Source: Pseudomonadota bacterium
GTDB lineage: Bacteria > Pseudomonadota > Gammaproteobacteria > Xanthomonadales > Xanthomonadaceae
Direction: 5' to 3'
NCBI GenBank assembly: GCA_963205415.1
Contig: CAUJJS010000229.1
Coordinates: forward strand, 1 to 40,392
DNA: 40,392 bases
Positions 1 through 40,392 of this stretch are shown here, piece by piece. Within the stretch, counting starts at the first letter, position 1. Every line of letters starts with the position of its first letter. Below the pieces are notes generated by a model that was not told the DNA's origin, ran no database searches, and saw only the letters and a list, made by a program, of their open reading frames with translations. Position numbers and translations under genes: made by a program.

Positions 1-60
1 GATCTCATCGACGTGTGGCCGCCCGGGCATTTGGCCGGCGTGAAAATCGAGGTGCAGTGA
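1..60 (+). CDS. 3' end of an upstream CDS (…DLIDVWPPGHLAGVKIEVQ*), truncated by the window start; probably a molybdenum-cofactor operon member, identity not determinable
   Basis: Open frame 1 ending TGA at 58-60, overlapping the ATG of moaD (TGATG). Confidence 0.45.
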   Translation, partial: DLIDVWPPGHLAGVKIEVQ

Positions 61-320
61 TGAAGTTGGATATCGCCCTGTTTGGCGCATTCCGTGAGTT
101 CGAAGCCCAGGCCCGAGTGCAGGTCGAGGTGCCGGACGACGCCACCGTGGCCGAGGTGCGCGCGGCGCTCTTGGCGCACGGCCAAGCCCATTGGCCCGGA
201 TTTCGTGCCGGCTTGCTGCAACGCTCGGCCTTCGCCAGCCCAAGCCGGGTTTTGCGCGAGAGCGATGCCATCGAAGCCGGCGTGATGCTCACCGTCCTGC
301 CGCCGGTGGGAGGTGGCTGA
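60..320 (+). CDS. moaD: Molybdopterin synthase sulfur carrier subunit MoaD
   Basis: MKLDIALFGAFREFE…LTVLPPVGGG*, ubiquitin-like MoaD with C-terminal Gly-Gly; followed by moaE. Confidence 0.88.
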   Translation: MKLDIALFGAFREFEAQARVQVEVPDDATVAEVRAALLAHGQAHWPGFRAGLLQRSAFASPSRVLRESDAIEAGVMLTVLPPVGGG

Positions 321-321
321 C

Positions 322-801
322 ATGAGCGCCCATCACCACGCCATCGTCGATAGCGCACAGGCCAAGATCAACCCGGTCGATGCATTGGATTTCGTTAGCA
401 ATCCGCAATTTGGGGGCTACAACGTTTTCATCGGCCGCGTGCGTCAAGTCAACCAGGGGCGCGAGGTCATCGGCATCAGCTATGACATTTTCGATGCGCT
501 GGCCCAGGTTCATTTCGACGAAGCCATCGCCCGCGCCACGCACGCCTTCGGGCCGAACATCCGCATCTGGCTGGCACACGCCAAGGGTCGCCTGAACGTG
601 GGCGACGTGGCCGTGGTGGTGGCGGTGGGCACCAAACATCGCGATGAAGCCTTTCGCGCCTGCCGGCAGTTGATCGAGGAAGTGAAACACCGCAGCCCGA
701 TCTGGAAGCAGGAACACTACGTCGATGGCAGCAGCGAATGGAGCGAAGGCTGCTCCTTGTGCGAGGAACATGTGCATGAGTCCGGGCACGACCACGCTTG
801 A
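322..801 (+). CDS. moaE: Molybdopterin synthase catalytic subunit MoaE
   Basis: GGYNVFIGRVR…VAVGTKHRDEAFRACRQLIEEVKHRSPIWKQEHYVDG, typical MoaE motifs. Confidence 0.93.
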   Translation: MSAHHHAIVDSAQAKINPVDALDFVSNPQFGGYNVFIGRVRQVNQGREVIGISYDIFDALAQVHFDEAIARATHAFGPNIRIWLAHAKGRLNVGDVAVVVAVGTKHRDEAFRACRQLIEEVKHRSPIWKQEHYVDGSSEWSEGCSLCEEHVHESGHDHA

Positions 802-1381
802 ACTTCCGCCCTTCGCGGCCTTGCTGTTGGCGGGTGGCCGATCTTCCCGCATGGGCCGCGACAAGGCCTCGTTGGAGTGGAACGGCGTATCCCTGTTGGA
901 ACACATGAGCGCGGTCTTGCGCGACGCCGGCGCCACGCGCGTGTGGCGCAGCGGGCCCTTCGAGGGCGTCGATGCGCTGCCCGATCGCATACCCGATCGA
1001 GGCCCGGTCGGCGGTCTGATGAGCTTGGCGCAAGTGGCAGACGATGGCGTCTATCTGGTGGCGCCGGTGGACATGCCACGGCTGGATCACACCTTGCTGC
1101 ATTCGCTGCTGCGTGCGCTGGCCGAGGCGCCTCTACCGGTGCGTGCGGCGCGCTTTGTCGAGCACGCCTTGCCGCTGGCCTTGCGTTTGGATTCAATCAG
1201 CCGAGCACGGATCGTCGAACTGCTCGATGCACCGGCATCCGCACGCTCCTTGCGCGCGCTGCATGCGGGCTTGAGTGGCATCGACGTGCCGCTACCCGCC
1301 ACGGCGCGAGCGCATTTGGCCAGCGCCAACACGCCGCAGGAATGGCAGAGCTTGATTCACAGCCCCAAGGACATCGCATGA
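776..1381 (+). CDS. mobA: Molybdenum cofactor guanylyltransferase MobA
   Basis: FAALLLAGGRSSRMGRDKASLEWNG nucleotidyltransferase motif; overlaps the moaE end; start chosen at an internal ATG. Confidence 0.85.
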   Translation: MSPGTTTLELPPFAALLLAGGRSSRMGRDKASLEWNGVSLLEHMSAVLRDAGATRVWRSGPFEGVDALPDRIPDRGPVGGLMSLAQVADDGVYLVAPVDMPRLDHTLLHSLLRALAEAPLPVRAARFVEHALPLALRLDSISRARIVELLDAPASARSLRALHAGLSGIDVPLPATARAHLASANTPQEWQSLIHSPKDIA

Positions 1382-1731
1382 AAATCCAGTTGCAAGAGGA
1401 TCAATGGCGTCTGCGTCTCGATGAAGACGAATTGGCAGCCCTGTGCGCCGGTGAAACGATCGCGTGCCGCAGCCGTTTGCCGCGAGGGCTATCGATCAGT
1501 TTCTTCCTGCACACGCACGACCACACTGATGCCACGGTGCGGGGCGAAAGCGATGGCTGGCACATGGCCGTACCGCGCGCGCCGGTGGTCGAGCTTCAGT
1601 CGCGCCTGCCCGATCGCGATGGTCTGAGTTTTGACCTTGTGCACGACCCCGCCGTGGATTTTCGATTACTGCTGCAAGTGGATGTGCATGACAGCAAACG
1701 CCGGCGGCGGGCGGCGAGCGTGGTCGTTTAG
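1378..1731 (+). CDS. Conserved hypothetical protein translationally coupled (ATGA overlap) to mobA
   Basis: MKIQLQEDQWRLRLDEDELAALCAGETI…; ATG 1378 overlaps the mobA TGA. Confidence 0.7.
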   Translation: MKIQLQEDQWRLRLDEDELAALCAGETIACRSRLPRGLSISFFLHTHDHTDATVRGESDGWHMAVPRAPVVELQSRLPDRDGLSFDLVHDPAVDFRLLLQVDVHDSKRRRRAASVVV

Positions 1732-1785
1732 CGAGCAACGGAACGCGTCGACGCAACGTCATCGCGAGCGCAGCGAAGCAATCCA
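1731..1785. repeat. Copy 1 of a 55-bp direct repeat with REP-like core GTCATCGCGAGCG(C/T)AGCGAAGC(A/G)ATCCA
   Basis: 53/55 identical to 1856-1910 by eye. Confidence 0.9.
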
Positions 1786-1826
1786 TGCGTTTGATTTGCG
1801 AGTGTCTTTCATCGCCCCCATCCCAA

Positions 1827-1850
1827 CCTTCCCCCGCACGCGGGGGAAGG
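1827..1850. repeat. Strong G/C hairpin CCTTCCCCCG-CACG-CGGGGGAAGG between the direct repeats
   Basis: Perfect 10-bp stem, 4-nt loop. Confidence 0.8.
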
Positions 1851-1855
1851 GGCAA

Positions 1856-1965
1856 GCGAGCAACGGAACGCGTCGACGCAACGTCATCGCGAGCGTAGCG
1901 AAGCGATCCAGCGCTTTGACACCGAACTTCTGGATGGCCACGGCCCTTCGGGCCTCGCCATGACG
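1856..1965. repeat. Copy 2 of the direct repeat (1856-1910), extended into a REP/BIME-like imperfect palindrome ending CTGGATGGCCACGGCCCTTCGGGCCTCGCCATGACG
   Basis: CGTCATCGCGAGCG…ATCCAG faces CTGGAT…CTCGCCATGACG in inverted orientation. Confidence 0.8.
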
Positions 1966-2095
1966 GTTGGGTGTCAGGTTCATGGCCCGTGGGCACAACG
2001 GAACGGAAAAGGGATTTCGCACGGACGACTTGCTCAGGCTTGGCGTAGCACCAAGGTTCACTTTTCCCACGGCGGTGTTGCGCTAAGGTGAGGGC

Positions 2096-3844
2096 ATGAA
2101 AGCGAAACTTGCCCTGCCTCTTTGTCTGGCGCTCAGCCTCTTGGCCTGCGCGCCGCCCACCGTGAAGCCCATGAATCCCAGCGACGACTTTGGTGTCATC
2201 CGCGAAACCCCTCATCGCGGAGCCGATGATTTGTTGACCGGAGGCCTCGGCATCGACGGGCTGCGAAATGCGAGCGCACCATCGATCGCGGTGGCTGATG
2301 AGCCGACGCCCGCAGAATTGCGACGACGCGCGATCTGGTCGAACTGGCGCGGTATTGCCGACCTGCGTGCGGGCGGTGCTGCGGGCGAGTCGCTGCCGAT
2401 GATTCCCGGGCGCGAGTTCAGCGCCTTCGCCACGCTTGCCGGTGCACGCCAGCCGCATCGCGTGCTGCTGCAATTGCCCGATCAGTTCGATCCGGCCAAG
2501 CCCTGCGTGGTGGTGGCGCCGGCCTCCGGTTCGCGTGGTGTGTACGGTGCCATCGCCGTGGCCGCGCCCTGGGCTTTGCCGCGTGGTTGCGCCGTGGTTT
2601 ACACCGACAAAGGCGCGGGCAGTGATTATGTCGATCTGGCGCAACCGCAGACCACGGCATTGGACGGCAGGCAGGCGTCGGTCGATGGCGTGGGTGGATT
2701 TGCTCCGACGACGAGCGCGAGCTCGGGCATCGCCTTCAAGCACGCCCACTCGCAAGACAATCCGGAAGCCGATTGGGGCCGCCATGTGCATCAGGCTGCG
2801 CAGTTCGGCCTAGCGGTTTTGAATCGCGCCTATCCACAACGCGCCCCGTTCACGGCCGCCAACACCCGCGTCATCGCGGTCGGCATTTCCAACGGCGGCG
2901 GTGCCGTGTTGCGTGCGGCTGAAATCGACGATGAGCTGATTGATGCGGTGGTGGCGGGTGAACCCAATGTCACCGTCGAAGGTCACGGCGCGAGGCCGCT
3001 GTACGACTACGCCACGCTCGCCGCGCGCTTGATGCCCTGCGCGCTATTGGCCCAGGACGATTGGCCCGTGCCGCCCATGCCTGATGGCCTGCGCGCAGCG
3101 GCCACGCAACGTTGCGCGAGTTTGGCGGCACGCGGTGAACTCTCGGGCGCAACGCTTGCGGCCCAAGCCGCCGATGCCCGCGCACAGTTGCTGGCCGCAG
3201 GTTTCGACGAGGCGGCCTTGCATAGCGGCGTCACCACCACCGGCTTTGACCTGTGGCGTGCGGTGGCGGCCACCTATGCCTCGGCTTATGGCCGCTTTGC
3301 CGCTGGCGAACACCCGTGCGGCTACCGGTATGCCCTGCTCAGTGGTGAAGGCGCCGAGCGCCCCTCAAGTGCCAGCGAACGCGCGCTGTGGTGGTCCGAT
3401 GCCAGCGGCATTCCGCCGGGCAATGGCATCGCCCTGATTGACCCCAACCGCAGCGGTGATGATTCCGATCTGGCCGGCCTGGATTGCCTGCGGGCGCTAT
3501 GGACGGGCGATGACGAAAACGCGCGTCGCGTGCAGAAGGGCGTGGCCGAAACCCGCGCCGCGCCGCCGCGTGCGGGCCTGCCGGTGGTGGTCGTGCATGG
3601 CCGCGAGGATGGCCTCATTCCCGTCGCCTTCAGCAGTGCGCCTTACGTGGCCATGGCCCGCGCCGCAGATCGACCCGTCACGTTCTGGTTGATCGACAAG
3701 GCCCAACACTTCGACGCTTTCCTCGCCTTTCCCGATTACGGCCAACGCTACGTGCCATTCCTGCCCAAGGTCCACGCCGCGCTTGATGCGGTGTGGGCCA
3801 AGCTCGACGATCCTGCGATGGCGATCCCGCAGTCGCCACACTGA
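2096..3844 (+). CDS. D-(-)-3-hydroxybutyrate oligomer hydrolase family protein, lipoprotein signal (LLACAP)
   Basis: 582 aa; PASGSRGVYGAIAVAAPWALPRGCAVVYTDKGAGSDY; VGISNGGGAVLRAAE; lipobox. Confidence 0.85.
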   Translation: MKAKLALPLCLALSLLACAPPTVKPMNPSDDFGVIRETPHRGADDLLTGGLGIDGLRNASAPSIAVADEPTPAELRRRAIWSNWRGIADLRAGGAAGESLPMIPGREFSAFATLAGARQPHRVLLQLPDQFDPAKPCVVVAPASGSRGVYGAIAVAAPWALPRGCAVVYTDKGAGSDYVDLAQPQTTALDGRQASVDGVGGFAPTTSASSGIAFKHAHSQDNPEADWGRHVHQAAQFGLAVLNRAYPQRAPFTAANTRVIAVGISNGGGAVLRAAEIDDELIDAVVAGEPNVTVEGHGARPLYDYATLAARLMPCALLAQDDWPVPPMPDGLRAAATQRCASLAARGELSGATLAAQAADARAQLLAAGFDEAALHSGVTTTGFDLWRAVAATYASAYGRFAAGEHPCGYRYALLSGEGAERPSSASERALWWSDASGIPPGNGIALIDPNRSGDDSDLAGLDCLRALWTGDDENARRVQKGVAETRAAPPRAGLPVVVVHGREDGLIPVAFSSAPYVAMARAADRPVTFWLIDKAQHFDAFLAFPDYGQRYVPFLPKVHAALDAVWAKLDDPAMAIPQSPH

Positions 3845-3937
3845 AGGCGCGCGCGACAACGCAGGACGCCGACCGGAAACATTCGCTTATCAAGCGTGGC
3901 CCGGATGGCGTATCGTACGCGCATCAAGGAGGCTTCC

Positions 3938-4567
3938 ATGGCGATCGTTCTCTATCACCACCCGTTCTCGCGCGCGGCCAATGTGGTCTGGATGCTCGAA
4001 GAGCTGGCCGTGCCCTACGAATTGAAGTTTGTGGATCTGCTCGCTGGCGCGCAAAAGGCGCCCGAGATCCTCGCCCTCAATGCCATGGGCAAGCTCCCGA
4101 TTCTCACGGATGGCGCGACGTTGGTGACCGAATCGGCCGCGATCGGGCTTTACCTTGCCGATAGGTATGCGCCCGGCACACTGGCCCCGCTGCCCGATGA
4201 TCCGGCACGTGGGACGTATCTGCGATGGTCCTTCTTCTCGCCCTCGGTGATCGAACCTGGGTTGCTTGCGAAGATGCAAGGATGGACCTACAAGGAAGGC
4301 AGTGCTGGCTGGGGTGCCTACGCCACGATGCTGGAGGCGATGGAGGGTGCACTCGCCAATGGCCCCTACGTACTCGGCGAGAAGTTTTCGATGGCCGACA
4401 TGATTTTCGGCGGCACGATCGGCTACATGCTTACCTTTGGCATGCTCGAACCCAGACCCGTTTTCAAAGCCTACGCCGAGCGGCTGGCCGCTCGCCCGGC
4501 ACGCCTGCGCGCCGACGCGATCAATACGCGCAGTTGCGAGGAACACGGCATCCGCCTGCCAAGCTGA
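3938..4567 (+). CDS. Glutathione S-transferase family protein
   Basis: MAIVLYHHPFSRAANVVWMLEELAVPYELKFVDL…NAMGKLPILTDG…ITESAAI-like GST N-domain. Confidence 0.9.
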   Translation: MAIVLYHHPFSRAANVVWMLEELAVPYELKFVDLLAGAQKAPEILALNAMGKLPILTDGATLVTESAAIGLYLADRYAPGTLAPLPDDPARGTYLRWSFFSPSVIEPGLLAKMQGWTYKEGSAGWGAYATMLEAMEGALANGPYVLGEKFSMADMIFGGTIGYMLTFGMLEPRPVFKAYAERLAARPARLRADAINTRSCEEHGIRLPS

Positions 4568-4684
4568 TCCATTCGGAGCGCGACATCCGAGCGTTATTGC
4601 GCCCATGGGCAAGGATGCGTGAAGAAGTGCCCGGAGTGAAGGTATCTGTGCGCCGCTGGTGTGTCGCACAACGCCCCTTGGGGT

Positions 4685-5482
4685 CTAGATGGATTCGGCG
4701 GGCAGTACGTCCCAAAGTTGGTGCAAGCGAGTGAGCCATTCGCCGTGCGATGGGAAGGGCTGGGCATCGATGCAGCGCAGTGGCCAGATACCACCGGAAT
4801 GGCAGGCGAAGGCGCCGTGGAAGGTCGCCAGATCATCAAGCGCGATGCGTTGCTGTCGTTGGTGGCCGCCGATCGTGGTCCATGCGTGTTGCAGCAGGCG
4901 TTCGGTGGTGCCGGCGAGTCTTTCGGCCTGTGGCCAAAGCAGGAGATCGTCGAGCACGAAACCGAGGTTGAAGGTCGGCCCTTCACTGATGCAGTGATCG
5001 CGATTGAGCAACGCGGCGTCATCGAAGCCGTGTCTCACCGCGTGTTGGCGCAGCGCAAACAGATCGAACAGGCCGCTGTGCTTGAGCTGTGGCTGGTAAC
5101 GGGTGTGCGGCAGGCTCATCACCCGCATCGGGGCGTGGCGCCATGGCGTGGGGGGATCGACGAGGATCAGGGTTTCGATCTGTGCCGACACAGGCATGGC
5201 GCGGACGCTGTGATTGCGTGCGGCCACGCTGATACGCACGGCCGCATCGGGTGTCGAGGCCAGCGCCGCACGCAGGTGTGCACGCAGGGCCGCGACATCC
5301 AGTTCCACTGAGAACATCTGCCGGGTGGCGTCGCTCAGGCGTGCCAGATGCAAGGCCAAACCACGCACGGCACCGGCGCGCACCTGCATCGTGGTGAAGT
5401 GGTGGTAGCCGTTGCGGGCAAAGCGAATCAGGGCCGCCGAATCGGCCGGCCGGCCATCGACGAAGGCGCGTGTGTCGCTCAC
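4685..5482 (-). CDS. Aminotransferase class IV / aminodeoxychorismate lyase-like PLP enzyme
   Basis: …[13 protein letters not shown]…[21 protein letters not shown] start overlapping the upstream glyoxalase stop. Confidence 0.78.
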
Positions 5483-5907
5483 CAGACGCCCGTGTTGGGC
5501 ATCGAGGCCCACGGTTCGGCGGGCGGTAGGCGTTCGCCCTTTTGCAGAAGTTCGATCGAGATCAGGTCGGGCGAACGCACGAAGGCCATGTGGCCGTCGC
5601 GTGGTGGGCGGTTGATGGTCACGCCCATGGCCAGCAAGTGGGCGCAGGTGGCGTAGATGTCGTCCACGGCAAAGGCCAGATGGCCGAAATTGCGGGCATG
5701 GCCGTAGTCTTCGGCGTCGTAGTTGTAGGTCAGTTCGATCTCGGCTTCTGGGCTTTCCGGCGCGGCCAAAAAAATCAGGGTGAAGCGGTGCTCGGGCACG
5801 TCTTTGCGACGGGTTTCGCGCAGGCCCAGACCCTCGCAATAAAACCGCAGCGACGCATCGAGGTCGCGCACGCGAACCATGCTGTGGAGGTATTTCATGT
5901 GGGGCAT
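5479..5907 (-). CDS. gloA: Lactoylglutathione lyase (glyoxalase I)
   Basis: [26 protein letters not shown]…[16 protein letters not shown]. Confidence 0.9.
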
Positions 5908-5950
5908 CCAGTCTCAGGCTTGGCACGATAACCGATCGCAGTCGCCAAGC

Positions 5951-6775
5951 TCAGTCACGCGGTCTCGGCTTGTATCCCAAGGCCTGCATGTAGGTCACCT
6001 CGACCGTGGCTGGCAGCAGTCCATCGCCGGCACGAAACGTCTCATACAGCCGGGTAGCGGCGGCAAATCTGCCCTTGCCGGTGAGGCTGCGACGGCGTTG
6101 TTGCAAGGCATTGGTGCTGCCGGTGGCGCGCAGTTCCAGCAGGAGTTGCGCCAAGTTCGGATACGTCAGGGTGAAGCGTTCGCTCATCACCACCGGATTG
6201 CGAAAACCCGCCGCCAGCAAGGTGTCGCCGAGCAATTGGCTGCTGGCAAAACCGTGCACGTGGGCACGCTCGGGATCGACGTCGGCAAAGGTCTGCGCCA
6301 GTTCTTGCAAAGTGGCCGGCCCCAGGCCCGAGGCCAGCAGCACACCATCGGGCTTGAGCACCGTGCGCCACTGCAAGGCAAGGCGCGTCATGTCCTCCTG
6401 CCACGGCATGCAGAGGCTGGAAAACACCAAATCAAAACTATGTGGCGCAAAGGGCAAGGCCCGCGCATCGCCTGCGACACACGAAAATCGCGGTCGCCAG
6501 CGACCGGCGGTCTTGCGCGCCATGTGCAACATCGGCAGGGCGGAATCCAGCGCGATCACCTGCGCTCGGGGCCAACGCTGCTTCAAGGCCAAACTGGCCG
6601 TGCCAGGCCCGCAACCCAGATCGAGGATGCGTTCTGGCGCATGGGGCATGGCGTCCAGTTGTTCGAGCAGGCGCCGTTCCACTTCGCGCTGCAATACCGC
6701 GAACTGGGCATAGTGCGGTGCGGCGCGGGCAAAGGCACGGCGCACTTGCAGATGGTCGAGGGCGGGTGCAGGCAT
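5951..6775 (-). CDS. bioC: Malonyl-ACP O-methyltransferase BioC
   Basis: RAFARAAPHYAQFAVLQREVERRLLEQLD…ILDLGCGPG…FDLVFSSLCMPW; downstream of bioF-bioH. Confidence 0.88.
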   Translation of the reverse strand: MPAPALDHLQVRRAFARAAPHYAQFAVLQREVERRLLEQLDAMPHAPERILDLGCGPGTASLALKQRWPRAQVIALDSALPMLHMARKTAGRWRPRFSCVAGDARALPFAPHSFDLVFSSLCMPWQEDMTRLALQWRTVLKPDGVLLASGLGPATLQELAQTFADVDPERAHVHGFASSQLLGDTLLAAGFRNPVVMSERFTLTYPNLAQLLLELRATGSTNALQQRRRSLTGKGRFAAATRLYETFRAGDGLLPATVEVTYMQALGYKPRPRD

Positions 6776-6819
6776 GACGCGTGATCAGAACAAAGGCTGC
6801 GCCGCCAGATGATAGTGGC

Positions 6820-7605
6820 TCAAGCGCGTGTCAGTTCGTGAACGGCCTCGGCCACGACCTCGGGGTGCGACAGGAACGGCATGTGGCCGCTGTCCAATTC
6901 GAGATAGCGGGCGTTGCTGCGATGGGCCGCCCATTGCATGGCCTGTGTGCGCACCATTCGATCGCGCCGGCCGGCGATCCAGACGGATGGCAAATCCAGT
7001 GTGGCAAGCTCGTCGCGCAGATCGTGTCGTTGCAACAGTTCAAGCCCCGCGAACACGTGATCCGTGTCGGGTGCGCCGTAACGAAGCACCTCCTCGCGCA
7101 AGGCGTGCAGGGCCGCCGGTGTGATGGCACTGCCACGGGTTTCCAGATCGAGAAAGCCCTCGATCGTGGCGACAAAGCGCCGCTCAAGACCCTCGGCAAA
7201 GGCACGAAACACGGCTTCATCCACACCGTAGGGCCAATCGGGTGCGCGCGTGAATCGTGGGCTGGAGGCGACCATCAACAAGCCGGCAAGGCGCGGCCGA
7301 TGGCGCAGGGCGGCGTGCAAGGCCAGCAAACCCCCCAAGGACCAGCCCAGCCAGATCGCCTGATCGGGCACGCGTTCGATGAGTGCATCGACAAAGGCAT
7401 CGGCTTCGAGTCGGGCGGTGCCGCGACTGCGGCCGTGGCCGGGCAGATCGACACTGTAAAGGCAGTGCGATGCCGACAAGTGTTCGCGCAGGTTCGCAAA
7501 TATGCCGGAGTGCAGTGCCCAACCGTGGAAGAGCACGAGCGGCGGACCATGGCCTTCGACCGCGATGTGGAGCGGTGCTGAACCCATCGTGCTGGCGAGG
7601 CTCAC
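6820..7605 (-). CDS. bioH: Pimeloyl-ACP methyl ester carboxylesterase BioH
   Basis: alpha/beta hydrolase, LVLFHGWALHSGIF, GWSLGG nucleophile, SGHMPFLSHP. Confidence 0.88.
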   Translation of the reverse strand: MSLASTMGSAPLHIAVEGHGPPLVLFHGWALHSGIFANLREHLSASHCLYSVDLPGHGRSRGTARLEADAFVDALIERVPDQAIWLGWSLGGLLALHAALRHRPRLAGLLMVASSPRFTRAPDWPYGVDEAVFRAFAEGLERRFVATIEGFLDLETRGSAITPAALHALREEVLRYGAPDTDHVFAGLELLQRHDLRDELATLDLPSVWIAGRRDRMVRTQAMQWAAHRSNARYLELDSGHMPFLSHPEVVAEAVHELTRA

Positions 7606-8834
7606 GTGTCCGAGTCGTCCGACACGCGCTGCATGACTTCGGCCAAGGCTTCAAGCAAGGCGTCGATGTCCTGTTCCTCGTGCGCGGCGCTCAAGGTGAT
7701 GCGCAGGCGCGCCCGGCCATCGGGCACGAAGGGTGGACGCACAGCGCTGACCAGAAAACCGGCGCGCTCCAGATGACGGGCGGCGGCCAAGGTCGCGCTG
7801 CTGCTGCCCAGGAGCAGCGGTTGAATGGCCGTGGCCGAATCCATCAAGTCGATATCGAGCTGCTGCGCGCCACGCCGCAGACGCGCCACCAGTGCCGCCA
7901 GCTTGTAGCGACGCCAAGTTTCGCCGCGTGCGAGGGCCAGCGCCTTGCTCGCAGCCGTCGCAAGCGCCGGTGGCGGTGGGCTGGAATAGAGGTAGGCGCG
8001 GGCGGTTTCGGTGATGTGTTCGATCAGGGCCTTCGAGCCGACCAGCACCGCGCCAGCGCAGCCCAGGGCGCGGCTGAGAGAAATCAGTTGCAGTGGCACT
8101 TCACGCTCACCCAAACCGGCCATGGCCACGCTGCCACGGCCGTCGGGACCGATCGCGCCGGTGCCGTGGGCATCATCGACGTACAAGCTGGCGTTCTCGG
8201 TGCGTGCCAATACCGCCAGCATCTTCAGCGGCGCCATGTCGCCATCGAGCGCAAAGATGCCGTGGGTGGCGAGTAGGGCGGCCGATTGCGGACGGCTGCG
8301 CAGCGCACGCATGGCGCCTTCCGCGGCCAGATGCGGATAATCTCGAACCTCAGCGCCGGCCAAACGTGCGGCATCGAAGAGGCTGCCATGGTTGTGGCGA
8401 TCCTGCACACTGAGCTCGCCATCGCGCAGCAAGGTCTGCATCACCGCCAGATTGGCGACATAGGCCGAGCCGAACATCAGGCCTCGCGCATAACCTTGCC
8501 ACTGCGCCACCGCGTCTTCGAGTTCACGCTGGGCGCGAAAGCCACTGGCGCTCAGGTGTGAAAGGCCGGCGCCCACACCCAGCCACGCCGCCGACTCCTG
8601 CAGGCCGGCGATGACTTCAGGATGCTGGGCCAGACCAAGATAATCACTGCCGCTGAAGTTGCGCAGCACGCGACCCTCGATCTCCACGGCCATGCCTTCA
8701 CGCGCAACGATGTGACCTGCGCCTCGCTGTGTCGCGTGGCGCGCGCCGGATCGGGCTTCGGCCTCGGTGCGAGCCGCAAGCGTCGGACGTGGATCACGCC
8801 GCGCGGAGGATTGGGGTGGTCGCGGACTGGGCAT
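7602..8834 (-). CDS. bioF: 8-amino-7-oxononanoate synthase (BioF) homologue lacking the PLP lysine (SLSRALG)
   Basis: NFSGSDYLGLAQHPEV, VDDAHGTGAIGPDGRG, ATAIQPLLLG, RPPFVPDGRARLRITLSAAH; operon position; overlaps bioH start. Confidence 0.85.
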   Translation of the reverse strand: MPSPRPPQSSARRDPRPTLAARTEAEARSGARHATQRGAGHIVAREGMAVEIEGRVLRNFSGSDYLGLAQHPEVIAGLQESAAWLGVGAGLSHLSASGFRAQRELEDAVAQWQGYARGLMFGSAYVANLAVMQTLLRDGELSVQDRHNHGSLFDAARLAGAEVRDYPHLAAEGAMRALRSRPQSAALLATHGIFALDGDMAPLKMLAVLARTENASLYVDDAHGTGAIGPDGRGSVAMAGLGEREVPLQLISLSRALGCAGAVLVGSKALIEHITETARAYLYSSPPPPALATAASKALALARGETWRRYKLAALVARLRRGAQQLDIDLMDSATAIQPLLLGSSSATLAAARHLERAGFLVSAVRPPFVPDGRARLRITLSAAHEEQDIDALLEALAEVMQRVSDDSDT

Positions 8835-8893
8835 CAACTTTGATTGCGGTGCGGGGCCGGTGGCACAGTGTCGGAAGTCTGGAAAACACACCG

Positions 8894-9625
8894 ATGCCTG
8901 TCAACCTTCCACCCTTCTGGCTTCGTGCCGCCACCGCCGTGACGCAGGCCTTGTTGCCGTCGCGTTGCCTGCTGTGCGGCGAATCGGCCAAGCGTGTGGA
9001 CCTGTGTGAAGCCTGTTGTCGCGCACTGATCGGCAATGCCCCGGCTTGCGCACAGTGCGCCTTGCCCTTGCCATCCGCCGAAGCGGCCTGTGGTGCCTGT
9101 TTGCGCGATCTGCCACCGTTTTCGCAGACGTTCGCGGTGTGGCGCTACGAAGCCGCGCTCGCGCAATTGCTGCCGCGTTTCAAGTTTCACCACGACTTGG
9201 CGGCAGGCAGGGTGCTGGCGGAACTGGCCTTGCCGATCCTTCGCCAGTGGCCGGGTTGGCAGGGCGTGGACCGCATGATTCCCGTGCCCCTGCATTCAAG
9301 TCGATTGGCGCAACGCGGCTACAACCAAGCGCTGGAGTGGGCCAAACCGCTGGCCCGTGCCTTGCCGCTGCGACTCGATCACGCCGGTCTGCGTCGCATT
9401 CGTGCCACGGCTGCGCAAACCGAGCTCGATGCGGTGGCGCGGCGACGCAATCTTCGCGGTGCCTTTGAGGCCAGCCCACTGCACGGTGAGGTGGTCGTGT
9501 TGGTCGATGATGTCGTCACCACCGGAGCCACGGTCCGCGAAGCCACGCGCAGCCTGTTGCGTGCCGGAGCGCGTGAAGTGCGCGTGCTGGCGATCGCACG
9601 CGCACCCGAGCCGGCGCCGCGCTGA
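8894..9625 (+). CDS. comF: ComF family protein (phosphoribosyltransferase-like, double Cys4 N-terminus)
   Basis: CLLCGESAKRVDLCEACCRAL…CAQCALPL…CGACLRD; VVVLVDDVVTTGATVRE PRT motif. Confidence 0.93.
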   Translation: MPVNLPPFWLRAATAVTQALLPSRCLLCGESAKRVDLCEACCRALIGNAPACAQCALPLPSAEAACGACLRDLPPFSQTFAVWRYEAALAQLLPRFKFHHDLAAGRVLAELALPILRQWPGWQGVDRMIPVPLHSSRLAQRGYNQALEWAKPLARALPLRLDHAGLRRIRATAAQTELDAVARRRNLRGAFEASPLHGEVVVLVDDVVTTGATVREATRSLLRAGAREVRVLAIARAPEPAPR

Positions 9626-9706
9626 GTTACGGACCTGCGGGTGTCATCCAAGCCGTAGGCGAACGGTGCGAAGCGTCTGTGCTTGGCGTCGGCCGTCGCG
9701 TTGGTT

Positions 9707-10132
9707 TTACGGCAATTTTGGGAACTCGACATCCCGACAGATGACCCGCGTGGCGCACCCACGGCTGCCCCAGTCGATGGCGATCCAAGCGTAGGGGCCG
9801 TGGCCGGCGTCCGGATCGTCACCTTCGATGGGCGCATCCGTGCGCTGATAGCGATCGGTGCGGCTGTAGCGGGTGCATGGACTTCCGCCATCGTCACACT
9901 GCGTCCATTTGTTGCTGCGTCGATCGCCCGGTGTCGGTTCGACTGGGAAGGAAGGCGCGCTCTGGCCCTTTGCCATGGCCAGCGAAGCATCAAGGTGATC
10001 CTGGGTGGAGTGTGCCGCCAATTCCTGTGCGTCCTTGCTTGGATTTTGGGCGCCACGGGCATGGGCCAGTGCCCACGGCGACGCCAAACCCATACCCAGC
10101 AAGCCCCACAACACGATCGACGATGAACGCAT
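9707..10132 (-). CDS. Secreted hypothetical protein
   Basis: MRSSSIVLWGLLGMGLASPWALAHARG signal peptide; two Cys pairs in mature part; no family recognised. Confidence 0.6.
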   Translation of the reverse strand: MRSSSIVLWGLLGMGLASPWALAHARGAQNPSKDAQELAAHSTQDHLDASLAMAKGQSAPSFPVEPTPGDRRSNKWTQCDDGGSPCTRYSRTDRYQRTDAPIEGDDPDAGHGPYAWIAIDWGSRGCATRVICRDVEFPKLP

Positions 10133-10224
10133 GTTCTGATTTCCTAGAGTTTCGAACCCCTGCGGCCAACACTCTAGCCGCGTTTCTCGGGAGGGAGGCA
10201 AGGAAATGCGGTCTGATTCCGCGC

Positions 10225-11037
10225 TCAACGCTGACAGCGTGGACAGTACACCGTGGCGCGCTGGCCCCAATCGGCGGCGCGCAGCGGGGTTCCACAGTGG
10301 TGGCAGGGTTTGTCGGCGCGACCGTACACATCCAGTTGCTGGGCAAAGTAGCCGGGAAGGCCATCGGGCTTGAGAAAATCACGCAAGGTGGTGCCGCCGC
10401 GTGTGATGGCTTCGCCCAGTACCTGCTTGACCGCGATCACCAGTCGTTCCAAGCGCGCCATCGATACCCGACCGGCTGCGCGCGCGGGATGGATGCCAGC
10501 GCGGAACAGGGCCTCGGCGGCGTAGATATTGCCGACGCCCACGACGATGCGCTGATCCATCAGGACGTGCTTGATCGGCGCGCTGCGGCCGTGTGCGCGT
10601 GCCGCCAGATACGCGGCATCGAAGTCTTCCGACAGTGGTTCCGGGCCCAAGGATTCGAGCAAGGGATGCACTTGGCCTTCTGGCTGCCACAACACCGCAC
10701 CGAAGCGACGTGGATCATTCAGGCGCAAGGCGTGACCATCGTCCAGACACAGATCGACATGATCGTGCGGGCCTGCCGCAAGCGTGGCATCCACCACGCG
10801 CAGATGCCCACTCATGCCCAGATGCAACACCACGCTGCCGCGGTCGGCATCGAGCAAGAGATATTTCGCGCGACGACGCACGCCGGCAATGCCTTGGCCG
10901 GGAAGTTCGTCGCGGACTTCATCGGCGATGGGCCAACGCAGATCGCGACGACGCAGCACGCTGCCGATCACGCGACGACCGATCAGGAGCGGTGCCAGCC
11001 CGGCACGCGTGGTTTCCACTTCAGGCAGTTCCGGCAT
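10225..11037 (-). CDS. mutM: Formamidopyrimidine-DNA glycosylase
   Basis: MPELPEVETTRAGL N-terminus; C-terminal zinc finger CHHCG…YCPRCQR. Confidence 0.95.
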   Translation of the reverse strand: MPELPEVETTRAGLAPLLIGRRVIGSVLRRRDLRWPIADEVRDELPGQGIAGVRRRAKYLLLDADRGSVVLHLGMSGHLRVVDATLAAGPHDHVDLCLDDGHALRLNDPRRFGAVLWQPEGQVHPLLESLGPEPLSEDFDAAYLAARAHGRSAPIKHVLMDQRIVVGVGNIYAAEALFRAGIHPARAAGRVSMARLERLVIAVKQVLGEAITRGGTTLRDFLKPDGLPGYFAQQLDVYGRADKPCHHCGTPLRAADWGQRATVYCPRCQR

Positions 11038-11232
11038 GGCAAGTCCAATGGCAAACAATCGTCATTGTGCCGAGCCTGCACATGACAGGTTCGGGCGCGG
11101 TTGCGATGATGGTAAGGAGCCTGCTCGGCAGAAGCCTTCCGGCTGCAACCGCGCTCTCATCCATAGGCCTATGGCGATATCGCGGTTTCGCTATCGAAAG
11201 TTCCTGCCGCGCAGGCTCCCAGGGAGAATCCA

Positions 11233-11592
11233 ATGCCGCTCATCACGCGCCGAGGCGCAGTCCATCGATCGTTCATTTGCTTGGCGCTGTGGGCAAGCCT
11301 GCCCGCGCTGGCGCAGGATCGTGCCGACTACCTGCAGCGTTTCGATGCCGATGGCAATGCCCGCGTGTCCCTGCGCGAGTATGAGGACTACATGAGTCGC
11401 AGCTTTCGTGCGATGGATCGCAATGGCGATGGACGCTTGATGCCGGGCGAATTGCCCAGCGGCGTGCGTGCGCGCGGACACACCACGCTGGAGGCCTATT
11501 TGCGCGCGTTGGCGCGAACGTTCGACCTGCTCGACGTCAACAACGATGGCCAGCTCGATGCGCGGGAACTGACCGCACCGCCGCCGCGCTGA
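11233..11592 (+). CDS. Secreted EF-hand calcium-binding protein
   Basis: Signal peptide …LPALAQ; DADGNARVSLREYE, DRNGDGRLMPGEL, DVNNDGQLDAREL. Confidence 0.85.
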   Translation: MPLITRRGAVHRSFICLALWASLPALAQDRADYLQRFDADGNARVSLREYEDYMSRSFRAMDRNGDGRLMPGELPSGVRARGHTTLEAYLRALARTFDLLDVNNDGQLDARELTAPPPR

Positions 11593-11595
11593 ATC

Positions 11596-12246
11596 TCAGT
11601 TGCGGCGGCGCTGGTAGGCACGCAAGAACATCCGCACCACGGCTTCGACGTGGGCATCCACATTGCTGCCGTGACGGCAACCGCTGGCACCGCACAGCAT
11701 GAAGAGCGTGATCTCGCCTTTGAGCAGGCTGATGAATTGACTGGCGGCCTCGCGGCAGTCCTCGATCTCCAGTTCGTCACGGGCCACCGCAGCCTGAAGA
11801 AAGGTTTCCAGACTCGCCAGGATTCGAGCGCCGCTGGCCGCCCAGAAGGCCGGGCCAAGACGTTCGGCATTGCGTACATCGGCAATCAACATGCGGTGCA
11901 GGGCGATGGAGTCGTCACTGGCCAACAGGTCGTGAAAACGGCGGCCGATCTCGCGCAGGGCGCGTTCGATCGGCGCGCGCTTCGGCGGCGCAAACAAGGC
12001 GTCGGGCACCTGCTTGCGGCAGTGTTCCTCGATGGCGGTGATGAACAGCGCGTCCTTGTCCTGGAAGTGGCTGTAGACGGTGAGCTTGGACACGCCGGCT
12101 TCGGCGGCGATCTGCTCGACGCTGGTGCCGTCGAAGCCTGAGCGCAGGAACAGGCACTTGGCCGCGTCGAGGATGGCGTGGCGCTTTTTCAGACTTTTGG
12201 GACGGCCAGGTCCGGGTTTGGGGTTCAGCTCAGGCATGGAAGGCAT
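11596..12246 (-). CDS. TetR/AcrR family transcriptional regulator
   Basis: ILDAAKCLFLRSGFDGTSVEQIAAEAGVSKLTVYSHFQDKDALF; divergent to RND efflux genes. Confidence 0.92.
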   Translation of the reverse strand: MPSMPELNPKPGPGRPKSLKKRHAILDAAKCLFLRSGFDGTSVEQIAAEAGVSKLTVYSHFQDKDALFITAIEEHCRKQVPDALFAPPKRAPIERALREIGRRFHDLLASDDSIALHRMLIADVRNAERLGPAFWAASGARILASLETFLQAAVARDELEIEDCREAASQFISLLKGEITLFMLCGASGCRHGSNVDAHVEAVVRMFLRAYQRRRN

Positions 12247-12260
12247 CGATGTTGAAGTAA

Positions 12261-12282
12261 TAGTGGACTGATGAGTCCAGTA
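12261..12282. promoter_or_regulatory. Candidate TetR operator TAGTGGACTGATGAGTCCAGTA in the divergent intergenic region
   Basis: TGGACT-GATG-AGTCCA perfect inverted repeat (12264-12279) extended by TA…TA with one mismatched pair. Confidence 0.65.
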
Positions 12283-12322
12283 AATATACTATACCGGCAA
12301 GTTTAGTATTGAAGCCGCCGCC

Positions 12323-13429
12323 ATGGTGCATTCCGTCACCTCCTCACGCCTCGCCGCCCTGCTTGCAGGTTCCCTCATTCTGGCAGCCTGTGGCTCGCCT
12401 GCGCCGCAGGTGCCGGAACTTCGCACCGTGCTGGTGGTGCAGGCGCAGACGGCCGATGGCACCGCACAAGTGTTTTCAGGTGACGTGCGGGCGCGCTTGG
12501 AGCCGACACTGGCCTTTCGGGTAGGTGGCAAGATCGTCCGCCGCTCGGTCGATGCCGGGGCGCGGGTCGTGCGTGGCGAGGTGCTGGCCGAGCTCGATCC
12601 CGAGGATCTGCGCTTGCAGGCCGAGGCTGCCAAGGCGCAACTGGCTGCGGCTCAGGCCGAACTGGGTCTGGCCGAATCCGAGCGCGACCGCTACCGCGAG
12701 ATGTTGGCGCGCGGTCTGGTGAGTCAATCATTGTTTGATGCCAAGGCCGCGGCGTTTGAGGCGGCGCGGGCCAAGTCCGACAGCGCACGCGCGCAATCCA
12801 CGGTCATGGACAACCAGCGGGATTACGCACGTTTGGTGGCACCCAACGATGGCGTGATCGCCCAGCGTTTGGCCGAGGCCGGGCAAGTCGTGGCCGCAGG
12901 CCAAGCGGTGTTCGTGATGGCGGCCGATGGTGAGCGGGAGGTGGCCATCAGCGTGCCGGAACTGCGCGTGGGTGAGTTCAACGTCGGCCAGTCGGTGCAG
13001 GTGGAGCTGTGGTCGCGGCCTGGGGAATTCTGGCCCGCTCGGGTGCGCGAACTCTCGCCTTCGGCCGACCCACAGGCGCGCACCTTTGCCGCGCGCGTGA
13101 GTTTTGCCACGCCGGCGCCGGTGGAATTGGGCCAGAGCGCCCGCGTGTATGTCGCCAAGCAGAGCGATGCGCCCTTGAGCGTGCCGCTATCGGCGGTGGG
13201 CGGCGAGGGCGAGGCGGCGTTCGTTTGGGTGTTTGATCCTGTCACCTCACGGGTTCGCAAACGGCCGGTCGAAATCACCGTCTGGGGCGAACGTCATGCC
13301 AGCGTCGCATCCGGTGTAGGCCGTGGCGATTGGGTGGTTGCCGGCGGCGTGCATCTATTGCGCGAGGACGAGCGCGTGCGCGCGGTCGATCGTGACAATC
13401 GGCCACTCGATGTGAAGGCCGCGCCCTGA
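12323..13429 (+). CDS. RND efflux periplasmic adaptor (membrane fusion) lipoprotein
   Basis: SLILAACGSP lipobox; VGGKIVRRSVDAGARVVRGEVLAELDPEDL; GVIAQRLAEAGQVVAAGQAVF. Confidence 0.92.
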   Translation: MVHSVTSSRLAALLAGSLILAACGSPAPQVPELRTVLVVQAQTADGTAQVFSGDVRARLEPTLAFRVGGKIVRRSVDAGARVVRGEVLAELDPEDLRLQAEAAKAQLAAAQAELGLAESERDRYREMLARGLVSQSLFDAKAAAFEAARAKSDSARAQSTVMDNQRDYARLVAPNDGVIAQRLAEAGQVVAAGQAVFVMAADGEREVAISVPELRVGEFNVGQSVQVELWSRPGEFWPARVRELSPSADPQARTFAARVSFATPAPVELGQSARVYVAKQSDAPLSVPLSAVGGEGEAAFVWVFDPVTSRVRKRPVEITVWGERHASVASGVGRGDWVVAGGVHLLREDERVRAVDRDNRPLDVKAAP

Positions 13430-16400
13430 TGTCGATCGCAGACTTCAATCTCTCGGCGTGGGCGCTGCGCCATCGCGCTCTGGTGCTCTACGCCATGTTG
13501 CTGATGGCGGCGGTGGGCGTGGTGTCCTACGGCAAGCTGGGTCAAAGTGAAGACCCGCCTTTCAGCTTCCGCGCCATGGTGGTTCGTACCCTTCTGCCGG
13601 GTGCCACGGCCGAAGAAGTGGCGCGTCAGGTCACCGACCGGATCGAACGCAAGCTGATGGAAACCGGTCGTTACGAGTTCATCCGCGCCTATTCGCGGCC
13701 GGGGGAGTCGCAGGTCATCTTCATGGCGCGCGACAGCCTCACCTCGCGCGAGCTGCCCGAGCTTTGGTATCAGGTGCGCAAGAAAGTGGGCGATATCCGC
13801 ACCAGCCTGCCGGCCGGTGTGGTCGGGCCGTTCTTCAATGACGAATTTGGCGACACCTTCGGAAACATCTACGCATTGACGGCGGACGGCTTCGATTACG
13901 CCGTACTCAAGGACTACGCCGATCGTCTGGAAATCGAACTGCAGCGCGTGCCCGATGTGGCCAAGGTCGAATTGATCGGTTTGCAGGACGAGAAGATCTG
14001 GATCGAATTGTCCAACACCAAGTTGGCCACGCTCGGCATTCCGATGACCGCCATCCAAAGTGCCCTGGACGAACAGAACGCCGTAATTCCAGCGGGATTC
14101 TTCGAGACACCGACCGAGCGCGTGCAACTGCGAGTGTCCGGACGTTTTGCCGGCGTCGATGACATTGCCGCATTCCCGATTCGCGTGGGCGAGCGCAGCT
14201 TCCGTCTGGATGACGTGGCGCGCGTCTGGCGCGGCTTCTCCGATCCGCCGGCGCCCAAGATGCGTTTCATGGGGCAGGACGCGATTGGCTTGGCCGTGTC
14301 GATGCGCGAGGGCGGCGACATTCTCGCCCTGGGCGAGCGTCTGGATGCGGAACTGGCACGCCTGCAACTGACGCTGCCGGTCGGCATGCAATTGCACAAG
14401 GTGTCCGATCAACCCGAGGCGGTGCGCGAATCGGTCGGTGAGTTCGTGCGAGTGCTGGGCGAAGCGGTGTTGATCGTCCTGATCGTATGCTTTTTCTCGC
14501 TCGGCCTTCGCACCGGATTGGTGGTGGCGCTCTCGATTCCGCTGGTCCTGGCGATGACCTTTGCCGCCATGCACTACTTCGGTATCGGCCTGCACAAGAC
14601 CTCACTGGGCGCACTGGTGCTGGCCCTCGGCCTCTTGGTGGACGATGCCATCATCGCGGTGGAAATGATGGCCGTGAAGATGGAACAAGGCATGGATCGC
14701 CTGCGTGCGGCAAGCTTTGCTTGGACCAGCACCGCCTTTCCGATGCTGACGGGCACCCTCATCACCGCGGCCGGCTTTCTGCCGATTGCGCTGGCGGCCT
14801 CGGCCACCGGCGAATACACCCGCTCGATTGCGCAAGTGGTCAGCATTGCCCTGCTGCTGAGTTGGATCGCGGCCGTGGTGTTTGTGCCGTATCTCGGCGA
14901 TCGACTTTTGCCGGAACCGGCGCAGCACGCGCCCGATGACTCTGTCGATCCGTATCAGAGGCGTTTCTACCAAGGCTTTCGAAATCTGGTGGAGCTCGCC
15001 ATGCGGCGCCGTCGCGCGGTGCTGGCGCTGACCCTCGTCGCCTTGATCGCGGCGGTCGCGCTGTTCCGCTTCGTGCCTCAGCAGTTTTTCCCATCCGCCA
15101 CCCGCCCCGAGCTTCTGGTTGATTTGAAACTGGCCGAGGGCGCCTCGCTGCGCGCCACGCAGACCGCGGTTGAGAAACTCGAAGCGCAGCTCAAGAGTCT
15201 CGATGGCGTGGTCAATTACGTGGCCTACGTCGGCACCGGATCGCCGCGCTTTTACTTGCCGCTGGATCAGCAGTTCCCGCAGGCGAGCTTTGCCCAGTTC
15301 GTGGTCTTGACCGAAGGCATCGAAGCCCGCGAGCAGGTTCGACACACCCTGATCGCGCTTCTGGCACGCGAGTTCGGCGAACTGCGCGGGCGCGTGACGC
15401 GACTGGAAATGGGGCCGCCGGTAGGCTATCCGGTGCAGTTCCGCGTGTCGGGCGAACACATCGAACGCGTGCGCGCACTGGCGCGCGAAGTGGCCGCGCG
15501 GGTGCGCGAGAACCCACACGTCAACAACGTGAACCTGGATTGGGAAGAACCCAGCAAAGTGGTGCGACTGGTGCTCGATCAGGATCGCGCACGCGTGCTG
15601 GGCGTGAGCTCGGCGCAGCTGGCCCAGTTCCTGCAAAGCTCGCTCAGCGGCTTGCAGGTCAGCACCTTGCGCGAGGACAACGAGCAGATCGCCATGTTGC
15701 TGCGTGGCCCCGCCGAGGAGCGCGCGCAGCTCTCGATGCTGGGCTCGCTGGCCGTGCCCACCAGCCATGGGCGAAGCGTGCCGGTGTCGCAAATTGCCAC
15801 ACTCCAATACGGTTTCGAGGAAGGCATCATCTGGCATCGCAATCGCCTGCCGACCGTCACCGTTCGGGCCGACGTGGATGGCGTGATGCAGCCGGCGAAT
15901 GTGGTCAAGCAGATCCTTCCGACCCTGCAATCGGTGCGCGAGGACTTGCCGCCGGGTTATCTCTTGGAGGTGGGCGGAACGGTGGAAGACTCGGCCCGCG
16001 GCAGCGCTTCGGTCGCGGCGGGTGTGCCGGTGTTCGTGGTGGTGGTCTTCAGCCTGCTGATGATCCAGCTACGCAGCTTTTCGCGCGCGGCTCTGGTGTT
16101 TCTCACCGCGCCACTCGGCCTGATCGGCGTGGTTCTGTTCCTGCTGGTGTTCCAGGTGCCGTTCGGGTTCGTCGCGATGCTCGGCACCATCGCCCTGGCC
16201 GGAATGATCATGCGAAACAGTGTCATCCTGGTCGACCAGATCGAGCAAGACATCGCCGCCGGTCACGCGCGTTGGCAGGCCGTGATCGATGCCACCGTGC
16301 GCCGGTTCCGACCCATCGTGCTGACCGCGCTGGCGGCAGTGCTGGCGATGATCCCGCTCACCCGCAGCGCCTTCTTCGGGCCGATGGCCGTGGCCATCAT

Positions 16401-16524
16401 GGGCGGCTTGATCGTGGCCACGGTGCTGACCTTGTTGGTGGTGCCGGCCTTGTATGTGGCCTGGTTTGGCGTGGCGCGCGGTGAGCATGCGCGTGTGTCG
16501 CCCGAGGTCGCACGCCCTCGATAA
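13429..16524 (+). CDS. Efflux RND transporter permease (AcrB/HAE1 family)
   Basis: 1031 aa; 12-TM RND architecture, LGLLVDDAIIAVEMM, GMIMRNSVILVDQIEQD; ATG overlaps the adaptor stop. Confidence 0.95.
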   Translation: MSIADFNLSAWALRHRALVLYAMLLMAAVGVVSYGKLGQSEDPPFSFRAMVVRTLLPGATAEEVARQVTDRIERKLMETGRYEFIRAYSRPGESQVIFMARDSLTSRELPELWYQVRKKVGDIRTSLPAGVVGPFFNDEFGDTFGNIYALTADGFDYAVLKDYADRLEIELQRVPDVAKVELIGLQDEKIWIELSNTKLATLGIPMTAIQSALDEQNAVIPAGFFETPTERVQLRVSGRFAGVDDIAAFPIRVGERSFRLDDVARVWRGFSDPPAPKMRFMGQDAIGLAVSMREGGDILALGERLDAELARLQLTLPVGMQLHKVSDQPEAVRESVGEFVRVLGEAVLIVLIVCFFSLGLRTGLVVALSIPLVLAMTFAAMHYFGIGLHKTSLGALVLALGLLVDDAIIAVEMMAVKMEQGMDRLRAASFAWTSTAFPMLTGTLITAAGFLPIALAASATGEYTRSIAQVVSIALLLSWIAAVVFVPYLGDRLLPEPAQHAPDDSVDPYQRRFYQGFRNLVELAMRRRRAVLALTLVALIAAVALFRFVPQQFFPSATRPELLVDLKLAEGASLRATQTAVEKLEAQLKSLDGVVNYVAYVGTGSPRFYLPLDQQFPQASFAQFVVLTEGIEAREQVRHTLIALLAREFGELRGRVTRLEMGPPVGYPVQFRVSGEHIERVRALAREVAARVRENPHVNNVNLDWEEPSKVVRLVLDQDRARVLGVSSAQLAQFLQSSLSGLQVSTLREDNEQIAMLLRGPAEERAQLSMLGSLAVPTSHGRSVPVSQIATLQYGFEEGIIWHRNRLPTVTVRADVDGVMQPANVVKQILPTLQSVREDLPPGYLLEVGGTVEDSARGSASVAAGVPVFVVVVFSLLMIQLRSFSRAALVFLTAPLGLIGVVLFLLVFQVPFGFVAMLGTIALAGMIMRNSVILVDQIEQDIAAGHARWQAVIDATVRRFRPIVLTALAAVLAMIPLTRSAFFGPMAVAIMGGLIVATVLTLLVVPALYVAWFGVARGEHARVSPEVARPR

Positions 16525-16607
16525 TCGGGTGGCATCAGGAACGTTTCGGGAAGTGTGCGCGAGCAAGCCGGGTGTCCGGAAGCCGGGGAGCTTGGGCCAA
16601 CATGCAT

Positions 16608-16635
16608 GAAAAACCCGCCTCGCGGCGGGTTTTTC
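16608..16635. terminator. Bidirectional intrinsic terminator between convergent RND gene and rpmG
   Basis: GAAAAACCCGCC-TCGC-GGCGGGTTTTTC perfect stem with A/T tracts. Confidence 0.9.
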
Positions 16636-16659
16636 ATTTTCGCCCTACTTGGAGCAGGA

Positions 16660-16827
16660 TTACTTGATCTTGCCTTCCTTGTACGGAACGTGCTTGCGCA
16701 CGACCGGGTCGTACTTGTTCATTTCCATCTTGCCCGGGGTGTTCTTCTTGTTTTTGTCGGTGGTGTAGAAGTGACCGGTGCCGGCCGAGGAGATCATGCG
16801 GATTTTGTCGCGCTTGGAATGTGCCAT
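16660..16827 (-). CDS. rpmG: 50S ribosomal protein L33 (below the ORF-track length cutoff)
   Basis: Translation [55 protein letters not shown]. Confidence 0.95.
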
Positions 16828-16839
16828 GGTGACTTCTCC

Positions 16840-17076
16840 TTAGACCTTCTGGCCCTGCTTGCGCAGCTCGGCGAGGACGGCGTCGATGCCGTTCTTGTCG
16901 ATGGTGCGCAGGGCATGGTTGGAAACGCGCAGCTTCACCCAACGGTTCTCACTTGCCACCCAGAAGCGGCGTTCGTGCAGGTTGGGAAGCCAGCGACGGC
17001 GGGTTTTGTTGTTGGCGTGCGAGACGTTGTTGCCGGTCTGCACGGCCTTCTTGCTTACTTGACACACACGTGCCAT
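16840..17076 (-). CDS. rpmB: 50S ribosomal protein L28
   Basis: [40 protein letters not shown]…. Confidence 0.95.
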
Positions 17077-17273
17077 GACGCACCTCGAAGGTTTGTGATG
17101 CTCCCCTTGGCCAGGGAAACGGCGGCCCCATCGCAAATGCGATACGCGAGACGGGTGGATCGCTTCTGTCGGCCATCGCGCTGCCGACACTTGCGGCCAT
17201 CAGCCGAACGAAGCGAGCCGCGTATTATGCCAATGCGGCATGGGCGCCGCAACCTGAATCTGATCGACGCCTT

Positions 17274-18560
17274 TCAGCGCTCCAGGATTGCGGTCACACC
17301 CATGCCGCCGGCGGTGCAGATCGAAATCAGGCCGCGTCCGGAGCCTTTCTGTTTCAACATCTTGGCGAGCGTGGCGATGATGCGTCCGCCGGTGGCGGCG
17401 AAGGGATGGCCCAAGGCGAGAGACGAGCCGTGGACGTTGAACTTGGCCGGATCGATTTTCCCCATCGGCGCGTTGAGGCCCAGTCGATCGCGGCAGTAGG
17501 TTTCCGACTCCCAAGCCTTGAGCGTACACAGCACCTGCGCGGCAAAGGCCTCGTGGATTTCGTAAAAATCAAAATCCTGCAGGCTGAGGCCGTGACGGGC
17601 CAACATGCGCGGCACCGCGATGGTCGGCGCCATCAACAAGCCTTCACCATGGACGAAATCCACGCCGGCCACTTCGTAATCGACGATGCGCGCCAAAATC
17701 TCGTGCCCATGCGCCGCGGCCCACGCCTCGTTGGCCAAGAGCACGGCCGAAGCACCATCGCTCAGTGGGGTGGAATTGCCGGCGGTGAGCGTGCCTTGGC
17801 CCGAAGTTTTGTCGAAGGCGGGCTTGAGCGTGGCGAGCTTTTCCGGCGAGGTGTCCGGGCGCAGGATGTTGTCGCGCTCGATGCCACGGAAGGGCACCAC
17901 CAAGTCGGCGAAGAAGCCGGCGTCGTACGCCGCTGCCGCCTTGCGGTGGGATTCATAGGCCAGAAGGTCCTGCTCGACCCGCGTGACGCCCCATTCGCGT
18001 GCCATCAGTTCGCAATGGTCGCCCATGCTCTTGCCGGTGCGCGGCTCGCCCACGCCGGGAAACTCCGGCTTCAACTCACCGAAGGAAAAGCCCTTGAATG
18101 CGGCCAGACGCTGGCCGAAGGATCGGGCGCGATTGAGATCGAGCAAACGCCGGCGCAAGCGCTTGTTGACCGCGATCGGCACATCCGAGGTGGTGTCCGA
18201 ACCGCCACCGATGCCCACTTGAATCTGCCCCAGCGCGATCTTGTTGGCGACCGTCATGATGGTGTCGAGACTGGTCCCGCAGGCGCGTGCCATGGTGAGA
18301 CCGGGCGTGGTGGGCGCGAGCCCAGACGACAACGTGGCCTCGCGTGCCAGATTCCAGTCCGAAGAATGCTTGAGCACCGCGCCCATGGCCACTTCGCCCA
18401 GCTCCATGCCGTGCAGGCCGAAGCGTTCCACCAAGGCGCCCAGCGTTCGAATCGACATGCCGAGGTTGCCGACATCGAAATACGCCGTGTTGTTGCGGCA
18501 GAACGGGATGCGCACACCGCCGATCACACCGACGGTTTGGATTGAGCGGTTATTGGACAT
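17274..18560 (-). CDS. Acetyl-CoA C-acyltransferase (thiolase, FadI-like)
   Basis: TMARACGTSLD, EIHEAFAAQ, GSSLALGHPFAATGGR, CTAGGMG. Confidence 0.88.
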   Translation of the reverse strand: MSNNRSIQTVGVIGGVRIPFCRNNTAYFDVGNLGMSIRTLGALVERFGLHGMELGEVAMGAVLKHSSDWNLAREATLSSGLAPTTPGLTMARACGTSLDTIMTVANKIALGQIQVGIGGGSDTTSDVPIAVNKRLRRRLLDLNRARSFGQRLAAFKGFSFGELKPEFPGVGEPRTGKSMGDHCELMAREWGVTRVEQDLLAYESHRKAAAAYDAGFFADLVVPFRGIERDNILRPDTSPEKLATLKPAFDKTSGQGTLTAGNSTPLSDGASAVLLANEAWAAAHGHEILARIVDYEVAGVDFVHGEGLLMAPTIAVPRMLARHGLSLQDFDFYEIHEAFAAQVLCTLKAWESETYCRDRLGLNAPMGKIDPAKFNVHGSSLALGHPFAATGGRIIATLAKMLKQKGSGRGLISICTAGGMGVTAILER

Positions 18561-18674
18561 GACTCAAAACTCGGCCAAAGACAAAACGAACGGCAAGATC
18601 ATAGCCTAGCAGCCATACGCCGGCGAACGGAGCGCGGCGGAGACCTCAACGACTTTCGCCGAGTCGGCTTCCGC

Positions 18675-19583
18675 TCAGCGCATCCAGGCCGGCATCACCA
18701 GCCAGAGGAAATAGCCCCAAGAATGTTCGCTGATGAGCGAACGCCAGACATCGACCATGTCTTGCAACAGTTTGGGATCATCACCGGCACGCGGCTCCCA
18801 GACCTGCAATCGACGTCGGCCGGTGCGCAGGTCCAGGCCACAAGTGATGAGCACCACAGGCACCTTCGCCAATCGTGCGATACCTATGAGGCCGGTGGGA
18901 AATTGTCCCTGGCGCCCGAAAATCTCGACCGGTTCGGACGGATCGCGTGGCCCCGGCGGAACATCCAGAAATCCGCAGACCCAGAAGCCGACCTGTTCAG
19001 GAGCATCGGACCCAAGCATGCGAACCGAGCGACGCACAGCACCTTCCGGCAACATCATCGGGTGGCCGCTGATGCGCTCGGCCTCGCGTACCCGCAAGCG
19101 TGCGTACCAATACCCAAGCAGCGCCCCGCCCATCGCCACGCGATTGGGCGCAGCGCTGATGGCTCCAACCGTGGCTCCACGCTGGCGCAAGGCGCGTGTG
19201 GCCCAGACTCCCGGGCACCAGTGGAAGGTGAGGCCCACGGCCTTTTCGGGAATGTCCGGCCACTGGTCCCAGTCATCGACATACGTTTTGAGCCAGCGAT
19301 TGCTGCGCGTCATGGAGATGTACATGTCGGCGTGATCCACCAACCGGCAGAGACGAAACTGCCGTGCCCACAAAGCCTCGTCGTCGATCTGCACGAACTG
19401 GCGCGCCTGCACCAACGCGGCCTGCCACTCGGCCCCGAACAAGCGACGGAAGCGCGAACAAAAACGCAGCCAACGAAAGCCCAGCCACCAGGGCATGAGC
19501 GCGCACAGGCTCGGAATCAGATACAGCTCCAGCAAGGCGTGGATTTCAAGGCGCAACCGGGCATTCATCGAGATCGTCAACAC
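18675..19583 (-). CDS. LpxL/HtrB-like lysophospholipid acyltransferase family protein, atypical active-site motif
   Basis: Overall layout similar to lauroyl acyltransferase family: FHWCPGVWATRAL, MMLPEGAVRRSVRML, FPTGLIGIARLAKVPVVLITC. Confidence 0.55.
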   Translation of the reverse strand: MLTISMNARLRLEIHALLELYLIPSLCALMPWWLGFRWLRFCSRFRRLFGAEWQAALVQARQFVQIDDEALWARQFRLCRLVDHADMYISMTRSNRWLKTYVDDWDQWPDIPEKAVGLTFHWCPGVWATRALRQRGATVGAISAAPNRVAMGGALLGYWYARLRVREAERISGHPMMLPEGAVRRSVRMLGSDAPEQVGFWVCGFLDVPPGPRDPSEPVEIFGRQGQFPTGLIGIARLAKVPVVLITCGLDLRTGRRRLQVWEPRAGDDPKLLQDMVDVWRSLISEHSWGYFLWLVMPAWMR

Positions 19584-19641
19584 GCGTCCAACAGGAGCGC
19601 AATGCTACTGTATTGGCCTCATCGTTCTCCTTGTGGTCGTG

Positions 19642-20508
19642 ATGTCTGTCCCTGCGTGTTGTTTTGGCGCCTTGGCGCTGGAAGTTTCGGTTCCGCTTGC
19701 AAAATCAACACTGGCGCGCGTTGATGCGGCAGAACTGGCCGACCGCATGGCCGATGACCTGGCGCGGCTACTGCACGGCGTGGAAGTACTCGATCTGGCG
19801 GTGGCTGGCGCGGCTTTCGATCCGACCGAACTGCTGCGCCCCGGCTGGCCGATCCACACCGCATTGGCGGACTTGATCCAGCGCGCACCGCGCGCCGGTC
19901 ACAGCCGCATCTTGGGACTCGGTGCGCACGAAGATGCGATGCCAGCGCCCCTGCAACCGGACCCGACCCTGCGCGAAGGCCCACTGAAGCTCCTGCCCTT
20001 CGTGTTGAGCGGTGAAGCCGCGCCGATCGAAGCCATTTCCACCCAGATCGAAGAACGGCTGCTGGAAAAAGGCATGGCCCAAGCGGCCTTGGCCTTTTTC
20101 GTGCAAAAGGCCTTCAACGCGCCGCTGGAACATGTGCGCTTCCTCAGCCTCGATGATCTTTTGGCCATGACCTCGATGCAGTACCAACACGCCGGCATCG
20201 AACACCTCTGGCCCTTGATCGATGCCGCACTGTTCGATTCGAAGGATGAGGTCTGGCTCGATGCGCCACCCGAACCGCTGCTGCGCTGGGACGGACAGCG
20301 CGTGCGCGTGGCCGACATGGATCAGGCCAGCTGGCAAGCCCATGGCTTTGTGCCCGACGGCTTCGAAGGTGAGCGCGCCGCACGCGGTTTCAGCTACTTC
20401 CAACGACGTCTGCAGCAATATCAGGCGGTCTTGTCCAGCCACGCGATTGCCGTGCAAGCGATTGCGGTGAACGCCACACAAGACCCACGCACGGCGCTGT
20501 CGGCTTGA
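19642..20508 (+). CDS. Hypothetical protein (conserved-looking, acidic, signal/TM at extreme N-terminus uncertain)
   Basis: Long ORF with consistent coding character; start uncertain (ORF opens at 19495). Confidence 0.6.
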   Translation: MSVPACCFGALALEVSVPLAKSTLARVDAAELADRMADDLARLLHGVEVLDLAVAGAAFDPTELLRPGWPIHTALADLIQRAPRAGHSRILGLGAHEDAMPAPLQPDPTLREGPLKLLPFVLSGEAAPIEAISTQIEERLLEKGMAQAALAFFVQKAFNAPLEHVRFLSLDDLLAMTSMQYQHAGIEHLWPLIDAALFDSKDEVWLDAPPEPLLRWDGQRVRVADMDQASWQAHGFVPDGFEGERAARGFSYFQRRLQQYQAVLSSHAIAVQAIAVNATQDPRTALSA

Positions 20509-20553
20509 TACGATGCCGATCACGCCATTCAAAGCCTTCCACGAGCCTTCGCC

Positions 20554-21753
20554 TTGAGCCTGCCCCGCCTACCCGATGCACCGCTGCTTGCATTGCGCAA
20601 CGCACAGGTGTTTGCGCCCGATGCGCTCGGCATTCGCCACCTGTTGTTGGGTGGCGGCAAGATTCTGTGGATCGGCAAGCACTGGCAGGACATGCCGGCC
20701 GACCTCGGTGTGGACATGCTCGATCTCGATGGCCGCCGCCTGATTCCCGGCCTGATCGATGGCCATGTGCACGTCACCGGCGGTGGTGGTGAAGCCGGCT
20801 TTCGCTCGCGGGTGCCCGGCCTGGGCTTGTCGCACTACAGCGCCCACGGCATCACCACCGTGATCGGCTTGCTCGGCACCGATACCGTGGCGCGTGGCCC
20901 GCGTGATCTCCTGGCCGCGATGTACGCCTTGCGCGAAGAAGGACTCTCCGCCTTCGGCTATCTCGGCGGCTACCACCTGCCGGCGGCGACGCTGACCGGC
21001 TCGGTGCGCAGCGATCTGGTGTTTCTGGAGCCTTTGATCGGCGTCGGCGAACTGGCCATTTCCGATCATCGTTCCAGCCAGCCCACACTGGATGAGCTAC
21101 TTCGCGTGGCATCCGACGCGCATGTCGCCGGACTCATGACCGGCAAAGCCGGCATCGTGCATCTGCATCTGGGTGATGGCGAGCGCGGCCTGGACTTGGT
21201 GCATCGCGCGCTGACGCAAAGCGAACTTCCGGCGCGTGTTTTCCAACCCACCCACGTCAACCGCCGTCGCGCCTTGTTCGATGAGGCCGTGGCCTTGAGC
21301 CGACGTGGTGTGCCGATGGATGTCACCGCGTTTCCGGTCGAAGAAGGTGAGGATGCCTGGACCGCGGCCGATGCCTTCATTCGCTGGCGCGATGCCGGCG
21401 CGCCGATGGATCGACTCACCATCAGCTCCGATGCCGGCGGCAGCCTGCCGTGCTTCGATGCGCACGGTCAGGTGTGTGGCATGGACGTGGGCACACCGGG
21501 CGCGCTCCTGGCCACGCTGGCGGAATTGCTCGAACGCGGCGTACCGCTGGACACCGCACTGCCGGCCTTCACGGCCAACGTCGCCACCGCCCTGCGCCTG
21601 CCGCACAAGGGCCGCATCGGCATCGGCATGGATGCCGATCTGGTCTGCCTGGATGAAAACCACCGCACGCTGCACGTGATCGCGCGCGGTCGTCTGCACC
21701 GACGCGATGGGCACAACCGGATCGTCGGAACCTTCGAGCGCATTTCTCGCTGA
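20554..21753 (+). CDS. iadA: Beta-aspartyl (isoaspartyl) dipeptidase
   Basis: LIPGLIDGHVHVTGGGGE, AISDHRSSQP, FQPTHVNRRRALF, TISSDAGGSLP; TTG start. Confidence 0.88.
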   Translation: MSLPRLPDAPLLALRNAQVFAPDALGIRHLLLGGGKILWIGKHWQDMPADLGVDMLDLDGRRLIPGLIDGHVHVTGGGGEAGFRSRVPGLGLSHYSAHGITTVIGLLGTDTVARGPRDLLAAMYALREEGLSAFGYLGGYHLPAATLTGSVRSDLVFLEPLIGVGELAISDHRSSQPTLDELLRVASDAHVAGLMTGKAGIVHLHLGDGERGLDLVHRALTQSELPARVFQPTHVNRRRALFDEAVALSRRGVPMDVTAFPVEEGEDAWTAADAFIRWRDAGAPMDRLTISSDAGGSLPCFDAHGQVCGMDVGTPGALLATLAELLERGVPLDTALPAFTANVATALRLPHKGRIGIGMDADLVCLDENHRTLHVIARGRLHRRDGHNRIVGTFERISR

Positions 21754-21795
21754 AGCGTGGAGAATTTGTGCACCTCAACTCTTGAGATGTTCAAC

Positions 21796-22857
21796 ATGTT
21801 CAATTCCAAGAGACTCCTCGCCAGCATCGCGATGATCGCGTTCGCCGCAGTGGCAGTGACCTACTGGTTCAGGGGTCACGGCGCACCTTCGTCACCGATT
21901 CGTGACACGGGGCTGACCAAGGAACACCTTGCCAGCGTGCCGAAGCCACGAGACGGAATCGAGGTGCCACTGAATGAGTTGAGCCCGGCGGCTCTCCCTT
22001 CATCACAATCCGCGCCTTCCGAGCCTCACGCAGATGCGCAGGCCGTGCCATCAGAAGACATCTCTGATTCGGTGAGCCTGCAGACGTTGGCCGAGCGCGC
22101 AATGGAAGGCCATCCCACCGCAGCGTGCCGTTTGTTTGTGCGAGCGACGCAGTGCACTTCGCTGAATGCCAGACGCAGCCTTGCGCAGCAAATGGAAGGA
22201 GTTCTGACGGAACGAGAAGCAAGCAAGGGCGATGAGTTTCTCATCAGGGCCATCGCACAATTGCGGGGCAAAGATTCCATCGATGTTGCTTGCGCTGGAA
22301 TGGGCGATGCCGAAACTCCGGATGCCGACGAATATCTGGCAAGGTCCGTCGCCGCGATGTCGACGCGACAGCGCGTTTTGTTGGTGATGATGCGACCGGA
22401 TGGCAGTCTGGTGCGCCTGCCGCGTCAGCCCGACAACACGATCAGGACTGGTCGAGGTTCGGACTATCTGATCCCACAGATTCTGGCCGACAACTTCCAG
22501 CGGTTCTTGCAAGAAGGCGTTGCTGCATCCGATCCGATCGCCCTCGAAGGCCTCATCCTGCTGCACGCTCCGGGCTATCTTCCCGGCGCATCCAACGGCT
22601 TGAGCAGTGCCATTCCAGACCCGCAGAAATTCGCGCATGCGGCACTGTTGATGCAGGTGCTTTACGGTCCCGACGCGCTCGGGCCTGCGGTTGATGCCAT
22701 GCTTGCTCAGACACTTTCTCGCATGAATCCGGCTCTCCGGCATCGCGTGGAGGCTGAGGTGACGGCGCGCGCTGCCATTTGGAGCGCAGCACCGTCCAGC
22801 GCTCCGGAATCGCAACCGCTCTCGGAGGGCGACACGGAAGCTCTGTGCGCCGAGTGA
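21796..22857 (+). CDS. Hypothetical N-terminally membrane-anchored/exported protein
   Basis: MFNSKRLLASIAMIAFAAVAVTYWF TM segment, low-complexity linker, then unknown domain; start uncertain (ORF 21757). Confidence 0.6.
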   Translation: MFNSKRLLASIAMIAFAAVAVTYWFRGHGAPSSPIRDTGLTKEHLASVPKPRDGIEVPLNELSPAALPSSQSAPSEPHADAQAVPSEDISDSVSLQTLAERAMEGHPTAACRLFVRATQCTSLNARRSLAQQMEGVLTEREASKGDEFLIRAIAQLRGKDSIDVACAGMGDAETPDADEYLARSVAAMSTRQRVLLVMMRPDGSLVRLPRQPDNTIRTGRGSDYLIPQILADNFQRFLQEGVAASDPIALEGLILLHAPGYLPGASNGLSSAIPDPQKFAHAALLMQVLYGPDALGPAVDAMLAQTLSRMNPALRHRVEAEVTARAAIWSAAPSSAPESQPLSEGDTEALCAE

Positions 22858-23006
22858 CACGGTGCGTTGGCCGCGAACGTCCGCAGTCATAGCGACGCTG
22901 GTGACGGTTTGGCTTGGCTGACGCTCTGGTGCACGACGCTTTGCACCTATACTCACGGCAAGGCGGCGCATGACCTGTAGGCCCGAAAAATACTGGAGTA
23001 GAGGTC

Positions 23007-23393
23007 TTGGTCAGCTCCCGAACGGAACCCGGGCAAGGTGTCACCGAGCTGTTGACGCAATGCTGCGCTGCGGGTGACAAGGCCGCTTACGGCGAACTGT
23101 TCAGCACCATCCATGAAAGCCTTCGACAGCGCGTCCATCTGTTGTTGCGGCGTGATGCTACAGCGACGCTTTCAACCACGGCGCTGGTGCACGAGACCTT
23201 CCTCAAAATGTCCGGCCGTCGACTCGAACCCAAAGATCAGAGTCAGTTTTATGCCATCGCCTCGCGCGCTATGCGGCAGGTGTTCATGACGGCAGCGCCT
23301 GACCGGCGAGCACTCAAGCACAGTTGCGCATGGGAGATGAATCGCTTGGCGCTGCTCACTCAGGACGGCAAGACGCTTGTGTCGTCCCTCTGA
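23007..23393 (+). pseudogene. Truncated ECF sigma factor (region 2 only)
   Basis: VTELLTQCCAAGDKAAYGELFSTIHESLRQRVHLLLRRDATATLSTTALVHETFLKMS…FYAIASRAMRQV matches the sigma2 half of the ECF family also present at 31020-31613; no sigma4 before hrpB. Confidence 0.75.
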
Positions 23394-25910
23394 ATGAGAC
23401 TGCGAATGAGCAAAGGCGATATGGACATGCTGGGCACCGTCAAGCTTCCCATCGATGCACTGCTGCCGCAGATCCAGTCCAGCCTTGCCGCACACCCACG
23501 GCTGGTGCTGGAAGCGCCGCCCGGCGCCGGCAAGACCACGCGCGTGCCTTTGGCCTTGCTCGATGCGCCGTGGCTCGAAGGTCGGCGCATCGTGATGCTG
23601 GAGCCGCGTCGCGTGGCGGCGCGTGCCGCGGCCAGTTTCATGGCCGCCAGTCTCGGCGAGGCGGTCGGTCAAACGGTTGGCTATCGCATCCGTTTCGAGA
23701 ATCGCACCAGTGCTGCCACCCGCATCGAAGTGGTGACCGAAGGCATCCTCACGCGCATGATTCAGGCCGATCCGTTGCTCGAAGGCATCGGTGCCATCGT
23801 GTTCGACGAATTTCACGAACGCCATCTGGCGGCTGATCTCGGTTTGGCCTTGGCGCTCGATGTTCAGGCCAACCTGCGCGAGGACCTACGTTTGGTGGTG
23901 ATGAGTGCCACGCTCGATGGGGAAAAGCTCGCCGATTTCCTCGACGCAAAACGTCTCAGCGCCGAAGGGCGAAGTTATCCCGTGCAGGTGTCGCACCTGC
24001 CGGCACGACGTGAGGAATCTTTGACGGCGCAAGTGCGTCGAGCGGTGGAGCACGCTGGCTTGCAGCATCCGGGCGATGTGCTGGTGTTTCTGCCGGGACA
24101 ACGCGAGATTGCCGAAGCCGAGCGTGCATTGGCGACCAGCGCCGTCGAGGCGCAGGTACTGAGCCTTCACGGCGAACTGCCCGTGGAGGCGCAGTCCGCC
24201 GTGTTGCAGCCCGCGCCCGATGGGCGGCGGCGCGTGGTGCTGGCGACCAATGTGGCCGAATCCTCGGTCACCCTGCCGGGCGTGCGCGTGGTGATCGACA
24301 GCGGTCTTGCACGCGAACCGCGCTTTGATCCGAACTCCGGTTTTCCGCGACTGGAAACGGTGAACATCTCACAGGCGTCGGCCGATCAGCGTTGCGGCCG
24401 CGCCGGTCGTGTGGCTGAAGGGTGGTGTTACCGACTATGGCCGCAGTCGCAACGTCTGGAGCCATCGCGGCGGGCGGAAATCCTCGGCACCGAACTGTCC
24501 GCTCTGGCCTTGGAATTGGCCGCTTGGGGCAGCGATGAACTGCGCTTTGTCGATGCGCCACCCAAGGGCACACTGGCGGCGGCGCGGGATCTGCTGTTGC
24601 GTTTGGGGGCGCTCGATGATCGACGCCTGACGCCACTCGGGCGGCGCATGCTGGACTTGGGAACGCACCCGCGCATGGCCGCGATGCTGCTTGCCCATCA
24701 GGATGAAGCCCAGGCGGCGCTCGCCTGTGATTTGGTGGCACTCCTGGAGGCGCGCGATCCGCTCAAGGGCCCACGACGTGATGATCTGATCTCGCGCTGG
24801 CAGGCACTGGCCGAATTTCGAACCGGACGCAATCGCGTTGATGCCTCGCGCACGGCCTTGGCGATGATCGACCAAACCGCGCGTCAGTGGCGACAACGTT
24901 TGGGCCGACGCGGTGCGGCACCCGAACACGTCAGCGCGCACGCCCTGGGCGAGTGCCTGATGCTCGCCTTTCCCGATCGCATCGCCCGCCAGCACGCGCG
25001 CGATCCCCTGCGTTACAACCTGGCCTCGGGCCGCAGCGCGCAATTGATGCCCGATAGCGCCCTGTACGGCGAACGTTGGATCGTGATCGCCGAACTGCGC
25101 GATGGCGACCGTGATGCGCGGGTCTTGCGCGCCGCGCCGATCGATGAGGCCGCAGTCGAAGCCCGATTTCCCGAACGCTTCGTCACCGAGGATCGGGTGT
25201 TCTGGGATGGTGAGCAGCAACGCATCGCGGCCCAGCGCGAACGCCGTTTTGATCGCATCGTGCTCGATGTGCATCCGCTGGCGCAGCCCGATCCCACGCG
25301 CTTTGCCGATGCCCTGGTTGATGCCGTGCGACAGGCCGGTCTGGCTGCCCTGCCGTGGACCGATGCCGCGCGGCAATGGCGTGAGCGCGTCCGTTGCTTG
25401 CGCCAGTGGCAAGCCGACAACGACTGGCCTGATTTTTCCGACGACGCCTTGCTGGCAACGCTCGATCTTTGGCTTCGCCCGAGTTTGATCGGCAAGCGTC
25501 GTCTGGATGCCTTGAGCGAAGCCGAACTGTCGCAGGCCCTGATGTCGCAACTGGACTGGCGGGCGCGCGAACGGGTCGACATCCTAGCGCCAGCTCGGAT
25601 GCGCGTGCCTTCGGGCATGGAGCGCGCCATCGTCTACGCCCACGATGCAGAACCCGTCCTCGCGGTGAAATTGCAGGAACTGTTCGGCTTGGCCGACACC
25701 CCGCGCATCCTCGAAGGGCGCATTCCACTCACCTTGCACCTTTTGTCACCCGCCGGCCGACCGCTGCAGGTCACGCGCGACCTCAAAGGTTTCTGGGAGC
25801 GCACCTATCCCGAAGTGAAAAAAGAAATGAAGGGCCGCTATCCCAAGCATCCATGGCCGGACGATCCCTGGACCGCCGCGCCCACGCATCGTGCCAAGCC
25901 ACGGGTTTGA
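23394..25910 (+). CDS. hrpB: ATP-dependent helicase HrpB
   Basis: APPGAGKTTRVPLALL, DEFHERHLAADLGLALALD, MSATLDGEKLADFL, QRCGRAGRVAEG; HrpB-type C-terminus …WPDDPW. Confidence 0.93.
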   Translation: MRLRMSKGDMDMLGTVKLPIDALLPQIQSSLAAHPRLVLEAPPGAGKTTRVPLALLDAPWLEGRRIVMLEPRRVAARAAASFMAASLGEAVGQTVGYRIRFENRTSAATRIEVVTEGILTRMIQADPLLEGIGAIVFDEFHERHLAADLGLALALDVQANLREDLRLVVMSATLDGEKLADFLDAKRLSAEGRSYPVQVSHLPARREESLTAQVRRAVEHAGLQHPGDVLVFLPGQREIAEAERALATSAVEAQVLSLHGELPVEAQSAVLQPAPDGRRRVVLATNVAESSVTLPGVRVVIDSGLAREPRFDPNSGFPRLETVNISQASADQRCGRAGRVAEGWCYRLWPQSQRLEPSRRAEILGTELSALALELAAWGSDELRFVDAPPKGTLAAARDLLLRLGALDDRRLTPLGRRMLDLGTHPRMAAMLLAHQDEAQAALACDLVALLEARDPLKGPRRDDLISRWQALAEFRTGRNRVDASRTALAMIDQTARQWRQRLGRRGAAPEHVSAHALGECLMLAFPDRIARQHARDPLRYNLASGRSAQLMPDSALYGERWIVIAELRDGDRDARVLRAAPIDEAAVEARFPERFVTEDRVFWDGEQQRIAAQRERRFDRIVLDVHPLAQPDPTRFADALVDAVRQAGLAALPWTDAARQWRERVRCLRQWQADNDWPDFSDDALLATLDLWLRPSLIGKRRLDALSEAELSQALMSQLDWRARERVDILAPARMRVPSGMERAIVYAHDAEPVLAVKLQELFGLADTPRILEGRIPLTLHLLSPAGRPLQVTRDLKGFWERTYPEVKKEMKGRYPKHPWPDDPWTAAPTHRAKPRV

Positions 25911-25941
25911 TGGTTTCGAGTTTCCCGCCGCGCTGATCGAA

Positions 25942-25965
25942 GCCGATGGGTGGGTTCCCATCGGC
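25942..25965. terminator. Hairpin downstream of hrpB (GCCGATGGG-TGGGTT-CCCATCGGC), terminator-like but without U-tract
   Basis: Perfect 9-bp stem, 6-nt loop, 32 nt after hrpB stop. Confidence 0.4.
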
Positions 25966-26120
25966 AGAGCGATCAGGGGCCGTAGGTAAGCCGCTGCCTT
26001 TGTGGCAAGGAAATGTCGGCTGATGATCCTTTTCGACGCGACCCTGCGCGTCTAGGCATACGGGCATCCGTGCATTGCACCCCTCCGCCCGTCTGTCGAC
26101 CTTTCAATCAGGAGTTTCCC

Positions 26121-27986
26121 TTGAACATTTCCCGTCACTGGAACGCACGCATCGCCACGGCGTTGATCGCGGCCTTCGGCGTGGCGCACGCCGCGCAGGC
26201 CCAAGTCAGCCGGACGCCCTGGCAGATGCACGAAGGCCAAGCTGTGATCAAGCTCGATACCGAGTTGCCCCCCAATGGCGCGTTGCCGGAAAACGGCTAT
26301 GTCGCCTTCAACCAGGCCGACATCCCAGCCGAAGGCCCCGGCTGGGTTGCCGCACCCAATCCCGACACCATCGGATTTGGTGGGCCAAATGCGTCGAAAA
26401 TCTCGGCGGCAGGTGGCAGTTGCCGCAGGGCCGTCGATTACACCTACTTCCAGACCTTCGTCGAGGTCTCGCCGAATGCGCGCGTGGATGAATTCAAGAT
26501 CGTCTTCGACGGCATGGACGATGCTTCTCGCATCACCATCTTCAACAGTCGCCATCCGGGCGGCACCGTGGTCGACGGCAGCTATGTGACGCGCGCATCC
26601 CAGGGCGCTTCCACGACAGACCTCAAGGACCTGGTCGCGCCGGGCCGTAACCGCGTGGTCATCACCCAGGTGGATTGGTGCCCGGTTGGCAATCAGCTGA
26701 AATCGGCGCAGGTGTCCTTGAACGGCAGCACCGTCGTCGTCGACACACCTAGACCGAAAGCGGGCCCCTTCGTCCCGACCTCGCACGGTGACGTCCACAT
26801 TCGCAGCCTCGACGGTCTCTCGTTCGACTATCAGGCCACCGGCGACTTTCTGTTGTTCCAGTCAACCGATGGCGAAGCCGTCATCCAGGCGCGACAGGAA
26901 GCATGGGACAAGAACCCCAAGGTGTCGGTCAATCGCGCTGCGGCCATCCGCGTGATGGGCGACGTCATCGAGATGTACCAGCTCCCCGAGCTGAAGTTCC
27001 TCGTGAATGGCGAGCCTGCCGCGTTGCCGACGACACGCACGACGCTGCCGGGTGGCGGTGCCATCGAGGGATCGTCATCCTATGGGAAATCTTTCGTTTA
27101 CGTGTACTGGCCCAACGAGAGCCTGGTCGCACGCTTGGTGTCCTACAAAAACAAGACCATGGACGTCGAAGTCCGTCGCGACTATCCAGCCAAGCGCACC
27201 TACGAGGGCTTGATCGGCAATATGGACGGTGTGCGCGACAATGATTTCCAGATGCGTGGTGGAGAGGTCCTGTCCCTTTCCGGCGGTGATCAGGCCATTT
27301 CGCGCGTGGGTGAAAGCTGGCGCATCAAGGCCAACGAAGTGCTGTTCGGACACGGCAAGCCCGTTCCTGCGACCGCGATCGCAGGCAAACAGCAGAGTGT
27401 CGGCGATCTGGACCCTGCCGCCCGCCGCGACGCGTACGACAAGTGCAAGGCCGCGGAGGTCAAGGATCCCATGGCCTTGTCCCACTGCGTCTATGACGTT
27501 GCGGCCACGGGCGATACCGGCTTCATCGAGAGCGCAAAGCAGTTCCAGCAGACCATCACGGCGCTGCCGCCGTCGGAACGGGAGGCCGAGCGGCCCGCCC
27601 CGGTCGAAACCCTTGCGCCAGCAGCCACGGGGCAATCCATGGGTCTGTTTTTGCCCGGAGAAAAACTGCAGCGCGGTTCCCGCTATGGCATGGAAGGCCA
27701 CTACATCACCTTCCAGAATGACGGCAACCTCTGCGTCTATACCAGCCAGGACAATCGCTTCGTCTGGTGCATCAACAATGATCCTGCGGTGAACTACGCG
27801 AATGCAGCCGCGGTCGAGATGACGCGCGATGGCCGCTTGGCCGTGACCGACGCCGATGGCGGGCTGGTCTGGCAGGCACCGGCCACCGCCCCGCAATCGG
27901 GCAGCGGCGTCTACCTCACCGGCGATGGCGTTCTGGAAATTCGCGCGCCGTCCGGTGCGCTGGTGTGGTCCAGTCGAACGAAGTGA
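26121..27986 (+). CDS. Secreted protein with von Willebrand factor type D-like domain and C-terminal bulb-type-lectin-like repeats
   Basis: TTG start with AGGAG SD; signal peptide …AHAAQA; GDVHIRSLDGLSFDYQATGDFLLFQS…YEGLIGNMDGVRDNDF; ITFQNDGNLCVYTSQDNRFVWCINND, MTRDGRLAVTDADGGLVWQA, LTGDGVLEIRAPSGALVWSS. Confidence 0.8.
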   Translation: MNISRHWNARIATALIAAFGVAHAAQAQVSRTPWQMHEGQAVIKLDTELPPNGALPENGYVAFNQADIPAEGPGWVAAPNPDTIGFGGPNASKISAAGGSCRRAVDYTYFQTFVEVSPNARVDEFKIVFDGMDDASRITIFNSRHPGGTVVDGSYVTRASQGASTTDLKDLVAPGRNRVVITQVDWCPVGNQLKSAQVSLNGSTVVVDTPRPKAGPFVPTSHGDVHIRSLDGLSFDYQATGDFLLFQSTDGEAVIQARQEAWDKNPKVSVNRAAAIRVMGDVIEMYQLPELKFLVNGEPAALPTTRTTLPGGGAIEGSSSYGKSFVYVYWPNESLVARLVSYKNKTMDVEVRRDYPAKRTYEGLIGNMDGVRDNDFQMRGGEVLSLSGGDQAISRVGESWRIKANEVLFGHGKPVPATAIAGKQQSVGDLDPAARRDAYDKCKAAEVKDPMALSHCVYDVAATGDTGFIESAKQFQQTITALPPSEREAERPAPVETLAPAATGQSMGLFLPGEKLQRGSRYGMEGHYITFQNDGNLCVYTSQDNRFVWCINNDPAVNYANAAAVEMTRDGRLAVTDADGGLVWQAPATAPQSGSGVYLTGDGVLEIRAPSGALVWSSRTK

Positions 27987-28107
27987 CACACGTCTTCTTC
28001 GGATCATGATTGCAGCCTGCTCGCCGCCGAATCCAGGGGCGAGCAGGTGCGCAACAGGCAGCCGGTTCAACGCGTCTTGCGCGTGTCCTCCATCGCGTTC
28101 AGGAAGG

Positions 28108-28224
28108 TCTGAACAAGCCCGTCATGCCCGCGAAGGCGGGCATCCCGTGACTTCATTCATTGAAATCAAAGGCTCTGGACTCCCTCCTTCGCGGGAGTGA
28201 CAAGCAAATGTCGACTTGTTCAGA
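28108..28224. repeat. REP/BIME-like palindromic element bounded by perfect 10-bp inverted arms TCTGAACAAG…CTTGTTCAGA
   Basis: Inner cores GTCATGCCCGCGAAGGCGGGCATCC and (inverted) GTCACTCCCGCGAAGGAGGGAGTCC. Confidence 0.85.
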
Positions 28225-28231
28225 TATTCCT

Positions 28232-31027
28232 TCACTCAATGACACGGTGTCGTGCCCGATACACCGAGTCTGCTGGGTAGGCACGATCAAGCCGAGGGCC
28301 ATAGGTGCGTTCCAGCCCACGCGCAACGTCCTTTTCGCCCACCGCCCGAAGGGCCCGTGCGTAAGCCATTGCCAGACGGACGGTGCGTGGATTGTCGGCG
28401 CCACGATCTTCCAGCATCAATTCATACGCGACCTTCGACTGATCCCGTGCGCCTTCCAAGTCGCCGCCTGCCGCCAGAATGATCGAGCGCGTCGTGGCGG
28501 CACGCGCGTGCAGTTCTTGTTCGACACCGTTGCCCACGGCATCGATCTGTTGCAGCAAGACTTCGGCTTCGGCTGCCTCGCCATGCGCCGCGTGCCATTG
28601 CGCAAGCGGCAGGCGTGCGTAGGCCATGTCATCGGCACTGCCGTCACCTTTGCTACGCTCGGCCAGCACGGACTCGAGCAAGGTGCGCGCCTCGGTATCG
28701 GCCTGCCCGGACTCGATCAGTGTCTGCGCCAAGGCGGTTTTCAGTACCAGCAAGAACCCACGATCATCTGGCCCGACCAGGTCACCTTGAATCACAAGCG
28801 CCTCCCGCAAGCGTGGCAGCGCGTCCCGGAATTCGCCTTTGAGCGCACGCAGCCAGCCGGCCATGAAGATGGCCTTTGCATACTGCGAACTGTGCCGGCC
28901 GTTGCGTTGCCGAATCACCGGCAGCCCGAGCTCCATCAAGTGCTCGGCTTCCTCGAATGCGCCGCGTTCACCCAGTCGATCGGCCATCATCACCCGCTCG
29001 ATCGCAAGCACCGAGCTGTCTTCACCGTACAACTCGCGTGTGAGTGCCAGTCGCTCCCGCGCGAGTGCCAGGCTGCGCTCGTACTGACCACGGTAGGCCA
29101 AGGTGTTTTCCAACCCGCGCAGGGCAATGCGATAGTCATTGCTGCGTTCGGCCCCGACGCTGGCATGGAGTGCAAGGGCACGTTCGCAATGCGTTTGCGC
29201 CTCGGCGTAGTTGCCGGCACCTGCGAGCACGTGGCACAGGTCGGTGTGACTTCGCGCAAGGTTCGTCGGTGAGTCGTGTGCGGTTTCGCGAAGTTTCAAG
29301 GCCATGTGTACCGCACGCACGGCCGCCCCGTCCTCGCCGGCCTCGTTGTGTGCGATGGCCACGCTGGCATAGGCATCCGCCATCGCCAAGGGATCATCAC
29401 CGGCGTGTATCCGGGTGAGTTCGAATGCGCGTTGCGCGGTGGCCTGCGCCTCGTCGGTGGAGCCGCCACTGGCCAGGATGGCGGCGGACTTTGCGCGAAG
29501 ATTTCGCGCCGCGGCCAAGGGCTTGTTGATCGCGGCACTCAGATTCAAATTCGCCGCCGAGTCGAACAAGGTCGCACCCGAACGCCCTTCATTGATCCCG
29601 CGATACGCCTTGCCCAGCGCTTCCAACAGTTCGGCCTGGACACGTGGTTGATCGGCCAACTCCTGATTCACGCGGTCGCGACCACGGTCGAGCACGTCGC
29701 GCGCGCTGAAGCTGCCGTGATCACGTTGTGTCGGGTCGGACAAGGCGAACACCGACACCAGAAAGTCCGTCGTCCTCCGTGCCACCTGGGCTTGCAGGCG
29801 GGCCTCGCGCGCGGAATTCAGCGCATGCCACGTGAACGTGATTCCGGTCAGTGCCAGCGCCAAACCGGCGCCGAGTGGCCAGCGGTTGCGCAGCACGTAG
29901 CGCTGGAGGCGATACGTCCACTGCCCCCGCCGCGCACGCACGGGGCGCTCAGCCAGAAAGTTCCCCAGGTCTTCGGCCAACTCCCGCACCGAGGCATAGC
30001 GCTGCTGGGGCGCGCGACGAAGCGTCTTGAGCACGATCGCGTCGATGTCCGCTGGAATCCGCAGGGCTTTCGGCGTGCTGTGCGAGTCGAAATGTGTGGG
30101 CGCGTCGAGCTTGCGATGCTGACTGGGGGGTGGCGCATCCTGAGTCAGGGCGGCATGGCTTCGCGCCTGCTCGGTATCCAGATAGCCGAAGGGGTGCACG
30201 CCAGTCAGGAGTTCATACAACACCAGTCCGAGCGACCACACATCGGTGGCCGTCCCCAGCGGCTTGCCCTCAATCTGTTCGGGGCTGGCGTACGCGGGCG
30301 TCATCAACCGCGTTGTGGGTGAATGGGCGCCCTCGGCGTCGATCAGGCGAGCGATTCCGAAGTCCAGTAGTCGTGGTTCGCCCGACGTATCGATCAGTAT
30401 GTTTGCCGGCTTGATGTCGCGGTGGATCACGAGGCGCTGATGGGCGTAGGACACCGCAGCGCAAACCTTGATGAACAAGGCGATGCGCGCGCGCAGGTCC
30501 GGTTGGTGCTGCCGGCACCAATGGTCGATGCGCAGACCATCGACATATTCCATCGCCAGAAACGGAACGCCATTTTCATCGTCGCCCGCATCCACCAGAC
30601 GTGCCACGTTCGGGTGGTCGATGGTTGCCAGAATCCGCTGCTCTTCACGCAGGCGTGTGCGTTGGGCGCGGGAGCTGTGGTGCAGGCGCTTGAAGGCAAC
30701 GCGCTGGAGCACACCTGCGACTTCACGCTCCGCGAGCCACACCACGCCCATGCCACCTTCGCCGATTTGCTCGATCAGGCGGTATCGGCTGGATGCGGCC
30801 GCATCGACTCGCTGGTCGTCGGTGACCAGGCGCAGCGCCTGGAGGATGCTGTCCGGCACCTCATCCAGCTCCTCATCCTCGGCCGCATGCAACAGCCATT
30901 CCACCTCGCGCTGCAACTCGATCGCACCCGCGCAGTGCCGGATCAGGGCGACAGTGCGCTCGGAAGATGGTAGTTCGAGCAGGGCATGGGCGATGGCTTG
31001 GGCTTGTGCGTAAAGCGAATCAGTCAT
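28232..31027 (-). CDS. Transmembrane Ser/Thr protein kinase with C-terminal TPR-like region
   Basis: IGEGGMGVVW, VAFKRLHH, VIHRDIKPANIL, LLDFGIARL, YASPEQ; TM RNRWPLGAGLALALTGITFTW; TPR-like helices. Confidence 0.92.
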   Translation of the reverse strand: MTDSLYAQAQAIAHALLELPSSERTVALIRHCAGAIELQREVEWLLHAAEDEELDEVPDSILQALRLVTDDQRVDAAASSRYRLIEQIGEGGMGVVWLAEREVAGVLQRVAFKRLHHSSRAQRTRLREEQRILATIDHPNVARLVDAGDDENGVPFLAMEYVDGLRIDHWCRQHQPDLRARIALFIKVCAAVSYAHQRLVIHRDIKPANILIDTSGEPRLLDFGIARLIDAEGAHSPTTRLMTPAYASPEQIEGKPLGTATDVWSLGLVLYELLTGVHPFGYLDTEQARSHAALTQDAPPPSQHRKLDAPTHFDSHSTPKALRIPADIDAIVLKTLRRAPQQRYASVRELAEDLGNFLAERPVRARRGQWTYRLQRYVLRNRWPLGAGLALALTGITFTWHALNSAREARLQAQVARRTTDFLVSVFALSDPTQRDHGSFSARDVLDRGRDRVNQELADQPRVQAELLEALGKAYRGINEGRSGATLFDSAANLNLSAAINKPLAAARNLRAKSAAILASGGSTDEAQATAQRAFELTRIHAGDDPLAMADAYASVAIAHNEAGEDGAAVRAVHMALKLRETAHDSPTNLARSHTDLCHVLAGAGNYAEAQTHCERALALHASVGAERSNDYRIALRGLENTLAYRGQYERSLALARERLALTRELYGEDSSVLAIERVMMADRLGERGAFEEAEHLMELGLPVIRQRNGRHSSQYAKAIFMAGWLRALKGEFRDALPRLREALVIQGDLVGPDDRGFLLVLKTALAQTLIESGQADTEARTLLESVLAERSKGDGSADDMAYARLPLAQWHAAHGEAAEAEVLLQQIDAVGNGVEQELHARAATTRSIILAAGGDLEGARDQSKVAYELMLEDRGADNPRTVRLAMAYARALRAVGEKDVARGLERTYGPRLDRAYPADSVYRARHRVIE

Positions 31028-31613
31028 GCGCCAGCTCGCGTTGCAGCCATGCGCGCGCCATGCGCCAATCACGCACGACCGTGGGCCGCGCGACGCCAAG
31101 CACATCGGCGATCTCCTCCAATTCCAAGCCGGCGAAGAATTTCAGATCGATCACCTGTGCCTGCCGTGGATTCATCGATGCCAGCTGTTCCAGTGCGCTA
31201 TCCAATTCACACAGATCGGCGCCCAACTGCGCATGGTCTTCATGCGATTCGATTTCGGCGATTGCGATCTGCATGTCGGACGTCGGCCGCTTGGCGGCAC
31301 TGCGGCGGCGTGCGTGGTCAACGAGCACGCGGCGCATCATCTGCGCTGCAATGCCCAAGACTTGCGCGCGGTTGGCGGGGTCGAGACGACGCTGTTCGGC
31401 GACGCGCAACCACGCCTCGTTGACCAAGGCTGTTGTTTGCAGGGTGTGGCCGTGGCGCTCGCCTCGCAACGCGCGTGCTGCCAGCGCCTTCAGTTCGGTG
31501 TAGAGCAATGGAGACAGCGCGTCGTCTGTCCCACCAAGGCGGGAGGATTCACAAATCGGGTTGGACGTAGGCTCTGGGGCAGGCATGCGTGGTGCGAATC
31601 CGTAGCAAACCAT
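31020..31613 (-). CDS. ECF-type RNA polymerase sigma factor, coupled to the downstream kinase
   Basis: LYTELKALAARALRGERHGHTLQTTALVNEAWLRV…MRRVLVDHARRRSAAKR…MNPRQAQVIDLKFFAGLELEEIADVLGVARPTVVRDWRMARAWL; overlaps kinase start; start may be 31586. Confidence 0.9.
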   Translation of the reverse strand: MVCYGFAPRMPAPEPTSNPICESSRLGGTDDALSPLLYTELKALAARALRGERHGHTLQTTALVNEAWLRVAEQRRLDPANRAQVLGIAAQMMRRVLVDHARRRSAAKRPTSDMQIAIAEIESHEDHAQLGADLCELDSALEQLASMNPRQAQVIDLKFFAGLELEEIADVLGVARPTVVRDWRMARAWLQRELAHD

Positions 31614-31842
31614 CGTGATGACGGTGATTTCGATGTTCGCACAAACCCGAACCGCCCACTAATGAGGGTTTCGTCACATCGTGTTTCGTGACAGATCAGG
31701 CATGGCTGCTCAAACCGACGCACCGAAAATCGGGCGCGATGCGGGGCTCTCCGCCGAGTTCCAAAGTGTCATGGTTTGCCTGCGGAACCGAATGCGACCA
31801 TGATCGCGTTCGGAAATTGTGCAGTCCCAACCGACGTGCGTT

Positions 31843-32796
31843 TCAGGTGTCGGCGCTGGTGGCCCAGCCTTCGCCGGTGCCGTGTTGCAGCACGTGGTCC
31901 TCGGCACGCACGTCGCCGGCCGCCAAATCGCTTTGGTCGGCCAGTCGCGCGTAGATCGGTTTGAACTCGGCCAAGGTGGCATCGAACAGTTGCTGGAAGC
32001 TGTCGGTCACGAAATAGGTTTTCTGAAAACTGTCGATGCGATAGCGGGTGCGCATCAGGCGTTCCAGAGAAAATCCGATGCGGTTGGGCGCGGTGGACTC
32101 CAGGCAATGGCGGCTTTCGCCGGCGCTGCTGAGGATGCCCGAACCGTAGATGCGCAGGCCTGCGCGGGTGTTGATCAGGCCGAACTCGACCGTGTACCAG
32201 TACAGCCGCGCCAGTTGTTGCAAGGCGCGCGGCCCCAGTGCGAGCGCCTTCAGGCCGCCTTGGCCGTAGGCGCACATGTAGTCGGCGAAGATCGGGTTCA
32301 TCAACAGCGGAACATGCCCGAACAGGTCGTGGAAGAGGTCGGGTTCGGCCAGGTAATCCAGTTGCTCGGGGCTGCGGATCCAGCGCGTGACCGGAAACTC
32401 GCGCGCCGCCAGATGGCCGAAGAACACCTCGTCGGGCAGCAGGCCTTCCACCGCCACCAGACGCCAGCCGGTCGCGCTTTGCAAATGCGCATCCAAATCC
32501 GCAAAACGCGGAATCTGCCGCGGCCCCATTTCCAGTTGCGCCATCGCTTGCAGGAATTCGTCGCAGGCGCGTCCCTGCAGTACCTCGCGCTGACGCGCAT
32601 AGAGCTGCGCCCACACGGTGTGATCGGTATCGGTGTACTGCGCCCAGTCCTGCGCCACCACGCCGGTGGCGTAGACCGGCACGTAACCCTTGTCGGTGAC
32701 CTTCTGGTCCAATCGTTGCGAAAGCATGGTCGAGGCCTTGTTCTGGAATGGCTCAATGTAGCGCCGGATCGGCGCAATGATCTTGCTTTGTTGCAT
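31843..32796 (-). CDS. phhA: Phenylalanine 4-monooxygenase
   Basis: DLFHDLFGHVPLL iron-binding motif, LYWYTVEFGLI, YGSGILSSAGES. Confidence 0.95.
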   Translation of the reverse strand: MQQSKIIAPIRRYIEPFQNKASTMLSQRLDQKVTDKGYVPVYATGVVAQDWAQYTDTDHTVWAQLYARQREVLQGRACDEFLQAMAQLEMGPRQIPRFADLDAHLQSATGWRLVAVEGLLPDEVFFGHLAAREFPVTRWIRSPEQLDYLAEPDLFHDLFGHVPLLMNPIFADYMCAYGQGGLKALALGPRALQQLARLYWYTVEFGLINTRAGLRIYGSGILSSAGESRHCLESTAPNRIGFSLERLMRTRYRIDSFQKTYFVTDSFQQLFDATLAEFKPIYARLADQSDLAAGDVRAEDHVLQHGTGEGWATSADT

Positions 32797-32852
32797 GAGA
32801 TTGCGTTGATTGCGCAATAATCATGCGCATTCAATACGAATCGAGCACAAAA
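32797..32852. promoter_or_regulatory. phhA/lrp divergent intergenic region with palindrome ATTGCGCAAT (32809-32818) and a further imperfect TGCGC-containing half-site
   Basis: Perfect 10-bp palindrome and TTGCG/TGCGC recurrences adjacent to an Lrp-family gene. Confidence 0.5.
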
Positions 32853-33338
32853 ATGCCGGATACCATGGAGCTGGACCGAGCGGACCTCGCCCTGTTGGCC
32901 CACCTTCAGACGGGCGGCCGCTTGACCAATGCCGAACTGGCCGAGCGCGTGAACCTGTCGCCCTCGGCTTGCCTGCGCCGGGTGCAGCGACTGGAGCGCG
33001 AGGGCGTGATTTCAGGATATGGCGCGCATCTGGACCCCAAACGCATCGGCTTGGGACTGCAAGCCTTCGTGCGCCTGCAGTTGTTGCACCGCGAACCGGC
33101 GCAGGTCGAACACTTCGCCGAGCTGGTCAATGCTTGGGATGAAGTGGTGTCCTGCCATGCGCTCACCGGCGATGTGGACTACATCCTGCACGTGGCGGTG
33201 GCGGATCTGGATCACTTCTCGCGCTTCCTGCTCGATCGGCTGCTGCGCGAGGACTGCGTGGCCAACGTCAATTCGAGCGTGGTGTTGCGGGTGGTGAAAG
33301 CGGGGCGATCCTTACCCTTGAGCGCGGTGCGCACATGA
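32853..33338 (+). CDS. Lrp/AsnC family transcriptional regulator
   Basis: LDRADLALLAHLQTGGRLTNAELAERVNLSPSACLRRVQRLEREGVISGYGAHLDPKRIGL; start could be 32823 or 32865. Confidence 0.92.
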   Translation: MPDTMELDRADLALLAHLQTGGRLTNAELAERVNLSPSACLRRVQRLEREGVISGYGAHLDPKRIGLGLQAFVRLQLLHREPAQVEHFAELVNAWDEVVSCHALTGDVDYILHVAVADLDHFSRFLLDRLLREDCVANVNSSVVLRVVKAGRSLPLSAVRT

Positions 33339-34087
33339 GTACCACGATGTTGAACACGGACTCGGACGGACTTGCGCTGGAGATCTTGCATCAGGATGAG
33401 CAATTGGCCGTGGTGAACAAACCCGCCGGGCTCATGGTGCACGACAGCAAGCTGGCACGCGGCGAACGCGACTTCGCGGCAGACCGCCTGCGCGAACAGT
33501 TCGGCAAACCCATCCACCTCATCCATCGCCTCGACCGCGCCACCAGCGGCTGCCTGTTGCTGGCTTTCGATCGCGACACGGCCGCGCTACTCGGGCGGCA
33601 GTTCATGTCGCGTGAAGTTCGGAAGCTGTACTGGGCGGTGTGCCGTGGCTGGCCTGCTGACACGGAATTCGTGATCGAACATCCACTCGACGGCGGGCCC
33701 GGGAAGCCGGACAAGAAGCCGGCAACGACCCATGTGCGGGTGTTGGCAAAAGGCGAACTGGACGAACCGGCCGCAGGCTTTCCAACGTCGCGTTATGCCT
33801 GGCTCGAATGCGCGCCCGAAACCGGGCGCTTTCGCCAGATCCGCCGGCATCTGAAGCACATCGACCATCACCTGATTGGCGACACCAGCCACGGCGATGG
33901 CCGGCGCAATCTCGCCTTCCGAATGCGCGGTATCCATCGCATGTTGTTGCATGCGCGTGCGCTCAGCTTTGCCCACCCAGTCGATGCCAGCCCGCTGCGG
34001 ATTGAGGCACCCCTCGACGCCGCGTTCAAGCGCGCGCTGCAGCTATTTCGTTGGCAACAAGACAACCGTGTGTACATAGCCTCTTGA
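33335..34087 (+). CDS. truC: RluA-family pseudouridine synthase (tRNA pseudouridine synthase C-like)
   Basis: VVNKPAGLMVHDS, HLIHRLDRATSGCLLLA, APETGRFRQIRRHLKHIDHHLIGD; ATG overlaps the Lrp stop. Confidence 0.85.
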   Translation: MSTTMLNTDSDGLALEILHQDEQLAVVNKPAGLMVHDSKLARGERDFAADRLREQFGKPIHLIHRLDRATSGCLLLAFDRDTAALLGRQFMSREVRKLYWAVCRGWPADTEFVIEHPLDGGPGKPDKKPATTHVRVLAKGELDEPAAGFPTSRYAWLECAPETGRFRQIRRHLKHIDHHLIGDTSHGDGRRNLAFRMRGIHRMLLHARALSFAHPVDASPLRIEAPLDAAFKRALQLFRWQQDNRVYIAS

Positions 34088-34162
34088 TTAGCGGATTGAA
34101 CTACGGCCTGAAACGTACATCATGGTCTGGCCTCCGGTGCGACTCCGATCTCCACGTTCTGC

Positions 34163-34315
34163 GGCGAAGCGCGAAACCTGATGAGTTTCCGGATTCGCCC
34201 TGAGGCTCAACGACTTGCCGTCAGGGCTTGACGGGGAGTCCATACATGATCGAATGGACTCCCCCCCGCGTCCCACACGGCTCCGATGAGCCAGACTGAT
34301 GTTGTTGACCATCAG
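34163..34315 (+). ncRNA. Candidate structured non-coding RNA region (possible IS110-family bridge-RNA relic)
   Basis: Consecutive stem-loops: GGCGAA/TTCGCC (34163-34199) with nested GAAAC/GTTTC; GCCCTGA/TCAGGGC (34197-34227, 17-nt loop); GGGGAGTCCAT/ATGGACTCCCC (34233-34264); CTGATG/CATCAG (34296-34315); directly upstream of a truncated IS110-like ORF. Confidence 0.4.
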
Positions 34316-34342
34316 GACACGGGATCACGAGAGGAGTCCGCC

Positions 34343-34441
34343 ATGCACGCTAGCACCAAAACCACCCGCGCAGAATCTGCCGCCAGCATGCTCGCCATTG
34401 ATCTGACCAAGGAAGCCTTGGCGACCGCCTACGTTGGGTAG
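34343..34441 (+). pseudogene. N-terminal fragment resembling an IS110-family transposase (MHASTKTTRAESAASMLAIDLTKEALATAYVG*)
   Basis: ATG with GAGGAG SD; …MLAIDLTKE matches the start of the DEDD RuvC-like domain of IS110 transposases (IDLAKxxF); then truncated. Confidence 0.5.
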
Positions 34442-34830
34442 GCATCGTAGTTCGGTGCCGTGTGGAGTTCATGATCCCACGATGCGCGACTGGCGATGAA
34501 GAGGTTGCCACTGGGCGCGATGTCAATTTCCGTGTCCAAGCTGCCGGCAGGAACCGTAACCATTTCAGCGGTGGCGAATGGAAGTGCCGATCCGCAAACG
34601 GCGCAGAAACTGCGCGCATGGCGCGTACCGGGAAGTCTGAAGGTGGTGATCGAAGCTTCGCCGGAAAGCCAAGTGAGTGTGGCGGTGAAGGCGAACAAGT
34701 TGGCTGCGTGCGAACTGCCGGTGTCTTTGCGGCAATGCGCGCAGTGACACAAGTAGAAGCGATCGAAGGATCCGTCAACGCGAAAGCGAACATTGCCGCA
34801 TAAGCACGATCCAGCAAATTGCGAGCTCAT
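34429..34830 (-). CDS. GFA (glutathione-dependent formaldehyde-activating enzyme-like) family protein
   Basis: GSCLCGNVRFRV, CHCAHCRKDTGSSHAANLF, FCAVCGSALP zinc-ligand motifs. Confidence 0.88.
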   Translation of the reverse strand: MSSQFAGSCLCGNVRFRVDGSFDRFYLCHCAHCRKDTGSSHAANLFAFTATLTWLSGEASITTFRLPGTRHARSFCAVCGSALPFATAEMVTVPAGSLDTEIDIAPSGNLFIASRASWDHELHTAPNYDAYPT

Positions 34831-34878
34831 TTCTTTTCCTGGCTGCGAAAGTCTCGGTGCGCACCGGATGAGTGCACG

Positions 34879-34927
34879 CTTCCCCATCCCGAGTGTGCCG
34901 CGCGTTGGCGGGTTCCAGCAACCAGGA
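34879..34927. repeat. Copy A of a 49-bp direct repeat, upstream of the GFA gene
   Basis: 46/49 identical to 35365-35413; 35-bp identical core 34889-34923. Confidence 0.92.
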
Positions 34928-34941
34928 GCCACGATGCGTCC

Positions 34942-35340
34942 TTATGGATCATCAGGCTCGAAACTATCTGGCCCGATGACATCTCCTGCCGGCTGCCCCA
35001 GAAGGTAGGCACAAGCTTGCTCGTGATCGACACCAATCCAAGCACAAGGAAGCGTTGGGCCTCCAGCAAAAAATAGGCTGACCACACACATGTCCTTCCA
35101 GACTTCTTGCCCATCAACCATCTCAGTTGCTTGAAACCCGCGCTCGCTCCATTCTTCGATCAGGGCCTCGATGTAATCAGCGCCCATCGCACCATCGCGA
35201 AAGAGGTGCTCGTCATACCAAACGCGGCCTCCAATGTCGTCGCGATGATCAGCCAGGCACTGTTCCCAACCGCCAGGATACTTCTCCCGAATCAGAGAGA
35301 TCGGCACTACAAAATCGTTGAATTCGAGCGAAATTGCCAT
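34942..35340 (-). CDS. Hypothetical acidic protein (MAISLEFNDFVVPISLIREKYPGGWEQCLADHRD…)
   Basis: 132-codon ORF with coding character; bracketed by the 49-bp repeats. Confidence 0.7.
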   Translation of the reverse strand: MAISLEFNDFVVPISLIREKYPGGWEQCLADHRDDIGGRVWYDEHLFRDGAMGADYIEALIEEWSERGFQATEMVDGQEVWKDMCVVSLFFAGGPTLPCAWIGVDHEQACAYLLGQPAGDVIGPDSFEPDDP

Positions 35341-35364
35341 GTGATGTCCACGCAAAAAAAGGGA

Positions 35365-35413
35365 CTTTCCCATACCGAGTGTGCCGCGCGTTGGCGGGTT
35401 CCAGCAACCCGGA
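35365..35413. repeat. Copy B of the 49-bp direct repeat, upstream of the hypothetical gene
   Basis: Offset exactly 486 bp from copy A. Confidence 0.92.
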
Positions 35414-35455
35414 TGGAGGGTGTTTCGAGGCGCAGTATGACTTGTGGCACATCCA

Positions 35456-35477
35456 GTGTGTTACTGAAATAGCACAC
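35456..35477. promoter_or_regulatory. Candidate regulator operator GTGTGTTA-CTGAAA-TAGCACAC upstream of the ABC transporter operon (GntR/YtrA-like spacing)
   Basis: 22-bp palindrome with one mismatched pair, 75 bp upstream of the ABC ATPase ATG. Confidence 0.45.
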
Positions 35478-35552
35478 CATATAGGCTGTTCGATTCCGTC
35501 ACATTTCGATGAGAATCGGGTCAATTCCATCGGTTTTCCAAAGGCGTTCCCC

Positions 35553-36434
35553 ATGCTCACCATCCGCGATCTTTCCAAGACCTACGCCAATGGCGTCACC
35601 GCGCTGCGCAATGTCTCGTTGAACGTGCCGACCGGCATGTTCGGCTTGCTCGGGCCCAATGGCGCCGGCAAATCCACCCTGATGCGTACCATCGCTACCT
35701 TGCAGGATCCGGATTCGGGCAGCATTCGCTTGGGTGAGATCGACGTGTTGGCCGACAAGGACGCCGCGCGCCGCCAGTTGGGCTATCTGCCGCAAGAGTT
35801 CGGGGTGTATCCGAAGGAGCCGGCGATCACCATGCTCGATCATTTCGCCGTGCTCAAGGGCATCGTGGATGCCAAGCAGCGCCGCGACGTGGTGGAAGCC
35901 CTGCTCAAGCAGGTCAACCTCTGGGAAGTGCGGGGCCACAAGCTCGGCGGGTTCTCCGGCGGCATGCGCCAGCGCTTTGGCATCGCGCAGGCGCTCTTGG
36001 GCGATCCGAAGCTGATCATCGTGGATGAGCCAACCGCCGGGCTCGATCCGGAAGAACGCAATCGCTTCCTGAATCTATTGGCGGAAATCGGCGAAAACGT
36101 GGTGGTGATTCTGTCCACCCACATCGTCGAGGACGTGACCGACCTGTGCCAGAACATGACCATCATCTCGCGTGGCGAAGTGCTGCTCAGCGGCCAGCCG
36201 CACGAGGCGCTGGCCTCGCTCGATGGACGCGTTTGGCGCAAGCAGGTGGTCAAGGCCGAACTGGCGCAACTGCAGACCCTGCACACCGTGCTGTCCTCGC
36301 GCCTGATTGCGGGCCAGCCGGTGATCCATGTCTTGGCCGACAGCAGTCCGGGCGCGGGTTTCGAGGCCATCGCGCCGAATCTGGAAGATGTCTATTTCGG
36401 CAAGCTGCGCGCGCAAGCCGCGCAGGCTGCCTGA
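35553..36434 (+). CDS. ABC transporter ATP-binding protein
   Basis: GLLGPNGAGKSTLMRTIATL, LGGFSGGMRQRFGIAQALLGDPKLIIVDEPTAGLDP. Confidence 0.95.
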   Translation: MLTIRDLSKTYANGVTALRNVSLNVPTGMFGLLGPNGAGKSTLMRTIATLQDPDSGSIRLGEIDVLADKDAARRQLGYLPQEFGVYPKEPAITMLDHFAVLKGIVDAKQRRDVVEALLKQVNLWEVRGHKLGGFSGGMRQRFGIAQALLGDPKLIIVDEPTAGLDPEERNRFLNLLAEIGENVVVILSTHIVEDVTDLCQNMTIISRGEVLLSGQPHEALASLDGRVWRKQVVKAELAQLQTLHTVLSSRLIAGQPVIHVLADSSPGAGFEAIAPNLEDVYFGKLRAQAAQAA

Positions 36435-36443
36435 GGCATCGCC

Positions 36444-39400
36444 ATGTTCTCGGCCATCTATGGTTTTGAACTGCGCCAGCAGTTTTCCAATCCGGTGCTC
36501 TGGATCGTGACGGTGATATTTGCGCTGCTGGGATTTGGTGCCAGTAGTTCCGATGCCGTGCAGGTCGGCGGTGCCATGGGCAATGTGCTGCGCAACGCGC
36601 CCTATGTGATCGTGCAACTCTTGGGCGGTTTTGCTTCCTTGTCGATGCTGCTTCTGGTGATCTTCATCGGCGCATCGGCGCTGCGCGATTTCGATACACG
36701 CACCGCCGAGCTGTTCTTCACCACGCCGATGAAGAAGCGCGACTACCTTCTGGGGCGTTTCGGCGGTGGCCTGACGATCGCGGTGTTGATCATGCTGGCC
36801 GTGATCCTTGGCATTCTCGCAGGCACCTTCATGCCTTGGGTCGATCCGGAGCGTCTCGGCCCGACTTCGGCCTCGCCGTATCTGTGGAGCCTGTTCGTGC
36901 TGGTGCTTCCGAACCTGTTCTTCATCGGCGCATTGTTGTTCTGTCTGGCCGTGGCCACCCGCTCGATCCTCGTGACCTATGTTGGGGTGATCGCCTTCAT
37001 GGTGTTCAACATCGTCACCGGCGTGATGACCGCAGATCTGGATACGCGTTGGCTTGGGGCGCTGCTGGATCCCTACGGCAACGCCGCGGTGGATCTGGCG
37101 ACACGCTACTGGTCGGTGAGCGAGCGCAACAGCCTGTTGCCGCCGTTGTCGGGCTGGTTGCTCGCCAATCGCGCCCTGTGGTTGGGTTTGGGCGGCCTGT
37201 TGCTATGGGCATCCTTCGGCCTGTTCCGCACCGATCGCGAGGGCTGGAGCTGGCGTCGGCGCAAGGCCACGCGTGCCGGCGGCACCGCCAGCGCGCCCGT
37301 CACCACGCGCATCACGGTGCCCAAGGTGTCGCTGCAAACCAGTCTGGCCGCGCAGTGGCGTCAGTTCCTGCATCAGGCGGCGTTCGATACCAAGGGCGTG
37401 CTGCGCAGCGTGCCGCTGCTGGTGATGCTTTTGTTTGCCTTGCTGATCCTGATCGTCAACCTGGCCTTGGGTGCACAGATGTTCGGCACCCCGCGCTATG
37501 CCACGACGTCGTCGATGATGAATCTGGTGACCGGTTCCAATGCCTTGTTCCTGCTGATCATCGTCGTGTTTTACGCCGGCGAACTGGTGTTCCGTGAACG
37601 CCAGATGCGGGTGTCCGAAGTCACCGATGCTTATCCCAATGCCGACTGGATTCCGCTGGCCGCCAAGCTCGTGGCGCTCACCTGCGTGGTGCTGTGTTTC
37701 TACGCGGTGGGCGTGGTCACGGTGATGATCGCCCAGTTGATCAAGGGCGGCGTGGCGCTGGAGCCGGGTCTGTACTTGTCGAACATGCTGATCGATTGTT
37801 CGGGCTTTGTGCTGATGGGTGTGTTGGCACTGTTTCTGCAAGTCATCAGCAACAACAAGTTCATCGGCTACTTGTTGATGCTGGTGTACTTGGTGGCACG
37901 CGCGACGATGGGTTTTCTGGATCTGGATGATCTGCTCTACAAGCCATTCAGCACGCCGGCCATGCCCTATTCGGACATGAATGGCTTTGGCCACTTTCTG
38001 CGCGGCTGGGCTTGGCTGCGACTGTACTGGGGTGCGTTTGCCCTGATGCTGTTCGTGACCGCGCTGGTGTTCTGGGTGCGTGGCAATCGCTCGACCTGGC
38101 GCGAGCGCCTGCGTGAAGCGCGCCGGCGCTTGAGCCTGGCCACCTTGGCGCTGGCCGCCGTGGCGCTGGCGGTGTTCGTCGGCAGTGGCCTCTGGATCTT
38201 CCACAACACCCACCAGATCAATCGCTACGTACCCGGCGATGTGGCACTGGATCAGCAGGCTGATTACGAGAAGAAATACCGCCAGTACAAGGACATCCCA
38301 CAGCCGCGCATCACCGCGATGAAGGTCGATGTGGACCTTTACCCAGAACAACTGCGCGCCGAGATCCGTGGCCATTACCGCCTCAAGAACCGGCACGACA
38401 CGCCGATCCAGGATCTGCACGTCGTCACGGTCGGCCATGACGCCGACTACCGGTTGGAACTGACGTTTGCCGAGCACGATGTGACGCTCTTGGACGATGC
38501 GCAGGGCTATGCCATCTATCGCCTGAAAACGCCGCTGGCACCGGGCGTGGAAATGGATTTCGACTTCCACATGGAACTGGCCCAGCGCGGCTTTCCCAAT
38601 GGCCGCGCGCAGACGGCCATCGTGGAGAACGGCACCTTCTTCAACAATCAGGTGTTCCCGCAGTTTGGCTACGATCAAAATGCGCAGATCCAAGATCGCA
38701 ATGAGCGTCGCAAGCGCGATTTGGGCGAAGTGCCACGCATGGCCTCGATCGACGATGAAGCCGCACGCGCCAATACCTACATCAGCAACGATGCCGACTG
38801 GATCGATTTCGAAACCACGGTTTCAACCAGCCCCGACCAGATCGCGCTGGCTCCGGGCTACCTGCAAAAGGAGTGGACCGAAAACGGTCGGCGCTATTTC
38901 CATTACAAGATGGACGTGCCAATGCTGAACTTCGCCGCCTGGCTGTCGGCACGCTGGGAGGTGGCGCGTGGTGATTGGCACGGCATGCCGATCGAGATCT
39001 ATCACGACCCCAAGCATGCCTGGAACGTGCAGCGCATGATCGAGGCTTCGCAGAAGTCTTTTGATTACTTCAATGCCCAGTTCACGCCGTACCAGCACAA
39101 GCAACTGCGCATTCTGGAGTTCCCGAGCTACGCCAGCTTTGCCCAGTCCTTTGCCAACACCGTGCCGTATTCGGAGAGCATCGGCTTTGTGACCGACCTG
39201 CGCGATCCGGAAAAGATCGACTACGTGTTCTACGTCACCGCGCACGAAATCGCGCATCAGTGGTGGGCGCATCAGGTGATCGGCGCCAACGTGCAGGGCT
39301 CCACGATGTTGTCAGAATCGCTCGCCCAGTACTCGGCCTTGATGGTGATGGAAAAGGAATACGGCGCGAGCAAGATGCGCAAGTTCCTGAAGTACGAACT

Positions 39401-40031
39401 GGACCAGTACCTCATGTCGCGCGCCGGCGAATTGCGCGAGGAGCAGCCCTTGGCTCGGGTCGAAAACCAGCAGTACATCCACTACAACAAGGGGTCCTTG
39501 GTGTGGTACGCGCTGCGCGATGCCATCGGTGAGGACACCCTCAACGGCATCCTCAAGAAGTTCCTGGAGGACAAGGGCTATCAGCAGCCGCCGTACACCA
39601 CCAGTCGCGAGCTGTTGACCTACCTGCGCGAAGGCACCGACCCCAAATTCCACCCGCTGATCGAGGACCTGTTCGAGAAGATCGTGTTCTTCGACAACCG
39701 TGCGGTGGAAGCCACCGCGAAAAAACGCGAGGACGGCAAATACGTGGTGACCCTCAAGCTGCACTCGGAAAAGTTCGAAGCCGATGGCAAGGGCAAAGAC
39801 ACCGCCGTGGCCCTGCGGGATCCGGTCGAAATCGGCATCTTTGCGCGCCCTGCCGGTGGCAAGGAGGATCAGGAAACGGTGTTGTATCTGGCAAAGCACC
39901 CACTCACCGAGACCGAAAGCACGCTTGAAATCGTGGTCGACGGCGAACCCTACGAGGCCGGCATCGATCCCTACAACAAGTGGATCGACCGCGATGGCAA
40001 CGACAACCGCAAGAAGGTGACGATCGACTGA
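36444..40031 (+). CDS. ABC-2 type permease fused to a C-terminal M1-family metallopeptidase
   Basis: N-terminal multi-TM ABC-2 permease; C-terminal TAHEIAHQWWAHQVIGANVQGSTMLSESLAQYSALM zinc-peptidase motif. Confidence 0.9.
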   Translation: MFSAIYGFELRQQFSNPVLWIVTVIFALLGFGASSSDAVQVGGAMGNVLRNAPYVIVQLLGGFASLSMLLLVIFIGASALRDFDTRTAELFFTTPMKKRDYLLGRFGGGLTIAVLIMLAVILGILAGTFMPWVDPERLGPTSASPYLWSLFVLVLPNLFFIGALLFCLAVATRSILVTYVGVIAFMVFNIVTGVMTADLDTRWLGALLDPYGNAAVDLATRYWSVSERNSLLPPLSGWLLANRALWLGLGGLLLWASFGLFRTDREGWSWRRRKATRAGGTASAPVTTRITVPKVSLQTSLAAQWRQFLHQAAFDTKGVLRSVPLLVMLLFALLILIVNLALGAQMFGTPRYATTSSMMNLVTGSNALFLLIIVVFYAGELVFRERQMRVSEVTDAYPNADWIPLAAKLVALTCVVLCFYAVGVVTVMIAQLIKGGVALEPGLYLSNMLIDCSGFVLMGVLALFLQVISNNKFIGYLLMLVYLVARATMGFLDLDDLLYKPFSTPAMPYSDMNGFGHFLRGWAWLRLYWGAFALMLFVTALVFWVRGNRSTWRERLREARRRLSLATLALAAVALAVFVGSGLWIFHNTHQINRYVPGDVALDQQADYEKKYRQYKDIPQPRITAMKVDVDLYPEQLRAEIRGHYRLKNRHDTPIQDLHVVTVGHDADYRLELTFAEHDVTLLDDAQGYAIYRLKTPLAPGVEMDFDFHMELAQRGFPNGRAQTAIVENGTFFNNQVFPQFGYDQNAQIQDRNERRKRDLGEVPRMASIDDEAARANTYISNDADWIDFETTVSTSPDQIALAPGYLQKEWTENGRRYFHYKMDVPMLNFAAWLSARWEVARGDWHGMPIEIYHDPKHAWNVQRMIEASQKSFDYFNAQFTPYQHKQLRILEFPSYASFAQSFANTVPYSESIGFVTDLRDPEKIDYVFYVTAHEIAHQWWAHQVIGANVQGSTMLSESLAQYSALMVMEKEYGASKMRKFLKYELDQYLMSRAGELREEQPLARVENQQYIHYNKGSLVWYALRDAIGEDTLNGILKKFLEDKGYQQPPYTTSRELLTYLREGTDPKFHPLIEDLFEKIVFFDNRAVEATAKKREDGKYVVTLKLHSEKFEADGKGKDTAVALRDPVEIGIFARPAGGKEDQETVLYLAKHPLTETESTLEIVVDGEPYEAGIDPYNKWIDRDGNDNRKKVTID

Positions 40032-40044
40032 TACAGTGGCGGGC

Positions 40045-40392
40045 ATGCGATTCTGCCTGCCCGTCTGCCTGCTGCTGTCCGTACTGTTGGCGGACGGCAG
40101 CCGTGCGCAAAACGCGCCGCTGCCGCTGCGCGCGGTGGCGCCGTCGGAGGCCGTGTCGCAACAGTTTTCGTTGCTGGGCGCCACGCGTGCCTTTGGTTCG
40201 GAAATCATCACCGAGGTGATGGTCGATGCCACGGGATTCCTCTGGATCGGCACGCGCGAGGGACTGGTGCTGCACGACGGGCAATCGTTCCGACGGTTCC
40301 AGCACGAGGTCAACGATCCCGACTCGATCTCCAGCAACGGCATCCGCGGGGTGATGGAGGATGCGCAGGGCCGGCTGTGGATCAACACCATC
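40045..40392 (+). CDS. Signal peptide plus two-component-regulator propeller (Reg_prop) repeats; 5' part of a sensor protein, cut by the window end
   Basis: MRFCLPVCLLLSVLLADGSRAQ; GFLWIGTREGLVLHDGQSFRRFQHEVNDPDSISSNGIRGVMEDAQGRLWINT. Confidence 0.8.
   Translation, partial: MRFCLPVCLLLSVLLADGSRAQNAPLPLRAVAPSEAVSQQFSLLGATRAFGSEIITEVMVDATGFLWIGTREGLVLHDGQSFRRFQHEVNDPDSISSNGIRGVMEDAQGRLWINTI

Follow-up and report, generated by a model that had tools for sequence, protein, structure and literature searches.

Why would a bacterium keep, in its ancestral operon position, a gene for 8-amino-7-oxononanoate synthase (AONS, or BioF) whose product lacks the PLP Schiff-base lysine? The question is raised by the window analysed here, a stretch of 40,392 nucleotides from a member of the Xanthomonadaceae (genome G000), in which the minus strand at 7602..8834 encodes a lysine-less BioF homologue of 410 amino acids that we call BioF*. 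The frame is open over 7602..8891 of the same strand, the ATG at 8834 giving 410 amino acids and a GTG at 8891 offering an alternative start. By overall sequence BioF* belongs with the AONS proteins (HMMER; best family TIGR00858, E 6.5e-110) and is 36-38% identical to E. coli BioF (1bs0/1dje/8dle), but its score of 367 bits is below the curated equivalog cut-off of 426 bits. An AlphaFold2 model, built from 41 sequences, has the AONS fold (pLDDT 87), and its best Foldseek matches are AONS structures (1dje, with an rmsd of 2.0; also 8dle, 1bs0 and 5vnx). Kbl (2-amino-3-ketobutyrate CoA ligase) belongs to the same superfamily and is represented by a single copy with the lysine in the G000 assembly (contig C79) and in relatives, but it is ~28-30% identical to BioF*, lies at another locus and keeps the LGKALG motif.

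The replacement of the PLP lysine by arginine, which was the core of the original prediction, is borne out by an alignment made with HMMER between BioF* and E. coli BioF (1bs0, 8dle), in which 'lislsralgcaga' of the query falls on 'vvtfgkgfgvsga' and Arg255 (CGC, 8070..8072) on Lys236. Alignment and codon reading identify four further substitutions on the same minus strand: Ser254 (AGC, 8073..8075) at the invariant Gly235, Ser63 (AGT, 8646..8648) at Asn47, Ala124 (GCC, 8463..8465) at Gly108, and Ala195 (GCG, 8250..8252) at Ser179. The motif changes that had been remarked upon earlier are likewise real, with IFALDGD replacing VFSMDGD and GLSHLSASGF replacing a SHLVCGHH-type loop. Because the alignment and the model of the AONS fold agree, Lys236 is missing rather than moved, and a lysine elsewhere in the fold, which had been proposed as a structural check, can be dismissed. 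Sequencing error, discounted from the start, is ruled out by the five changed sites and by the presence of the trait in relatives.

Nine lysine-less BioFs were found within one family, those of G000 and of eight relatives (G001, G078, G168, G344, G361, G428, G430 and G474); the gene order of these genomes points to gammaproteobacteria of Xanthomonadales type. Nine is a lower bound: 376 of the 395 sampled family genomes have a BioF, most of them unread at the lysine position. The BioF of G001, which belongs to the same genus as G000, is 60-64% identical to BioF* and has LDTALG in place of LGKALG. When the pattern L-D-[TA]-A-L-G-xx-G-A was searched over the 395 genomes, the 30 matches fetched as loci included BioF only in G001, G168 and G344; the search also matched G078, whose lysine-less BioF was known already from direct reading. 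A contig scan for relatives returned BioFs of Nitrospira and Gemmatimonadota, all lysine-bearing, with close kin absent from the matches. The lysine is present, in motifs resembling LGKALG, in all 87 lysine-bearing relatives from the family or order that were aligned, and in 129 of 132 BioFs in a separate reading of that position. A full-text literature search, with subscription papers mostly outside its coverage, found no report of a lysine-less BioF.

Comparison of the nine proteins reveals a consistent pattern of loss. Five of 78 near-invariant columns are changed in every one of them, namely N47, G108, S179, G235 and K236 (E. coli numbering), and active-site positions are enriched for changes occurring in at least five of the nine (Fisher p 0.0009, the active-site positions being those of E. 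coli AONS). Among lysine-bearing BioFs a median of 0, and a maximum of 4, of the 78 columns are changed, against 18 in BioF* of the window. To the question of whether the arginine itself is conserved, the answer is divided: the lysine has been lost in all nine genomes, but its position is occupied by R, T, A, N or H. Gly235 has become Asp or Glu in eight proteins and Ser in that of the window. By the established family chemistry, a protein that has lost K236, N47 and S179 is very unlikely to carry out normal AONS catalysis, and from these substitutions we infer that BioF* has no AONS activity, so that the earlier suggestion of an inactive protein is well supported by the five near-invariant active-site positions that have changed.

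It is nevertheless conceivable that BioF* is an active AONS that employs another residue, or free PLP, in place of the Schiff-base lysine. BioF* of the window, like E. coli BioF, has H133, D204, H207 and R349 (as His149, Asp220, His223 and Arg366), and through these it might still bind PLP. The remaining lysine-less BioFs do not retain the full set, however: H133 is gone from four of them, and the loss of N47, S179 and K236 from all nine, coupled with the absence of bioA and bioD, the users of the AONS product, renders such activity highly improbable. In the BioF of G001 (locus coordinates 10730-11791), Ser also replaces the first Asp of VDDAHG, which corresponds to E. coli D204.

The number of times that the lysine was lost can be approached from the tree, in which the BioFs of G000 and G001 group with the lysine-bearing BioFs of G065 and G066, well separated from the remaining lysine-less proteins. 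Forcing all nine into one clade costs 51 log-likelihood units and is not rejected when the trait columns and long branches are included (p-AU 0.074); when the trait columns and long-branch rows are removed, the same constraint costs 67 units (p-AU 0.0046). Because a single clade is rejected under the latter conditions, the better, and probable, reading is that two or more losses of the lysine took place. A single inherited origin is disfavoured by these tests, and even G000 and G001, with R and T respectively, could represent separate losses.

The surroundings of BioF* are largely those expected of a bioF gene. Directly downstream lies bioH (6820..7605, minus strand; 235 bits against a cut-off of 207), with its Ser/Asp/His triad motifs intact and its GTG start overlapping the bioF* stop (GTGA), followed by bioC (5951..6775, minus strand; 193 bits against a cut-off of 185), whose product lacks a conserved C-terminal tail of ~20 amino acids seen in other BioC proteins of the family. 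On the other side is a divergent comF-like gene (8894..9625, plus strand). The original prediction described this as the normal locus, which holds for bioF-bioH-bioC beside comF but not for bioB: lysine-bearing relatives have this gene between comF and bioF, and here it is missing. The order in lysine-less genomes is a divergent comF and then bioF*-bioH-(SDR)-bioC; only G078 and G474 retain bioB in it. In all nine genomes the lysine-less BioF occupies the ancestral slot between comF and bioH-bioC, which rules out a paralogue beside a normal bioF, and the gene in the window is most likely the vertically inherited bioF of its lineage, now a pseudoenzyme.

The operon partners have largely been kept. 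BioH has its triad motifs in all nine lysine-less genomes and BioC is present in eight, similar to the BioC of lysine-bearing relatives except for the tail missing in the window. The exception is G001, in which bioH is followed not by bioC but by ribosomal protein genes on the other strand; because bioC is absent from this locus, a partnership between BioF* and BioC would not be universal. In lysine-less G344 (locus coordinates 9454-10236), and likewise in G030, a lysine-bearing member of its genus, bioH and bioC are separated by a short-chain dehydrogenase gene.

The rest of the biotin pathway differs between the two groups of genomes. Neither bioA nor bioD was found in any of the eight relatives with a lysine-less BioF, and of the eight only G078 and G474 yielded bioB, such that all three genes are absent from G001 and from five more, including the one-contig genome G344. 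BioA-like and BioD-like matches, the BioA divergent in some, were present in all 16 lysine-bearing genomes tested (G002, G003, G006, G008, G009, G010, G012, G015, G017, G021, G025, G030, G032, G420, G439 and G468). Within this lysine-bearing set, the bioF of G420 (a one-contig genome) and that of G439 each match as two segments lying in different frames, which may reflect frameshifts, and G025 has two bioF genes on separate contigs. A bacterium with bioB alone can use desthiobiotin (PMC9561691). From these gene contents we infer that the lysine-less hosts are biotin auxotrophs, as had been suggested for the host of the window; the absence of bioA, bioB and bioD from G001 and five other genomes supports that suggestion well at the sequence level.

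The genome of the window itself calls for separate treatment. The G000 assembly (273 contigs, 85.5% complete, 3.8% contamination) has its only bioA, bioB and bioD, together with a lysine-bearing BioF2 (LGKAAG), on contig C254, in a bioA-bioF2-bioD-bioB cluster within 48001-68000. The tetranucleotide pattern of C254 differs from those of the window and of most other G000 contigs read, and its GpsA and CoaD show ~50% identity to their counterparts in each family member, G001 included. The housekeeping genes of C254 follow a Burkholderiales-like order, and the contig is a probable contaminant from the Burkholderiales; in composition, contig C199 resembles it. Counting against contamination, G000 yielded no further gpsA or coaD, a gap that could stem from the incompleteness of the assembly, although this falls short of proof. 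Should C254 be native, G000 would be prototrophic for biotin and would have a second AONS; what is concluded for the eight relatives would still hold.

The standing of C254 bears directly on the earlier idea that BioF* is a lysine-less partner of a second AONS encoded elsewhere. Precedent exists in eukaryotic serine palmitoyltransferase, whose LCB1/SPT1 subunit is an alpha-oxoamine synthase fold without the PLP lysine that is kept by selection and pairs with the lysine-bearing SPT2 (PMC6148460), and BioF2 could supply such a partner in the window's assembly. Unlike LCB1, which needs its lysine-bearing partner, the lysine-less BioFs of the relatives have none of BioF type that we could find, the only other AONS-like protein found being of Kbl type, and their origins are separate from that of LCB1. 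With the one second BioF lying on a probable contaminant, the idea is not supported, and we hold out very little chance for a subunit of this kind.

Alternatively, bioF* might simply be a functionless remnant, held open by its translational coupling to bioH and by the short time available for decay. The loss of the downstream pathway, the overlap of the bioF* stop with the bioH start in the window, and the complete absence of bioF and further bio genes from G004 are all in keeping with such decay. Pairwise codon models (dN/dS, with an LRT against a dN/dS of 1) give a different picture. The bioF* genes of G168 and G428, both with LDAALG, have a dN/dS of 0.068 (LRT 138), and those of G361 and G430, both with LEHA[LF]G, a dN/dS of 0.113 (LRT 175). 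Because each pair shares its altered motif, its divergence postdates the loss of the lysine. Values are 0.09-0.20 for other lysine-less pairs and 0.09-0.17 for lysine-bearing pairs; misaligned pairs involving the bioH of G344 were disregarded. The G000/G001 pair yields 0.094, but with a dS of ~3.3 this value is saturated and not firm, and the two residues differ (R and T); selection after the loss is thus best shown in a genus other than that of the window.

Since coupling selects only for an open frame and not for particular amino acids, it is insufficient by itself to account for such low dN/dS. The bioF frames are intact in all nine genomes, and neither a dN/dS near 1 nor a broken frame, as a decaying pseudogene would have, was encountered (range 0.07-0.20 in the other genus). 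bioF* is not decaying, and its fold and most of its sequence are under purifying selection, which leaves a functionless remnant quite improbable. Compared with the original prediction, the trait extends from one gene to something common to a genus, probably with more than one origin, under purifying selection and associated with the loss of bioA and bioD.

What, then, might be selected? One answer is a new enzyme, in which the AONS fold without its Schiff-base lysine would catalyse some other reaction, with acyl-ACP or a further compound as its substrate, possibly by way of the acidic residue at position 235. Strong purifying selection, the Asp or Glu at this position in eight of nine proteins from separate lineages, and the retention of BioH and, mostly, of BioC would all suit such an enzyme. 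However, the window has Ser at 235, no new catalytic set is conserved (the lysine position being R, T, A, N or H), and the substitutions common to all nine have the look of losses, such that a new catalytic activity seems unlikely.

We slightly favour the view that BioF* is a catalytically dead BioF kept in predicted biotin auxotrophs for a role other than AONS activity, beside BioH and BioC. In lineages without the downstream bioA and bioD (and mostly without bioB), the catalytic lysine K236 and the residues around it (N47, G108, S179 and G235) would have been replaced, leaving a BioF* unable to act as a normal 8-amino-7-oxononanoate synthase. Purifying selection still maintains the fold and most of the sequence. 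The product would be a non-catalytic, BioF-shaped protein acting with its operon partners. A role beside BioH and BioC is suggested because BioF* is under selection and both partners have been kept; that BioF* binds the acyl-ACP handled by BioH and BioC is our guess. Somewhat more tentative, and a proposition that we would not yet back, is that at least two lineages abandoning biotin synthesis independently made their BioF lysine-less, with a new, selected, non-PLP function in the acyl-ACP chemistry of BioH and BioC.

Were this so, these proteins would constitute a bacterial class of pseudoenzymes derived from a textbook vitamin enzyme. Because the presence of genes is the usual basis for scoring vitamin pathways, the genomes in question would be counted as bioF-positive although their BioF has almost certainly lost AONS activity. 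Should the function be real, its repeated origins would provide a natural series for tracing the path from PLP enzyme to pseudoenzyme, and for asking why BioH and BioC outlive their own pathway.
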